DNA of 64,000 bases, taken from Thiothrix subterranea (GTDB lineage: Bacteria; Pseudomonadota; Gammaproteobacteria; Thiotrichales; Thiotrichaceae). Made by a program: the position numbers and the translations under genes. How positions within the stretch are numbered: position 1 is the first letter of the stretch; every line of letters starts with the position of its first letter. The stretch is taken from assembly GCF_016772315.1 (NCBI RefSeq), contig NZ_CP053482.1, positions 3,529,501 through 3,593,500 of the forward strand, in the 5' to 3' direction. Shown here piece by piece: positions 1-64,000 of the stretch. The notes under the pieces were generated by a model. The model saw only the letters and a list, made by a program, of their open reading frames with translations, was not told the origin of the DNA and ran no database searches.

Positions 1-1
1 G

Positions 2-898
2 CCGGGCAAAGCTGTCACGGTAATGGGCATTGAATTCCCGAATCCCGTAGGCTTGGCGGCAGGGCTGGATAAAAACGGCGAATACATCGACGCTCTGGCG
101 GCATTAGGCTTTGGTTTCATTGAAATTGGCACAGTGACACCACGTCCGCAACCCGGCAATCCTAAACCGCGTTTGTTCCGTTTACCCAAAGCGCAAGCCA
201 TTATCAACCGCATGGGCTTCAATAATCACGGGATTGATTATTTGCTGGAGAATGTCTCCAAAGCGCATTATCCCGGTATTATTGGCATTAATATCGGTAA
301 AAACTTCGATACACCGGTTGAGAAAGCGGCGGATGATTACCTAATCGGTTTGCGTAAAGCTTACCCTGTGGCGCATTACATCACGGTCAATATTTCCTCG
401 CCGAATACGCCGGGGTTGCGCACTTTGCAATACGGGGATGAATTGAAGCGTTTATTGGTCACTTTACGTGAAGAGCAAAATCGACTTGTCCAGCAATACG
501 GGCGTTACGTGCCGGTGGCGATTAAGGTTGCGCCGGATTTAAGCGAGGTGGAAATCCGTGATATGGCGCAGGTGTTTTCCGAGGTGCAGATTGATGGCTT
601 GATTGCGACTAATACAACCTTGGATAAATCAACGGTGCAAGGTTTACCTCATGCCAATGAACAAGGTGGATTGAGCGGTAAGCCGTTGACGCAGCATTCG
701 ACAGAAGTGATTCGGCAGTTCCGGGCGGATATGGATAGCCGGATTCCGATTATTGGGGTCGGGGGGATTTTGTCGGGGGCGGATGCGCAAGCGAAATTGG
801 CAGCGGGTGCGAGTTTGGTGCAGGTTTACAGCGGATTTATTTACCGAGGGGCGGGGTTGGTGCGTGAGTGTGTGGAGGCCACAAAAAAGGCCGGATAA
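2..898 (+). CDS. pyrD: Dihydroorotate dehydrogenase (quinone), 5' end outside window
   Basis: Class 2, membrane-associated PyrD, which oxidises dihydroorotate to orotate with quinone in pyrimidine synthesis. The open frame runs to the left edge, so the true start is upstream; by comparison with the E. coli protein about 45 N-terminal residues are missing. The FMN-barrel landmarks are visible: [10 protein letters not shown] near the start, [12 protein letters not shown], the active-site loop [27 protein letters not shown] and the phosphate-binding GVGGI and [12 protein letters not shown] at the end. An ATG at 23 lies inside the conserved domain and is not the start. The stop codon lies inside a terminator hairpin. 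Confidence 0.96.
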
Positions 899-911
899 GA
901 CCGGCCTTTTT
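884..911. terminator. Bidirectional rho-independent terminator
   Basis: Perfect inverted repeat AAAAAGGCCGG (884-894) and CCGGCCTTTTT (901-911) with a 6-nt loop. It has an A-run on one side and a T-run on the other, so it can end both pyrD and the convergent Gly-rich gene. The pyrD stop codon (896-898) is in the loop. Confidence 0.9.
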
Positions 912-931
912 CTTCAGATGATGAAATCTGA

Positions 932-1735
932 TTACTTAACAGCAGGAGCGGCTGGTGCAGCAGGAGCAGCCGCTTCAACTTTGACTTCAGCAGCAGGAGC
1001 GGCTGGAGCAGCGTAAGTGCCTGTCGCTGGTGCAGCAGGAGCAGCCGCTTTGTTGGCTTCAGTCATTTTTTGCTGTTGAGCAGCCATCGCTGCACGCTGT
1101 TCTTCGACTTTCTTGAAGAAAGCATCAGCTTGAGCGCGTTGCATTTCCATTTGCTTTTGGATTTGCTCGAAGCTAGGCGCTTGCATCGCGTAGCTAGGTG
1201 CCATCATCATTGGGCTGTAACCGTAGCCAGGCATTTGCTGCATCATTTGACCTTGAGCAGGTGCTGCTGCTGTTGGCATTTGACCTTGAGCAGGCATTTG
1301 CTGCATAGCAGGTGCTTGTTGCATACCGTAGCCGCCCCAAGGGTTGCCGCCGTTAGCACCGTTAGCTGAAGTGTTGCTGTAGCCGTACATATTGCTGTTG
1401 CCATCGCCGTAACCGTAGCCACTGCCTTGTACATTGGTAGCGCCATCGCCACGGCCTTGACCGTAAGTATCAGCAGCCAAGTCGGTTTTGCCTTTGCCTT
1501 TGAACGTGATGCTGAAATCAACTTCACCGTCAGCATCGCCTTTGCCACGACCCCAGCCGTTTACGTCGCCAGCGCCAGTGCCGTAACCTTGGCCTTGACC
1601 GCTAGTACTGCCTTGACCTTGGCCTTGGCCTTGACCGACGCCGCTGCCATTGTCAAAGCCGTCGAAGAATTCAGCAGATGCAGCACCGGAAGCAGCCAGT
1701 AATGCGATCATCAGTACGATTTTTGTATGTTTCAT
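932..1735 (-). CDS. Secreted Gly/Gln-rich protein, sulfur-globule-protein-like
   Basis: 267 residues. Residues 1-21 are a clear Sec signal peptide ending in the cleavage motif ASA. Then follow an N-terminal GQGQGQGQG tract, a Gly/Asn/Tyr-rich region (about 35-130, GYGYGDGNSN, NPWGGYG), a Met/Gln/Pro segment, a charged helix likely to coil (about 190-230, FEQIQKQMEMQRAQ) and an Ala/Pro tail of AAPAAP repeats. Sulfur globule envelope proteins of sulfur oxidisers are secreted, Gly/Tyr-rich and low in complexity, and the composition fits that class; this is inference, not a family match. An AGAGGT ribosome site lies 7 nt before the ATG. A structural cell-envelope protein is the alternative. Confidence 0.55.
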   Translation of the reverse strand: MKHTKIVLMIALLAASGAASAEFFDGFDNGSGVGQGQGQGQGSTSGQGQGYGTGAGDVNGWGRGKGDADGEVDFSITFKGKGKTDLAADTYGQGRGDGATNVQGSGYGYGDGNSNMYGYSNTSANGANGGNPWGGYGMQQAPAMQQMPAQGQMPTAAAPAQGQMMQQMPGYGYSPMMMAPSYAMQAPSFEQIQKQMEMQRAQADAFFKKVEEQRAAMAAQQQKMTEANKAAAPAAPATGTYAAPAAPAAEVKVEAAAPAAPAAPAVK

Positions 1736-1803
1736 GGGATATACCTCTAGCGGAGAGTAATGCGCTCATCAGCGCGTAAAAAGGGTTTAATTAATATAAG
1801 CAA

Positions 1804-1832
1804 ATCATAATATTCTGATTGTGCTAATGCAA
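1804..1832 (-). promoter_or_regulatory. Putative sigma70 promoter of the sulfur-globule-like gene
   Basis: On the minus strand TTGCAT (1827-1832) and TATGAT (1804-1809) are separated by 17 nt. The -10 box matches 5 of 6 consensus bases; the -35 box matches only TTG. It lies about 70 nt upstream of the ATG. Confidence 0.45.
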
Positions 1833-1918
1833 TACCTGTTCGTGATATTTCTGTTTTTTCATGACGATTTGTTGATTTAAGTTAGAATACCAAGATTGCT
1901 TGAACAATAGGTGAACAA

Positions 1919-2476
1919 ATGATTATCACATCTGCTGACGTTGCCCGTGCCATGGAAGACGCTGATTTATTGTATTCCGCTGAGGATATTGCTGCCATGT
2001 TGGATAGGATGGCGACCGAAATTACTGAAAAACTGGCGGATAAAAACCCGCTGGTGTTGTGCGTGATGACGGGTGGCGTGATTTTGACGGGGCATTTGCT
2101 GACGCGCTTGGCATTCCCCTTGGAACAGGATTATTTGCACGCCACGCGCTACCGTGGCAAAACCAGTGGCAGTAAAACGATTGCTTGGTTGCACAAGCCG
2201 GATACATCGTTAGCGGGGCGGAATGTTTTGTTACTCGACGATATTCTCGACGAAGGTTATACCTTGCGTGAAATTACCCGCTGGTGTTGGGAACAGGGTG
2301 CGGCAAGCGTGCATGTAGCAGTTTTGGCGGATAAGCAACACGAGCGTCGGGTTGAAGGTGTTCACCGTGATTTTTCGGCGTTGGAATTACCGGATCGCTA
2401 CGTGTTTGGCTTTGGGATGGATTACAAGGAATATTGGCGCAATGCCAACGGTATTTACGCAGTAAAAGGGTTGTGA
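1919..2476 (+). CDS. hpt: Hypoxanthine-guanine phosphoribosyltransferase
   Basis: 185-residue type I phosphoribosyltransferase. It transfers the PRPP ribose phosphate to hypoxanthine or guanine for purine salvage. The PRPP-binding loop LLLDDILDEGYTL is intact, CVMTGGVILTGHL is the pyrophosphate loop, and the tail PDRYVFGFGMDYKEYWRN is the base-recognition segment. AGGTG at 1909-1913 precedes the ATG. The stop is one base before the start of the methylthioinosine phosphorylase gene, so the pair is likely cotranscribed: MTI phosphorylase releases hypoxanthine, which this enzyme can recycle. Confidence 0.9.
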   Translation: MIITSADVARAMEDADLLYSAEDIAAMLDRMATEITEKLADKNPLVLCVMTGGVILTGHLLTRLAFPLEQDYLHATRYRGKTSGSKTIAWLHKPDTSLAGRNVLLLDDILDEGYTLREITRWCWEQGAASVHVAVLADKQHERRVEGVHRDFSALELPDRYVFGFGMDYKEYWRNANGIYAVKGL

Positions 2477-2477
2477 A

Positions 2478-3218
2478 ATGAGCACGATTGAATTTGCAGT
2501 AATCGGCGGCACCGGGCTGACCGAAATCGAAGGCTTGGAAGTGATTCACCGTGAAGTGGTGCATACGCCTTACGGTGAGCCGTCCGGCCCGGTGACGCAT
2601 GGGATGATCGCTGGTAAGCGCATTGTGTTTCTGGCGCGGCACGGTTATACCCACAATATCCCCCCGCATCGGGTGAATTACCGTGCGAATTTATGGGCGC
2701 TGAGAAGTTTGGGTGTTAAAAAAATAGTGGCGATTGCCGCCGTGGGAGGGATTACGCCGGAAATGCAGCCCATGCGTTTGGTGATTCCTGATCAGATTAT
2801 TGATTATACCCATGGGCGGGCGCATACCTTTTTTGAAGACGGTTTGACCGATGTGACGCACATTGATTTTTCGTGGCCGTATTGTGCAGAAGTGCGCAAT
2901 GCGTTGCTGGCGGCGGCTGAATGCGCCAAGTTGGATGTGGTACCGCGTGGCACGTATGCCGCTACCCAAGGCCCGCGTTTGGAAACGGCTGCTGAAATTA
3001 CCCGTTTGGAACGTGACGGCTGTGATTTGGTGGGCATGACGGCGATGCCAGAAGCGGCGCTTGCCCGCGAGTTGGATCTTTGTTACGCGGCTTGTGCGGT
3101 GGTGGCGAACTGGGCAGCAGGTAAAGACAGTGAAGAAATCACCATGGAGGATATTCAGCAGAATTTAGTGGTGGGCATGGCGAATGCGCGTGCTTTGTTG
3201 CGTGCCTTGGTGTGCTGA
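2478..3218 (+). CDS. S-methyl-5'-thioinosine phosphorylase (MTAP/PNP family)
   Basis: 246 residues of the methylthioadenosine/purine nucleoside phosphorylase family. The N-terminal IGGTGL and ARHG bind phosphate, NYRANLWALRSLGV and AVGGI are core strands, and TQGPRLET and VGMTAMPEAALARELDL form the base/ribose pocket. As remembered, the sequence closely resembles the Pseudomonas enzyme that cleaves methylthioinosine rather than methylthioadenosine. Adjacency to hpt supports a hypoxanthine product. An adenine-specific MTA phosphorylase is the alternative; substrate choice cannot be settled from sequence alone. Confidence 0.82.
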   Translation: MSTIEFAVIGGTGLTEIEGLEVIHREVVHTPYGEPSGPVTHGMIAGKRIVFLARHGYTHNIPPHRVNYRANLWALRSLGVKKIVAIAAVGGITPEMQPMRLVIPDQIIDYTHGRAHTFFEDGLTDVTHIDFSWPYCAEVRNALLAAAECAKLDVVPRGTYAATQGPRLETAAEITRLERDGCDLVGMTAMPEAALARELDLCYAACAVVANWAAGKDSEEITMEDIQQNLVVGMANARALLRALVC

Positions 3219-3224
3219 TCAGCT

Positions 3225-3671
3225 TTGGATAACCAGCCGCCCTTGTATTTACAGCCAGTGGCTTCACGGCGACTGGCTGTTTTTATTCTGGTAAGCCATG
3301 TGCTGGCGGCGCTCGTGGTGGGTTTTATGCCTGCATTACCGTGGTGGGGCAAGGGCTTGCTGCTGGTGTTGATCGCGGTGTCGTTGCGTTATTACTGGCG
3401 GCTGCATATTAGCCGGGTTGCGCCGAATGCGGTGCAGGAAGTGCGTTTTTATCAGGTGGATAATGCCTTGGTGCGTACTGCTTCTGCGGGGTTTTTTGCG
3501 TGGTTGGATGATAGTAGCTTTTTGCATCCGTGGGGGTGTGTGCTGAATTGGCGGACGCAAAACGGTAAGTTGTATTCGCTGATTGTCATGCCGGACAGTG
3601 TGCCGTCGGATGTTTTACGGCAATTGCGCGTGCGGGTGAAGTTCAGTCCGGCGGATGTCCCTGAAAAATAA
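3225..3671 (+). CDS. YgfX/CptA-like small membrane protein
   Basis: 148 residues, apparent TTG start 6 nt after the preceding stop. Two hydrophobic helices (about 17-36 and 42-57) are followed by a soluble beta-rich region containing WRTQNGKLYSLIVMPDSV. This layout, a short two-helix hairpin plus a C-terminal domain, matches the YgfX (DUF1434) family, whose E. coli member is described as a membrane-associated inhibitor of FtsZ/MreB acting with SdhE. No sdhE neighbour is present here. It is the last gene of the hpt group and ends in a terminator. Confidence 0.5.
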   Translation: MDNQPPLYLQPVASRRLAVFILVSHVLAALVVGFMPALPWWGKGLLLVLIAVSLRYYWRLHISRVAPNAVQEVRFYQVDNALVRTASAGFFAWLDDSSFLHPWGCVLNWRTQNGKLYSLIVMPDSVPSDVLRQLRVRVKFSPADVPEK

Positions 3672-3694
3672 AACCCTCCGGCGCAGGAGGGTTT
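3671..3694 (+). terminator. Rho-independent terminator after the YgfX-like gene
   Basis: AAACCCTCC (3671-3679) and GGAGGGTTT (3686-3694) form a 9-bp stem with a 6-nt loop, followed by one more T. The stem starts at the last base of the stop codon. Confidence 0.85.
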
Positions 3695-3785
3695 TGAAGC
3701 ATTAAGGGCTGTGAATTTTTATGATGACTATTTTTAGGGACTCTTGGGCTTAGTCAGTATGTATAACGATTAAGCGCAGGTTCGG

Positions 3786-3817
3786 TTGACACATCATGAA
3801 AATTTTTCGGGTACAAT
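3786..3817 (+). promoter_or_regulatory. Possible promoter of the type III RM operon
   Basis: A consensus TTGACA (3786-3791) is followed by TACAAT (3812-3817), 34 nt before the mod ATG. The spacer is 20 nt, longer than optimal, so the two boxes may not belong together. Confidence 0.35.
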
Positions 3818-3850
3818 CGCCATTATTATTGTGTAACCTGATGTTGCCTC

Positions 3851-6800
3851 ATGCCTTCCAACAAAACTGATAATACCCAACCTGCTGAATCCCTTGATCT
3901 TACGGCGCAAGTCGTGCCGCCTACGCCTCCTAAACAGCAAGGTCTCAAATTGACGGGTAAAGCCGCTGCCAAACCTGCTCCCAAGCCTAAAGCAGTGGAT
4001 GAAACCCCGATTATTTCCTACCGCCACGGCGAAACCCGCAAGAACAACCCGGAAGTGGGCATGGTCAACGATGCCAATGACCCGGCACAGCCTAAGACTG
4101 AGTGGGCGCATAATCCGCACCTTGCGCCAGAATTGCAGTTTGATTCCAGTCGGGCGGCGGTGGAGCAATTGATTGATGAGGCGCTGGCGAGTGGTGATGA
4201 GGCGGTGATGCGGGAGGCGTTGGCGGAACTCAAGCGGATGCAGTCGCCGTTTTTGAATTGGGCGGGGAAGGCGGAACGTACCAGCTTTGCGGTGGATACG
4301 GTCAGTTTGCATGTGCATGAGCGGATTGATCCGTTGAGTATTTTGTCGGCGTTGCAGCGGGGGATGAAGAACCCCTCACCCCAGCCCTCTCCCTCAAGGG
4401 GCGAGGTAGCGAAGAGGTTTGGTTCTGGTCGGTTTCAGTTTGGGTTGTTTAATGCGCCGTTTGAGAATTTGCCGTTGCGGGATGCGGTGGATTTTTACCA
4501 TCACGATAAGGGGTGGTCGAACCGCTTGGTGGCGGGGGATTCCTTGCTGGTGATGAATTCGTTGTTGCAGAAGGAGAGCATGGCGGGGCAGGTGCAGATG
4601 ATTTACCTTGATCCGCCGTATGGGATTAAGTATGGCTCGAATTTCCAGCCGTTTGTGAACAAGCGTGATGTCAAAGACCGCAAGGATGAGGATTTGACGC
4701 AAGAGCCGGAAATGATCAAGGCGTTTCGCGATACGTGGGAACTCGGCATCCACTCGTATCTCACCTACTTGCGTGACCGCTTGCTGCTGGCGCGTGACCT
4801 GCTCGCCGACAGCGGCTCAATCTTCGTCCAAATCTCCGACGAAAACCTCCACCACGTCCGCGAACTCATGGACGAAATCTTCGGTGTCGATAACGTTGTT
4901 GCGCTCATTACTGTTCAAAAAACATCTGGGCAAACGTCCCGATTTTTATCTGGAACTTGTGATTACTTGGTTTGGTATGCAAAAGATATTGAATACTTAA
5001 AATACCGACAGCCATTGTTATCAAAAGAAATTGGTGGTGCTGGTAGTGCAATGTATCAATTCTTTCAGCTCGACACCGGAGAAGTAAAAAGATTGGGACA
5101 AAAAAATCCGCCAGATGCCGCTAAAGTTTTTCGTTTGGGCGATGTTACTTCACAAAGGCAGGGTCGTGATTCTGGTTTGGGTTCAGCAATGTATTTTCCA
5201 GTGCAAGTAAATGGTAGTGAATTTTATCCGCCAAGTTCACGGGGTTGGACAACAACCTCAGAAGGTATGGAACGGCTTTCAAAAGCTGGAAGGCTTGTCC
5301 CACAAGGTATAAGACTTTCATACAAACGCTTTATTGACGACTTTTCAGCATTCCCGCTAGGAAATAACTGGGTAGATACAGCGGGAGCAAGTGACCGTAT
5401 TTATGTTGTTCAAACGGCAGACAAGGCTGTTGAGCGGTGTATGTTGATGACGACGGAGCCGGGGGATTTGGTGCTTGACCCGACTTGCGGCAGCGGCACA
5501 ACCGCATTCGTGGCAGAAAAGTGGGGGCGACGCTGGATTACCTGCGATACCTCACGGGTAGCCGTAACGCTGGCAAAACAACGCCTGATGACCGCCAGCT
5601 TCGACTACTTCGACCTCAAATACCCGCAAGAAGGCTTGAAAGGCGGCTTCATTTACAAAACCGTCCCGCACGTCACGCTAAAATCCATCGCCAACAACCC
5701 CGAAATCGACCTGATTTACGATAAACTGCATCCGGCGATTGAACAGGCGTTACGGGAACTGAATGCCATGATAAAACGGCCCCCTCCTAAGGGGCAGCTA
5801 CAAGAATGGGATGTGCCGTTCGATTTCCCCGCCGATTGGCCAGAATCCGCCCGCGCCTCATTCGACGCTTTCCACACGGCGCGTCAGACGATGCAACGCC
5901 GCATGGATGACAGCATCGCCGCCAATGCCGGACAAGAAACCCTCTACGACCAGCCGCAAATCGCCAAAGACAAACGGCGCATCACCGGCCCGTTTTCGCT
6001 CGAAGCCGTGCCATTCCCCACCGTGCTATCCCTCAACGATGCCGTGCAACCCACCCAAGCCGACAACAGCGTTGCCCGCAGCGGTGAAACGTCCCGCCAA
6101 ACCCAATGGCGCGACGAACTGATGAAAACCGGCATCCGTGGCAAAAATAAACAAATGCTCAAATTCGCCGAACTCGAAACCTTGCCCGGTACGCGCTACC
6201 TGCACAGCAGCGGCACTCTCGATACCGGCGAGCGCGTGGTGGTCAGTTTCGGTCCCGAACACGCCGCACTCGAACAACGCCAAGTCGAAAATGCCCTGCG
6301 CGAAGCCGGGGAACTGTTCCCGCTGCCGAAAATGATCGTGTTTTGCGCCTTCACCTTCGACCCCGAAGCAGCCAAAGACATCGACGCGACCAAAGGCATC
6401 ACCGCCCTGAAAGCGCAAATGAACACCGACTTGCTCACCGAAGACCTCAAAAAACAACGCGCCAACAACCAAAGTTTCTGGCTCATGGGACAACCCGACG
6501 TAGAAGTGCGCAAACGCAAAGACGGTCAGTACGAAATCGAAGTCCACGGTTTCGACTACTTCGACACCACTAAAGGCGAGTTGCAATCCGGCGGCAAAAA
6601 CCGCATCGCCGTCTGGTCGTTGGATACGGACTACGACAACCGCTCGCTGTTTCCTGCACAAGTTTTCTTTCCGATGGCAGGCAAACAGGACGGCTGGTAT
6701 AAACTCAAGAAAGACATCCGCGCCGAACTCGACGAAACGCGGCTGGATGCGTTCCACGGCACGGTGTCTTTGCCATTTGCGGCGGGCGACCACAAGCGCA

Positions 6801-6862
6801 TTGCCGTCAAAATCGTGGATGACCGTGGGATAGAATCGCTGAAAGTGATGGAGTTGGAGTGA
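3851..6862 (+). CDS. Type III restriction-modification methyltransferase (Mod), adenine-specific
   Basis: 1003-residue beta-class N6-adenine DNA methyltransferase. Motif IV DPPY is at residues 254-257 and the SAM motif DPTCGSGTT at 543-551, the order expected for type III Mod proteins; between them is the target recognition region. The first 50 residues are Pro/Lys-rich and probably disordered. The long C-terminal part (about 600-1003) probably contacts Res. A palindromic repeat arm has entered the frame at about residues 175-186. The recognition region (about 4895-5445) is visibly AT-richer than the flanks, suggesting domain exchange. The stop overlaps the possible GTG start of the next gene. 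Confidence 0.9.
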   Translation: MPSNKTDNTQPAESLDLTAQVVPPTPPKQQGLKLTGKAAAKPAPKPKAVDETPIISYRHGETRKNNPEVGMVNDANDPAQPKTEWAHNPHLAPELQFDSSRAAVEQLIDEALASGDEAVMREALAELKRMQSPFLNWAGKAERTSFAVDTVSLHVHERIDPLSILSALQRGMKNPSPQPSPSRGEVAKRFGSGRFQFGLFNAPFENLPLRDAVDFYHHDKGWSNRLVAGDSLLVMNSLLQKESMAGQVQMIYLDPPYGIKYGSNFQPFVNKRDVKDRKDEDLTQEPEMIKAFRDTWELGIHSYLTYLRDRLLLARDLLADSGSIFVQISDENLHHVRELMDEIFGVDNVVALITVQKTSGQTSRFLSGTCDYLVWYAKDIEYLKYRQPLLSKEIGGAGSAMYQFFQLDTGEVKRLGQKNPPDAAKVFRLGDVTSQRQGRDSGLGSAMYFPVQVNGSEFYPPSSRGWTTTSEGMERLSKAGRLVPQGIRLSYKRFIDDFSAFPLGNNWVDTAGASDRIYVVQTADKAVERCMLMTTEPGDLVLDPTCGSGTTAFVAEKWGRRWITCDTSRVAVTLAKQRLMTASFDYFDLKYPQEGLKGGFIYKTVPHVTLKSIANNPEIDLIYDKLHPAIEQALRELNAMIKRPPPKGQLQEWDVPFDFPADWPESARASFDAFHTARQTMQRRMDDSIAANAGQETLYDQPQIAKDKRRITGPFSLEAVPFPTVLSLNDAVQPTQADNSVARSGETSRQTQWRDELMKTGIRGKNKQMLKFAELETLPGTRYLHSSGTLDTGERVVVSFGPEHAALEQRQVENALREAGELFPLPKMIVFCAFTFDPEAAKDIDATKGITALKAQMNTDLLTEDLKKQRANNQSFWLMGQPDVEVRKRKDGQYEIEVHGFDYFDTTKGELQSGGKNRIAVWSLDTDYDNRSLFPAQVFFPMAGKQDGWYKLKKDIRAELDETRLDAFHGTVSLPFAAGDHKRIAVKIVDDRGIESLKVMELE
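4372..4406 (+). repeat. Single arm of a C-rich palindromic repeat inside mod
   Basis: The 35-nt segment beginning CCCCTCACCCCAGCCC and ending CAAGGGGCGAGG is one arm of the element present as a full inverted pair at 56081-56182, and matches in reverse orientation the copy in recB (13189-13227). It is translated in frame as Pro/Ser-rich residues. Confidence 0.85.
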
Positions 6863-8307
6863 TAGATATGGATCAAAATAATCTTGGTATGACAGGCTAT
6901 TTTAGCTTTGAGGGCAGTATTGACCCTCCTAAAAACGTTACGTTTTCGGTGAAAGATTTTGGGTGTATCCAAAAAGGAGAGTTTCAATTAAAGCCGTTGA
7001 CTATTTTCTGTGGAAAAAATAATACTGGAAAAACATGGGCAATGTATGCCCTCTACGGAGTATTAAGTGGCATTGATATAGATGGCGAACTGCCAGAGAT
7101 TAAAAATCTGGCAAATCAATTGCGCACTTCTGGAAAAGCACTATTAAATCCTAGTGAATGGTTTGAGAGGAATTTTATTCTTATTGAGAATATCATTAAA
7201 AACTCTATTAATAATGAATTGGCTAGAATTTTGAATTCTTCAAGTGATTTTTTTGAAGAATCAGTTTTTAATTATGCTTTAAACAAAGAATGGTCGGTAA
7301 AATATTTTCAAGCATTACAAATTAATACTAGTCTTGCAGATATAGGCGGGCATCCGGTTTTTCATGCAGAGAAAGAACATCAACACCTAGATATAAAATT
7401 TACTTTGCTTGATGCGAGTTTGCCTGATATAGAAATGCATTTAAAGAGATTTATTTTTAGACATATTGCTGGGGAACGCTATTTGGGTGCTGGTCATCCT
7501 TTCTTATTGCCTGCGGAAAGAAATGGACTGCATTTAGTGTTTAGGGAGTTAAATTTTACACGAGTGCAGGCATTACATGCTGGTCGGATTGGATCAAGAG
7601 AATTAGAAGATTATTTAAAGCGTCTTTCTCTTTATGCAAAACCTATAGCTGATTATATTGATTGGTTAAATACGTTATCGCTAGGTGGTAAGTCTTTTAT
7701 TAAAATAATAACGCCAATGCAAGAACTAACGTTTGATATAGAAAAAATCAGTGGTGGTTCTTATGAGATTGACGATAATAATAAAATATCGTTTATTAAC
7801 AATAATATTCAAACCGAACTTCATCTCTCTTCCTCCACTGCCAATTCTTTAGCAGGCTTATGGTTTTTTTTGAATGGAAATGGTATGGGAAAACCATCAG
7901 GAAAATTGGCGACATTGATGATTGATGAACCTGAATTAAATCTTCATCCAAGTAATCAACGAGCATTTGCTCGTTTGATTTCAAAATTAGTAAATAAAGG
8001 AATGCGAGTTGTGATTAGTACGCACAGCGACTACTTGATACGTGAAATCAACTCTTTGATCATGCTGTCACAAGAACACCCACAACGCGCTGATCTAATG
8101 GAGAAATACGGTTATACCGAAGCTGAAATTCTGAAGCCTGAGCAGGTTGGGGCGTATTTGTTTGACAAAAACAGTATTCAAACAATGGAAGTATCACAGG
8201 AGGAAGGCATCATTGCCACCACTTTTGATGAAGTCATTAACGATTTGAATGAAACCAGTGACGACATTTTTTATACATTAAAGTACGGCGCAGGCAAAGG
8301 GAACTAA
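6859..8307 (+). CDS. AAA family ATPase encoded between mod and res
   Basis: 482 residues. Walker A GKNNTGKT is at 52-59 and the Walker B region MIDEPELNLHPSNQ at 354-367, with ISTHSDYLIREIN as the switch/H-loop segment. This is the SMC/OLD-like (AAA_15/AAA_21) class common as the sensor ATPase of phage defence systems. Start is either GTG 6859, overlapping the mod stop, or ATG 6868, which has GGAG 9 nt upstream. Base composition is clearly AT-richer than mod and res, and the insert between the two type III genes suggests acquisition as a cassette together with the next gene. I do not recognise a named defence family. Confidence 0.85.
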   Translation: MIDMDQNNLGMTGYFSFEGSIDPPKNVTFSVKDFGCIQKGEFQLKPLTIFCGKNNTGKTWAMYALYGVLSGIDIDGELPEIKNLANQLRTSGKALLNPSEWFERNFILIENIIKNSINNELARILNSSSDFFEESVFNYALNKEWSVKYFQALQINTSLADIGGHPVFHAEKEHQHLDIKFTLLDASLPDIEMHLKRFIFRHIAGERYLGAGHPFLLPAERNGLHLVFRELNFTRVQALHAGRIGSRELEDYLKRLSLYAKPIADYIDWLNTLSLGGKSFIKIITPMQELTFDIEKISGGSYEIDDNNKISFINNNIQTELHLSSSTANSLAGLWFFLNGNGMGKPSGKLATLMIDEPELNLHPSNQRAFARLISKLVNKGMRVVISTHSDYLIREINSLIMLSQEHPQRADLMEKYGYTEAEILKPEQVGAYLFDKNSIQTMEVSQEEGIIATTFDEVINDLNETSDDIFYTLKYGAGKGN

Positions 8308-8312
8308 CAACG

Positions 8313-8945
8313 ATGTCAAACCCTGCGATTGAAACGGTAAAAGCGATTAAACGCTGTATTCAACGTGATTTCTTTGCGAATGAATCAAGCAAAGACAGCG
8401 GCATATACCAATTGACGATAGTTGATGAGAAAAGCCGTCAAGAACTCAATATCAATACCAAAAATGCGGCTGAATGCCTGCTATTGTCCACGGATGTTGA
8501 CCGTAACAAAGACAGCAACCAAGCAAAGTCAATCGCTAAAGACAGCTTGCTACCATTTTTTGAACCCACCGAGTCAGGCATTACCCAACAGTGTGATTTG
8601 ATTCTAATTGGCAGTCGTGATGAGAATTTATTTGTCTTCCTGATCGAGATGAAACAGGCAAATAAAGGGCATTACCTACAGCAAATGAAATCAAGCAAGT
8701 TATTTGTCAATTTTGTGCTTGAAATACTCACTTTGCACAGTAAATGTACTGCTCATCCACCGCATTTCTTCGGTGTCTTGTGCTACGGCGACCAAAGACG
8801 TGCAAGAAATCAACCCAGTAAACATTTAACGTTTCAATTTGAAGAACGCAATGGTTTGCACGTTAGTGAATGGTATGCATCCTCTATCAATCTCCCAGCA
8901 TTATTAAGTGCAGCACTGAGATGTGTACAGGGAAAAGCCGCATGA
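8313..8945 (+). CDS. Hypothetical protein with PD-(D/E)XK-like motif, partner of the AAA ATPase
   Basis: 210 residues, no family recognised. A central stretch reads CDLILIG, then VFLIEMKQANKGH, giving D95, E112-x-K114, the spacing of a PD-(D/E)XK nuclease core in which the acidic pair ends adjacent beta strands. The rest is mixed alpha/beta with no signal peptide or membrane helix. It begins 5 nt after the ATPase stop and its own stop overlaps the res start (ATGA), so it is translated in the same operon. The likely role is effector nuclease for the upstream ATPase; this is inference from motif and context. Confidence 0.65.
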   Translation: MSNPAIETVKAIKRCIQRDFFANESSKDSGIYQLTIVDEKSRQELNINTKNAAECLLLSTDVDRNKDSNQAKSIAKDSLLPFFEPTESGITQQCDLILIGSRDENLFVFLIEMKQANKGHYLQQMKSSKLFVNFVLEILTLHSKCTAHPPHFFGVLCYGDQRRARNQPSKHLTFQFEERNGLHVSEWYASSINLPALLSAALRCVQGKAA

Positions 8946-11755
8946 CTGCCCCCAAATCCCTGATCATCAATAGCCCCTACGCCTGCCCGCAACAATATTG
9001 GCGAAAGGCAACACAAAACAATTCCACTACGCCCAAATTAGAGCAGGTAGTCGGTCGCCGCCCTGCCAGTTACGAAATCTTCGACACCCGCAACAATACC
9101 AGTCGCGAAGTCGAATTGCCGCTGGTCAACCAAATCCGCGCACGGGTGGACGCATGGCGTACCGCTGGCTACCCCGGCATTACCACGATTACCCGCAGTC
9201 TGCTGGAACATTGGCACGACAGCACTGCCCGCGATTACCCCTTCTATTTCTGCCAATTGGAAGCCATCGAAACCCTGATCTGGTGGGTAGAAGCCCTGCC
9301 CGATTACAAACAAAGCATCGTGATTGAAGGCGACGGCGGCGCGTGGGAACGTTTGTGCAGCAAAATGGCGACGGGTACAGGCAAAACCACTGTCATGGCA
9401 ATGCTCATCACATGGCAGGTACTCAACGCCCTCGCGTTCCCCAAACGCCACAAGGAGTTTTCCAGCAACATCCTGATCATTGCACCGGGTTTGACCGTCA
9501 AGGAACGTTTGCAAGTGTTGCAACCGGGGGCAACCGACAACTATTACGATGCATTCAGTCTTTGCCCCAATACTTCGCTGCGCCACAAACTCAACCAGAT
9601 GGAAGTGCTGATTGAAAATTGGCACAGCCTAATGCCCTTGAAAGAACCGGAACGTTCGGTACAGAAAAAAGGTGCGGAAAACGACGAAGCTTTTACCCGC
9701 CGGGTATTGGGTAAACTGTCAAGCAAGCGCGGTCTGCTGGTGATCAACGACGAAGCCCACCACGCTTACCGCAAACCCGCCGAACTCAAGATCAGCAAAG
9801 CGCAAGCCGCTGAACAAGGCATTGATCTGGATGAGGCTACCCGCTGGATTGAAGGGCTAGACCGCATCCACAAAACGCGCCGCATTACCCGCTGTTTCGA
9901 CCTGTCCGCCACCCCGTTTGCCCCGACTGGTAAGCGCAACACCGAATCGGCGTTGTTTCCGTGGGTCATTTCCGATTTTGGCTTGTACGATGCGATTGAG
10001 GCCGGGCTGGTGAAAACCCCGCGAGTGGTGGTGCGCGATGATGCGTTACCAAATGCCAAAACCTACCGCTCCAAACTCTACCACCTGTACGCCGAAGCCG
10101 ATGTAGCCGAAGATTTGAACCGTAAAGGCGCACAAGCCACCGAACCCTTGCCGGAATTGGTGCAAACCGCCTACACCCTGTTGGGGGCAGATTGGCGGGC
10201 TGCATTACACAGTTGGCAAGCCGCAGGTCACACTTCACCGCCTGTGATGTTGACGGTCTGCAACCGTACCGAAACCGCCGCACGGGTGGAACATTATTTT
10301 CGGGCAGGCGATGCGCATTGGGCGGAGTTGCAAGCTCCCGAACGCACTTTGCGGGTGGATTCCAGAGTGCTGGAAAAAGCCGAAGTCGGGGAAGCATCTA
10401 CCGCTGATAAAGGTTACGAAGCTCAGCTTCAAGCCATTATTCACGCTGCCAATATTCCCCTTACCCGCAAGCAAGAACTGCAAGCCCTGAAAAAAGAGGA
10501 GTTGTTACGCGAGATCATTGATAACGTCGGCAAACGCGGCATGGCTGGGCAAGATTTGCAGAATGTTATTTCCGTCGCGATGTTGTCGGAAGGCTGGGAT
10601 GCCAGGAACGTCACCCACATCATGGGCTTACGCGCCTTTTCCAGCCAATTGTTATGCGAACAGGTAATCGGGCGTGGGTTGCGGCGCGTGTCTTATGACC
10701 GTGACGAAAACGGTTTGTTTATTCCCGAATACGTGAACGTGTTTGGCGTGCCGCTGTCGATTTTTCAGGATGTGGGGGATGACGGTGTACCGCCGCCACC
10801 GCCCAAGCCCAGCACCCAAATCAAGTCACTGCCAGAACGCCATGCGTTGGAAATCCGCTGGCCTAATGTGCTGCGCATTGACACCGTGGTTCGCCCGGAA
10901 TTGCACATCGACTGGTCACAGGTGGAAACACTCACGCTTGACCCGGCACTGACTCCCGTTTCTGCTGATCTTGCCCCAGCCTTGGGTGGTGCAACGGCGT
11001 TGGATCAGGTGCATGGCATTGATCTTGCGTTGTTGCCAGAAGGTTTCCGCCTGCAACGCTTGGTATTCCGTGCTGCTCAAAAAGCCTTCGATCAATTGCA
11101 AGCGGCTTTCAAAGGCCATCGGGAATATTTGTTGCTGCAACTGATTCGCCTAGTGGAACAGTTTATTGATTCGGAAGTGTTGAATATTCCGTCCGACTAC
11201 CACCAAGAACCGTTACGCAAGCGTATCTTGATTGGGCTGAATATCGACATTATCGTGCAACACTTGTTGCGCTTTGTCACCGAACAGAACAGCGAACACT
11301 TAGAGCCGATTTTTGACACCGACAAACCACAATCCTCCACTGCCGATATGCCCATCTGGTACAGCACCAAGCCTTGTTTTGAAACCACTAAATCGCAAAT
11401 TTCTCATGTCGTTGATGACAGCACTTGGGAGCATTATGTCGCGGGTGTGTTGGAAAGTTCAGAATTTGTGCATAGCTACGCTAAAAATGATCATTTGGGG
11501 TTTCAAGTGCTGTATTTATGGCGCGGTTCAAAACGGCGTTATGTACCGGACTTTCTGATTCGGTTGAGCAATGGCAAAACCTTGGTATTGGAAATCAAGG
11601 GTAAAAACTCCGAACAGGCGGATGCGAAACGTGCGGCATTGGATACGTGGGTCGCTGCCGTTAACAGCCGTGGTGGTTTTGGCGAATGGGGTGCGGCTGT
11701 GATTTTTGAGCCTGCTAAGATTTACGACACGCTGGCACAGCACGGGGAAGCCTAA
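8942..11755 (+). CDS. Type III restriction endonuclease Res subunit
   Basis: 937 residues counted from ATG 8942, which overlaps the previous stop as ATGA; an in-frame upstream ATG at 8870 is less likely. This is an SF2 helicase/translocase: Walker A ATGTGKT at 143-149, DEAH at 270-273, motif III FDLSATPF, motif VI QVIGRGLRRVSYD. The C-terminal nuclease has PDFLIRL and LEIKGKN, i.e. D870, E884-x-K886 of a PD-(D/E)XK fold. With Mod it should cut DNA between inversely oriented sites after ATP-driven travel. Both the helicase and nuclease active sites look intact. Confidence 0.9.
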   Translation: MTAPKSLIINSPYACPQQYWRKATQNNSTTPKLEQVVGRRPASYEIFDTRNNTSREVELPLVNQIRARVDAWRTAGYPGITTITRSLLEHWHDSTARDYPFYFCQLEAIETLIWWVEALPDYKQSIVIEGDGGAWERLCSKMATGTGKTTVMAMLITWQVLNALAFPKRHKEFSSNILIIAPGLTVKERLQVLQPGATDNYYDAFSLCPNTSLRHKLNQMEVLIENWHSLMPLKEPERSVQKKGAENDEAFTRRVLGKLSSKRGLLVINDEAHHAYRKPAELKISKAQAAEQGIDLDEATRWIEGLDRIHKTRRITRCFDLSATPFAPTGKRNTESALFPWVISDFGLYDAIEAGLVKTPRVVVRDDALPNAKTYRSKLYHLYAEADVAEDLNRKGAQATEPLPELVQTAYTLLGADWRAALHSWQAAGHTSPPVMLTVCNRTETAARVEHYFRAGDAHWAELQAPERTLRVDSRVLEKAEVGEASTADKGYEAQLQAIIHAANIPLTRKQELQALKKEELLREIIDNVGKRGMAGQDLQNVISVAMLSEGWDARNVTHIMGLRAFSSQLLCEQVIGRGLRRVSYDRDENGLFIPEYVNVFGVPLSIFQDVGDDGVPPPPPKPSTQIKSLPERHALEIRWPNVLRIDTVVRPELHIDWSQVETLTLDPALTPVSADLAPALGGATALDQVHGIDLALLPEGFRLQRLVFRAAQKAFDQLQAAFKGHREYLLLQLIRLVEQFIDSEVLNIPSDYHQEPLRKRILIGLNIDIIVQHLLRFVTEQNSEHLEPIFDTDKPQSSTADMPIWYSTKPCFETTKSQISHVVDDSTWEHYVAGVLESSEFVHSYAKNDHLGFQVLYLWRGSKRRYVPDFLIRLSNGKTLVLEIKGKNSEQADAKRAALDTWVAAVNSRGGFGEWGAAVIFEPAKIYDTLAQHGEA

Positions 11756-11758
11756 ATC

Positions 11759-14700
11759 ATGCAAACCCTCCACGCCCAAAGCGTCCCCCTCGTTGGGACA
11801 AACCTCATCGAAGCCAGCGCGGGTACGGGTAAAACCTGGACGATTTCATGGCTCTACCTGCGCCTGATTGCGGTATACGGTCTCAAAGTCGACAAAATTC
11901 TGGTCGTCACCTACACCGAAGCGGCCACCGCCGAGTTACGCGCCCGCATCCGCAAACGCCTCGCCGATGCTTTAGCCTATCTGGAACAACGCCCACACGC
12001 CGAAACCTACGAATCGTTGCCCTTAGAAGCGCCGCTCCACGACTGCATCCAACGCCTGCAACTGGCCTTGGTGAGTTTCGACGAAGCGGCGGTATTCACC
12101 ATTCACGGTTTCTGCAAGCGCGTGTTATCCGAAAACGCCTTTGAAGCGCGGATGCCATTTGAAACTGAATTGGTAACGAATGAAGACAATCTGCTCACCG
12201 AATTAACCGACAAATTCTGGTATCAGCATTTCCTCAAACCCGATGCGCTGCATTTACGGCTGTTGCAAAAACGCGGGCTGACCCCGGACGGTTTGCTGGC
12301 AAACGTGCGCAATTTCATTGGCAAACCGTATTTGCACACCGATATTCAGCCCGTCACTACCGAGGCATTTGCGCAACGGCAAAGCATTTTCGAGTCTGCC
12401 TTGCAAGCCTGCCAGCAACATTGGGCGAGTGAACGTGAGGCGATCATTGGCTTATTGCTGGGTGGCGCACTCAACGGCAGCACCTACAGCAAGCGCTATG
12501 TGCCGAATTGGGCGAGTAAACTCGATGCGTATTTTACTAATCCGCTGGAATTGCCGTATGAAACCTTTGAACGCTTTGCCACCACCGCGCTGACCGAAAA
12601 AACCAAGTCCGGCAAAGCCACGCCCCAACACGCTTTTTTCACACAAGTGGATGCCTTACTCGCCGCCCATGACGCGCTGTCGGAAGGCGAACAAGCCGCG
12701 CTGGAATACTTGCGCCTGCAATTGCTGCACCATTTACGCGCCGAATTGCCCGTGCGCAAACAGCAACTCGGCATTCTCACCTTCGATGATTTGCTATTGC
12801 ATTTGCGCGAGGCGTTGGAACAACACCCCGATTTTCCGCCGCGTTTGGCGCTGAAATATCAGGCGGCGTTGATTGATGAGTTTCAGGATACTGACCCGAT
12901 TCAGTACGAGATTTTCGAGCGCATTTACCGCGATAAACCCGAACAGCCGGTGTTTTACGTGGGCGACCCTAAACAGGCGATTTACGGGTTTCGGGGGGCG
13001 GATATTTACACCTACCTCAAAGCCGCGCACAGCACGTCGGCGCACTACACGTTGCAACACAATTTCCGGTCGCACCCCGATTTGCTGCAAGCGCTCAACC
13101 ACCTGTTCGCGCAATCCGACCAACCGTTCCGCAGCGACATCCGCTACGAAGCCGTCAGCGCCGGTAAACCACAACACGACATCTTCCTCCCCTCGCCCCT
13201 TGAGGGAGAGGGGCTGGGGGTGAGGGGTATTTCCCCGCTTCGTTTCTGGGATTGGAACACACTCGATGAAGGCTACAACAGCCCCGCCGTACAAGAACGC
13301 ATTGCCGAAGCCGTCGCCAACGACATTGCCCGCCTCTTAAACGCGGGTCGCGAAGGTATTGCCCGAATCGGTGAACGCCCCGTAGAAAGCCGCGACATTG
13401 CGGTACTCGTGCGCGAAAACCAACAGGGCGAACAAATCAAACGCGCTTTGCTGGCTCGCGGCATTGCCAGCGTACAAAAATCACGCGACAGCATTTTCTG
13501 TACCCGCGAAGCCAGCGATTTTCGCGCCGTATTGCGGGCGATTGCCGAACCGGGCAATGAAACCGCCCTCAAGCAAGCGCTCGTGACCGAACTGTTTGGT
13601 TTCACCGCCGAAGATTTATTCGCGCTGGATGAAACCCCAGCGCTCTTGGAAGCCGAACTCGAAGCCTTCCACCGTTGGCATAAAACCTGGCATTCGCAAG
13701 GTTTCATGCCGATGTTTCGCCAGTGGATGTTGCAACGCCAACGCTACGCGCATTTGTTAGCCTTGGCAGATGGCGAACGTCGTCTCACCAATTTGTTGCA
13801 TTTGGCGGAACTCATCCACACCGAAAGCCGCTTGCAAGGGCATGGGATGCACGCGCTGATTCGTTGGTTACAACAAAAAGCCGAAGCGGGTGAACAAGAC
13901 GAAGCGCACGAACTCCGCCTAGAAAGCGATGAAAACTTGGTGCAAATTACCACCATCCACAAAAGCAAGGGGCTGGAATACGGCATTGTGTATTGCCCGT
14001 ATTTGTGGGCAGAACGTGACGCGAAAACCAGCACTTGGTTCAGTTGGTACGACCGTGACACCGAAGCGGGCATTTCGCGCCTGCAAGCCGAAGCCTTTGC
14101 CAGTGACGCGGCGCTTAAGTGTTTCCGCGAAGCCGAACAAGCCGAAAGTTTACGTTTGCTGTACGTCGCGCTCACTCGTGCTAAATACCATTGCACCATT
14201 GCGCTGGTCAGCGGGCGCATTAACCAATTCGACTACTATTCGGCACTCGGTTGGCTGTTATTCGGCAAGTTACCGCAGGGCAAGGCAATTCTCGGCAAAT
14301 TGCGCAAAGACGGGATGCAACCCGATGAACGCCAACGTTTGATGCACACGCAATTAGCGCAGTTGGTGGAACAATCAGCAGGCGGCATCAGCCATGAAGT
14401 CTTGCCCGTTGAGGAAACGCGGGTGTGTTATCAAGCCGACAGCGGTGAATGGCAACCCAGCATTCGCCGCTACCAGCCACGTTACGTGCCGGTTCCCAAA
14501 GTCGGCAGTTTCAGTGGTTTGACATCTGGCAAGGATGATGAACGCCCAGACTACGATACGCTGGTGTTCGCTTCGACTTCGCTCAGCGAACGAAACTCTC
14601 CGGTCGCTGAACGGGGTAGCGTGGTCGCTGAGCGCAGTCGAAGCGAAGCATTCCCACGCGGCGCAAAAGCCGGAAGCTGTTTGCACAAAATGCTGGAAGA

Positions 14701-15361
14701 ACTCGATTTCACCCAAGCGCTTGCCCCCCAGCAGGACAGCGTATTGCTACCCGCGTTGAAACGCCACGGCTTGCCCGAACGCTGGCTACCCGCCGGTGTG
14801 CAACTGCTGGAAAATACCCTCAATACACCGTTGCCAGCCGTTAATCTGCGTTTGTGCGATTTGCCCAAAGCGCAACGCCTTGATGAACTCGAATTCTATT
14901 TTCCGGTAGAACGCTTGCGTCTGAAACCGCTGCAAACCTTGTTGCACCATCACCTTCCCGCCGAATGGGACGCCATTCACAGCGCTATCGACAAGCTGAA
15001 GTTCAATGATTTAACGGGTTATATGAAGGGCTACATCGACTTGGTATTTGCCGCCGACGGGCAGTATTTTGTGGTGGATTACAAGTCGAATGATCTGGGC
15101 GCAATGCCTGCCGATTACCGTTTCGAGGTGATGCAAGAGGCGATGGCGGAACACCATTATTACCTGCAATATCTCATCTACTGTTTGGCGTTACACCGCT
15201 ATTTGCAACAGCGGTTGCCGGGGTATGACTGGCAACAGCATGTTGGTGGGGCGTTGTATTTGTTTTTGCGGGGCATGACACCGGAACAGGCTGGCTCCGG
15301 CGTATTCTTCCACAAACCAACGCTTGCCTTGATTGAGGCGTTGGATCACTTAATCCAGTAA
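11759..15361 (+). CDS. recB: Exodeoxyribonuclease V subunit beta (RecB)
   Basis: 1200 residues, close to the E. coli length once two repeat-derived insertions are discounted. UvrD-type helicase motifs are present: [19 protein letters not shown] near the N-terminus, [48 protein letters not shown] and [11 protein letters not shown]. The C-terminal nuclease retains SCLHKML, YIDLVF and VVDYKSN, the His/Asp/Asp-Lys catalytic set. It starts 3 nt after the res stop and so appears to be the last gene of the RM operon. No recC or recD is in this window. Its 3' end overlaps the convergent TSUP gene by 16 nt. Confidence 0.93.
13189..13227 (+). repeat. G-rich palindromic repeat arm inside recB
   Basis: Begins CCCCTCGCCCCTTGAGGGAG and ends GGGGGTGAGGGG; 39 nt, i.e. 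13 codons. It is the reverse-complement form of the arm in mod and equals the right arm of the element at 56081-56182. It is translated within a loop after the [10 protein letters not shown] motif without disturbing the frame. Confidence 0.85.
14567..14647 (+). repeat. REP-like inverted repeat inside recB
   Basis: Left arm 14567-14591 (TTCGCTTCGACTTCGCTCAG...) and right arm 14623-14647 are inverted copies with 23 of 25 positions matching. It is translated as a Ser/Glu/Arg-rich linker between the helicase part and the nuclease domain. This TTCGACT-CGCTCAGCG palindrome type is known as a dispersed repeat in many bacteria. Confidence 0.8.
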
Positions 15362-16110
15362 ATCACCGCAATCATCACCCCGATGCTGACCACTAGCCAG
15401 CGCAAGGCATTGGGGTTGATGCTGCTGGCGAGTTTGCCGCCTAGCACTCCGCCTAGCAGTGCGCCGCCCGCCATGACGAGTGCCAACATCCAGATCACTT
15501 TGCCGGAAAACAGGAAGAAGACGGCGGCGGCAATATTGACCCCAAACGCCACCGCTTGTTTGAGCGCATTCAGGCGGGTTAGAGAATCGTCCAAAATCAG
15601 CGCCAACGCTGCCAGCACAATCACACTCAAGCCCGCTCCGAAATAACCGCCGTATACTGCGGCTAACAGAATTAACGGAATCGCCCAGGTTTGCGGAATC
15701 CCTTGGGCGCTATGGGTCTGCAAGCGGCGGGTGAGCCAAGCCCGTAACGGTGTTTGGATGGCCAGCAACAGCGATGCCAGCAAAATCAGAAACGGCACCA
15801 GCGCCTGAAACACCTTTTCCTCCGTATTCAGCAATAACACGCCACCCAACACACCGCCCAGCAACGCTGCCGGTAATACCAGCCACAAGCGTTGTGTTTG
15901 CGTGCGAATGTCCTTGAGCTGTGCCAAGGTTGCGCCGAAATAGCCGGGGCAAAGCGCGACGGTGCTGGTGATATTCGCCGCGATTGGCGGAATACCCAGC
16001 GCAATCAGCGTTGGAAAGGTGATCAACGTGCCACCACCTGCCAACGCATTAATCGCACCGGCTGCCAGCGCTGCGAGGGCTGCTAATAAATAATCCATCC
16101 CATCAAGCAT
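15346..16110 (-). CDS. Sulfite exporter TauE/SafE family (TSUP) membrane protein
   Basis: 254 residues, almost entirely hydrophobic, with about eight predicted transmembrane helices arranged as two related halves. The N-terminal [23 protein letters not shown] and the mid-protein [12 protein letters not shown] are the Gly-rich repeats of TSUP (TauE/SafE) transporters, which export sulfite, sulfoacetate and other organic anions. Substrate cannot be read from the sequence; sulfur-compound export would suit a sulfur oxidiser. It lies 23 nt downstream of the lipoprotein gene and overlaps recB tail to tail. Confidence 0.85.
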
Positions 16111-16133
16111 AAAAGGGTTCCGGTCGGTGAGGT

Positions 16134-16898
16134 TTAGTGCGGTAAGTCGCGGGCGTATTCGAGCAAGACCGTTTCTAAACGGGCAAACGCTTCGGGTTTG
16201 GGGCTAGACCCCGGAAAACTTTGGTAGACCAGTTGCTTTTCCTTGCCATCGAGCATGATGTCTAGGGTTTGGGGGTAATGGCGTTGACCAGCTTTTGCAC
16301 CACCAAAGGTATCGCGTTTGAGGGTAAGTGCGCCACTTTCTTTGATCACGGCATACAGATTGTCGAGATCTTCAGGGCGCAAGGCGAGGCTGATGGTTTT
16401 AAGATCCTCGGCTTGCCAGCAAGGGGTGCTTTGTACCCATTGGGCGCAACGTCCATCAGTATCTTCAAAATAGGTGTAGCTGAGGATGCCGTTTGTCAGT
16501 GTGATTTCGGTGTAGAAGCTTTCACCGGTGGCGCGGAAACGCAGCGAAAAGTCACTGCTCGGTAGGGTTTGCTGGGCGAGGTTGGGAATTTTTAGGGTAT
16601 TGGGTTTTTCGGGAGGCGTAGGCATGGTTTCCAGCTCCGGCGTTGGTTCTGGCGGTGGTAGAGACGCAAGATTTTGCGTCTCTACGGTGGTGGGATTATT
16701 GGAGAGTGGTTGTGTATTCACCGTGGTGGAATGATCGGGTTGCAACTTGTCAGCGTCGGGAATGATGACAGGTTCTACGATTGATTCGACAGGGGGCGTT
16801 GGCGGTGGGGCGGCATCACGTTTTTCGCAACCATTCAACGGTAGCAACGTTAGCAAAAGCAGGCAGTAAGCAGAGGGGATGAAGTTAGCTTGTTTCAT
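16134..16898 (-). CDS. Hypothetical lipoprotein with Pro-rich linker
   Basis: 254 residues. A type II signal peptide ends with the lipobox LNGC at about residues 21-24. A long Pro/Thr-rich linker (about 28-105) joins it to a C-terminal globular domain with [23 protein letters not shown]...CWQAE (a likely disulfide) and [13 protein letters not shown]. No family is recognised. Part of the linker is encoded by a 28-bp palindrome (16658-16685). It lies between suhB (14 nt) and the TSUP gene (23 nt) on the same strand, so probably one transcript. Confidence 0.7.
16658..16685. repeat. Short perfect palindrome inside the lipoprotein gene
   Basis: GTAGAGACGCAA (16658-16669) and TTGCGTCTCTAC (16674-16685) around a 4-nt loop. 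The same type of GTAGAGACGC palindrome is a familiar dispersed element in cyanobacteria and some gammaproteobacteria. Here it is read in frame in the linker. Confidence 0.75.
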
Positions 16899-16912
16899 CC
16901 CCTGATTTTAGT

Positions 16913-17701
16913 TCATCTCGCCATGACCGGGTGCAGGCGTTTGATCATTTCTTTGAAGACTTTGGGGTTAGCCGCGACCACATCGCCGGTTTTCAGGAAA
17001 GTATTGTCGCCTTTCATGTCACCGATCAGGCCACCGGCTTCTTGCACTAGCAATACACCCGCCGCGATGTCCCATTCATTCAGGCCAAATTCCCAGAAAC
17101 CATCAAAGCGCCCACTGGCAACATAGGCCAGATCCAGCGCGGCGGATCCGGGGCGGCGCACGCCAGCGGTATCCGGCAGCAAGGCTTTCATGGTTTGCAG
17201 GTACAGATCGAGATTCTGATTGGCACGGAAGGGAACGCCAGTGCCGAGCAAAGCACCCTGCATGGTGCTACGTTCGGATACACGGATACGTCGTCCGTTC
17301 AAGGTAGCGCCTTCACCACGCGCAGCGGCAAAGGTTTCATCACGCAAGGGGTCATACACCACGCCGACCATTAAGCGCCCCTTGTGTTTCATGCCGATGG
17401 AAACCGAATAATGGGGGATACCGTAAAGGAAGTTGGTGGTGCCATCCAGTGGGTCAATGATCCATTCATAATCGCTGTCAACGCCTTGCTTACCGCTTTC
17501 TTCGCCGAAAAAAGCGTGATCAGGGTAGGCACGTTGCAGCAAGCGCACGATGCCTTGTTCGGCTTGGCGGTCAACCTCGCTGACAAAATCATTGTGTGCT
17601 TTGTTTTCGACATCCAGCTTATGCACTTTGTTGGCGTAGTGGCGAATGCCTTCGCCAGCTTCGCGTGCGGCTTCTATTGCTTTTCTGAGCATTGGGTGCA
17701 T
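16913..17701 (-). CDS. suhB: Inositol-1-monophosphatase family protein SuhB
   Basis: 262 residues. Metal-binding motifs of the IMPase family are intact: GEES, WIIDPLDGTTNFLYGIPHYS, and the C-terminal WDIAAGVLLVQEAGG. In E. coli SuhB the phosphatase fold also serves in rRNA transcription antitermination; whether that role applies here cannot be told. Full length for the family. It is the first gene of a three-gene minus-strand run (suhB, lipoprotein, TSUP). Confidence 0.93.
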   Translation of the reverse strand: MHPMLRKAIEAAREAGEGIRHYANKVHKLDVENKAHNDFVSEVDRQAEQGIVRLLQRAYPDHAFFGEESGKQGVDSDYEWIIDPLDGTTNFLYGIPHYSVSIGMKHKGRLMVGVVYDPLRDETFAAARGEGATLNGRRIRVSERSTMQGALLGTGVPFRANQNLDLYLQTMKALLPDTAGVRRPGSAALDLAYVASGRFDGFWEFGLNEWDIAAGVLLVQEAGGLIGDMKGDNTFLKTGDVVAANPKVFKEMIKRLHPVMAR

Positions 17702-17866
17702 CAGCGAACTCCTGGACTGGGGATATTACGGGGCGTCAGGATAGCACAAGCAGGCGGGTTTCTGCACGGTGTTACGCATTAGAAAAAAAGTTCCAACAGT
17801 TTTTTTATTTAAGTCAGAAAAAAAATCGAATTGTATTTTTATCCAACTAAACTAATCTTATTGGTG

Positions 17867-17895
17867 TTGACATATAGCATTATCTAATCATAAAT
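17867..17895 (+). promoter_or_regulatory. Possible sigma70 promoter of the small secreted protein
   Basis: Consensus TTGACA at 17867-17872, then 17 nt, then ATAAAT at 17890-17895, about 20 nt before the ATG. The -10 box is poor. The surrounding 200 bp are AT-rich and otherwise hold nothing I recognise. Confidence 0.4.
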
Positions 17896-17915
17896 AGAGT
17901 AAGCAGGTGTATAAA

Positions 17916-18284
17916 ATGGCAGTTACAAAAGTTTGCAAAGGGTTAATATCGACATCGTTAGTTTTTTTGTCATTAATGGCAATGCAGGTTAATGGCGCTC
18001 CACTTTCCATGGTGGCAGGTGCGGATGTGCCTAAATCAAAAGTATTGTTAATGGCTACGCTGAATAATGGGCCAGCAATGCAGCCGGTGACTTGGACAGT
18101 TTATCGCCTGCAAAACGGTAAAGCGATTTACGATCGGTCAGTTAATCTGCACTCGGCGAATATTGAATTGGAACCGGGCTTTTACCGCGCTGATGTTACA
18201 CTCGATGGTGCAAATGTTAGCCGGTCGCGGATTATTGATCTCAGTAACGTCACCAGTAGCAACGTTATTGTCGCAATGGATTAA
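17916..18284 (+). CDS. Small secreted protein of unknown function
   Basis: 122 residues from ATG 17916; AGCAGG 8 nt upstream favours it over the in-frame GTG at 17907. The first 28 residues form a Sec signal peptide (positive start, LISTSLVFLSLMAM core, VNGA cleavage). The mature part of about 95 residues is predicted beta-rich: WTVYRLQNGKAIYDRS, LEPGFYRADVTLDGANVSRS, resembling a small Ig-like or carboxypeptidase-regulatory-type fold. No family recognised. It is a single-gene unit with its own promoter and a hairpin downstream. Confidence 0.7.
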   Translation: MAVTKVCKGLISTSLVFLSLMAMQVNGAPLSMVAGADVPKSKVLLMATLNNGPAMQPVTWTVYRLQNGKAIYDRSVNLHSANIELEPGFYRADVTLDGANVSRSRIIDLSNVTSSNVIVAMD

Positions 18285-18310
18285 AAATTAACATGCAATT
18301 TGTGTTTTAA

Positions 18311-18341
18311 GTGGGCGTATTGATGGTATTAATACGCCCAC
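18311..18341. terminator. Hairpin between two convergent genes
   Basis: GTGGGCGTATT (18311-18321) and AATACGCCCAC (18331-18341) form an 11-bp stem with a 9-nt loop. There is no T-run, but position between convergent genes suggests a shared transcription stop. Confidence 0.65.
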
Positions 18342-18347
18342 GGTTGT

Positions 18348-18803
18348 TTAGTGCGTTACTCTAGCTTTACCGTCTTGGCTGGTTAATAACTTAACGGATT
18401 CACCGATTGAAAAACGTTCATCTGCCAATTGTGCAATCGCCACAGTGCGGTTATCTTCCAAGCGCACAGTAATTTCAATACCCGGTTTGGATTGAATGCT
18501 ACGATCCAGTGCGATGCCGACGGTCCCGCCAATCACCGCGCCTGCTACGCTGCCAATGATTTGACCTTTGCCTTGCCCCAAATCGTTGCCTGCGACCCCA
18601 CCAATCACGCCGCCCGCCACTTTGCCGGTTTCGGCATTGTCTTCGCGAATCATGACATTGCGCAAACCAATAACCGTACCGAATTTAACCTCTTGCAACG
18701 TCCCCGCTTGTGCCGTGGTGTAAGTGTTGCTGGATGGCATAATGGAGCAAGCGCCCAGTGTCAGTGGGAGCAGCAAGATGCCCGCGTAAAAGCCCGATTT
18801 CAT
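18348..18803 (-). CDS. SlyB/Pcp-like outer-membrane lipoprotein
   Basis: 151 residues. Lipobox LGAC at about residues 16-19. The middle (about 62-98) is a double glycine-zipper hairpin, GGVIGGVAGNDLGQGKG then GSVAGAVIGGTVGIALDR, the hallmark of the 17-kDa surface antigen/SlyB family, followed by a beta domain with ITVRLEDNRTVAIAQ. SlyB-type proteins sit in the outer membrane and help keep the envelope intact. Eleven nt separate it from DUF1841, so it may be the last gene of the rnf-nth transcript. Confidence 0.85.
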   Translation of the reverse strand: MKSGFYAGILLLPLTLGACSIMPSSNTYTTAQAGTLQEVKFGTVIGLRNVMIREDNAETGKVAGGVIGGVAGNDLGQGKGQIIGSVAGAVIGGTVGIALDRSIQSKPGIEITVRLEDNRTVAIAQLADERFSIGESVKLLTSQDGKARVTH

Positions 18804-18813
18804 GTGTTTTACC

Positions 18814-19233
18814 TCATTGTTTCTTTAAGCACTCAAGATAGGCGGCTTCATCCGGGATGGTTTGGTGGCGTTGTGCCAGCCAGATGCTTTCTGCCAAACA
18901 ATCCATCATGCGGTGTTCCGCCGTGTTATTGCCGTATTTGATCACCAATTGCCGGTAAAGTTCGCGAATTCCAGTCGGGCGGTCAGTGGCGACCTGTTCG
19001 CGAATCCCAAGGTGTAAACCCATGTGCAGGAACGGGTTGGTTTCGCCATTGTCGGGCAGGTAGTCGCGTTGTATCGCGCTATCGGTCGCGGCAAGAACAT
19101 GATGGTATTCGGGGTGTTCTGCAATCACGCTGGCGATTTGGGTTTCTAACGCATCTAAGGGCTGTTTTTGTTGAAATTTCTGCCAGCATTGCGCGTAATA
19201 GCGGCGCATGGCATCGCGGTCATTGCCAAACAT
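18814..19233 (-). CDS. DUF1841 family protein
   Basis: 139 residues, cytoplasmic. The N-terminal pattern [17 protein letters not shown], LEThr-type ALETQIASVIAEHPEYH and NPFLHMGLHLGIREQV is that of DUF1841, a gammaproteobacterial family without known function. Its ATG shares a base with the nth stop (TAATG) and an AAGGAG site lies in the nth 3' end, so translation is probably coupled. Its place behind rnf and nth offers no functional clue beyond co-expression. Confidence 0.85.
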   Translation of the reverse strand: MFGNDRDAMRRYYAQCWQKFQQKQPLDALETQIASVIAEHPEYHHVLAATDSAIQRDYLPDNGETNPFLHMGLHLGIREQVATDRPTGIRELYRQLVIKYGNNTAEHRMMDCLAESIWLAQRHQTIPDEAAYLECLKKQ

Positions 19234-19865
19234 TAGACGGTTTTCTCCTTGAAATCACACAAGTCAGCAATCAGGCATTGCCCGCATTTGGGGCTACGTG
19301 CCACACAGGTGTAGCGCCCGTGCAAAATTAGCCAATGGTGCGCATCCAGCAAGTAGTCTTTAGGGATGTGTTTGAGCAAACCTTTTTCAACCGCCAGTAC
19401 GTTTTTACCGGGGGCAATACCGGTGCGATTGGCGACGCGAAAAATGTGCGTATCCACTGCCATCGTCGGTTGATGAAACGCGGTATTCAAAATCACATTT
19501 GCGGTTTTACGCCCAACACCGGGTAAGGCTTCTAAGGCGGCGCGATCTTGCGGCACGGTTGAAGCGTGTTTTTCAATCAGCAAACGGCAGGTTTCAATAA
19601 TGTTGTTGGCTTTGCTGTTAAATAAGCCAATGGTTTTAATGTAATCTTTTAAACCGTCTACACCGAGCGCATATAGCGTTTCTGGGGTATTCGCAACGGG
19701 GAATAAATGCGCGGTGGCTTTATTCACGCCTTTATCGGTGGCTTGCGCCGAAAGAATTACCGCAATCAATAATTCAAATGTGCTGTTATAAATCAATTCA
19801 GTGGTAGGGTTGGGATTCGCATCGCGCAGGCGGCGGAAGATTTCCTCCCGCTTGGCTTTATTCAT
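19233..19865 (-). CDS. nth: Endonuclease III (DNA glycosylase/AP lyase)
   Basis: 210 residues. HhH-GPD glycosylase that removes oxidised pyrimidines. Helix-hairpin-helix [17 protein letters not shown] carries the catalytic Lys, [12 protein letters not shown] the catalytic Asp, and the C-terminal cluster loop [17 protein letters not shown] supplies the four cysteines for [4Fe-4S]. Start ATG overlaps the rnfE stop, continuing the chain of 1-4 nt overlaps of the rnf operon. The rnf-nth linkage is widespread in gammaproteobacteria. Confidence 0.96.
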
Positions 19866-20554
19866 GCGGTTTCACCGAGATTATTAATGGGCATGGTTTT
19901 AGCGGATTTAGCCGTTTGCGCCATGCGTTTGTCGATGTAATTTTTTAGCGCCACTAAAAAACCCAAACCAATAAATGCACCGGGGGGCAGGGCAGCCAGT
20001 AATAAACCTTTGAAATCATCCCCTAGGGTCAGGGTCAAGCCACGTGCGGCTTCGCCAAACATGAGGTGGGCTTGTGCAAATAATGTTCCATTGCCGACCA
20101 GTTCACGCATTCCGCCCAATACCATCAGTACCAGCATGAAGCCGATGCCCATCATCAGGCTGTCATAGCCCGCGTGTAGCGGCGGATTTTTGGAGGCATA
20201 GGCTTCCGAACGCCCGATCACAATGCAGTTGGTCACAATCAGCGGAATGAAAATGCCGAGAATATTGTAAAGGTCGTGGAAATATGCCCGAATCAGCATT
20301 TCAATCAGGGTCACATTGCCCGCAATGATCAACACAAAGGCGGGGATACGAATTTCTTCGCGGATGAAATCGCGTACCAAGGAAATTGCCAAATTTGATG
20401 CCACCAATGCCAGCAAGGTTGCCAGCCCAAGCCCCAAGCCGTTGACTACGTTGGTAGTGACGGCCATCAGCGGGCATAAGCCCAGTAATTGCACCAAGCC
20501 GGGGTTGTTTTTCCACAAGCCTGCCAGCGTTAATTCGCGGTAAGTCGCGTTCAT
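19862..20554 (-). CDS. rnfE: Rnf electron transport complex subunit E
   Basis: 230 residues from ATG 20554, chosen because AGGAG lies just upstream and it overlaps the rnfG stop as ATGA; the frame is open further upstream but that sequence is inside rnfG. Six hydrophobic helices with [17 protein letters not shown] at the N-terminus and [13 protein letters not shown] in the middle, where the conserved Cys sits. Membrane subunit of the Rnf ferredoxin:NAD oxidoreductase, homologous to RnfA. Named RsxE in E. coli. Confidence 0.95.
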
Positions 20555-21198
20555 GGTTGAACTCCTGCTGAAGTTGGGATGGCAGTGAACAGCGTAGCAA
20601 AATGTTGCGCTGACCAATCCAGCGTGCGTTTGGTGGCGTTAACGACCGCACGGGGAGTAATGGTTGCACCGGTAAATTGGTCAAATTCGCCGCCGTCTTT
20701 GCGCACTGCCCAGCCTGCGGCAGTCGGGTTTTGCAGGGATTTATCAGCAAAACTCAAAATCCACGGGTGTTTGTCAGCGTCGATTTTGTCGCCCAACCCC
20801 GGTGTTTCTTTGTGCGCCAAGACACGCACCCCAGCCAGTGTTTGATCTGCACGGATACCGACAGCGAGGCGAATTTTGCCGCTGTAACCATCCGGCGCAC
20901 TGACAATGAATAACGCCGCCACGGGCAAACCTTGTTTGCTGGCACGGTACACGGTTACGTCTTCGGCACTACCGAAGTCTGCGGCAGGCAATGTCTGTTT
21001 GCTTGCCAGCAAATCGTTGTCATAGGTTTGGCTATCCACCAGCACATTCAGTTGCTTCAAGGTGGCGGCGCGTTCGTTGGCTTCCACTTGCGGCAACGTC
21101 AAGTTGTAGATAAAGGCTAGGGCGATGGTTCCCAACAAGGCAAATCCGGCAAGAAGTGCGCCTGGTTTGATAATTTCTTTCAGCAAGTTATCGCTCAT
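20551..21198 (-). CDS. rnfG: Rnf complex subunit G, covalent flavin protein
   Basis: 215 residues. One N-terminal membrane anchor (about 13-32), then a periplasmic FMN-binding domain. The motif [14 protein letters not shown] carries the Thr that receives FMN by phosphoester linkage. Electrons pass through this subunit between RnfD/E and the cytoplasmic RnfB/C side. Stop overlaps rnfE, start overlaps rnfD. Confidence 0.95.
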
Positions 21199-22229
21199 CC
21201 CCGTTGCCCCTGTTTAGTGCCATACACACGTGGTTGGGTGTAGTAATCAATCAACGGCACTGCCATATTCATAATAATCACCGAAAAGGCGATAGCATCG
21301 GGGTATCCGCCCCAAGTACGAATAATGTAGGTAAATAGCCCAATTCCCCCGGCGTAAAACAGTTTGCCGGTGGGCGTAGTGCTGGCGGATACGGGGTCAG
21401 TAGCAATGAAAAATGCCCCCAACATCGCTGCCCCGCTAAACAAATGAAACAGCGGCGATGCATACGCTTGCGGGTCAATCAGCCAGAACACGCTCGCCAT
21501 CAGCGCCAATGTTCCCAGCAATGCTACCGGAATTTGCCAGCCGATAATGCGTTGCCACAGCAACCACAAGCCGCCGAGGAGCCATGCCAAACTGACCCAC
21601 TCCCACGCTTGCCCTGCCAATAGACCAAATTGTCCCGTGGCGTAAATCTCGCTCAGCGGTTTATTCAAACTCAGGCTGACTTTGACCGCATCGAGCGGGG
21701 TAGCCGCACTCAGTGCATCCCAGCCTTGGATGCTACCGGCAAACACGTGTTGCAAGGTTTGCCCTAAACCAATCTGCGCAAAGCTGAAATCCACTGGCGC
21801 AGGCCAAATCGTCATTTGCACCGGGTAGGAGACCAACACGGCAGCATAACCAATCATCGCGGGGTTGAACGGGTTGTAACCCAGCCCACCATACAAATGC
21901 TTAGCAATCACAATCGCAAAAATCATCGCAATCGCAATCAACCACCAAGGCGAAAACGCAGGCATTGCCACCGCTAACAACCACGCCGTGACCACTGCAC
22001 TGTAATCGCTCAGAAACGGGCGTACCGGGCGTTGGCGCAATTTCAACATGCCCCATTCCAGCAACTCCGCCAAGACAATAGCCAGCACGATATTACTGAG
22101 CATTCCCCAGCCAAAATACCAGATCAGTACGGCTGTACCGGGAATCAGGGCGTACAGCACTTGGCGCATTATGCTGCTGACATCTTGTTTACCGCTCACG
22201 TAAGGGGACGTGCGTTTGCTGAAAATCAT
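21195..22229 (-). CDS. rnfD: Rnf complex subunit D
   Basis: 344 residues, about nine membrane helices. GYNPFNPAMIGYA and the segment LSAATPLDAV with the flavinylation Thr are typical of RnfD/NqrB, which carries covalent FMN facing the periplasm. The family is the presumed ion-pumping part. Starts within the last codons of rnfC. Confidence 0.95.
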   Translation of the reverse strand: MIFSKRTSPYVSGKQDVSSIMRQVLYALIPGTAVLIWYFGWGMLSNIVLAIVLAELLEWGMLKLRQRPVRPFLSDYSAVVTAWLLAVAMPAFSPWWLIAIAMIFAIVIAKHLYGGLGYNPFNPAMIGYAAVLVSYPVQMTIWPAPVDFSFAQIGLGQTLQHVFAGSIQGWDALSAATPLDAVKVSLSLNKPLSEIYATGQFGLLAGQAWEWVSLAWLLGGLWLLWQRIIGWQIPVALLGTLALMASVFWLIDPQAYASPLFHLFSGAAMLGAFFIATDPVSASTTPTGKLFYAGGIGLFTYIIRTWGGYPDAIAFSVIIMNMAVPLIDYYTQPRVYGTKQGQRG

Positions 22230-23794
22230 TCCGTGGTTTCCCCAGTAGTGGCTTGGGCTGCGGCTTCCGCTTTTTTGGCTTTAGCGCGTTCCAGTGCGGC
22301 TTGGATAGCGGCTTTTTTGCCGTCATCGGTGTTGGTTTGCGCTTGTTCTTTGTGCTTTGCCAACTTTTCGGCTTTTTCACGTTTGGCGCGTTCGAGGCGT
22401 TCCTGATGGAAATCGTGGCGTTCGCGGGCAATGTTTGCCTTGGTTTTAGCGTCGCGTTGGGTGCGAATTTCGGCTTTGGCAAAGCGGTAATAATCCACCA
22501 AGCGAATGTGGCTGGGGCAAACGTAGGCACAGCAACCGCATTCGATGCAATCAAACAAGTGGTATTGCTCGGCTTTGTCGAAATCGCGGGCGCGGCTGTG
22601 CCAGTAAAGCTGTTGTGGCAGTAAATTGGCGGGGCAGGCTTCGGCGCAGCGTCCGCAGCGGATACAGGGCAGGGCAGGTTGTTGTTCGCTCTCAGGAATG
22701 TCGCTGACCAAGATGCAGTTGGTGGCTTTGACGACAGGGATTTGGTCGCTGTGCAAGGAAATACCCATCATCGGGCCGCCCATTGCCAAACGCTTTGCCG
22801 CTGGCGTGTAACCACCGCTGTGCGCAATCAGGTGTTGAATCGGTGTACCTAACGGGACTTCGACATTGCAAGGTTGCGCCACACCTTTGCCGGTGATGGT
22901 GAGGTAACGGTCAATCAGCGGTTCACCCAAGACCACAGCGCGGTAAATGGCACGGGCGGTGGCGGGGTTGTGGCAAACAATGCCAATCGTGGATGGTCTG
23001 CCGCCGCTGGGGACTTCTTTACCGGTGAGAATTTTGATGAGCTGCTTTTCGCTGCCGCTGGGGTAAAGCGTGGGGATGGGGATAATCGCAATGCGTTGCT
23101 CACCGAGTTCCTCACGCGCGGCTTGCATGGCAGCAATCGCTTCCGGTTTATTGTCTTCAATCCCGATCAGGCAGCGTTGGGTGGCGATAATGTGCATCAT
23201 GATTTGCACGCCGCGTAAGATTTCTACGGGCTTTTCACGCATCAGCCGGTCGTCGCAGGTAATGTACGGTTCGCATTCCGCGCCGTTGATGACCAAGGCT
23301 TCGATGGGAATATTGTCATGCACATTGAGTTTGATGGCGGCAGGGAATACCGCGCCGCCCATGCCAACAATTCCCGCAGCGCAAATGCGCTGGCGTAAGA
23401 TTTCACCGTCGACTTGGCTGGGGTTGGAGTAAGTGGGCATTCGCGCATTGCCCCAGTCGTCTTTGCCGTCGGGCTTGAGGATGATGCACACATCACTCAA
23501 GCCGGAAGGGTGGGCAATCGGGCGTTCTGCAATCGCGGTAATCGTGCCGGAAGTGCTGGCGTGTACCGGCACTTTCATAAAACCGGTGTGCGAGGCAATT
23601 TCTTGCCCTTTGTAAACATAATCACCTGCTTTGACCGTGAGCGTGGGCTTGTAACCGCTGTGTTGCTGGAGGGGAATGATTAACTCCTCAGCCATTGGCA
23701 GATGCCGCACTGGGGCAGCGTTGGAATCTTCCTTGTGGTAATCCAGATGCAGCCCGCCGTGATTACGCCAGAGTTTGTGTAAGATTTGTATCAT
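22226..23794 (-). CDS. rnfC: Rnf complex subunit C, NADH/FMN and [4Fe-4S] subunit
   Basis: 522 residues, cytoplasmic. [13 protein letters not shown] and [17 protein letters not shown] form the NADH/FMN-binding (51-kDa-like) part; then [12 protein letters not shown] and [12 protein letters not shown] bind two [4Fe-4S] clusters. The last 90 residues are a Lys/Ala/Glu-rich coiled tail ([19 protein letters not shown]), shorter than the long Ala-rich tail of E. coli RsxC. Overlaps rnfB and rnfD by 4 nt. Confidence 0.96.
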
Positions 23795-24390
23795 GAAGCC
23801 ACCTTTGGCGCTTGCGCGTTGGCATCATTGGAAGGGGATGATTGTTGGGTGAGCGTGTAAACCGGATACGGCCATTTCCAAGAGGCAGGTTCGACCTTGA
23901 CGGGAACCATCGCGATGCAATCCACCGGACACGGCGGCAGGCACAGTTTGCAGCCGGTGCATTCGCTTTCAATAATGGTGTGCATGTGTTTTGCCGCGCC
24001 GACAATCGCATCCACCGGGCAGGCTTGAATGCACAAGGTGCAGCCGATGCAGGTATTTTCGTCGATGACGGCGACCAATGGCACGCTGGAATGTTCGCCG
24101 TTTTCATCGTTGAGCGGTTTGGCTTCCACACCCAGCAATTCGGCGAGGGCTTTAATCGTGGCTTCACCACCGGGTGGGCAATGGTTGATGTCGGCTTCAC
24201 CTTTGGCGATGGCTTCGGCGTAAGGGCGGCAACCGGGGAAACCGCATTGCCCGCATTGGGTTTGCGGCAGAATCGCATCCACTTTGTCCGCAATCGGGTC
24301 GCCTTCGACTTTGTAACGAATCGCGGCGTAACCCAGCAGCAAACCGAAAACGGCTGCCAGCCCGCTAATGATAAGAATGGCTGCCAACAT
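23791..24390 (-). CDS. rnfB: Rnf complex subunit B, ferredoxin-like
   Basis: 199 residues. N-terminal membrane helix (1-24), then the four-Cys motif [16 protein letters not shown] with C at NHCPPGG for one [4Fe-4S], and two ferredoxin motifs [12 protein letters not shown] and [12 protein letters not shown] for two more. Accepts electrons from soluble ferredoxin or passes them to it. First base of its ATG is shared with the rnfA stop region. Confidence 0.96.
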
Positions 24391-24971
24391 CAGTGTTTCA
24401 CCAATCCAGAAAAGCCCATGAATGCCAGCGCCATTAGCCCAGCGGTAATCAAACCAATCGCGTTGCCTTGGAAGGTTTCCGGCACATCCGCAACGGCAAG
24501 GCGTTCACGAATACCCGCAAACAGCACCAAGACCAAGGTGAAACCCAGTGCCGCGCCCATGCCGTACAGCGCGGATTCAATGAAATCGTGAGTTTCCTGC
24601 ACATTCAATAATGCCACCCCCAACACGGCGCAATTGGTGGTAATCAAAGGCAGATAAATCCCCAATACGTTGTACAACACCGGGCTGCTTTTGCGAATCA
24701 CCATTTCGGTAAAGCCCACAATCGCGGCAATCACCAGAATAAAGCTGATGGTGCGCAAATATTCCAAGTGGAACGGTTCTAGCAGGTAATTGTTCACCAG
24801 ATAACTGGCAATCGACGAGAGCGTCAGCACAAACGTAGTTGCCAAACCCATGCCCATCGCGGTTTCCAGCTTTCTGGAAACCCCCATGAATGGGCATAAT
24901 CCCAAGAAGTGTGACAGGACAAAGTTATTGACCCACACCGTACCAACAATAATAAGTAAGTAATCTGTCAT
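24390..24971 (-). CDS. rnfA: Rnf complex subunit A
   Basis: 193 residues from ATG 24971, exactly the length of E. coli RsxA; the open frame extends 16 codons upstream but MTDYLL is the family start. Six helices, with [18 protein letters not shown] and [14 protein letters not shown], the two Cys-bearing half-helices that bind a membrane [2Fe-2S] in RnfA/E. First gene of the rnf operon, divergent from proA across about 170 bp. Confidence 0.95.
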
Positions 24972-25138
24972 AAATTCAGGCTTTGGGAATGGTTTCCAGT
25001 GAATAACTGAGCGGCGCATTTTGCCATATTAGCGAGTTATAACCTACAGCAAAGCGGCTGCCTATGATAATTGTCAGAAAGATCGTAGCGCTATTTTCGT
25101 GATAATATCGACACATTGCATACCGTGAGGACTTTGAT

Positions 25139-26407
25139 TTGGACACTAATACGACGATTACCACTTACATGCAAGGCGTTGGTCAGCAAGCAAAGCAGGC
25201 TGCTCAGATCCTTGCGAACACTGAGACTAGCACTAAAAACAATGCATTGCTGCGTATTGCAGAAGTGATGTTGGAACGTGCGGACTGGCTGAAGGCTGAA
25301 AATGCCAAAGATTTGGCGGCAGGGCGCGATAAAGGGCTGGATGCGGCGATGCTGGATCGCTTAACGCTGACCGATAAAACGATTGCAGGCATGGCGGAAG
25401 GCGTGCGCCAAGTGGCGACGCTGGCTGACCCGATTGGCACGATTACCGATTTGAGCTACCGTCCGTCGGGGATTCAGGTGGGCAAAATGCGTGTACCGTT
25501 GGGCGTGGTGGGTATTATTTACGAATCGCGCCCGAATGTGACGGTGGATGCGGCAGCGTTGTGTTTGAAGTCTGGCAATGCCACGATTTTGCGCGGTGGG
25601 TCGGAGGCGATTCATTCCAATCAGGCGATTGCGGCGTGTGTACGGGCAGGCTTGGAAGCGGTCGGTTTGCCAGCGGCGTGTGTGCAAGTGGTGGAAACCA
25701 CGGATCGGGCTGCGGTGGGCGAATTGCTGCGTATGGCGCAATACGTCGATGTGATTGTGCCGCGTGGTGGTAAGGGTTTGATTGAGCGGGTGAGTGCTGA
25801 ATCGCGCATTCCGGTAATCAAGCACTTGGATGGGATTTGTCATGTGTACATTGATGATCAAGCCGATCTTGAGAAAGCGGTTAAAGTCGCGGTGAATGCC
25901 AAGACGCACCGTTACGGCGTGTGCAATGCGATGGAAACCTTGCTGGTAGCGGAAGGTGTGGCGGCGCAAGTGTTGCCGGTGTTGGCGGAAGAATACGCGG
26001 CTAAGGGTGTGGAATTGCGCGGTTGTGAGCAGACGCGAGCGCTGTTGCCTGCGTGTGTGGCGGCGACCGAAGAAGATTGGGGGACGGAATACCTGGCACC
26101 GATTTTGTCCATTAAAGTGGTGGCTGATATGGCGGAGGCGATTACGCACATTAATACTTATGGGTCGCAACATACCGATGCAATTATTACCGAGAATTAC
26201 ACGCGGGCGCGGGCATTCTTGCGGCAAGTGGATTCGAGTTCGGTGATGGTGAATGTGTCGACGCGCTTTGCCGATGGTTTTGAATACGGGTTGGGGGCGG
26301 AGATTGGGATTAGTACCGATAAGATTCATGCGCGTGGGCCGGTGGGGTTGGAAGGGTTGACGTCGCAGAAGTATGTGGTGTTGGGGGATGGGCATATTCG
26401 GGTTTGA
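25139..26407 (+). CDS. proA: Gamma-glutamyl phosphate reductase
   Basis: 422 residues, TTG start with GAGG 8 nt upstream. NADPH-dependent reduction of glutamyl-5-phosphate in proline synthesis. Aldehyde-dehydrogenase fold; [37 protein letters not shown], the catalytic Cys in [14 protein letters not shown] and YGSQHTDAI are all present. In relatives it is often followed by nadD; here an ATPase-PIN pair is inserted between them. Confidence 0.96.
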
Positions 26408-26423
26408 TGAGGAGGATTAGGCA

Positions 26424-27890
26424 ATGCTGAAACAGATTGTATTGAAAAATTTCAAAAGCTACCGTGATCAAGCATTGCCGCTCGCGTCGCTCACGCTGAT
26501 GATCGGCGCGAATGCTTCTGGCAAAAGTAATGCGATTGAAGCTTTCCGTTTCTTGAGTTGGCTTAGTGGTGGGCAGAAGCTATCTGTTATTCAGCAGCAC
26601 TTAGATGATTCAGACCAAATTCTACGGGGTCAAATCAAGGATTTGGGATATTTAGATTCTAAGAAATTTAGTTTGGGATGCACTTTGCAAGCTAATCATA
26701 TGGGATTGGTGGGTGCTCTTGCGGGTGCTGTTGCGGGTGCTGTTGTTGTCGGTGTCGGTGCTGCTGTTGCCGGTCCTGCTCTAGGTATTTTTGGTAAGCT
26801 TAACGAATTCAAGTCGAAAAATGAAAATCCTGAGTTCTTGGATGGGTTGCCGTTGATATGGGAGAAATTTGAAATTACATTAGAAGCTCGTGATGATGAT
26901 TTACATATTGTCCAAGAGCAAATATTGCCACGCTCAGATGGTGCAGAAAAATTTCCCCTCTATTGGATAGAAAAACCATCCGAAGGTTTAAGCGATGACA
27001 TTCGTGTTGCCTATAATAACTTTAAGCATGGAGAACATAAGCCCCATGTGGCTTGTATAGATCAGATAGCAATTATGTGTCAATTAGAAAGTCCAGCAAC
27101 ATTTGCGCATGAGCATGATAGGTCAAAACGGGAAATTCCTTTAACCATTAAACGTTTTCAACATTTCTTGGAAAATACACTTTTTCTTGATCCTGTTCCT
27201 AGTCTAATGCGGTGTGATAGTTACCCAGAAAAGAATTTGCGCGTCAATTGTTCCAATCTTTCAGGTGTTCTTTATCATCTTTGGCAGCAAGAGCCGCTAC
27301 GTGAAGGTATAATCGAGTTTATCAAAAGCTTACCGGAACAAGATGTCAAAAATATACAGTTCTTTGAAGATCGGCGTGGGCGAGTCGCTTTGGAGTTGAT
27401 TGAAAATTTTGGTGGAAAAGAGAGGGCGTGCCCTGTCGAATTGTTGTCCGATGGTACGTTGCGAGTGTTAGCTATTGCGGCGGCTGTGTTATCTGCGCCT
27501 AAGGGTTCTACAGTGGTGTTGGAGGAGGTTGATAACGGTGTGCATCCTTCCCGTGCTCATCATTTGCTGGAAACCATGCAAAATGAGGCTAAACGCCGCA
27601 ATATCCGTTTATTACTCACCACGCATAATCCCGCATTGATGGATGCTTTGCCTGACGATGCCTTAGGCGATGTGGTGTTTTGTTATCGTGATCCACAGGA
27701 AGGGGATAGCCGTTTAGTTCGACTAAGTGACTTGCCAGACTACGTTGAATTAGTAGTAAGGGGCACTTTAGGTGATTTGGTAACACATGGTATTGTTGAT
27801 CGCTTTGTAAAATGTCCAACAACGCCAGAAGCAAAGAAACAAAAAGCACTTGATTGGTTGGCACATTTGCAAGGAGATGATGTGCTATGA
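26424..27890 (+). CDS. AAA family ATPase with internal glycine-zipper segment
   Basis: 488 residues. Walker A GANASGKS at 28-35; LSDGTLRVLAIAAAVL is the ABC-like signature; VVLEEVDNGVHPSRAHHLLE is Walker B and LLTTHNPALMDAL the H-loop: an AAA_21/OLD-type ATPase. Unusual is residues 93-124, a Gly/Ala/Val stretch (GALAGAVAGAVVVGVGAAV) that looks like a glycine-zipper membrane hairpin in the middle of the ATPase. GAGGAGG precedes the ATG. It overlaps (ATGA) a PIN-domain gene, now split by an insertion sequence. Probably one half of a two-gene defence or toxin module; that role is inferred. Confidence 0.85.
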   Translation: MLKQIVLKNFKSYRDQALPLASLTLMIGANASGKSNAIEAFRFLSWLSGGQKLSVIQQHLDDSDQILRGQIKDLGYLDSKKFSLGCTLQANHMGLVGALAGAVAGAVVVGVGAAVAGPALGIFGKLNEFKSKNENPEFLDGLPLIWEKFEITLEARDDDLHIVQEQILPRSDGAEKFPLYWIEKPSEGLSDDIRVAYNNFKHGEHKPHVACIDQIAIMCQLESPATFAHEHDRSKREIPLTIKRFQHFLENTLFLDPVPSLMRCDSYPEKNLRVNCSNLSGVLYHLWQQEPLREGIIEFIKSLPEQDVKNIQFFEDRRGRVALELIENFGGKERACPVELLSDGTLRVLAIAAAVLSAPKGSTVVLEEVDNGVHPSRAHHLLETMQNEAKRRNIRLLLTTHNPALMDALPDDALGDVVFCYRDPQEGDSRLVRLSDLPDYVELVVRGTLGDLVTHGIVDRFVKCPTTPEAKKQKALDWLAHLQGDDVL

Positions 27891-27911
27891 GCAGTATCTG
27901 CTTAATTGATA

Positions 27912-29049
27912 TACCAATCAGTGCCATAAAATGGCTTTCTAGTAATCAAGTAAATATGGTTAACTGACGGTCAATAAAGGCAACTATGAGTAATGTATGA
28001 CATTAAAAATCACCTTCACTGATGATGAGGTAGCGGAGCTGTTCTACTGGAAGGAGCGCCACCCTCATCCCAGAGTCCGTAAGAAAATGTCCGTGCTGTA
28101 CCTGAAATCCCAACAGTTGACGCATAAGGAAATCAAACGATTGGAAAGGATTACAGAAGCCACGCTGCTTGCCTACCTAAACGCCTACCAACAACCTAAC
28201 GGTTTAGAAGCTCTTAAAGAAATACGCTTCAATAAACCAAAGAGTGATTTGATGGCATATAAAGACAAGATTGAGACCTATTTTCGTGAATATCCACCCG
28301 CGACCAGCAAGGCAGCAGCCGCCAAGATTGAGGAGCTGACAGGCATCAAACGCAGCGAGGACAGGGTACGTATCTTTATGAAGAAAATAGGGATGGACAT
28401 CCGTAAAGTGGGGATGATACCCGCCAAAGCTGATGTGGAAGCACAAGAAAAGTTCTTGGAAAATGAACTTAAACCGCGCATTCAAGAGGCTCAAGAAGGT
28501 AAACGCGCCCTTTTTTTGTCGATGCCGCCCACTTCGTTTTAGCACCGTTTCTGGGATTTTTGTGGTCATTTTCCCGCGTATTCATCAAAGCGCCCTGTGG
28601 TCGACAACGTTACAACGTATTGGGCGCACTCAATGTGATAACACTGCAACTGATCACCCTCACTAACGATACCTATATCAACGCTGGCAGCGTGTGTGAA
28701 TTATTGGAAAAAATTGCAGCGTTAGCACTCAAAATACCGATCACGTTGGTCTTGGATAATGCCAAGTATCAACGCTGTGAAGCCGTGTTTGCCTGTGCGA
28801 AAAGGCTCAATATTGAACTATTGTTTTTACCGACCTATTCACCCAACCTCAATCTGATTGAACGGTTGTGGAAGTTCGTCAAGAAAAAATGCTTGTACTC
28901 GAAGTACTATGATAAGTTTCCCGCTTTCAAGTCGGCCATCACCAACTGTCTCGACAAGCTGGATACTGATCACAAGAAAGAACTGGCACAGTTGATGACA
29001 ACAAACTTTCAAACCTTTAAAAATGTTCAAGTCTTGGCGCTGTGAGGTA
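27912..29049 (+). mobile_element. IS630-family insertion sequence, complete
   Basis: 1138 bp. Terminal inverted repeats TACCAATCAGTGCCA (left) and TACCTCACAGCGCCA (right, reverse complement) agree at 11 of 15 positions. It is flanked by TA (27910-27911 and 29050-29051), the target duplication typical of the Tc1/IS630 group. It carries one transposase in two overlapping frames. Confidence 0.92.
27997..29045 (+). CDS. IS630-family transposase, made by -1 frameshifting
   Basis: The first frame (27997-28542) encodes the helix-turn-helix and linker region; the second, up to 29045, the catalytic domain. At 28511-28517 a run of seven T in CTT TTT TTG allows a -1 slip that joins ALFF to VDAAHFVLAPFLG, restoring the first catalytic Asp. 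The second Asp is in LVLDNAKYQ and the Glu in LPTYSPNLNLIERLWKF. Frame-split transposases are common in this family, so the element is probably functional rather than decayed. Confidence 0.85.
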
Positions 29050-29535
29050 TACTAGTGTATTTACGAATTTACTTAATGTGCCGGGGCGTAATCAGGATAA
29101 AGCTAAGGTTATCCAAGCCTATCGAGAGTACGCAGAACTTGGATGTAAATTTATTCTACCGATAGCAACAATTTTTGAAACAGGTAATCATATTTCTCAA
29201 AATGGTGATGGTCGGATACGTCGTGCAACAGCTCAGCGTTTTATTACTGAAGTGAAAGCTGCTTTTGACGGTTCTGCTCCATGGTCGCCTGCTGAAATAC
29301 CGACAGAACAAGAGATTTTATTATGGTTAGAGGATTTTCCTCAGAGAGCTGGAGAGAATAAATCATCAGATAAACCTAATGAGGGTACAAGCCTGGGTGA
29401 TTTAACCATCATCAAAGAGTTCGATAAATGTTGCGGTCGTTTCTCGATGAGCGAAATTTTTGTATGGTCACTTGATAGCGATTTACAGCGATGCCACTAT
29501 CGTCCTTATTTGGACAGTAAGCAAGGTGCTGCTTA

Positions 29536-30156
29536 GTGATCGGCATCCTCGGCGGCACCTTCGACCCCATCCACCACGCGCACTTACGCACGGCGCTTGA
29601 AGTTGCGGAACACTTCGGCATTAGCGACATGCGCTTAATTCCGGGCAAGCAACCACCGCACCGCCCGCAACCCATTGCCAGGCCAGAGCAACGATTGGCA
29701 ATGCTGCAAGCCGCGATTGCCACCGAACCGCGTTTACACGCCGATGACCGTGAACTTCGCCGCGAGGGGCATTCCTACAGCTTCGACACGCTGCAAACCT
29801 TCCGCGCTGAAGTCGGTAACGAACGCCCGCTGCTGTTCACGTTGGGCTTCGATGCCTTCCTGCATTTTGAGCGTTGGCACCGTTGGGATGAAATTTTAGC
29901 ACTCGCGCATCTGGTCGTGGTGCACCGTCCAAGGTATAGTCTGCCCCCTAACGGTTGGTATGAACCTTTCCTCAGCACAAACCCCGATGATTTACGCGCC
30001 ACACCCGCAGGCAGGATTTACCTCTTAAGCGTTACCGCTCTCGATATTTCTGCCACCCATCTGCGTATGCTATTGAAACAGGGTAAAAGCCCCCGATATT
30101 TACTACCAGACAGCGTTCTGGATTATATTCAACGACATCAACTTTACTGTGAATAA
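29536..30156 (+). CDS. nadD: Nicotinate-nucleotide adenylyltransferase
   Basis: 206 residues, GTG start overlapping the last base of the PIN-gene stop. Adenylates nicotinate mononucleotide in NAD synthesis. Nucleotidyltransferase motifs: GGTFDPIHHAHLR (HxGH-type), PGKQPPHR, FTLGFDAFLHFERWHRWDEIL and the C-terminal ISATHLRMLLKQGKSPRYLLPDSV read as ISATxxR. Full length for the bacterial family. Confidence 0.95.
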   Translation: MIGILGGTFDPIHHAHLRTALEVAEHFGISDMRLIPGKQPPHRPQPIARPEQRLAMLQAAIATEPRLHADDRELRREGHSYSFDTLQTFRAEVGNERPLLFTLGFDAFLHFERWHRWDEILALAHLVVVHRPRYSLPPNGWYEPFLSTNPDDLRATPAGRIYLLSVTALDISATHLRMLLKQGKSPRYLLPDSVLDYIQRHQLYCE

Positions 30157-30159
30157 TTA

Positions 30160-30528
30160 ATGGAACTCGAAACACTTAAGCAATTAGTAGTGACCACACT
30201 GGACGATATGAAAGGTCAAGACATCAAGACGATTGATGTGCGTGGCAAATCGTCCATCACCGATATGATGGTAATCGTGACAGGCAACTCCAACCGTCAC
30301 GTCAAATCCCTTGCGGATGCGGTTGAACTGGCGGTGAAAGAAGCCGGTGTGCAGCCATTGGGTATTGAAGGCGACGCGCAATCCGACTGGGTATTGCTTG
30401 ACCTAAATGACATTATCCTACACGTCATGCTGGCCAGCACCCGCGACTACTACAATCTGGAAAAGCTCTGGGAAGTCGGTGAAGGTCTTCCACAATCGCG
30501 TCCTAGTATGCTGGGGACGCCGGACTAA
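30160..30528 (+). CDS. rsfS: Ribosomal silencing factor
   Basis: 122 residues, DUF143/Iojap family. Binds uL14 and prevents 50S-30S joining when nutrients are low. Family core visible: IDVRGKSSITDMMVIVTGNSN, GIEGDAQSDWVLLDLNDIILHVM and RDYYNLEKLW. Three nt after nadD and directly abutting rlmH, the usual order. Confidence 0.95.
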   Translation: MELETLKQLVVTTLDDMKGQDIKTIDVRGKSSITDMMVIVTGNSNRHVKSLADAVELAVKEAGVQPLGIEGDAQSDWVLLDLNDIILHVMLASTRDYYNLEKLWEVGEGLPQSRPSMLGTPD

Positions 30529-31002
30529 GTGCGCATTCATTTATTAGCCATTGGCACGAAAATGCCGGGCTGGGTCAATACTGGCACGGAAGAATACGCG
30601 GGGCGAATGCCGCCGCAATGTCAATTGTTGATCCGCGAAATTGCCGCTGAGAAACGCACCAAAAACAGCGATTTGAACCGCATTCGGCAGAGTGAAGGTG
30701 AAAAGTTGCTGGCAGCGATTCCCGACGGCAATCTCGTGATCACGCTCGATGTAAAAGGCAAGCCTTGGTCAACCGAACAGCTTGCCCAGCAACTCGATAG
30801 CTGGATGATGTCCGGTCGCGATGTCAGCTTACTGGTCGGCGGCCCTGAAGGGTTGTCGCCCGCGTGCTTGCAACGCGCGGAGCAAAGCTGGTCGCTGTCG
30901 CCGCTAACGTTTCCGCATCCGCTGGTGCGGATTGTGGTGGCGGAACAATTGTTTCGTGCTTGGAGTATTTTGACTAACCACCCTTACCATCGCGGGGATT
31001 AA
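30529..31002 (+). CDS. rlmH: 23S rRNA pseudouridine-1915 N3-methyltransferase
   Basis: 157 residues, GTG start immediately after the rsfS stop. SPOUT methyltransferase; the trefoil-knot SAM loop [18 protein letters not shown] and the C-terminal [22 protein letters not shown], ending NHPYHRGD, are diagnostic. Confidence 0.96.
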
Positions 31003-31644
31003 ATGCACGCACCACAGCTTATTCTAGCGTCTGCCTCACCCCGTCGTTGCGAATTGCTGGCGCAAATTGGCATTCACTTTGTGGTGCAAACAGCGGATGT
31101 GGATGAAACGCCATTGTTGGGGGAATCAGCAGCAGCGTTGGTAAAACGTTTAGCTATCCTCAAAGCAGAAACGGTTTGGAATGCTAAGCAGGAAGGAAGA
31201 GGGCGACCGCCGGTCGCCCCTACCGATGATTTGCGTAGGGGCGACCGGCGGTCGCCCTCTTCCCCTGTTTTGGGTGCAGACACGCTAGGCATTCTCAATG
31301 GTGAATTGCTGGTAAAGCCCCGCGATTTCGCCCACGCGCAACACATGCTGCGGCAAATGTCGGGGCAAACGCACGAAATTCTCACGGCGGTGGCGTTAAC
31401 CACTGCGACCGGCACACAAGTAGCGCTAAGCCACAACTTGGTTAAGTTCCGTACCATCACAGATTCCGAAATTCTGGCATACTGGGCAAGTGGTGAACCA
31501 CACGACAAAGCCGGGGCGTATGCGATTCAAGGGATTGGCGCAGTTTTTATCGAAAAGCTCGAAGGTTCTTACTCTGGGGTCATGGGTTTGCCGCTGTTTG
31601 AAACGGCGCAACTGCTGGCAACGGCAGGCATTAATACCTTATAA
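31003..31644 (+). CDS. maf: Maf/YhdE nucleoside triphosphate pyrophosphatase with in-frame repeat insertion
   Basis: 213 residues; hydrolyses dTTP/UTP and modified nucleotides. LASASPRRCELLAQIG, DVDETPL, VLGADTLGILNGELLVKPRD, SGQTHEILTAVAL and EPHDKAGAYAIQGIGAVFIEKLEGSYSGVMGLP are the family blocks. Between the ETVWNAKQ helix and VLGADT lies an extra Arg/Pro/Asp-rich stretch of 23 codons encoded by a 69-bp perfect palindrome; without it the protein would have the usual length of about 190. The catalytic residues are on both sides and intact. Confidence 0.93.
   Translation: MHAPQLILASASPRRCELLAQIGIHFVVQTADVDETPLLGESAAALVKRLAILKAETVWNAKQEGRGRPPVAPTDDLRRGDRRSPSSPVLGADTLGILNGELLVKPRDFAHAQHMLRQMSGQTHEILTAVALTTATGTQVALSHNLVKFRTITDSEILAYWASGEPHDKAGAYAIQGIGAVFIEKLEGSYSGVMGLPLFETAQLLATAGINTL
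31195..31263. repeat. 69-bp perfect inverted repeat inside maf
   Basis: Arms 31195-31223 and 31235-31263 are 29-bp perfect reverse complements (starting GGAAGAGGGCGACCGCC) around an 11-nt spacer. The core GACCGCCGGTC is itself palindromic. Total length is exactly 23 codons. Confidence 0.95.
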
Positions 31645-31670
31645 AAATCATTACTACCACAGGCAGACTC

Positions 31671-33149
31671 ATGAGCGCAGAACTCCTAATCAATGTTACC
31701 CCGCAAGAATCACGGGTTGCCTTGCTCGAAAATGGCTGTTTGCAAGAGGTGCTGATTGAACGCACCACCCGCAAAGGCATTGTCGGCAATATTTACAAAG
31801 GCAAAGTCAGCCGCGTACTACCGGGGATGGAAGCGGCTTTTATCGACATTGGTTTGGAAAAATCGGCATTTTTGCACGCTTCTGACCTCACGCACCCTTC
31901 GCTGGAAGAATTTCAAGGCAATGCTATTCCACGCCCGACCCTGCAAATTAGCGAATTGCTTTACGAGGGCAAAAAGCTGTTGGTGCAAGTCATTAAAGAT
32001 CCGCTCGGCACTAAGGGGGCGCGTTTGACCACACACGTCACCATTCCCTCGCGCTTTTTGGTGCTGATGCCGGATAACAACAATGTCGGTGTTTCGGGCA
32101 AGATTGAAGAGGGCGCAGAACGCGAACGCCTGCGGGCAACGATCGAACAGTTACGCATTGAATTTGGCAGTGAGCAAGGTTTCATCGTGCGTACTGCTGC
32201 CGAAGGGATCAGTGAAGACGATTTGCGCCGTGATATGAAGTTTTTGTGCAAACTCTGGAGCAGTATTTCCAAGTCGTCGGTTGAGTCGCCCGCGCCAACC
32301 TTGGTGTATTCGGATTTACCTTTGGTGCTGCGAGTATTGCGCGACATGGTGGGGGAAAAAATTAGCAAAGTGCAGATAGATTCCCGCGAAACTGCTACCA
32401 AAGTCATTGAATTTAGCCAGAAATACATTCCCGATTTAGCCAATGTCATTGAGCATTACCCCGGCGAACGCCCGATTTTTGACTTGCACGGCGTGGAAGA
32501 AGAAATCCAAAAAGCCTTGCAGCGTAAAGTGCCGCTCAAATCTGGTGGTTATTTGATCATTGATCAAACCGAGGCGATGACCACGATTGACGTGAATACC
32601 GGCGGCTTTGTTGGCAGCCGCAATCTCGAAGAAACCATTTTTCGCACCAATCTGGAAGCGGCGCAAACCATTGCCCGCCAGCTACGCCTGCGCAATTTGG
32701 GCGGCATTATCATTATTGATTTCATCGACATGCTGCAACACGACCACCGCCAACAGGTGTTGAAGTTGCTGGAAAAATCGTTGGAACGCGATTACGCCAA
32801 AACTTACGTCTGCGATGTGTCGCCGTTGGGTTTGGTGGAGATGACCCGCAAACGTACCCGCGAAAGCTTGGAACATGTGCTGTGCCAGCCTTGTCCTTGT
32901 TGCAATGGCAACGGTTTTATCAAAAGCGCGGAAACGGTGTGTTACGAAATCTTCCGCGAAATTTTGCGGGCAGTACGTCAATTTGATGCACGCGAATTAC
33001 TGGTATTAGCGTCGCAGGAAACCGTGGATTTGTTGCTGGATGAAGAATCCGACAGTCTGGCCGAATTGCAGCAATTCGTGGGGATTCCGATCCGCTTACA
33101 GGTGGAAGCACTTTACACGCAGGAGCACTTCGACGTTGTACTTCTCTAG
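31671..33149 (+). CDS. rng: Ribonuclease G
   Basis: 492 residues. Endoribonuclease for 16S rRNA 5' maturation and mRNA decay. N-terminal S1 domain (GNIYKGKVSRVLPGMEAAFIDIG), RNase H-like catalytic DVNTGGFVGSRNLEETIFRTN and GGIIIIDFIDM with the metal-binding acids, and the Zn-link CQPCPCCNGNG. Length and absence of a long C-terminal tail point to RNase G rather than RNase E. Confidence 0.95.
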   Translation: MSAELLINVTPQESRVALLENGCLQEVLIERTTRKGIVGNIYKGKVSRVLPGMEAAFIDIGLEKSAFLHASDLTHPSLEEFQGNAIPRPTLQISELLYEGKKLLVQVIKDPLGTKGARLTTHVTIPSRFLVLMPDNNNVGVSGKIEEGAERERLRATIEQLRIEFGSEQGFIVRTAAEGISEDDLRRDMKFLCKLWSSISKSSVESPAPTLVYSDLPLVLRVLRDMVGEKISKVQIDSRETATKVIEFSQKYIPDLANVIEHYPGERPIFDLHGVEEEIQKALQRKVPLKSGGYLIIDQTEAMTTIDVNTGGFVGSRNLEETIFRTNLEAAQTIARQLRLRNLGGIIIIDFIDMLQHDHRQQVLKLLEKSLERDYAKTYVCDVSPLGLVEMTRKRTRESLEHVLCQPCPCCNGNGFIKSAETVCYEIFREILRAVRQFDARELLVLASQETVDLLLDEESDSLAELQQFVGIPIRLQVEALYTQEHFDVVLL

Positions 33150-36100
33150 GAGGCAGGGCGGTTTTGTATTACGCCTCACCTACCTGCTACTCACTTTCTT
33201 GTTCCATTGGGCGATTTTTCTGGTTGCGCTGGTGGGGCTGGCGCATTTGTGGTTGCCAATGGTCGATGACTACAAAGGCATACTGGAACAAGAGTTGTCG
33301 AGCTTTGTTGGCAATCCGATCAGCATTGGGCAAATTCGTGTCGACCACGACAGCGAGGAATTGCGCTGGGTGTTGGAAAATTTGCAACTCACTGACGATG
33401 CTTCCGGGCAATCTCCTATCCAAATCCGCCAACTGAGCCTGACGGTAGACTGGCGCGAAAGCTTGCGCACCTTGCGCTTGCAACCGGCAGATATTGTGCT
33501 CGAAGGGGTGGAGTTTATCCTGCGCCAAGAAGCCAATGCGTTGCCAGAAGTACAGGGCTTGCGTTTTCCCTTGCCGGGGCAGAAAAATACCGCGCTGAAT
33601 ATTGAGCGCCAATCACCGATTCGCATCAGCATCAACAGTGGCTTTGTGCATTGGATGGATGTCACCAACCACCGCACCCTGACTTTGAGTGATTTGCAAT
33701 TCATGGGTGAAATTTTGCCGAATGAAATCACCTTGCAAGCGGATGCCTTATTTCCCCCCGCGATTGGGGAAACCTTGGGCGTCGACGCGGTATTGCACCA
33801 AGTCACGAACGCGGCAGGCAAACCGCAATGGGACGGCACGCTCCATACTCGTACTCGGATTTTTAACCTCGCGGCTTTGCCGTCGCCGGAGCTGCAACAC
33901 TACGGGGTGAATGCCGGTGGTTTGAAGCTCGATGCCACGATTACAGCCGCCGCAGGCAAGCCCCTGCACATCCGTGGCGAGGGTGAAATTCAGCATTTGG
34001 GGTGGGCAGGTAATGCGCAGACTCCCGCACTACAAGGCGTGAATGCGACATTTGCAGCGGCTAACGAAGGCGGTAGCGTCAAGGTTAAGCTCAACGATAG
34101 CCCGTTAAGTTACCCGCTGTGGTTTGAAAAAACCTTGCAGGTGGATAGCTTGGCAGCGGATCTGAACTGGCAAGTCAAAGCGGATGGCTGGCATTGGCAA
34201 CTCACTCACCTACAAGCGGAAAACCCCGATCTTACCCTGCAAGGCACAGGAACGTTGGCGCTACCGACGCATCAAGCCCCGGCTATTGACCTTAATATGG
34301 CCTTCGCGACGCGCCGTACCGTGGATAATGTGCGCGATTACATCCCCGCGATTATTCCCGATAACACCGAAAAGTGGTTAAAAACGGCGATTGTGAAAGG
34401 CTACGTACCGAAGGGTGAATTTGTATTGCGCGGCAATCCGGCGGATTTTCCATTTCAACAGAATGCTGGGCTATTCGATATTCGTTTCGATATTGAACAA
34501 GGTGTATTGGCATATTTACCGGAATGGCCGGTCGCTAATGCCGTGAACGGTGAGCTGCATTTTCACAATGCGGATATGAATGCGACGGTGCACAGCGCTC
34601 GGATTATGGATTTGGCGGTGACGGGCGGCACGGTGGCGATTCCCAATATGCATACCCCCGATACGCACTTGTTGCTTGATTTGAAGACACAAGGGGATTT
34701 GCAAGCGCACATGAATTATTTGCGCGATGCCCCGATTGGGCGCAGTTTGCGGGATTTTATGCAAGTTGCTGAGTTTTCCGGTAAGTCGGCATTGCACCTG
34801 AAATTGGATGTACCCTTGAGGCAAGCGACACTGGAACAACAAGGCGTAGCGGTGGATGGCGTGGTGAGTTTGCAGGGCAACCGCTTTGCGATTCCGGCGT
34901 ATGCGCAAATCTTTACCGACTTGCACGGGCAGGTGCATTTTGATCAGCATGGCGTGGCTGCAAACGAGGCAAGTGGGCAATACCGCGAGCAACCGCTCAA
35001 ATTGTCAGCACGTACTGATAAAACCCAAGGCATTATCAACGTCGATTTGCAGCAGCAACAACAACCCGCAGTGTTTTTCCCAGAAAGCCTTGCCAGTTTG
35101 CGCCAATACCTCAGTGGCAAGGCATTGGTGAATACGCATTTGGAACTGCCTGCCTTTGGTGGGAATGCCAGCATGGGAAAAACACTCACGAGTTTGAAAG
35201 TGCAGGCGCGTAGCCAGTTGCAAGGTGTGACCATTACATTACCACCCCCGTTTGGCAAAACGGCAGCGGAGGCGCGTGAATTACACGTGGACGTTGACTT
35301 GCCGTTTGATTCGGCGAAACCTTGGCAAGCACGGGTGGAGTTGGGTAAACACTTGAAAGTGCAAGCGCGTTTGCCACACAAGGGTAAACAAGCAACTGCC
35401 ATTGGCATCGGTTTGGGTGACAAGCCGGTTAAATTGCCTGCGAGTGGCATTCAAGTCGATGGCGAGTTGGCAGAACTCGATGTGCTGGATTGGCAGGCGC
35501 TGGGAATGTTTGGCGGCGCAGGATCAACCTCCGCTGCAATACCGACCGAGTTTCAAGCCGATGTGAAGGTTGGCAAGTTGACCGTGGGTCAACAGTCGCT
35601 AGGCAACGCAGCGCTTAGCGTGAGCGGTGGTGACATTCTCAAAGCGCATCTGCGGGCAGATAATTTACAAGCTAACGCGCATTTGCCAGTCAAGGCAATG
35701 GCAAGTGGGCGGGTGAATATTGATGCGCAACACCTTGATCTTGATCAGCTTGGTAAGCAGTTACCGACGGGCGCGTCGACAGCGGGTAACGGTTTATCGC
35801 CGGTAAATTTTCCCTCCATGCGATTTACGTGCACCGATTGCAGCAAGGGCGATTTTCCGCTTCAGTCGGTTAGTCTCAATTTGAATAAATCCCGCGATGC
35901 GTTGTTGATTGAGCAGTTGGAGATTCGGCATCCGCTGATGGTGTTATCAGCCTCTAAAGGGCGCTGGTATACGGCGGCGGATGGCATTCCCTACACCGAA
36001 TTGACCGCCACCGCAACCCTGGCTGAACCGGGCAAGTTGTTGGCGAAACCGGGCAAAATTCCCGCTTTGCAAGGTGGCGCATTAACTGCCAACGCGCAGT

Positions 36101-36663
36101 TGCAGTGGCAAGGTGCGCCGTTTAATTTTGCCTTGGCAAATCTGAATGGCGCGATTCAAGCCAAACTTGGCAAAGGCAGTTTGACCGATGTTGACCCCGG
36201 TTTAGGGCGCTTATTGGGTTTATTGGATGCGCAACGTTTGCCGAATCGACTGGCCTTGGATTTCCGCGATATGACGGTGAAAGGCGCGGCATTTGATGCT
36301 ATCACCGGCAGTTTTCGCTTGAAAAACGGCGTGCTGACAACCCACGATACCCTCATCGAAGCCGCTGCAATGGTGGCAGGTATTGAAGGCAGCCTCGATT
36401 TGAGCCGCAAAACCCTGAATCATACGGTGACAGTGATACCAAATTTGCGTTCAACCTTGCCCGTGGTGGGCGCGGCTTTGGGCGGCATCGGTGGTGGTGC
36501 GGCAATGTTGCTGTTGAATTCCTTGACAGAAAAATCCGCTGCGCACCAAGTGCAAACTGCAAATGGCTTGCGCTATCGCGTGACCGGTTCATGGGAAGCA
36601 CCGGACATTATCGAATTAAAAGCACCATTCAAAAAGACGGATGTTGATGTTTTGATGCATTGA
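33136..36663 (+). CDS. yhdP: YhdP family AsmA-like envelope protein
   Basis: About 1175 residues. One N-terminal membrane helix (LTYLLLTFLFHWAIFLVALVG) followed by a very long periplasmic beta-rich region ending in an AsmA-like domain (LDLSRKTLNHTVTVIPNLRS, GGIGGGAAMLL). YhdP, with TamB and YdbH, forms bridge-like proteins that carry phospholipid to the outer membrane. The start is uncertain: TTG 33136 has AGGAG 10 nt upstream and overlaps rng by 14 nt; a strong AGGAGG at 33148-33153 has no in-frame ATG/GTG/TTG at suitable distance. Confidence 0.88.
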   Translation: MYFSRRQGGFVLRLTYLLLTFLFHWAIFLVALVGLAHLWLPMVDDYKGILEQELSSFVGNPISIGQIRVDHDSEELRWVLENLQLTDDASGQSPIQIRQLSLTVDWRESLRTLRLQPADIVLEGVEFILRQEANALPEVQGLRFPLPGQKNTALNIERQSPIRISINSGFVHWMDVTNHRTLTLSDLQFMGEILPNEITLQADALFPPAIGETLGVDAVLHQVTNAAGKPQWDGTLHTRTRIFNLAALPSPELQHYGVNAGGLKLDATITAAAGKPLHIRGEGEIQHLGWAGNAQTPALQGVNATFAAANEGGSVKVKLNDSPLSYPLWFEKTLQVDSLAADLNWQVKADGWHWQLTHLQAENPDLTLQGTGTLALPTHQAPAIDLNMAFATRRTVDNVRDYIPAIIPDNTEKWLKTAIVKGYVPKGEFVLRGNPADFPFQQNAGLFDIRFDIEQGVLAYLPEWPVANAVNGELHFHNADMNATVHSARIMDLAVTGGTVAIPNMHTPDTHLLLDLKTQGDLQAHMNYLRDAPIGRSLRDFMQVAEFSGKSALHLKLDVPLRQATLEQQGVAVDGVVSLQGNRFAIPAYAQIFTDLHGQVHFDQHGVAANEASGQYREQPLKLSARTDKTQGIINVDLQQQQQPAVFFPESLASLRQYLSGKALVNTHLELPAFGGNASMGKTLTSLKVQARSQLQGVTITLPPPFGKTAAEARELHVDVDLPFDSAKPWQARVELGKHLKVQARLPHKGKQATAIGIGLGDKPVKLPASGIQVDGELAELDVLDWQALGMFGGAGSTSAAIPTEFQADVKVGKLTVGQQSLGNAALSVSGGDILKAHLRADNLQANAHLPVKAMASGRVNIDAQHLDLDQLGKQLPTGASTAGNGLSPVNFPSMRFTCTDCSKGDFPLQSVSLNLNKSRDALLIEQLEIRHPLMVLSASKGRWYTAADGIPYTELTATATLAEPGKLLAKPGKIPALQGGALTANAQLQWQGAPFNFALANLNGAIQAKLGKGSLTDVDPGLGRLLGLLDAQRLPNRLALDFRDMTVKGAAFDAITGSFRLKNGVLTTHDTLIEAAAMVAGIEGSLDLSRKTLNHTVTVIPNLRSTLPVVGAALGGIGGGAAMLLLNSLTEKSAAHQVQTANGLRYRVTGSWEAPDIIELKAPFKKTDVDVLMH

Positions 36664-36703
36664 ACAGACAATGACACCACGCACACAGTAAGGGGAAATC
36701 AGC

Positions 36704-37540
36704 ATGGCGTTAATCGCAGCACTACAAATGGCAGCAGGCCCGAATGTTCCGGCAAATTTGTTGGAAGCAGGACGCTTGATTAAGGAAGCAGCAGCACGCG
36801 GCGCAGGCATGGTAGTGCTTCCCGAAACCTTTGCCATGATGGGTGTCGCCGATGCCGATAAAGTGAAAGTCGCGGAAACCTTCGGAGAAGGGCCGATCCA
36901 AGCATTCTTGAGCCAGCAAGCCCGCAAGTACGGCGTGTGGATTATTGCGGGTACGATTCCGATTCGTTCTGATGATCCGGCGCGTTCTTATGCCGCCTCG
37001 CTCATGTACGATGCCAAAGGCAAGGTGGTGGCGCGTTACGACAAAATTCATCTCTTCGATGTCATGCTCAGCGAGAATCAGGAAGTGTATACCGAGAGCG
37101 ACACAACCATGCCGGGTAAAACGCCGGTGGTGGTGGATACGCCGTTTGGCAAGGTCGGAATGTCGGTGTGTTACGACTTGCGTTTCCCGGAATTGTACCG
37201 GCGCTTATCCGAGCAGGGGGCGCAAATTTTAGTAGTTCCCGCAGCCTTTACCGAGTTGACGGGCAAGGCGCACTGGGAAGTGTTATTGCGGGCGCGGGCG
37301 ATTGAAAACCTGTGTTACGTGGTTGCTCCCGGACAAGGCGGGTATCACGTCAGCGGACGCACGACCTACGGTCACAGCATGATTGTGGACTATTGGGGGC
37401 GGGTACGCGGGGTGCGTGAAAAAGGCGCTGGCGTGGTTTTGGCTGACATTGATTTGGATGCATTGCAACAAACCCGCAAGACCTTTCCGGTACTGTCCCA
37501 CCGTTGCCCGACACAAAATATTAATCAAGGAATAGCATGA
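36704..37540 (+). CDS. Nitrilase-superfamily amidase (Nit1/deaminated glutathione amidase type)
   Basis: 278 residues. Carbon-nitrogen hydrolase with the Glu-Lys-Cys triad: E41 in VVLPETFAM, Lys in ARYDKIHLFDV, Cys in MSVCYDLRFPELYR. HLFDV and SESD-type residues and the position between yhdP and tldD match the Nit family whose members remove the amide from deaminated glutathione. Its stop overlaps the tldD ATG (ATGA). Exact substrate is inferred from family. Confidence 0.88.
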   Translation: MALIAALQMAAGPNVPANLLEAGRLIKEAAARGAGMVVLPETFAMMGVADADKVKVAETFGEGPIQAFLSQQARKYGVWIIAGTIPIRSDDPARSYAASLMYDAKGKVVARYDKIHLFDVMLSENQEVYTESDTTMPGKTPVVVDTPFGKVGMSVCYDLRFPELYRRLSEQGAQILVVPAAFTELTGKAHWEVLLRARAIENLCYVVAPGQGGYHVSGRTTYGHSMIVDYWGRVRGVREKGAGVVLADIDLDALQQTRKTFPVLSHRCPTQNINQGIA

Positions 37541-38985
37541 AACAGGCATACGATTTTGCTCGTGAGGCATTTTTTGCCCCGACGGGTTTGAGTGAAGCGC
37601 ATTTGGAACAAGTCTTTAGCCAGCTTTTAACCAAAGATACCACGCTGGCGGATTTGTATTTTCAGTCTGCCCGCCATGAATCTTGGGGCTTGGAAGAGGG
37701 CATTATCAAAAGCGGCAGTTACAGCATCGAGCAAGGCGTGGGCGTGCGCTCGGTCTGCGGTGAGCAAACCGGCTTTGCCTACAGCGGCGAAATCACGCTG
37801 CCTGCGTTGCTGGAATCTGCCAAAGCTGCGCGTGCGATCAGCCGTGCGGGGCAATCGGGCGCGGTAAATGCGTGGACAGTGCGTACCCCGCAACGCCCGC
37901 TTTACGGGATAGATGACCCGCTGAATTCGCTTTCCGAAGACGATAAAATCAGCTTTCTGCGCCAAATTGACAGCATTGCGCGGGCAACCAGCCCTTACGT
38001 GCGCCAAGTCATGGCGAGCATGGTAGCCGTGCATGAAATCATTTTGGTGGTGGATGAAACCGGACGCATGACCGCTGATGTGCGTCCGTTAGTACGTGCC
38101 AATGTTTCCGTTATTGTGGAACGCAATGGGCAAACCGAAAGTGCGACGGCAGGCGGTGGCGGGCGTTTCAACCTCGATTATTTCGTGAGTGGCAATAAGG
38201 CGCAAGAGTACGCCGAAGAAGCGGTGCGCAAAGCTTTGATCAATCTGGATGCGGAAGCCGCGCCAGCGGGCAATATGACCGTGGTATTGGGCAATGGTTG
38301 GCCCGGTGTCTTATTGCACGAAGCGATCGGGCACGGTTTGGAAGGCGATTTCAACCGCAAAGGCACATCGGCATTTGCAGGGCGGATTGGCGAACAAGTG
38401 GCTGCCAAAGGCATTACCGTGGTGGATGACGGCACGCTGGAACAACGCCGTGGTTCGTTAAGCGTGGATGATGAAGGCACGCAAACGCAATGCACCACGC
38501 TGATCGAAGACGGCATTCTCAAAGGGTATTTATTTGACCGTCAGAATGCGGCATTGATGGGGACACAATCCACTGGCAATGGTCGGCGTCAGTCTTACGC
38601 CAATTTGCCGATGCCGCGCATGACCAATACGTACATGCGGGCGGGCGACTATGATCCGGCAGAAATCATTGCGTCGGTGGAGAAAGGCATTTACGCAGTG
38701 AATTTCTCTGGCGGGCAAGTCGACATTACGTCGGGGAAATTCGTGTTTTCCGCCTCGGAAGCGTATCAAATCGAAAACGGTAAAATTGGCAAACCCTTGA
38801 AGAACGCCACGCTAATTGGTAATGGCCCGGATGTTTTAACCCGTGTCAGCATGATCGGCAATGATTTGCAACTGGATACCGGCATCGGCGTGTGCGGTAA
38901 AGACGGGCAAAGCGTACCCGTGGGCGTGGGTCAACCAACACTTCGGGTTGACGGTTTAACCGTTGGCGGCACAGCGACAGCATAA
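37537..38985 (+). CDS. tldD: Metalloprotease TldD
   Basis: 482 residues. Zinc peptidase subunit that works as a heterodimer with TldE/PmbA in removing leader peptides from ribosomal peptides such as microcin B17 and in CcdA turnover. The metal-binding HEAIGHGLEGDF (HExxxH) is intact, followed by GSLSVDDEGTQTQ and GNGRRQSYANLPMPRMTN. Full length. Confidence 0.95.
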   Translation: MKQAYDFAREAFFAPTGLSEAHLEQVFSQLLTKDTTLADLYFQSARHESWGLEEGIIKSGSYSIEQGVGVRSVCGEQTGFAYSGEITLPALLESAKAARAISRAGQSGAVNAWTVRTPQRPLYGIDDPLNSLSEDDKISFLRQIDSIARATSPYVRQVMASMVAVHEIILVVDETGRMTADVRPLVRANVSVIVERNGQTESATAGGGGRFNLDYFVSGNKAQEYAEEAVRKALINLDAEAAPAGNMTVVLGNGWPGVLLHEAIGHGLEGDFNRKGTSAFAGRIGEQVAAKGITVVDDGTLEQRRGSLSVDDEGTQTQCTTLIEDGILKGYLFDRQNAALMGTQSTGNGRRQSYANLPMPRMTNTYMRAGDYDPAEIIASVEKGIYAVNFSGGQVDITSGKFVFSASEAYQIENGKIGKPLKNATLIGNGPDVLTRVSMIGNDLQLDTGIGVCGKDGQSVPVGVGQPTLRVDGLTVGGTATA

Positions 38986-38990
38986 GGATA

Positions 38991-40340
38991 ATGACCATGA
39001 TTGAACTCGACAACCGTTTCGACCTCTCGACTGAATTTCAAGCGATGGCGGAGCAGGTGCTGGCGGCAGCCAAAGCCAAAGGCGCGACGGCGGCTGAACT
39101 CGACATCGACAAAAGCATGGGGCTTTCGGTCGAAGTGCGCATGGGGCAGGTGGAGAAGCTGCAATACCACCGCGATCAGGGCATTAACCTCGCGGTTTAT
39201 TTTGGGCATCGCAAAGGCTATGCCTCGACGGGTGATTTTTCGCCGCAAGCGTTGGCAGATACCTTGGAGGCAGCGTGTCGGATTGCGCGTTATACCTCAG
39301 AAGATGATTTCAACGGCTTGGCGGATGCGGAATGCATGGCAACCGAATTTCCGAAGCTGGATTTGTACCACCCGTGGGAATTGAATGCGGACATGGCAAT
39401 TGACATGGCGCTGCAAACCGAAGCGGTGGCGCGTGAACACGATGCCCGCATTACCAATAGCGAAGGTGCGGGTGTGGATAGCTACGCGGGCATGAGTTTG
39501 TACGCGAATTCACACGGTTTCATGGGGGTTAGTCACAGCACGCGCCATTCCTTGAGCTGTTCAGTGGTGGCGCAAGATGGCGACTCCATGCAACGCGATT
39601 ATTGGTATAGCGTGTCGCGCGTGCCGGGATTGCTGGAATCGGCAGATAGCGTGGGCGCGGAAGCGGCGCAACGCACGGTGCGGCGCTTGAATGCGCGTTC
39701 CTTGTCTACCCGCGAAGCGCCGGTATTATTTGTGCCGCAAATGGCGCGGGGTTTGGTTGGGCAATTGGTGTCAGCGATCAGTGGTGGTTCGCAATACCGC
39801 AAAGCCAGCTTTTTGCTGAATTCGATTGGGCAACAAGCGTTTCCTGATTTCGTGCAGTTACGTGAAGACCCGTTGATTCGTCAAGCCTTGGGCAGCCGTT
39901 CCTACGATGCCGAAGGCGTGGCAACGCAAGCGCGGGATATTGTCAAAGATGGCATTATCCAAGGCTATTTCCTTGGCAGTTACAGCGCTCGCAAGTTGGG
40001 AATGCAAAGCACGGGCAGTGCGAGTGGCGCAACCAATTTGTTGCTGGCGGATACGGGGGTGAGTTTCCCTGATTTGTTGGCGCAAATGGGTACGGGATTG
40101 ATGGTAACGGAATTGATTGGCAGCGGTGTCAATGGCATTACTGGCGATTATTCGCGGGGTGCGGTGGGTTACTGGGTCGAAAACGGCATGATTGTGCATC
40201 CGGTGGAAGAGGTGACGATTGCCGGAAATTTGAAGGCTATGTTCCAAGGCATCGTCGCAATTGGGGATGATGTGGATGCGCGTGGTAGTATCCGTACTGG
40301 GTCGATTTTGATTGATAAAATGACCATTGCCGGTCAATAG
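38991..40340 (+). CDS. pmbA: Metalloprotease subunit PmbA/TldE
   Basis: 449 residues, partner of TldD, 5 nt downstream. Same fold without the HExxxH motif. Landmarks are GVDSYAGMSLYANSHGF, YDAEGVATQARDIVKDG, LGMQSTGSASGATNL and the C-terminal VIELIG-type MVTELIGSGVNGITGDYSRGA. PmbA in E. coli is needed for microcin maturation. No obvious precursor peptide gene is near. Confidence 0.95.
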   Translation: MTMIELDNRFDLSTEFQAMAEQVLAAAKAKGATAAELDIDKSMGLSVEVRMGQVEKLQYHRDQGINLAVYFGHRKGYASTGDFSPQALADTLEAACRIARYTSEDDFNGLADAECMATEFPKLDLYHPWELNADMAIDMALQTEAVAREHDARITNSEGAGVDSYAGMSLYANSHGFMGVSHSTRHSLSCSVVAQDGDSMQRDYWYSVSRVPGLLESADSVGAEAAQRTVRRLNARSLSTREAPVLFVPQMARGLVGQLVSAISGGSQYRKASFLLNSIGQQAFPDFVQLREDPLIRQALGSRSYDAEGVATQARDIVKDGIIQGYFLGSYSARKLGMQSTGSASGATNLLLADTGVSFPDLLAQMGTGLMVTELIGSGVNGITGDYSRGAVGYWVENGMIVHPVEEVTIAGNLKAMFQGIVAIGDDVDARGSIRTGSILIDKMTIAGQ

Positions 40341-40354
40341 TGTAAAGGAAGTGT

Positions 40355-40666
40355 ATGAGTCAGTTTGAGAATGTCAGCGTTACTAAAACGGCGAATGTGT
40401 ATTTTGAGGGTAAGTGTGTCAGTCACACCGTGACACTGGCGGATGGCACGCGCAAGAGCGTGGGGGTAATTTTACCGTCTACCCTAACGTTTAATACGGG
40501 TGCGCCGGAGATTATGGAATTGCTACAAGGTCGCTGCCGCGTGCGCTTGGCGGGCAGCGATGCTTGGGTTGATTATGCCGGTGGACAATCGTTTGAGGTG
40601 GGTGCAAATTCATCTTTCGATATTGAAACTTTGGCAGATTTGCACTACGTGTGCCATTTCGGTTGA
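40355..40666 (+). CDS. ppnP: Pyrimidine/purine nucleoside phosphorylase PpnP
   Basis: 103 residues, DUF1255 cupin. [38 protein letters not shown] and the C-terminal [12 protein letters not shown] are the family blocks. E. coli PpnP (YaiE) cleaves several nucleosides with phosphate. Ends tail to tail with purN with no spacer. Confidence 0.92.
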
Positions 40667-41332
40667 TTAATGGCTGAGGTGTTGGGCGGGGCGAGTTAAG
40701 GCTTTCCCGTCCAGCATTGCCTGATTGCCTTCCAGTGTTAATCTGCCTTCCACAAACCATTGGATAGCGCGTGGGTAAATGATGTGTTCCTGCTCTTGTA
40801 TCCGTTGCGCCAGACTCTGTTCCGTATCGCTGGGTAACACCGGCACTTTGGCCTGAATAATCACCGGGCCACCATCCAATTCTGGGGTCACGAAATGCAC
40901 GCTCACACCGTGTTCATGCCCACCGTCTTCCAATACACGCCGATGGGTATGAATACCTTTGTACAGTGGCAATAGAGAAGGGTGGATATTAAGCATTCGT
41001 CCCGCGTAATGGCGCACAAAGTCGGGGGTGAGGATGCGCATAAACCCCGCCAGTACCACCAAATCCGGTTCGAAACCGTCAATCTGCGCTTGCAAGGCTT
41101 GGTCGAACGCGGGGCGGCTGTCAAAGGTGGTGTGATCCAGCATGATGGTCGGAATTCCGGCATCGGTAGCGCGTTGCAAGCCATATACATCAGCGCGATT
41201 GCTGATCACCGCCGCAATGCGTGCTTTCAGGCGACCGGCTTTAATCGCGTTGATAATGGCTTGCAAGTTGCTGCCGCTGCCTGAAATCAGCACTACCAAG
41301 GCAGGCAGTGCTGTCTGCGGATCAATCGACAT
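40667..41332 (-). CDS. purN: Phosphoribosylglycinamide formyltransferase
   Basis: 221 residues from ATG 41332 ([10 protein letters not shown]), which overlaps the purM end by 11 nt; the frame stays open 15 codons further into purM. Transfers formyl from 10-formyl-THF to [18 protein letters not shown] is the phosphate loop, [14 protein letters not shown] has the catalytic Asn and His, and [13 protein letters not shown] the Asp. Confidence 0.95.
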
Positions 41333-42392
41333 ACTGGACGAAGGGGGTATCGCTGTCAGAAGCATCCATCGTGCCAATTTGCCAAGCTTTGATATTTTCC
41401 AAGCGGCAAGTGCTAATGATTTCTTCGGATTTATCGGCGGGGACGACCAAAATCATGCCGATACCGCAGTTGAAGGTGCGTAACATTTCATTATCTGCCA
41501 CGCCGCCTTTTTCCTGCAACCAGTTGAAGATTTCGGGGCGTTGCCAGCTACTCAAACTGATTTTAGCTTTGGTGCGGGCAGGCAAAACACGCGGTAAATT
41601 TTCGGTTAAACCACCGCCCGTGATGTGTGCGACGGCGTGCAAATCGTAACGGCGCATTAAGCCGAGAATCGCTTTGACGTAAATGCGCGTCGGCTCTAGT
41701 AAAGTACGCCCTAAGGTGCTGTCACCGAAGGCTTCATCCAATGACGCGCCACTGACTTCAATGATTTTGCGAATCAGTGAATAGCCGTTGGAATGCGGGC
41801 CACTGGAAGCCAATCCAATCAGCACGTCATTGCGGTGTACGCGCGAATTGTCGAGAATATTGTCACGTTCCACCACACCGACGCAGAAGCCTGCGAGGTC
41901 GAAATCGTCACCGTGGTACATGCCCGGCATTTCGGCAGTTTCACCACCTGCGAGTGCGGCACCGGCTTGAGAGCAACCTTCGGCGATACCGGCAATGACT
42001 TTTTCAGCCATGTCAACGTCGAGTTTGCCGGTGGCGAAGTAGTCGAGGAAAAATAACGGCTCTGCACCGCTGACGATAATGTCATTGACGCACATTGCCA
42101 CTAAGTCAATGCCGATCGTGTCGTAAATGCCGGTGTCGATCGCGAGGCGGAGTTTGGTGCCTACGCCATCTGTACCGGATACCAGCACTGGATTTTTGTA
42201 GTGCGACGGGATCGACATGAGTGCGCCGAAGCCCCCCAATCCGCTGAGCATTTCAGGGCGTTTGGTGCGTTGCGCGTGGGGTTTGATGCGTTCTACCAGC
42301 GTGTTGCCTGCATCAATATCAACGCCAGCGTCACGGTAAGTCAGAGAGGGTTTGCTTGAATCCATTAAGCCTGTCTCGGTTAGGGCAGTCAT
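41322..42392 (-). CDS. purM: Phosphoribosylformylglycinamidine cyclo-ligase
   Basis: 356 residues; a shorter start at the internal Met ([18 protein letters not shown]) is possible. AIR synthetase: [45 protein letters not shown] and [16 protein letters not shown]. Cotranscribed with purN, giving consecutive purine steps. Divergent from the tRNA-Ser. Confidence 0.96.
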
Positions 42393-42463
42393 AAAGAGCG
42401 GATTCTAACATAGCCACCCATCGGCTGACACACAGAAAATCCAACCTTTGTTTGAAAAAATAC

Positions 42464-42492
42464 TGGAAATCGTCAAACGTTTTGCGTAATAT
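42464..42492 (+). promoter_or_regulatory. Putative promoter of tRNA-Ser
   Basis: TGGAAA (42464-42469), 17 nt, TAATAT (42487-42492), 11 nt before the mature tRNA, with a GC-rich stretch after the -10 box. The -10 box matches 4 of 6 consensus positions. Confidence 0.5.
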
Positions 42493-42503
42493 ACGCATCC
42501 TTC

Positions 42504-43963
<1,460 letters not shown>

Positions 43964-43988
43964 TATATCAGGGAAATACTGCATTAAC

Positions 43989-44002
43989 TTGATTCTGCGC
44001 AA
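43989..44002 (+). promoter_or_regulatory. Weak FNR-box-like site upstream of ccoG
   Basis: TTGAT TCTG CGCAA resembles the FNR consensus TTGAT-N4-ATCAA with a perfect left half and 3 of 5 in the right half. Genes for cbb3 oxidase assembly are commonly FNR-controlled, but one degenerate half makes this tentative. Confidence 0.25.
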
Positions 44003-44077
44003 TGTAAACGGCGCAGGGTAAGGTATCATGCAGTTTTTTCAACCCGTCCGGCATCGCCAACGATTGGATATTGCAAC

Positions 44078-45478
44078 ATGAGTATTGAACAAGCCATCCA
44101 GCCCAAAGCATCTCTTCAACCGCGTTCGGTAGAAGGGCGTTTTCGCAACATTAAAACCGGCATTTTGTTGCTGGGCTATGCGGTGTTTTTCTTAATGCCG
44201 TGGATTCGCTGGGAACGTGCCGTGGGGCCAGATCAGGCGATCTTGTTTGATATTCCGGGGCGGCGTTATTACATGTTCGACTTGGTGATGCACGCGCAGG
44301 ATATTTTCTGGCTGACGGCGTTGTTATTCCTTGCAGCAGTATTGTTGTTCTTTGTGACCACGCTGTTTGGGCGGGTATTCTGCGGGTATTTCTGTTTCCA
44401 AACCTTGTGGACGGATGCTTTCCGTTGGATTGAGCGCTGGGTGCAAGGCGACCGGGTAGCGCGGTTGCGTTTGGATAAGCAGCCGTGGAATGTTGAAAAG
44501 ATCCGCAAGATTGGTCTGACGCATGGTTTGTGGCTGTTATTGGCCATGTGGACAGGCTTGAGTTTTGCGCTTTACTGGGGTGATGCGTTTGAATTGACGG
44601 CTGGATTTTTTACCGGCACTGCGCCCTCTGCGGTATACGGCACCGTCATTATTTTGATGACCACGACTTACCTGACGGCGGGTTGGGCGAAGGAATATGT
44701 GTGCTTGCACATGTGTCCTTACTCACGTTTCCAAAGCGTTATGTTTGACCAAGATACCATGATTGTGTCGTATGACATGAATCGCGGTGAAGGCACGACC
44801 GGGCGCGTCAAGCCGGTGAAAGAGTTGCGCGATCAGGCATTCCGTCAGGAAAAAGGTCACGGCGACTGCGTGGATTGTGGCTTGTGTGTGCAAGTTTGCC
44901 CCACAGGGATCGACATCCGTAACGGTTTGCAAATCGGCTGTATTCACTGTGCGCTGTGTATTGATGCTTGCGATGGTATTATGGATAAACAGGGCTGGAA
45001 GCGTGGCCTGATCCGTTACACCTCTGAACACGGTTTGGAAGGCAAGAAAACCAAAATTCTCAAGTTGCGCACTGTTGGTTATGGCATAGCGACATTGTTT
45101 GCAACGATTTATCTGGTGTGGAGCATTGCCAGCAGCAAACAATTGGAAGTGACCGCTGTACAGATTCGTAGCCCCTTGTACGTGACCCTTTCTGACGGGC
45201 GTATTCAAAACAGCTACGAAGTCAAAATCAATAACAAAACCATGGAAGCGGCGCGTTATACCTTGGCAATCGAAGGGCTGCCAAAAGCGGAAATGGAGTT
45301 GCAGATCAACGATTTGAGCGTGAAACCGGATTCAACCCTGCGCGTCTTGGCGAAAGTCCGCTATACTATGCAGCCCGGTGAGGCAGGCAAAAACCATGAC
45401 TTCCAGTTCAGGCTCACGCCGTTGGAAGGCAAGGTGAAAGAGCCGGTCATCATCCCTTCACACTTTATGACTCCGTAA
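44078..45478 (+). CDS. ccoG: Cytochrome c oxidase accessory protein CcoG
   Basis: 466 residues. Membrane-bound ferredoxin-like protein (FixG/RdxA) needed for cbb3 oxidase assembly, probably reducing copper. About five helices, with FCGYFCFQTLWTDAFRW and HMCPYSRFQSVMFD, then the double cluster motif CVDCGLCVQVCPTGIDIRNG and CIHCALCIDAC, and a C-terminal Ig-like periplasmic domain. First of the ccoGHIS run. The oxidase genes ccoNOP are not in this window. Confidence 0.95.
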   Translation: MSIEQAIQPKASLQPRSVEGRFRNIKTGILLLGYAVFFLMPWIRWERAVGPDQAILFDIPGRRYYMFDLVMHAQDIFWLTALLFLAAVLLFFVTTLFGRVFCGYFCFQTLWTDAFRWIERWVQGDRVARLRLDKQPWNVEKIRKIGLTHGLWLLLAMWTGLSFALYWGDAFELTAGFFTGTAPSAVYGTVIILMTTTYLTAGWAKEYVCLHMCPYSRFQSVMFDQDTMIVSYDMNRGEGTTGRVKPVKELRDQAFRQEKGHGDCVDCGLCVQVCPTGIDIRNGLQIGCIHCALCIDACDGIMDKQGWKRGLIRYTSEHGLEGKKTKILKLRTVGYGIATLFATIYLVWSIASSKQLEVTAVQIRSPLYVTLSDGRIQNSYEVKINNKTMEAARYTLAIEGLPKAEMELQINDLSVKPDSTLRVLAKVRYTMQPGEAGKNHDFQFRLTPLEGKVKEPVIIPSHFMTP

Positions 45479-45484
45479 GGTTGC

Positions 45485-46306
45485 ATGGAAAATCAAAATA
45501 TAGCATTCACACTAGGGGTTGGCGTACTGGCGGCGCTTGCCCTGTTTGTGTTGTTTTTCAAAGTCTTGAAACGCCCCGGTAAGCTGGCTTCATTGCTGAC
45601 ATTTTTGGTGGTATTGGCGGTTTACGTGCCATTAGCCGTGTTGTATTGGGCAAGTTTGGATGTGTTCGCCATCCACTTCGCCTTTTTCACCATGGCGGCG
45701 GTATTGCCGGGTATTATTGTGGGCAATCGGCGTGGCTCGGATGTCGATGGCGGTAGGTTGCACTGGGGGCCTGGGGTTATCATTGGCTTTTTTATGATCC
45801 TCGTGATTGTGGATTCCACGATTATTACCTTGGCAAACAGTGGCGCAAGTGCCGATTTTATCCGCAAGTTCCTGCCCGAACCACGCCGTGAAAGTGCTCA
45901 AAATGTCACGTCGGCTTTCCCCGGCACGGTTTCCAATGACTACCAGAAAAAATATGACCTGTATAATAACTATATCGGCCAGTTGAAAACACAGCAGGAA
46001 CGTGGCTGGCAAGTCGCCGATGGTTGGTTGGAAAAACCGCAACCCAATAAAGCCAGCATGTTCCGTATCCACGTGACCGATAAAGCGGGCCAAGCTGTTA
46101 CAGGCGGGCGGGTGCAAGTGTCTTTTTTACGCCCTTCCAATAAAGCGCTGGATGTTACCTTGGATTTACCAGAAGCCGCACCCGGTTTCTACGGTCAACC
46201 GCTTGCTTTGCCTGCACCAGGCGCTTGGAGCATGGTCATGACCATCAAACGTGGCGATGAAGTCCATGAAGTGAAAGGCGAAACCTGGATTGGTGAGCAA
46301 CAATAA
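45485..46306 (+). CDS. ccoH: FixH/CcoH family protein with extra N-terminal membrane part
   Basis: 273 residues. The C-terminal two-thirds (from about 95) is FixH: a membrane helix GVIIGFFMILVIVDSTIITLA then a periplasmic beta domain with FRIHVTDKAGQAVTGGRVQVSFLRPS and PGFYGQPLALPAPGAW. Ahead of it are three further hydrophobic helices (about 7-80) that ordinary FixH proteins of about 160 residues lack. CcoH stabilises the CcoP subunit during cbb3 assembly. Six nt after ccoG. Confidence 0.85.
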   Translation: MENQNIAFTLGVGVLAALALFVLFFKVLKRPGKLASLLTFLVVLAVYVPLAVLYWASLDVFAIHFAFFTMAAVLPGIIVGNRRGSDVDGGRLHWGPGVIIGFFMILVIVDSTIITLANSGASADFIRKFLPEPRRESAQNVTSAFPGTVSNDYQKKYDLYNNYIGQLKTQQERGWQVADGWLEKPQPNKASMFRIHVTDKAGQAVTGGRVQVSFLRPSNKALDVTLDLPEAAPGFYGQPLALPAPGAWSMVMTIKRGDEVHEVKGETWIGEQQ

Positions 46307-46312
46307 GCCATT

Positions 46313-48745
46313 ATGAGTGAAACTGCTTTACAGGTTGCCGCTGGAAATTGTTTTCACTGCGGTCAACCCGTACCTCCCGGTGCGCATTACATCGTCAGTA
46401 TTGATAAGCAGCAACGTGAAATGTGTTGCACGGGCTGTCAGGCGGTAGCGACGGCAATTGTCGACAATAACCTCACCGATTATTACCGTTTCCGTACTGA
46501 AATCAGTGATAAGCCCGATGATTTAGTGCCGGAAGCATTGCGGCAGTTACAGGTTTACGATTCCGCCGATTTGCAAAAATCGTTTGTACGCGAAACGGGC
46601 GCAAACGTCCGAGAAGCCTCGCTGATTCTCGAAGGCATTGTGTGTGCCGCTTGCGTCTGGCTCAACGAGCATCACGTCAAGCAACTTGATGGGGTGCTGG
46701 ATTTCCGCATCAACTATTCCACTCACCGCGCTACCTTGAAATGGGATAACGCTCGCCTGCATTTGAGTCAGGTGTTGCAAGCCATTTCCGAAATCGGCTA
46801 TCACGCACACCCGTTTGACCCGCGTCGGCTTGAATCCCTGCAAAAAAAGGAAAAATCGGCGGCCTTGCGTCGCATTGCCATTGCGGGCTTGGGCATGATG
46901 CAGGTGATGATGATTGCGATAGCCATGTACATCGGTGCAGTGTCGGATATGGATACCGGAATGCGCGATTTCCTGCGCTGGATCAGTCTGGTAATGACCA
47001 CGCCTGTGGTGTTTTATTCCGCCAAAGTATTTTTCAGCTCCGCTTGGCGTGATGTGCGGCGCGGGCGCTTTGGCATGGATGTGCCGGTATCGTTGGCAAT
47101 CGCGATTGCGTTTACTGCCAGTGTTTGGGCAACGTTCACGGGCGGCGGTGAAGTTTATTTTGATTCGGTGACGATGTTCACGTTTTTCCTGCTGACCGGT
47201 CGCTATTTGGAAATGGCGGCACGGCACAAATCCGGTCAGGTGGCGGAGGAGTTGGTGCGCTTAATGCCCGCCACGGCGACACGTTTGCGTGACGGTGCGC
47301 AGGAAGTGATTCCGGTGAGTCAGCTTGAACTGGGTGATTATGTCTTAATCAAGCCGGGTGAAGTGGTGCCTGCGGATGGTGTTGTCACCACCGGCACAAG
47401 CAGCACCAATGAATCGCTATTGACGGGTGAAAGTTTGCCTTGCCACAAACAATGCGGCGATGCGTTGGTCGGCGGCACGGTGAATATGGAAAGCCCGTTG
47501 ACGATGCGCGTCGATAAAGTCGGCGACAGCACCGTGCTGGCCGCTATCATCCGCTTGCTGGAGCGGGCGCAAGCCGAAAAACCGGAATTGGCACGCTTGG
47601 CGGAAAAAGTGGCTTCGCGCTTTGTGCCGCTGATTTTAGTGACAGCTCTGGCGGTGTTTGCTTGGTGGTATCAACACCAACCCACGGAAGCGTTTTGGAT
47701 TGCGTTGTCTGTATTGGTGATTACTTGCCCGTGTGCTTTCTCTTTGGCGACGCCAGCCGCTTTGACTGCTGCCACAGGTTTGCTCACGTCTAAAGGTGTG
47801 TTAACGACCCGTGGTCATGCTTTGGAAACTTTGGCGCGAATCAATCACATTATTTTTGATAAAACCGGCACGCTTACGCACGGGCATTTGGAAGTGGTTG
47901 ACGTGCAAACCTTGGGCGCTGATTCAATCGCCGTATGCCAGCAACTAGCCGCTGGGCTGGAAATGGCTTCAGAACACCCGGTTGCTCACGCGATTGTACG
48001 TCTGAGTGATAGCCCTGCCAGTGTCGTTGATCTGACGGCAGAATCTGGGCGCGGCGTGAAAGGCGTGTGCGCAGGCAAGCATTACCGCATTGGTACGCGC
48101 GCGTTTGTTGAAGAATTGACAGGCTGCCCGTTGCCTGCGAACGTATCCGCCGCTGGTGAGCGCTCACAAATTTTTCTCGGCTCAGACGCTGGCTGGTTAG
48201 CGGTGTTTAGTCTCGCGGATCAGTTACGCGCTGAAGCGGCACAAATGGTGGCAGAATTGCAAGCCATGGGGGTTACAGTGACCTTGCTCAGCGGTGATTC
48301 CCCGAACGTTGTGGCAGTGGTTGCGCAGCAGTTGGGGATTGCTCATGCTCACGGCGGTCAATTGCCCGATGCTAAGTTGGCGTATTTGCGTGATTTGCAA
48401 GCGCAGGGTGCTACCGTGGCAATGGTCGGCGATGGGGTGAACGATGCGCCAGTGTTGGCAGGTGCACCCGTGTCGATTGCGATGGGCAGTGGCTCACAAT
48501 TGGCGCAAGCCAGTGCTGATATGGTGTTATTGTCAGAAAATTTGCGGCAGCTACCGTTTGCGGTGCGTACTTCGCGGCGGATGCAAACCATTATAAAACA
48601 GAACTTTTTATGGACGATTGCCTATAATCTGGTGGCGATTCCTTTGGCGGCAACCGGCATGATTGCGCCGTGGATGGCGGCGATTGGGATGTCTGCTAGT
48701 TCTTTAGTTGTGGTACTTAATTCATTACGCCTGAAAAATGATTAA
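46313..48745 (+). CDS. ccoI: Cu-translocating P-type ATPase CcoI
   Basis: 810 residues. N-terminal Cys cluster CFHCGQPVPPG and CCTGCQAVATAI (a zinc-ribbon-like element typical of CcoI/FixI), then a heavy-metal domain with GIVCAACVWLN, P1B ATPase core with TGES, membrane CPC in ITCPCAFSLATP, phosphorylation site DKTGTLT and hinge MVGDGVNDAPVL. Delivers copper outward for the cbb3 CuB site. Seven nt after ccoH. Confidence 0.95.
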   Translation: MSETALQVAAGNCFHCGQPVPPGAHYIVSIDKQQREMCCTGCQAVATAIVDNNLTDYYRFRTEISDKPDDLVPEALRQLQVYDSADLQKSFVRETGANVREASLILEGIVCAACVWLNEHHVKQLDGVLDFRINYSTHRATLKWDNARLHLSQVLQAISEIGYHAHPFDPRRLESLQKKEKSAALRRIAIAGLGMMQVMMIAIAMYIGAVSDMDTGMRDFLRWISLVMTTPVVFYSAKVFFSSAWRDVRRGRFGMDVPVSLAIAIAFTASVWATFTGGGEVYFDSVTMFTFFLLTGRYLEMAARHKSGQVAEELVRLMPATATRLRDGAQEVIPVSQLELGDYVLIKPGEVVPADGVVTTGTSSTNESLLTGESLPCHKQCGDALVGGTVNMESPLTMRVDKVGDSTVLAAIIRLLERAQAEKPELARLAEKVASRFVPLILVTALAVFAWWYQHQPTEAFWIALSVLVITCPCAFSLATPAALTAATGLLTSKGVLTTRGHALETLARINHIIFDKTGTLTHGHLEVVDVQTLGADSIAVCQQLAAGLEMASEHPVAHAIVRLSDSPASVVDLTAESGRGVKGVCAGKHYRIGTRAFVEELTGCPLPANVSAAGERSQIFLGSDAGWLAVFSLADQLRAEAAQMVAELQAMGVTVTLLSGDSPNVVAVVAQQLGIAHAHGGQLPDAKLAYLRDLQAQGATVAMVGDGVNDAPVLAGAPVSIAMGSGSQLAQASADMVLLSENLRQLPFAVRTSRRMQTIIKQNFLWTIAYNLVAIPLAATGMIAPWMAAIGMSASSLVVVLNSLRLKND

Positions 48746-48785
48746 TCTTAGTCTACAATGATACGTTTGGTTAAGGTGTAATGCG

Positions 48786-48998
48786 ATGGATGCCTTGTAT
48801 TTGCTTATTCCAATAGCACTCGGCGTGATGATTGTCGTAGTGGTGGCCTTTATCTACACCGTCAAAAGCGGGCAGTACGATGATTTAGAAGGGCCAGCGC
48901 ACCGTATTTTGATGGATGATGATGACCCGCGTATTCCCGGCAATCAAGCAGCGCCTGCTGCGAAAGTTGCGGATGAGGCAAAGGATAAAAGCGCTTAG
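48786..48998 (+). CDS. ccoS: cbb3 oxidase maturation protein CcoS
   Basis: 70 residues. One membrane helix (about 4-25) followed by the family signature [19 protein letters not shown]. CcoS is required for cofactor insertion in cbb3 oxidase. The tail is Ala/Lys-rich. About 270 bp without a gene follow; I see only AT-rich promoter-like sequence there. Confidence 0.93.
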
Positions 48999-49271
48999 CG
49001 TGACAGGGTGCATAAATGTGCCGCTCGTCGCCACTTATCATCTCTATATCATTTTATTCATAAAGCTGAACATATCATTAACCATAATGTGAAAATTGTT
49101 CTATGCTATCTATAACAAATTCCTTTGGTAATAACCGCTGGGATTTTTGATAGATTTTTTTAAACATTGATCAGTAGTAAATATCCGGGAATGGATAACC
49201 GGAACAGGGATGGCAAGGATGGATTCTCTGTGGGGTTTGCTAGGACTGGTAATAGGAGAATAGGTAATCAT

Positions 49272-50180
49272 ATGGCTGATAGAAGATTACAAGTCTTTCA
49301 TGCGGTGGCTCGGCTGTTGAGCTTCACCAAGGCAGCAGAAGTGCTGCACATGACGCAACCGGCGGTCACATTCCAGATTCGTCAGTTGGAAGATCAGTTT
49401 GACACCCGTCTGTTTGACCGGACGCATAACCGCGTCTCCCTCACAGAAGCCGGGAAAATCACATTCGAGTACTCCGAGCGTATTTTCGAGCAATACAGCG
49501 AAATGGAAAATGCCATTCGTGAAATGACGAATGACATTAGTGGTTCGTTAACCATTGGTGCGAGCACGACCATTTCCGAATACATGCTGCCGTCATTGCT
49601 GGGTGAGTTCAACTCCAAGAATCCCGATGTCAGATTGCGTTTGCGTGTTTCCAACACCGAAGGCATTGTGTCGATGGTGGAAAACAACGTGATTGATCTT
49701 GGCGTTGTCGAAGGCATGGTCAACAACAAAAACTTGCTGGTAGAAGTCTGCCGTCAAGATGATTTGGTGTTGATCGTTCCGCCGACGCACGCATTGGCAA
49801 GCAAAACTGCCGTGAAGCTGAAAGACGTGTTGGAATACCCGTTCATCTGCCGTGAAGAAGGTTCAGGCACACGTGAAGTGGTTCTTGACTACTTGTATGC
49901 CTTAGGCATGGACAAGCACGCAATGAACGCCTGTTTAGAACTGGGTAGCCCAGAAGCCGTGAAAGGTGCTGTGGAAGCCGGTATGGGTGTTTCCATCGTG
50001 TCTAGCGCCAGCATAGGCAAGGAATTGCGCCTTGGTTCACTGGTTGCTATTCCGCTTGATCCGCCATTGACCCGTGACTTCTCGTTTGTGCGCCAGCGTC
50101 AAAAGTTCAAAGTCCGTGCGATGGAAGAGTTGCTGGAGTTTGCACGCGGTTACTGCGAAAATCTCAAAAAGCAAAAGTAA
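49272..50180 (+). CDS. LysR-type transcriptional regulator
   Basis: 302 residues from ATG 49272 (MADRRLQVFHAVAR), with AGGT 6 nt upstream; an in-frame start 105 nt earlier has no family support. Winged HTH SFTKAAEVLHMTQPAVTFQIRQLEDQ at about 17-42, then a periplasmic-binding-protein-like effector domain (LTIGASTTISEYMLPSLL, EEGSGTREVV). The profile resembles the CysL/CbbR branch of LysR proteins, which regulate sulfur or carbon assimilation, but target and ligand cannot be named. Confidence 0.85.
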   Translation: MADRRLQVFHAVARLLSFTKAAEVLHMTQPAVTFQIRQLEDQFDTRLFDRTHNRVSLTEAGKITFEYSERIFEQYSEMENAIREMTNDISGSLTIGASTTISEYMLPSLLGEFNSKNPDVRLRLRVSNTEGIVSMVENNVIDLGVVEGMVNNKNLLVEVCRQDDLVLIVPPTHALASKTAVKLKDVLEYPFICREEGSGTREVVLDYLYALGMDKHAMNACLELGSPEAVKGAVEAGMGVSIVSSASIGKELRLGSLVAIPLDPPLTRDFSFVRQRQKFKVRAMEELLEFARGYCENLKKQK

Positions 50181-50219
50181 ATCCGTGTTGGGTACAGCTT
50201 ATCTCGCTGTACCCCGGAT
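50181..50219 (+). terminator. Long hairpin between LysR gene and the next ORF
   Basis: GGGTACAGC (50190-50198) and GCTGTACCC (50206-50214), extended by ATCC and GGAT at the base. No T-run follows. It may end the LysR transcript or protect the mRNA end. Confidence 0.5.
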
Positions 50220-50243
50220 TCTCGGTATTTAATAGGAAATCCC

Positions 50244-50636
50244 ATGTTACCCGGTATGCCACAATCAACCGGCTCTGCCGACGAAAAGCGTCTTCGCAAG
50301 CTATACCGCGACATGAGTTCACACGATCAGGCAACCCTGATGCGGTTTGCCGAATTTCTCGCAGGCTCACCCACGCTTGACGCTGAACCCATGACCGAAT
50401 TCCCCACCCCCGAAGCTATCCCCCGCGCCGAACAGGAAAGTGTTGTTAAAGCGATTAAGCGTTTGACGGCTACTTACCCGATGATTCCGCGTGAACGTTT
50501 ATTGAATGAAACCTCTAGCCTAATGACCGCGCATGTGATTCATGGCAAGACTGCGACGGTGGTGATTGACGAGTTGGAAGTGATGTTTGCACAGCATTAC
50601 ACCACGTTGAAGACTGAATTCGAGCAAAAAGCGTAG
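50244..50636 (+). CDS. Conserved hypothetical protein
   Basis: 130 residues, cytoplasmic, mostly helical: KRLRKLYRDMSSHDQATLMRFAEFLAG is a long amphipathic helix, then a Pro/Glu-rich linker, then VVKAIKRLTATYPMIPRERLLNETSSLMTAHVIHGK. No family recognised. It is convergent with uvrB and may share a transcript with the LysR gene if the hairpin in between is leaky. Confidence 0.65.
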   Translation: MLPGMPQSTGSADEKRLRKLYRDMSSHDQATLMRFAEFLAGSPTLDAEPMTEFPTPEAIPRAEQESVVKAIKRLTATYPMIPRERLLNETSSLMTAHVIHGKTATVVIDELEVMFAQHYTTLKTEFEQKA

Positions 50637-50660
50637 CCAATTGTCGAACTGAAGTCCGAC

Positions 50661-52685
50661 CTACTCTAGCCCGAACACTCGCGCTCGGATGTGTCCAATC
50701 TGATCACGCACTGATGCCGCTTGCTCAAATTCCAAATTTTTGGCGTGCTGGAACATTTTTTCTTCCAACTTTTTGATCTGCTTGAGCGCCTGATCGGGCG
50801 TTAGGCTGCGGTATTCTTCCGCCTCTTCGGCAACCTTCTTTTCCCCGCGTGTTTTGCCTTTGCCCTTGGTGGCATTGGCGTAAGCGCCTTCCATCACATC
50901 GGCAATGCGCTTGCGAATGGTTTGCGGGGTAATGCCCTGCGCTTCATTGTGGACAAGCTGTTTGGCGCGGCGGCGGCTGGTTTCGCCCATCGCCTTGCGC
51001 ATCGACTCGGTGATTTTGTCGGCGTACAGAATGGCTTTGCCTTCGGAATTGCGGGCGGCGCGTCCGATGGTTTGGATCAGGGAGCGTTCGGAACGCAGGA
51101 AACCTTCCTTATCCGCATCCAAAATCGCTACCAGTGAAACTTCTGGTATATCAAGACCTTCCCGCAGCAAGTTAATGCCAATTAATGCATCGAATTCGCC
51201 TTTGCGTAAGTCGCGGATGATTTCGACGCGCTCCACGGTGTCGATGTCGGAGTGCAGGTAACGCACCTTGATATTGTGTTCCATCAGGTAATCGGTGAGG
51301 TCTTCCGCCATGCGCTTGGTCAGGGTTGTGACCAGCGTGCGCTCGTTGCGTAGAGCGCGTTCGCTGATTTCAGACATCACATTGTCGACTTGCGAGAGGA
51401 TCGGGCGAACTTCGACTTCGGGGTCGACGAGTCCGGTGGGACGCACGACTTGTTCGGCGATATTGTCGGAATGTTCCAGCTCATACGTGCCGGGGGTCGC
51501 GGAAACGTGGATGGCTTGCGGAATCAGTTTCTCGAATTCGTCAAAGCGCAGTGGGCGGTTGTCGAGTGCTGAGGGCAGGCGAAAGCCGTAATCGACCAAC
51601 GTGCTTTTGCGCGAATAGTCACCTTTGTACATGCCGCCGAATTGCGGGATGGTGACGTGGGCTTCGTCGATGAACACGATGGCATTGCGCGGCAGGTAAT
51701 CGAACAGGCACGGCGGCGGTTCACCCGCAGGGCGTTTCGACAGGTAGCGCGAATAGTTTTCGATGCCGGAACAGTAGCCGGTTTCGACGATCATTTCGAT
51801 GTCGTATTGGGTGCGTTGTTCGAGACGTTGCGCTTCGACTAGGCGGTCGTTTTCGCGCAAGACTTTGAGGCGCTCTTTGAGTTCGGCTTTGATGTAGTCG
51901 ATGGCTGCCAGCAACACTTCACGCGGGGTGACGTAGTGCGTTTTTGGGTAAACCGTGAGGCGTGGCACGCGGCGTAGAACTTCGCCGGTTAGCGGATCGA
52001 AATAGCTGAGATTCTCGATTTCGTCGTCGAATAGTTCGATGCGAATCGCTTCTTTATCGGATTCGGCAGGGTGAATGTCGATGACTTCGCCGCGTACCCG
52101 AAACGTGCCGCGTTGCAGGTCAATGTCGTTGCGGGTGTATTGCATTTCCGCGAGGCGGCGCAGCAGGGTGCGTTGGTCGATGCGGTCGCCGCGCACCAAT
52201 ATCAGCAACATTTTCAAATACGATTCGGGGTCGCCCAAGCCGTAAATCGACGAAACCGTGGCGATAATAATGACATCTTTGCGCTCGAACAGGTTGCGCG
52301 TGGCGGAAAGGCGCATTTGTTCGATGTGGTCATTGATGGCGGAATCTTTTTCGATGTACACGTCTTTGGACGGCACATAGGCTTCGGGCTGGTAGTAGTC
52401 GAAGTACGAAACGAAGTATTCCACCGCATTGTTGGGGAAGAATTCCTTCATTTCGCCGTAAAGCTGGGCTGCCAGCGTTTTATTGTGTACCAGAATAATC
52501 GCAGGGCGTTGGGTTTGTTGGATGATGTTCGCCATCGTGAAGGTTTTGCCTGAACCCGTTACCCCCAGCAAGGTTTGGTGCAGCAAGCCGTCGTTTAAGC
52601 CGTTGACTAGCGAGCGGATGGCTTCCGGTTGGTCGCCAGCGGGCTGGTAGGTGGTGTGGAGCTGGAAGGTTTGCGCTTCAGTCAT
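50661..52685 (-). CDS. uvrB: UvrABC system protein B
   Basis: 674 residues from ATG 52685; an in-frame GTG at 52700 is possible. Helicase-like damage-verification subunit of nucleotide excision repair. [13 protein letters not shown] is Walker A, the beta-hairpin [35 protein letters not shown], and the C-terminal UVR domain ([18 protein letters not shown]) for UvrC contact. The ATG lies across the last codons of the upstream TetR gene, so the two may be coupled. Confidence 0.97.
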
Positions 52686-53274
52686 GGTGAATGCCTGCAC
52701 GGATGGTTTGCAACAATTGTGCGGTGTATTCAGGCAAGGGACGTTCGATTACCCCATCCACGCGCAACTGGATCATGCGAATTGCCCCGCCAAAGATACT
52801 GGATGTTACCACCCACGGATCGAGCGCGACGAAATCACCGCTGTCGATGCCTTGACGCACGATCTGGCGCATTTTGGTAAACGGAGCGGAACGGCACGCC
52901 AACGGTTCTTCGGAAATGAATTCGGTGTGCTTGGCGTGGAACGCAAACGCGATGATATTGCGGTGGGTTTCGGTGTGTTCAAATAATTGCTGGATGATGG
53001 CGGCGCATTGCTGCCACGGCGAGGTGTGTTCTGCCATGACCGCATCCACCAATTCGTCGATTTCATTGAGAATGTGTTTGTAGAGCGCTTGCGCTACGCC
53101 TTCTTTGCCGCCGAAGTGGTTGTAAATTGAGCCGATGCTGACTTGTGCGCGTTTTTGTACTTCGTGGATGGAGACGTTGTGGTAGCCATTTTCGACAAAC
53201 AAGTCTAACGCTGCGGTCAGGATACGGCAGTCAATCGGTTCGGGTAGGGTAGGACACTTCGTTAAGTACGGCAT
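52678..53274 (-). CDS. TetR family transcriptional regulator
   Basis: 198 residues from ATG 53274 ([14 protein letters not shown]). The N-terminal TetR HTH is [42 protein letters not shown]; the C-terminal ligand domain is all-helical. It is divergent from frmA across 94 bp, and that gap holds an ATGAA-CA-TTCAT palindrome between the frmA promoter boxes, so this protein probably represses frmA-fghA. The inducer is unknown; the usual proteobacterial regulator here is FrmR, a different family. Confidence 0.85.
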
Positions 53275-53310
53275 ACCGACAAGCCTAGCCAATCCCCTGA
53301 CAAATAGCAA

Positions 53311-53339
53311 TTGACAGAAATGAACATTCATTCTATTTT
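53311..53339 (+). promoter_or_regulatory. frmA promoter with operator palindrome in the spacer
   Basis: Consensus -35 TTGACA (53311-53316), 17-nt spacer, -10 TATTTT (53334-53339). Inside the spacer lies AATGAA-CA-TTCATT (53319-53332), a perfect 6-bp inverted repeat with a 2-nt centre. A regulator bound there would block RNA polymerase. frmA starts 30 nt downstream, after AGGAG. Confidence 0.65.
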
Positions 53340-53368
53340 TGAAGAATCATGATTTAGGAGTAGAACGT

Positions 53369-54478
53369 ATGAAATGCCGTGCAGCCGTGGCGTGGGAAGC
53401 TAAAAAACCACTGGTGATTGAAGAGATTGAAGTTGAAAAGCCGCATGAAGGTGAAGTATTGCTGCGGGTGGTAGCTTCGGGCGTGTGTCATACCGATGCG
53501 TTCACGTTGTCCGGCGATGATCCTGAAGGCGCGTTTCCGTGTATCCTCGGTCACGAAGGTGGTTGTATTGTCGAAGAATGTGGCCCTGGGGTGAAAAACC
53601 TCAAGCCGGGTGATCACGTTATCCCGCTATACATTCCTGAGTGCGGCGAATGCGAATATTGCCATTCCACCAAATCGAATTTGTGCCAATCCATCGCTTC
53701 GACAGTGTGGACGGGTTACATGCCAGACCATACGCGCCGATTTACCTGTAAAGGGCAGTCGATTTACCACTACATGGGCTGTTCCACCTTCTCGGAATAC
53801 ACCGTTGTGCCGGAAATTGCGCTGGCGAAAATCAACCCTGCCGCGCCGCTGGATAAGGTTTGCTTGCTGGGTTGTGGTGTGACCACCGGGATTGGTGCGG
53901 TACTGAATACGGCGAGGGTTGAGCCGGGTTCTACCGTGGCGGTGTTTGGTTTGGGCGGCATCGGTTTGTCGTGCATCCAAGGCGCGGTCATGGCGAAAGC
54001 AGGGCGCATTATTGCCATCGACATCAACCCCAGCAAGTGGGCAATGGCGCAAGCATTGGGTGCTACCGATTTCGTTAATCCCAAAGACGTGAACGGTTCG
54101 ATCAGCGAATACATCAAGGAAATCACCAACGGTGGCGTGGATTATTCCTTCGAGTGCATCGGCAATGTCCACGTGATGCGTGATGCGCTGGAATGTACCC
54201 ACATGGGTTGGGGTGTTTCTACGGTGATTGGGGTGGCGGGGGCTGGGCAGGAAATTGCTACCCGTCCGTTCAACCTCGTGGTCGGGCGTACTTGGAAAGG
54301 CTCAGCCTTCGGCGGCGTGAAAGGGCGCACTGAATTGCCGGGTTACGTGGAGCGTTACCTGAGCGGCGAAATCGAGCTGGATAGTATGGTCACGCACACC
54401 ATGCCGCTGGACGACATCAACCGCGCGTTTGATTTGATGCACAGCGGCGAAAGTATCCGTTCCGTGATTATTTTCTAA
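53369..54478 (+). CDS. frmA: S-(hydroxymethyl)glutathione dehydrogenase (class III alcohol dehydrogenase)
   Basis: 369 residues from ATG 53369 with AGGAG 8 nt upstream. Oxidises the formaldehyde-glutathione adduct to S-formylglutathione with NAD. Catalytic zinc ligands in [12 protein letters not shown] and [11 protein letters not shown]; structural zinc in [15 protein letters not shown]; Rossmann loop [23 protein letters not shown] is typical of class III. Followed directly by fghA, the next step. Confidence 0.96.
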
Positions 54479-54481
54479 GGA

Positions 54482-55324
54482 ATGCCTATGAAGCTGATTG
54501 AAAGTGTTAAAGAATTTGGCGGCTACCTCAACCGTTACACCCATTATTCGGTGGCGTGCCATTGTGAGATGACGTTTTCGGTGTACTTACCGCCACAGGC
54601 TGCGCACGGCAATGTGCCTGCGCTGTATTGGCTGTCGGGGTTGACCTGTACCGATGATAATTTTCGGGTGAAGGCGGGGGCGCAACGTTATGCCGCCGAG
54701 CAGGGCATTGCGCTGATCATTCCCGACACCAGCCCGCGTGGTGATGACGTGCCGGATGTGCCGGAACGTTACGATCTGGGGCAAGGGGCGGGATTCTACG
54801 TCAACGCGATTCAGCCGCCGTGGGATAAGCATTTCCGCATGTATGATTATGTGGTGGAGGAATTGCCGCATTTGGTGGAGGCAAACTTGCCGCTGATTCC
54901 GGGGCTGAAATCCATCAGCGGGCATTCAATGGGTGGGCATGGTGCGTTGATTGCTGCGCTGAAAAATCCGGGTGCTTACCGTGCGGTGTCGGCATTTGCG
55001 CCGATTTGCCATCCGCTGAATGGGGCGTGGGGTAAAGGCTGTTTCGCGGCGTATTTGGGTGAGAATACTGCATTGTGGGAAGCGTATGATGCGACGTGCT
55101 TGGTGCAGGCGGGGGCGCATGTGTCGGAGATCTTGATTGATCAAGGCACGGCGGATGAGTTTCTTAGCGAGGGGCAATTGTTGCCGGAGGTTTTTCAAGC
55201 GGCGTGTTTGCAAGCCGAGCAGCCGTTGTCATTGCGGATGCAGGCGGGGTATGACCATAGCTACCATTTCATTGCTACGTTTATCGGCGAACATATTGCT
55301 TGGCACGCTAGGGCGTTGGCATGA
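54482..55324 (+). CDS. fghA: S-formylglutathione hydrolase
   Basis: 280 residues; a start two codons later is equally possible. Esterase D family: nucleophile Ser in SGHSMGGHGALIAALKNP, Asp in DQGTADEFL, His in YDHSYHFIATFIGEH. It releases formate and glutathione, completing formaldehyde oxidation begun by FrmA 3 nt upstream. Its stop is immediately followed by a palindromic repeat. Confidence 0.96.
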   Translation: MPMKLIESVKEFGGYLNRYTHYSVACHCEMTFSVYLPPQAAHGNVPALYWLSGLTCTDDNFRVKAGAQRYAAEQGIALIIPDTSPRGDDVPDVPERYDLGQGAGFYVNAIQPPWDKHFRMYDYVVEELPHLVEANLPLIPGLKSISGHSMGGHGALIAALKNPGAYRAVSAFAPICHPLNGAWGKGCFAAYLGENTALWEAYDATCLVQAGAHVSEILIDQGTADEFLSEGQLLPEVFQAACLQAEQPLSLRMQAGYDHSYHFIATFIGEHIAWHARALA

Positions 55325-55325
55325 C

Positions 55326-55434
55326 GTAGGGTGGGTGGAGCGTATGCGATACCCACCGCCACTGCCCACGGTCACGGCGATGATGCCTAATCCCTGAAGA
55401 TGGTGGGTATCGCCTTTGGCTCCACCCACCCTAC
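55326..55434. repeat. MITE-like inverted repeat between fghA and queE
   Basis: Arms 55326-55357 (GTAGGGTGGGTGGAGC..., ending ACCCACC) and 55402-55434 (GGTGGGTATCGC..., ending CACCCACCCTAC) are near-perfect reverse complements around a 44-nt centre. Length 109 bp. The GTAGGGTGGGT type recurs in many bacterial genomes. The TAG stop of queE lies in its right end. Confidence 0.85.
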
Positions 55435-56072
55435 GGGATTCCCAACCACTTGTGGGTTTGCACGCTCAGTTTCCATTGCGGGTGTTGCATACAATACGCA
55501 ATCGCCGCCTTGGTGTTTTGCGCTTGTGCCGTTCCATCCATTGCTTGCAGGTAGAAATGTTGGAAGTCCAGCCCTGCAAAGCGTTCCGGCATGGCGAGCG
55601 GTTGCGGGTACACCAATTTCAGTTCATTGCCATGCGTTAGCACGATCTCGCTGTCGGCTTTGGGGCTGACGCAGAGCCAGTCGATGCCTGCGGGGGCGGG
55701 TTTCGTGCCGTTGGTTTCTACCGCAATCTCGAAGTTTTCTTGGTGTAAAGCGTCGATCAGGGCTTTGTCCAATTGCAACAGCGGTTCGCCGCCGGTGAAG
55801 ACGATGAAGCGGTTCATGTCTTTTTTTACACCAATCCACCATTGCTGGATGATGGCAGCCACCAAGGCTTTGGCATCGCGGAATTTGCCGCCGTTGATCC
55901 CATTCACGCCTACAAAGTCGGTGTCGCAGAAGTTGCACACGGCTTTGGCGCGGTCGGCTTCTAGCCCTGACCAGAGATTGCATCCGGCAAAGCGGCAAAA
56001 GATGGCGGGGCGACCGGCGTGGAAGCCTTCGCCTTGCAGGGTGTAGAAAATTTCTTTGACGGAATAGGTCAT
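55431..56072 (-). CDS. queE: 7-carboxy-7-deazaguanine synthase
   Basis: 213 residues. Radical SAM enzyme of queuosine/deazapurine synthesis. TLQGEGFHAGRPAIFCRFAGCN then, after a family-specific insert, CNFCDTDFVG supplies the remaining cluster cysteines; FTGGEPLLQ and VETNGTKPAP bind SAM. The stop codon TAG is provided by the adjoining palindromic repeat, so the last residues (GIP) border the repeat. The QueD-like gene lies upstream on the same strand. Confidence 0.93.
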   Translation of the reverse strand: MTYSVKEIFYTLQGEGFHAGRPAIFCRFAGCNLWSGLEADRAKAVCNFCDTDFVGVNGINGGKFRDAKALVAAIIQQWWIGVKKDMNRFIVFTGGEPLLQLDKALIDALHQENFEIAVETNGTKPAPAGIDWLCVSPKADSEIVLTHGNELKLVYPQPLAMPERFAGLDFQHFYLQAMDGTAQAQNTKAAIAYCMQHPQWKLSVQTHKWLGIP

Positions 56073-56080
56073 GAAGAATA

Positions 56081-56182
56081 CCCCTCACCCCAACCCCTCT
56101 CCCTCAAGGGGCGAGGGGCTAAGAGCTTATTTTTCTTGCTCCCCCTCGCCCCTTGAGGGAGAGGGGGCTGGGGGGTGAGGGG
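56081..56182. repeat. C/G-rich MITE-like inverted repeat between queE and the QueD-like gene
   Basis: Left arm 56081-56118 begins CCCCTCACCCCAACCCCTCT; right arm 56141-56182 is its reverse complement with a few differences, ending GGTGAGGGG. About 102 bp. Single arms of the same element occur inside mod (4372-4406) and recB (13189-13227). Confidence 0.9.
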
Positions 56183-56193
56183 TTCTTTGTAAG

Positions 56194-57282
56194 TCATACA
56201 GGCAATCCCGGTTCGTGTTCACCCCATGATAGCACTACGCCGCAGCCGGGTGTTTCGTAGAGGTCGATGCGGTCGAGTTGCGGCAAGCCTGCGGTGGCTT
56301 GGGTGCGTATCCAACGCGCCACGCTGGCGGGGTCGGGTTCGTCTAGCCCGGTTAGGTCGTTGAGGTTGTGGTGGTCGAGCTGTTTGTAGATGGGGTTGAA
56401 TTGCGTTTTTACGTCGCCGTAATCGACTGTCCAGCCCATCACGGTGTCGAGTGGGGCGGTGAGGTGCAGGCGTAGTAAGTAGCTGTGTCCGTGTAGGCGG
56501 CGCACGCTGTCAGCGGGGTCGGCGCGGTTGAGGGTTAGGGCGCTTTCAAAGCGTTGGTCTTTCCAGATGCGGTAATGTTGCCCGTCGTAGTGGCAGCCTG
56601 CGGTGACGGTTTCGTAGACGCTGACCCATGAGAGCGCGTCGAGTTCGGGCTTGAGGCGTTCCCACAGCCATGCGGCGAGGGTTTCGCTGGTGGGGTTGTC
56701 TAAACCGGGGATGTCGTTGAGGCAGTGGTGGTGCAATTGGTCGTGCAGCGGTTGCCAGACGGCGGCAAGGCGGTCGAAGTCTACGCCCATGTCTTGCGCT
56801 TGCAGGTTTTGGTTGGCGTGGAGGATGACCTCGAAACCGTGGCCGTGCATCCGTCCGCATTGGTGTCCGGGGGCGACGTTAGGGAGGCGGTGCGCGGCTT
56901 CAAAGCGGAAGCGTCGCCAGATGTGGGCGTTGTCGGCAAGGTCGAGGTCTGCGCCTTGGTGCAAGGTGCTTTGTACGCCGACTGAGGCGACGCTGGGCAG
57001 GGCGAGGCGGGCGCGTATCCAGCGGGCGAGGTTTTCATCCGTGGGCATCGGCAGGAATTGGTTGAGGTCGTTGTAGTCGAGTGGCGCAACGCTGTGGGCG
57101 AGTTGTTGGCGTAGGGCTTCGACGGAGCTTGCACCGATGGCGCGGACTTTGGCGAGGAAGCTGTGTCCGTGCAGGCGACGGGCGGGGTGTGCGGCGGAAA
57201 GGGGAGATTGCCCTAGGGCATTTTCGACGCGGCAGGCGGCTTCAAAGGGGGCGGCGGCGACGTAAAACAGGGTTTCGTTCAT
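56194..57282 (-). CDS. Triple-domain 6-carboxytetrahydropterin synthase-like protein (QueD family)
   Basis: 362 residues made of three QueD/PTPS-like domains (about 1-110, 122-235, 238-355). Only the middle one has a full active site: zinc ligands H131 in FEAAHRL, H146 and H148 in MHGHGF, catalytic C142 in CGRMHGH, LHHHCLND, and YETVTAG. The flanking domains keep RRLHGHS (HGH 38-40 and 264-266) but lack the first His and the Cys; domain 3 keeps DHHNLND and LYET, domain 1 lacks both. Next to queE, it should make 6-carboxytetrahydropterin for queuosine synthesis, with the outer domains structural. Standard QueD is about 120 residues. Confidence 0.85.
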   Translation of the reverse strand: MNETLFYVAAAPFEAACRVENALGQSPLSAAHPARRLHGHSFLAKVRAIGASSVEALRQQLAHSVAPLDYNDLNQFLPMPTDENLARWIRARLALPSVASVGVQSTLHQGADLDLADNAHIWRRFRFEAAHRLPNVAPGHQCGRMHGHGFEVILHANQNLQAQDMGVDFDRLAAVWQPLHDQLHHHCLNDIPGLDNPTSETLAAWLWERLKPELDALSWVSVYETVTAGCHYDGQHYRIWKDQRFESALTLNRADPADSVRRLHGHSYLLRLHLTAPLDTVMGWTVDYGDVKTQFNPIYKQLDHHNLNDLTGLDEPDPASVARWIRTQATAGLPQLDRIDLYETPGCGVVLSWGEHEPGLPV

Positions 57283-57369
57283 GGGATGGAGGGGGCTTGC
57301 TGGGAATCAAGCGGGAATTATGGCGTAGGCGGGGGCGTTGCGCTATGTTTTCGGAGGGCATTAGCCTTG

Positions 57370-57645
57370 TTAGTTTTTTTGATTGGCGCGATCATCGGTA
57401 TATTCGACAGGCTTGCAAAGCTGATCTATCGGCACGGGCGTGCCTGTGTGCTGCAAGAAACCACGCAATGATTTTGCTGGATAAAGTTCCTTTTCTTTGG
57501 CTTCGAGTATGACAATCTGGACGATATTGCCGTCTTTATCGTAGCTGATGTTGATGTTCCAGCCTTGCGAGACTTCACGGACAATCGGGTTATTGTTGAA
57601 CCGTTGAACTAGGATGTCATCATCTTCGTAGTATTTAATGTTCAT
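57370..57645 (-). CDS. DUF2283-like small protein
   Basis: 91 residues. The first 50, MNIKYYEDDDILVQRF and INISYDKDGNIVQIVILEAKE, match the DUF2283 pattern, a small fold often encoded beside a DUF4258 toxin-like gene. No DUF4258 gene is seen; the region upstream is occupied by IS1182 at 57777. A Pro/Thr tail of about 35 residues extends beyond the domain. Possibly an orphaned antitoxin-type protein. Confidence 0.6.
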   Translation of the reverse strand: MNIKYYEDDDILVQRFNNNPIVREVSQGWNINISYDKDGNIVQIVILEAKEKELYPAKSLRGFLQHTGTPVPIDQLCKPVEYTDDRANQKN

Positions 57646-57776
57646 CGCTTAACTCCCTGTTGATCATAACCGTCTTTCCCTCGCATCAGACAAACTTTCC
57701 CGTGTTAGCGCATGACGGAATCATCTTTATTCGGTCTTTGAATTTGCGGATATTTATTGTCATTTGAAAAGCCAAC

Positions 57777-59564
57777 GAGGGTGTAGAAAAACCCGAATCT
57801 GATCATCCCATCCAGACCGGTCAGTCATTTTTTTGAACACCCCAACCGGCTGGGCGTTTTTTTCACTGTTGCCAGTTTCCAACCTTCCCATAACGCCCTG
57901 AATGCCATCTGAGACGGGCAATACGGTGTGTTTTTGCGTGTTTGGCAGCATCATTTCCCCCTTCATGCGGCATACCCGTGATGTGCCAGCTTTTCGAGGT
58001 TGTGCATCAGGCAAAACAGTTTCCATTGCCCGTCCACTTTGGCTTTGCTGCGCAAGGTGAAGCGGTGCAGGCGTTTGTTGCCGCGCAAGTTCCCAAACAC
58101 CGGTTCGACGGTGGCGAAGCGTTGGGTGATCATGCGCTTGCCGAGGTCGGAGTCGATTTTGGGTTTCATCAAATCGGTGTGGCTGGGGGTGTCATCGCGC
58201 TTGCCTTGCAGGAAAGTGACTTGCCGTGCGCGGGTTTTTGCCGGGTCTTTCAGGCATTGGGGACGCTGTGTACAGGGTTCACAGTCACGCAACGCCCCTT
58301 GGAAACGTACCGAAGCATAGCCATTCAGGGTACAATTTCTGCCGGTACGGTAAAGGCGTTTTCCCGCCGGGCAAAGACAATGGCTAAGGTCAGCGGCTAA
58401 TTGGAAGTCGGCAGGTTTATAGGTTTTGGTTTTGCTGGGCTTGGGGCATTTGTTCGATAAGGGGTCAGGTTTTTGCTGATGCACCGTCTGATCGGCATAG
58501 CGTTCATCGCGTTTGCGGTAATCCTTGTCAGGGATGTAGGCATCAATTCCAGCATCCGCCAAGGCTTTGAGGTTGGCTTCACTGTGGTAGCCGTTGTCGG
58601 CGGTGATCACCGTTTCGGGAGTGCGCATTGAAGCGGTGGCATTGACCACGGGCATCAGCAGTTCTTGTTCCGACCCTGTGCCGTGGGCTTGGGCTTCGAT
58701 AATGATTTGGTAGTGGCAATCCACGGCTGCTACGCCGGTATAACCTTGCACCACGCCTTTGCTGGTTGCCATTTTAGCGGATTCGTTGTCGGTGCGGTTG
58801 GACAGGCGGATGCCATCCTTAACCCCCTTGCGGTCTTCGGGGTTGTCCGCCAACCAATAGCGTAACTGTTTGGCTTCGTGTTGCAGGCGTTTCAGTTGTT
58901 TGGCTTCGCGCTGGGCTGCCGCCGCATCCGTTTTACTGGCATCGGCTTGTTGGTGTTTGTCGATGATCTTGGCGGCGGCTTTTTCCATGCGTTCGGCTTG
59001 GCGCAAGAAGTCAGCGCGAGTGCCAGACCTTTCTTTGCTGGCATTGGAGGGCAACTTCACCCCGTCAATGGCAAACATCTCCTTCCCGATCAAGCCTTGG
59101 CGGTCACAAATTAGCAGCACTTGGGTAAACAGTTTGGCGATCAACTCCCCGGCATTGGCGATGAAAGCCGCCAGCGTGGTGAAATGCGGCTGGCTGTCAC
59201 CGGAAATCGCTATGAACAGCATATTCTCGCGGCACGCCGCTTCGATTTTGCGGCTACTGATAATGCCACGGCTGTAAGCTAACAGGATGATTTTGAGTAA
59301 CACCGCTGGGTTAAATGCTGCCGCTCCCTGCACATCATTCTTATAACGCTGGTGGAAACCTTCAAGGTCGAGTTCGTGGTCAACCAAATGGCGCAGCGCA
59401 TGTTCAAACGTGCCGGGGAGAATTTGGCGGTCAAAGTCCACTGCCAACAGTTTTACGCCTTGATGAATCGGTTTGTAGCGTGCCATGCCTGCTTACTCGT
59501 TCGGGTGCTTGTGATGCCTGATTATCCCACAAAATGGCGAAAAAGAGGGTTTTTCTACAGCCTC
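57777..59564 (-). mobile_element. IS1182-family insertion sequence
   Basis: About 1.79 kb. Inverted ends GAGGGTGTAGAAAAACCC at 57777 and, reverse complement, GAGGCTGTAGAAAAACCC ending at 59564. It carries one intact transposase and non-coding stretches at both ends. Flanks show only AAC on both sides, so a target duplication is not certain. The 190 bp between its left end and the transposase stop hold no gene. Confidence 0.85.
57963..59486 (-). CDS. IS1182-family transposase
   Basis: 507 residues, intact. N-terminal DUF772-type domain (AAAFNPAVLLKIILLAYSRG, SRKIEAACRENMLFIAISGD), then DDE catalysis: Asp in FAIDGVKLPSNASKE, Asp in VITADNGYHSEANL, Glu in RFATVEPVFGNLRGNKRLHRF. A Cys-rich stretch (CLCPAGKRL, CEPCTQRPQCL) near 370-410 is the usual zinc-binding insert. 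Central KAAAKIIDKHQ region is helical. Confidence 0.93.
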   Translation of the reverse strand: MARYKPIHQGVKLLAVDFDRQILPGTFEHALRHLVDHELDLEGFHQRYKNDVQGAAAFNPAVLLKIILLAYSRGIISSRKIEAACRENMLFIAISGDSQPHFTTLAAFIANAGELIAKLFTQVLLICDRQGLIGKEMFAIDGVKLPSNASKERSGTRADFLRQAERMEKAAAKIIDKHQQADASKTDAAAAQREAKQLKRLQHEAKQLRYWLADNPEDRKGVKDGIRLSNRTDNESAKMATSKGVVQGYTGVAAVDCHYQIIIEAQAHGTGSEQELLMPVVNATASMRTPETVITADNGYHSEANLKALADAGIDAYIPDKDYRKRDERYADQTVHQQKPDPLSNKCPKPSKTKTYKPADFQLAADLSHCLCPAGKRLYRTGRNCTLNGYASVRFQGALRDCEPCTQRPQCLKDPAKTRARQVTFLQGKRDDTPSHTDLMKPKIDSDLGKRMITQRFATVEPVFGNLRGNKRLHRFTLRSKAKVDGQWKLFCLMHNLEKLAHHGYAA

Positions 59565-59602
59565 AACGTCATGTGTGACGGGCTCGGCGGGGAGTAAGTT
59601 GT

Positions 59603-61041
59603 CATACGCGCCAACTTAAGCCCCTAACCCCTTGTTTCCTCTTGCAAACAAGATGTGGCAACCCCACACAGATGCTTTTATCGACCAAAGTGAAAGTCCA
59701 CATGAAGTTGCCACCGTTATTAGATACCCGTTTTGCCCAATTCCTGCAAGTGTTGCCTGCCGATTATCATGAACAAGCGTATGCCTTCAAAGCCTTCGCC
59801 CGTCCCCGCAAGATCAAAAGCCCGCTGCAATTGCTCCAGTTAGTGCTGGCTTACTGCGGTTTGGACTTGTCGCTACGCAGTTGCGCCGGGGAGGTCGCCC
59901 AGAGGCAGGGCTACCTCAGTGACACAGCGGTAAAAAAAGACTGGAAGCCTGTGTTCCGTGGGTAAAATCCCTGCTGGCAGGCGTATTTGGGCTAAGCGAG
60001 GTTGTCGATAGCGGCAAACTGCGTTTCATCGTCATTGATGGCTCGACCGTGCAAGAACCGGGAGCTACTGCCACGACCTATCGCCTGCACATCGCGATTG
60101 ATTTGATCAACCTCAGCCTGCATCAAGTGGAAGTCACCACCGATAAAGAAGGTGAAAACCTCGATCATTACACGCTGGCAGCAGGCGATGTGGTGCTGAT
60201 TGACCGGGGTTATAACCAACCCAAAACGCTTGTCCCTTTCATCGACCGGGGCGGTGACGTGGTATTACGCTACAACGCCCACAGCATGAACCTGTATGAA
60301 GATGGCAAAGGGGATGATACCGGACACCTAGTCAAAATCGACTGGTACACGCGCTTACGTAAGCTCGGTAAACGCCCCAGTTGTGTGCCGGTTTGGTTAT
60401 GTCATGGCAACAAACGCATTCAGGGCTACCTTCATGCCATCCCCTTACCCGAAGAAAAGGCTGCTGAAGCCCGGCGCAAAGCCAGACAACGCGCCAAAGA
60501 CAAAGGACGTAACCCCAGCACGGAAGCCCTTTGCCTGAGCGAATGGGTACTGATTTTCACGTCATTACCGCCTGAAGTGCTGTGTACCACCACCGCATCT
60601 GCACTCTATCGTGTCCGCTGGCAGGTTGAATTGGTGATCAAACGCCTCAAAAGCTTGCTGAATGTCGATGAACTACGAGCGCACAAAGGCTCAAAACTGG
60701 CTGAACTGTATCTACACGGCAAATTATTGTACGCAGCCGTGCTGGAAAAGATGACGCAAAGTCGCTTTGCCGATGCCAAACGCAAACTCGACAATCCCCG
60801 ACAACTCACTGATTGGCGACTTTGGCGCACCGTCGCGGATGACCTAAAAGCAGGCATCAAAGCCTGTTTCCCTGTCGATGCCCGCTTTGGGGATGACAAC
60901 ATCAAGAGTTTGAGCGAACGCCCCAGAAAGCGGACGCTACAATGTTTGCCCAGCCCCATTCTTGCTCTGTTGAACCAATGCCGAGAAATGGCGTTGAGCC
61001 GTGTTTAATCAAGGGGATAGGGGCTTAAGTTGGCGCGTATG
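59603..61041 (+). mobile_element. IS4-family insertion sequence with 11-bp target duplication
   Basis: 1439 bp. Ends CATACGCGCCAACTTAAGCC (59603 onward) and its reverse complement at 61041 form inverted repeats of about 32 bp with one mismatch. GAGTAAGTTGT flanks it at 59592-59602 and 61042-61052, a perfect 11-bp duplication that points to recent insertion. It lies only 38 bp from the IS1182 element. Confidence 0.95.
59702..61008 (+). CDS. IS4-family transposase, split by a possible programmed -1 frameshift
   Basis: The N-terminal frame begins about ATG 59702 (MKLPPLLDTRF) and ends at a stop near 59965. At 59932-59938 a run of seven A in GTA AAA AAA GAC permits a -1 slip into RLEACVPWVKSLLAG, which continues to 61008. 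DDE residues follow: Asp in FIVIDGSTVQEPG, Asp in VVLIDRGYN, Glu in RWQVELVIKRLKSLL. Either frameshifting makes the full protein or a one-base change has inactivated it; the perfect target duplication favours a working element. Confidence 0.8.
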
Positions 61042-61116
61042 GAGTAAGTTGTTGAGACTCGTGGGCTGTCACCGCGTCCGTCATCGAATGACTTGTTGGC
61101 GTATTATTTGATAAAA

Positions 61117-61569
61117 CTAATTACAACTTTTCCTTTGAAATCTGAATATTTCAGATTTTCTTATAGGGAAATCTAAAGTATTAGTATCTAATTTGAGTTC
61201 TACGGGAGAACGATTGTCAGAAGGGATGAAATATGTTCCTTCTATTTTTCCAGTGAATCGTTCAGTTTTGGGATCATCATTAGATCCTAATTTGGAATCA
61301 TCATTAGATCCTAATATGAAAGATGCAGATCCATTAGGGGAAACATACATCTGTCCCTTTAGTGGAGTTTCTTCAACTTTCTTCTGATAACCTTTTCCAT
61401 CATGAATAATAATCAAATCCCATGTTCCAATAAAACGATCGGAGCAATCTAATTTTTCTTTTACTTGTACATTTTTATTTTCTTTATCTTGTTTTTCACC
61501 ACAGCCAAACAATGGCGTAAAAATAAATATTGTCATAAATACTGTTGCTACTTTAAGTTTATTAAACAT
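61117..61569 (-). CDS. AT-rich hypothetical lipoprotein
   Basis: 150 residues from ATG 61569 (MFNKLKVATV), which has GGAG 8 nt upstream. Lipobox LFGC at about residues 20-23. The rest reads as a lipocalin-like small domain: CSDRFIGTWDLIIIHDGKGYQK, YVSPNGSASFILGSND. A 24-nt tandem duplication (61274-61321) repeats the residues LGSNDD(S/P)K. Base composition is far AT-richer than the neighbourhood, suggesting foreign origin. No family recognised. Confidence 0.65.
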   Translation of the reverse strand: MFNKLKVATVFMTIFIFTPLFGCGEKQDKENKNVQVKEKLDCSDRFIGTWDLIIIHDGKGYQKKVEETPLKGQMYVSPNGSASFILGSNDDSKLGSNDDPKTERFTGKIEGTYFIPSDNRSPVELKLDTNTLDFPIRKSEIFRFQRKSCN

Positions 61570-61817
61570 ATGCTTATACTCCAAATATTACTATATCTAT
61601 CCGCTAATTTTAAGTATGCCATCGACAATTTATTTCTCGGTTTCGATATTTTCATAATCACTTAATTATCAAGAAACCGAATTCTCATTTGTCTATGGTA
61701 TACAATAATGAACCTACTTTTCATCAGCTTCTCAAATCCGCGATGCTTTTTGTTTTTGCCCTATGCCAATGTATTAGTTAGGCAGCGTTCTGGAATATCA
61801 GAATAGACTGCCTGAAT

Positions 61818-61919
61818 TCAATCGCTGCGCACGAGCAGCCTATCCTGTTCGTAAAGTCTTCCGCCTAGTTTGGGATTGTCGTCGCTGTCTTGCAAAACAC
61901 CATACGCATCGCTGACACG
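61818..61919 (-). pseudogene. Possible C-terminal remnant of an unknown coding sequence
   Basis: Between 61675 and 62120 no intact gene is seen. On the minus strand 61818-61919 translates to a coding-like stretch SDAYGVLQDSDDNPKLGG... ending LLVRSD and a stop; an in-frame TAG precedes it, and upstream of that the same frame reads NRPYAGFNVAGR. It may be a decayed gene end. I do not recognise it. Confidence 0.3.
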
Positions 61920-62120
61920 CTACCGCCCTGCCACGTTAAAACCAGCATAGGGTCGGTTGCGTGTTTTTATGATTGGTATGGCATAAGTTAAGTTATCGTC
62001 AGTATTTGACGAATTGCCCGAAACTCTACCATAAGCTGACGAAAAATACCCACTTATAATGCGCCAATTCAATCACGCGACATCCGCCTCAAGAAAGCCC
62101 TTGGCGCATTCTAACAGGCG

Positions 62121-62408
62121 TTACGCATTCGCCTCAGCGGGTTGGGTGAAATCAACGCCTTCGTAAATGTCCGCAAGGGTCAGGGTGGTTTCCGGGCAAG
62201 GCAGCGTAATCGTCTGTTCCAATGAGTCAAACCGTGCCACATCCCAAGCGCCTTCTGCATCGCGGTAAAATAGCGTCACTTGCGGTTGATCTTGCGCCAC
62301 GATCAGGTAAACCTGCAACGATGCCAGCTTTTGGTAAGCGATCAGCTTTTCGGTGAAATCCTTCCACTCCGTGGATTTGGTAGTAATAGGCTTTGGAGCG
62401 TAAGCAAA
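62121..62408 (-). pseudogene. Uma2-family nuclease-like protein, C-terminal fragment
   Basis: About 95 codons, closed upstream by TAA at 62409-62411. STEWKDFTEKLIAYQKLASLQVYLIV resembles the Uma2 (DUF820, PD-(D/E)XK) segment around KxxxYrxixSLqEYlLV, followed by VTLFYRDAEGAW and LTLADIYEGVDF, the usual Uma2 end. The N-terminal half with most catalytic acids is missing. Uma2 genes are cyanobacteria-like and spread widely in filamentous sulfur bacteria. Confidence 0.65.
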
Positions 62409-62477
62409 TTAATCGCACCTTAAACCGCGTATCGTGCGATTATTTTGCTCTATAAATGACACACGCACGGGGATGCC

Positions 62478-63428
62478 ATGCTGGAATTTTGGAACACTGT
62501 CCTGTTTTCCTTCGCGGTGACGGGGCCGATCTTTTTATTGCTGGGCTTGGGCGCGTGGCTGGTGCGTCTGCGGGCGGTGAATGACAATTTCGTCGAAGTC
62601 GGTTCGCGCTTGGTGTTTACCTGGGCGTTGCCTGCCTTGTTGTTTGTGAGTATCGCGAAAACCTCGATCAGCGCCACCACGAATCTGGAACTGATTGCCT
62701 ACGGTTTGGTGGCAATGCTGGTATTGTTTGTGTTGACGGAATGGGCGGTAACAGCCTTGGTGCAGCCGCCAGAAGATCGCGGTGTGGTGGTGCAGGGTAT
62801 TTTTCGTTCCAATATGGCGATTATTGGGCTGGCGTATTGCGTGAATGCTTACGGTGAGGTGGCGTTGGCGGCAGCGTCGTTATACGTGGGGATTTTGAGC
62901 ATTTTGTTCAATATTCTGGGGGTGATTACCTTGAGCCGTTCCCTGCATAAGCACCAAGGCGTGGGGCGGATGTTGCGCAATATTGTCACCAATCCCCTGA
63001 TTATCGGCATTGTATTGGCATTGCCGTTTGCATGGTGGGATGTGCGCCCGCCTGCGCTCGTGATGAAAGCCGGTGAAACTTTGGCGGATATGACCTTGCC
63101 GTTGGCGTTGCTGTGTACCGGCGCATCCTTGGATTTTCATACCCTGAAACAGGAATTCAGCAACACCATGCTGGCGAGTCTGAGCAAGTTGGTGGCGATT
63201 CCGTTGCTGTTTACGCTGGGCGGCTGGTGGTGGGGGTTTCGCGGCATGGATTTGGGCATTCTGTTGCTGATGTCGTCCGCACCCACAGCGGCAGCGAGTT
63301 ACGTGATGGCTCGTGCTATGGGTGGCAATGCCACACTCGCGGCGAATACGGTGGCGTTGACGACCTTGGGTTCCTTGCTAACCACGAGTGTGGGGATTGT
63401 GCTATTACAAAGCAGAGGATTAATGTGA
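62478..63428 (+). CDS. AEC family (auxin efflux carrier-like) transporter
   Basis: 316 residues, about ten membrane helices. Family features: N-terminal LRAVNDNFVEVGSRLVFTWALPALLF, mid NMAIIGLAYCVNAYG and C-terminal APTAAASYVMARAMGGNATLAANTVALTTL. Bacterial AEC proteins move malate, malonate or other organic acids. Substrate unknown. Its TGA overlaps the ATG of the next gene (TGATG). Confidence 0.88.
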   Translation: MLEFWNTVLFSFAVTGPIFLLLGLGAWLVRLRAVNDNFVEVGSRLVFTWALPALLFVSIAKTSISATTNLELIAYGLVAMLVLFVLTEWAVTALVQPPEDRGVVVQGIFRSNMAIIGLAYCVNAYGEVALAAASLYVGILSILFNILGVITLSRSLHKHQGVGRMLRNIVTNPLIIGIVLALPFAWWDVRPPALVMKAGETLADMTLPLALLCTGASLDFHTLKQEFSNTMLASLSKLVAIPLLFTLGGWWWGFRGMDLGILLLMSSAPTAAASYVMARAMGGNATLAANTVALTTLGSLLTTSVGIVLLQSRGLM

Positions 63429-64000
63429 TGGGTGAAGTATCAATGGCGCGAGTGGATTGCCGTACTTTTGTAGAATTTTGTCAGGGGCATCATGCTCACG
63501 CCTGCTCCATTCCCGTGGAGGAATTACCGGCCCGAATGCACGAACTCCCCAAAACCAGCGAACCCTTGATCGTGTACGCCAATGGCGCTGCGCTACCACA
63601 GGCAACCGCATTCCTCACCAGCAAAGGCTATCAAGTGGCGCAAGCAATCGAATGGACGCTGCCATTAGCGGTAAGCTTACAAGCCGCTGGCTTATGGCAA
63701 AGCGGTGCGCACTCACAACGCTTGTGGCAACCCGCACCCTTGATTGCGCGTTTCGTCAGCGAATTCATGCCCACTCACCAGATTCAGCCGGGGCAGGGTT
63801 TGGATATTGGCTGCGGGGCAGGGCGCGATATGGTGTATCTCGCGATGCACGGCTGGCAGATGATCGGCATCGACTACATTCCCGGCGCATTGCAACGCGC
63901 ACAGCAATTGGCAAGCAGCCAACACGTCGCGGTAACGACGCTGCAATTGGATTTGGAAACCGGGCAAGACCCGTTCGGTGCGTTTGCCGATGGGCAGTTT
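63428..64000 (+). CDS. Rhodanese-like domain fused to SAM-dependent methyltransferase, 3' end outside window
   Basis: 191 codons are visible from ATG 63428; the frame is open to the right edge. The N-terminal part (about 5-75) reads VDCRTFVEFCQG, SIPVEELPARMHELP, PLIVYANGAALPQATAFL, a rhodanese-like fold in which the active-site loop Cys appears replaced (YANGA). From about 115 a class I methyltransferase begins: GLDIGCGAGRDMVYLAMHG and MIGIDYIPGALQRAQ. Translation is coupled to the AEC transporter. Methyl acceptor unknown. Confidence 0.8.
   Translation, partial: MGEVSMARVDCRTFVEFCQGHHAHACSIPVEELPARMHELPKTSEPLIVYANGAALPQATAFLTSKGYQVAQAIEWTLPLAVSLQAAGLWQSGAHSQRLWQPAPLIARFVSEFMPTHQIQPGQGLDIGCGAGRDMVYLAMHGWQMIGIDYIPGALQRAQQLASSQHVAVTTLQLDLETGQDPFGAFADGQF

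Follow-up and report, generated by a model that had tools for sequence, protein, structure and literature searches.

A REPIN inside maf of Thiothrix subterranea: a probable case of palindrome exchange among a few protein linkers of the genus

How does a perfect 69-bp palindrome come to lie in frame in the middle of a gene, and why there? The question is raised by maf in Thiothrix subterranea, in a 64,000-nt stretch of DNA that was analysed as a whole (the window; its position 1 is 3529501 on the contig of this 4.08-Mb genome, hereafter G000). The gene and the parts of its palindrome are as follows.

31003..31644, plus strand: maf (Maf-family nucleotide pyrophosphatase), 213 aa, with insert; Pfam Maf 189.9 bits, TIGR00172 168.5
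31195..31263: REPIN, an inverted REP doublet of 69 bp, 23 codons in frame, with perfect arms, of a dispersed family
31195..31200: outer foot GGAAGA, pairing with TCTTCC at 31258-31263
31201..31223, minus strand: left REP, whose minus strand reads GTAGGGGCGACCGGCGGTCGCCC (G000:C1:3560701-3560723:-)
31224..31234: spacer of 11 nt, CGATGATTTGC
31235..31257, plus strand: right REP GTAGGGGCGACCGGCGGTCGCCC (G000:C1:3560735-3560757:+)
31258..31263: outer foot TCTTCC, partner of GGAAGA

An earlier note on this DNA described a perfect palindrome forming a 23-codon insert in Maf directly ahead of the VLGADT block, and this description holds in full. The two 29-nt arms (31195-31223 and 31235-31263) are 100 % complementary, with 11 nt between them; the insert translates to GRGRPPVAPTDDLRRGDRRSPSS, directly N-terminal to PVLGADT, and the net gain relative to the insert-free Maf orthologue of T. 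caldifontis (190 aa) is exactly 23 codons. The very stable mRNA hairpin which the note expected is also borne out by prediction, the insert RNA folding at -72 kcal/mol compared to a mean of -28.25 for 200 shuffles (z -13.8). Perfect arms of at least 12 nt have a mean of 0.0 in codon-shuffled ORFs of five samples. Short palindromes show no excess in G000 coding DNA at an arm length of 9 (16 observed, 18.3 expected); in the other samples the excess is small at short arms and is located in the long ones.

The host protein is a genuine member of the Maf family by profile (cut-offs of 27 bits for Pfam Maf and 117.15 for TIGR00172), by fold and by its conserved residues, with S10, R14, R15, E35, K54, D93, K105 and Q176 invariant across 15 Maf sequences. 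Genes matching nadD and rlmH lie upstream, and one matching ribonuclease G downstream. An AlphaFold2 model built from 15 sequences has a mean pLDDT of 85.6 and finds its closest PDB structure in YhdE (4p0e), while residues 73-83, between helix 43-63 and strand 89-98, fall below 50. According to this model, the insert would form a surface loop between the helix and the GADT-bearing strand, and Maf probably tolerates it as a disordered loop of 23 residues. The whole fold and the conserved residues are like those of the Maf/YhdE nucleotide pyrophosphatases (PDB 4p0e, 4oo0, 1ex2), from which the Thiothrix protein differs by the 23 residues before GADT; Maf orthologues of other genera, 8 in one alignment and 11 in another, lack them. 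Beside the maf cluster, two adjoining ORFs at 27997-29045 on the plus strand have the appearance of an insertion sequence split in two: the first has a weak HTH_33 match, while the second carries a DDE_3 transposase domain.

The insert is a REPIN, made of two GTAG-tagged REPs in inverted orientation. Both sides carry GTAGGGGCGACCGGCGGTCGCCC, a palindromic unit in the 20-40 bp range with a GTAG foot, and the two units enclose a short spacer and form one hairpin. The unit is dispersed and repeated: the 69-bp sequence gives 91 BLAST matches in G000 (both strands counted), and the pattern GTAGGGGCG-N(6-14)-CGCCC 94 matches, falling into 54 clusters, compared to a single match for the reversed pattern. 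Feet similar to GGAAGA/TCTTCC are present in many of the 28 G000 doublets. The extragenic location implied by the name REP is missing, as the insert lies inside an ORF; however, this attribute is not strict, and intragenic REPs are among those listed in the part of PMC3733652 drawn upon here. The same pattern is found in 16/16 Thiothrix genomes, at 1 to 114 matches per genome, with the reversed control reaching up to 5 in G002, G004, G013 and others. The earlier note had missed that the insert is one copy of a dispersed mobile-element family, and that related species have other palindromes in this loop.

The note had proposed that the insert be looked for in close relatives, and it is there. 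Among the 16 genomes, G009 carries it at the same maf codon, with 2 changes in the 69 nt and 28 in the other 570 nt. The alignment thus indicates that the insert predates the split between G000 and G009. Seven further genomes hold different palindromes in the same loop: type B, TCCCTTCGAC..GCTCAGGGAAC, in G003, G005 and G007, and type A2, GTAGGGGCGTATTGCATACGCCC or close variants, in G001, G011, G013 and G015. No recognised element was found in the maf loop of the remaining 7/16 genomes. The perfection of the arms had been taken as a sign of a young insertion, or of selection or gene conversion acting on the hairpin. This is not supported: since 15 of the 28 REPIN doublets of G000 are without mismatch over 27-nt arms, and since the insert is older than the G009 split, no special force is needed to account for two intact arms, and gene conversion becomes superfluous as their cause in maf. 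Perfect inverted repeats trouble assembly, and the earlier note had named an assembly artefact as the finding that would overturn it. Because a second genome carries the same insert with substitutions of its own, and since the ORF is intact in both and the conserved residues are preserved, an artefact or a pseudogene can for all practical purposes be set aside.

In G000, elements of this kind are also present in other genes. By our reading of a domain scan of 30 ORFs that overlap such clusters, 14 of the 54 GTAG clusters and 7 of the 13 type B clusters (13 matches) either interrupt a Pfam domain or separate two domains of the same ORF; some of the others are N-terminal, or the ORF around them matches nothing in Pfam. 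The GTAG hosts are Mfd, an Mfd-like ORF, MlaE, a molybdopterin oxidoreductase, PolA, XdhC, ArgS, NadE, TmcA (twice), 6-phosphogluconolactonase, a CobB-like protein, an ASCH-helicase ORF and Maf; type B is hosted by a methyltransferase, HypD, a TnpB-like ORF, Fmt, a CobQ-like protein, an MFS protein and MetG. In an unselected 400 kb of G000, ORFs of at least 150 aa contain 15/25 of the type A-G elements. The corresponding figures are 4/6 in G015, no element in G008, and one element, not inside an ORF, in 80 kb of G013. Counted by ORF, an internal element is held by 12/305 in G000, 2/289 in G015, 0/225 in G008 and 0/61 in G013.

The window itself contains several other palindromes. A type E copy at 4384-4408 lies in a 1003-aa ORF (3851-6859, plus strand) about 60 residues ahead of its N6_N4_Mtase domain. 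A 1200-aa UvrD-like helicase/PD-(D/E)XK ORF (11759-15358, plus strand) holds two: a type E palindrome at 13189-13213 (residues 476-484) and, separating UvrD_C from the nuclease domain near residues 936-944, an inverted doublet resembling type B at 14567-14647. Another GTAG-footed repeat, the palindrome GTAGAGACGCAAAATCTTGCGTCTCTAC, is internal to a 254-aa ORF on the minus strand (16137-16898) which has no match in Pfam or NCBIfam, and a type E inverted doublet at 56094-56166 has perfect 25-bp arms 23 nt apart.

The same positions are occupied again and again across the genus. The linkers of maf, argS, nadE, polA and cobB, the last four picked from genes with an insert in G000, were compared over 16 genomes, and an element with a score of at least 15 occupies 60/80 gene-by-genome cells. 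Leaving out G000 and G009, 50/70 cells are occupied, 49 of them by another type than that of G000 and 31 by elements that are not GTAG REPs. Elsewhere in the same ORFs only 4/1191 control windows reach a score of 15, all four in argS. The five linkers, in the above order, hold 3, 6, 5, 4 and 5 palindrome types; the linkers themselves served to define types C-G, of which C is dispersed independently in 15/16 genomes, while in the unselected samples E and F occur, G has 2 copies and D 0. All five linkers are filled in G015 and four in G013. Two further oddities concern these genes: nadE of G007 has one TAG within its genome-search match, and G000 contains a second, C-terminal ArgS-like fragment (G000:C1:1451387-1451914) with 88 % identity to residues 426-594.

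The palindromes differ even between close relatives. Parsimony requires 41 family changes on the concatenated tree and 6, 8, 9, 8 and 9 on the genes' own trees, i.e. 40; several nodes of the genus tree have low support (40-67). G003 and G012 differ at all five linkers with genes 90-96 % identical, and in the polA group of G000, G009, G005, G010 and G002, whose compared pairs are about 94-95 % identical, four different states occur. Shuffling the labels gave equally low counts in 331 of 1000 trials for nadE, 155 for polA, 351 for cobB, 2 for argS and 33 for maf; phylogenetic clustering of the families is weak for the first three and present for argS and maf. Import of whole linkers from another species by recombination was considered and rejected for the polA cases compared, where the flanks of swapped linkers resemble the nearest relative and not the species with the same palindrome: G002 (type F) and G010 (type D) are 96/93 % identical in the flanks, compared to 78/73 % for G002 and G007, both of type F. 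Flank identity dips in some other pairs, as between G003 and G012 in maf (73/73 % vs 90 % for the whole gene) and in the right flank of nadE (87 % vs 94 %).

In argS, the elements may have been altered in place. The REPINs of G000/G009, G012 and G006 share their junctions and an 8-nt spacer, GGNNGATG, which recurs in only 1/36 doublets outside argS, and their stems are of three types (AAT, TAT and ACC, respectively), each internally matched. In cobB, the close relatives G011 and G015 have the same doublet in the coding linker with its 9-nt spacer inverted (GATCAGAGG vs CCTCTGATC). Moreover, the stem types of the two sides mismatch in 6/36 doublets, which are possible conversion intermediates.

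REPINs are thought to be moved by RAYT transposases, and candidate genes are present. In G000 a 210-aa RAYT-like ORF (G000:C1:2626045-2626674) lies amid six A1 REPs, the stem type of the maf insert, and scores 68.8 bits on NF047646 (cut-off 80). Similar ORFs are found in G009 (two, amid A5 and A1 REPs), G006 (amid A1) and G011 (amid A2). The five ORFs score 64.6-70.5 bits, under the curated cut-off, which is exceeded by another ORF in 3/16 genomes; a genome search of G000 with Pfam Y1_Tnp gave no match at E 0.001. PNHFH (PNHIH in one G009 ORF) and QRNYWEH are visible by eye in six aligned RAYT-like ORFs, and we take them to correspond to the HUH motif and the catalytic Tyr of RAYT proteins, the residues' role being putative. 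At the DNA level, the ORFs of G011, G006 and one of G009 contain a REP of their own type after the strand PNHFHxIV; those of G000 and G010 and the other of G009 have only a similar peptide at this internal place. By analogy with known REPIN biology, both the mobilisation of the Thiothrix REPINs and their dispersal would be the work of these RAYT-like proteins.

We consider it highly probable that the maf insert is a REPIN in a tolerated Maf loop and one case of a genus-wide exchange of palindromes in few linkers. A non-autonomous miniature element, of a kind that RAYT (HUH/tyrosine) transposases are believed to mobilise, would have landed in the maf surface loop with a stop-free frame and a length divisible by three, and would have been in place before G000 and G009 diverged. 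In Thiothrix, palindromic repeats of at least ten sequence types lie in frame within linkers of proteins, and a small number of these linkers would have lost one palindrome and gained another, over and over, between species that are close relatives. That palindromes survive only where frame and fold tolerate them is supported by these data, which also suggest that occupied sites are re-used by new elements. We would attribute the recurrence to a small set of tolerant linkers, combined with the insertion of new elements into older palindromes or the conversion of the latter.

Tolerance alone is one alternative. Elements might land everywhere, nearly all genic hits being lost, and recurrence would arise because linkers able to accept extra residues are few. 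This could well be correct, although we put its chances somewhat short of even. The 69-mer has two of three frames open on either strand, the inserts are mostly between Pfam domains or in loops, and 14/54 GTAG clusters and 7/13 B elements, in the 30 ORFs scanned, are inside or between domains of one ORF. However, the contrast in G015 between about 2/289 ORFs and 5/5 tested linkers is so steep that the tolerant linkers would have to be very few, and independent landing predicts something other than the three argS REPINs with both junctions and an unusual spacer in common but different stems. These same argS elements favour the view that occupied linkers receive new palindromes or have their stems rewritten from the resident REP family, as do the cobB doublet with its inverted spacer, the doublets with unlike stems and the REPs of own type at one internal place in three RAYT-like genes. 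Against it, stem conversion alone cannot turn a GTAG REP into one of the non-GTAG types B, C, D, E, F and G, the previous occupant has left no visible trace in most swaps, and site-specific insertion could mimic shared junctions; we regard it as a tentative possibility. Its fullest version, in which linkers are long-lived landing pads where elements enter or overwrite old palindromes, REP stems are rewritten to the resident type as in argS, and the RAYT gene has a site of this kind too, filled with its own REP, is a shade more doubtful still.

A function of the hairpins themselves, with an mRNA structure at a domain border slowing the ribosome to aid folding, appears very improbable. It would fit the very different sequences at one site which can all form a hairpin, the extreme stability of that of maf and the many sites that are domain borders. 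However, 20/80 cells are without a recognised element, including in close relatives of occupied genomes, and the two changes in the G009 maf insert both break pairs, are uncompensated and weaken the predicted fold of the linker from -74.4 to -63.8 kcal/mol.

Parts of this picture are known from other bacteria. Like the REPINs of Bertels and Rainey (2011, PMC3116915), as described in the portions used here, those of Thiothrix are dispersed, hairpin-forming inverted REP doublets with a short spacer, and REPs of matching type lie next to a RAYT-like gene. In that work, however, the sequences count as extragenic, with 14 of the 1,067 most abundant 16-mers overlapping genes, whereas 15/25 type A-G elements in 400 kb of G000 are inside ORFs of at least 150 aa. 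In the sections of Di Nocera et al. (2013, PMC3733652) considered, GTAG REPs and their dimers are reported in frame in genes, with dimers of 20-30 aa suggested to lie in linkers or loops. Among the hosts are DNA polymerase I and tRNA synthetases, and at about one site of recB different REPs are present in X. campestris and X. oryzae. Thiothrix differs by up to six palindrome types per linker genus-wide, by swaps between close relatives and by several types being non-GTAG; the text of PMC3733652 has 0 occurrences of Thiothrix or Gammaproteobacteria. The palindromic elements of Rickettsia are likewise mobile, palindromic and in frame in unrelated protein genes; by their description in passages of PMC10969869 and PMC3733652, they are set apart by a length of about 150 bp, a conserved peptide and an obligate intracellular lineage. 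Intragenic REPs, REP dimers of 20-30 aa and one same-site recB pair are thus known (PMC3733652, same sections). A literature search brought up no work that treats palindromes or REPs within genes of Thiothrix, nor any on one linker with several palindrome families, and the subject is untreated in the accessible portions of a comparative genome paper on Thiothrix (PMC8570282) and of PMC2884548. A linker set with serial exchange of unrelated palindromes across one genus is therefore apparently new within the literature searched.

REPs are named extragenic, and here a free-living genus carries them, together with other palindromes, in frame in core proteins (Maf, ArgS, NadE, PolA, CobB and others). 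With different palindromes at one spot in related species, some few of the linkers resemble landing sites that are used over and over again. If they are indeed landing pads, these proteins would keep exchangeable linkers dictated by DNA, with a turnover faster than that of their flanks. Since sister species with genes 90-97 % identical have empty, filled and differently filled linkers, the genus is a natural experiment, in which it can be asked whether RAYT-linked palindromes target existing hairpins and whether coding hairpins slow ribosomes, and which also bears on how mobile DNA may write new protein linkers.
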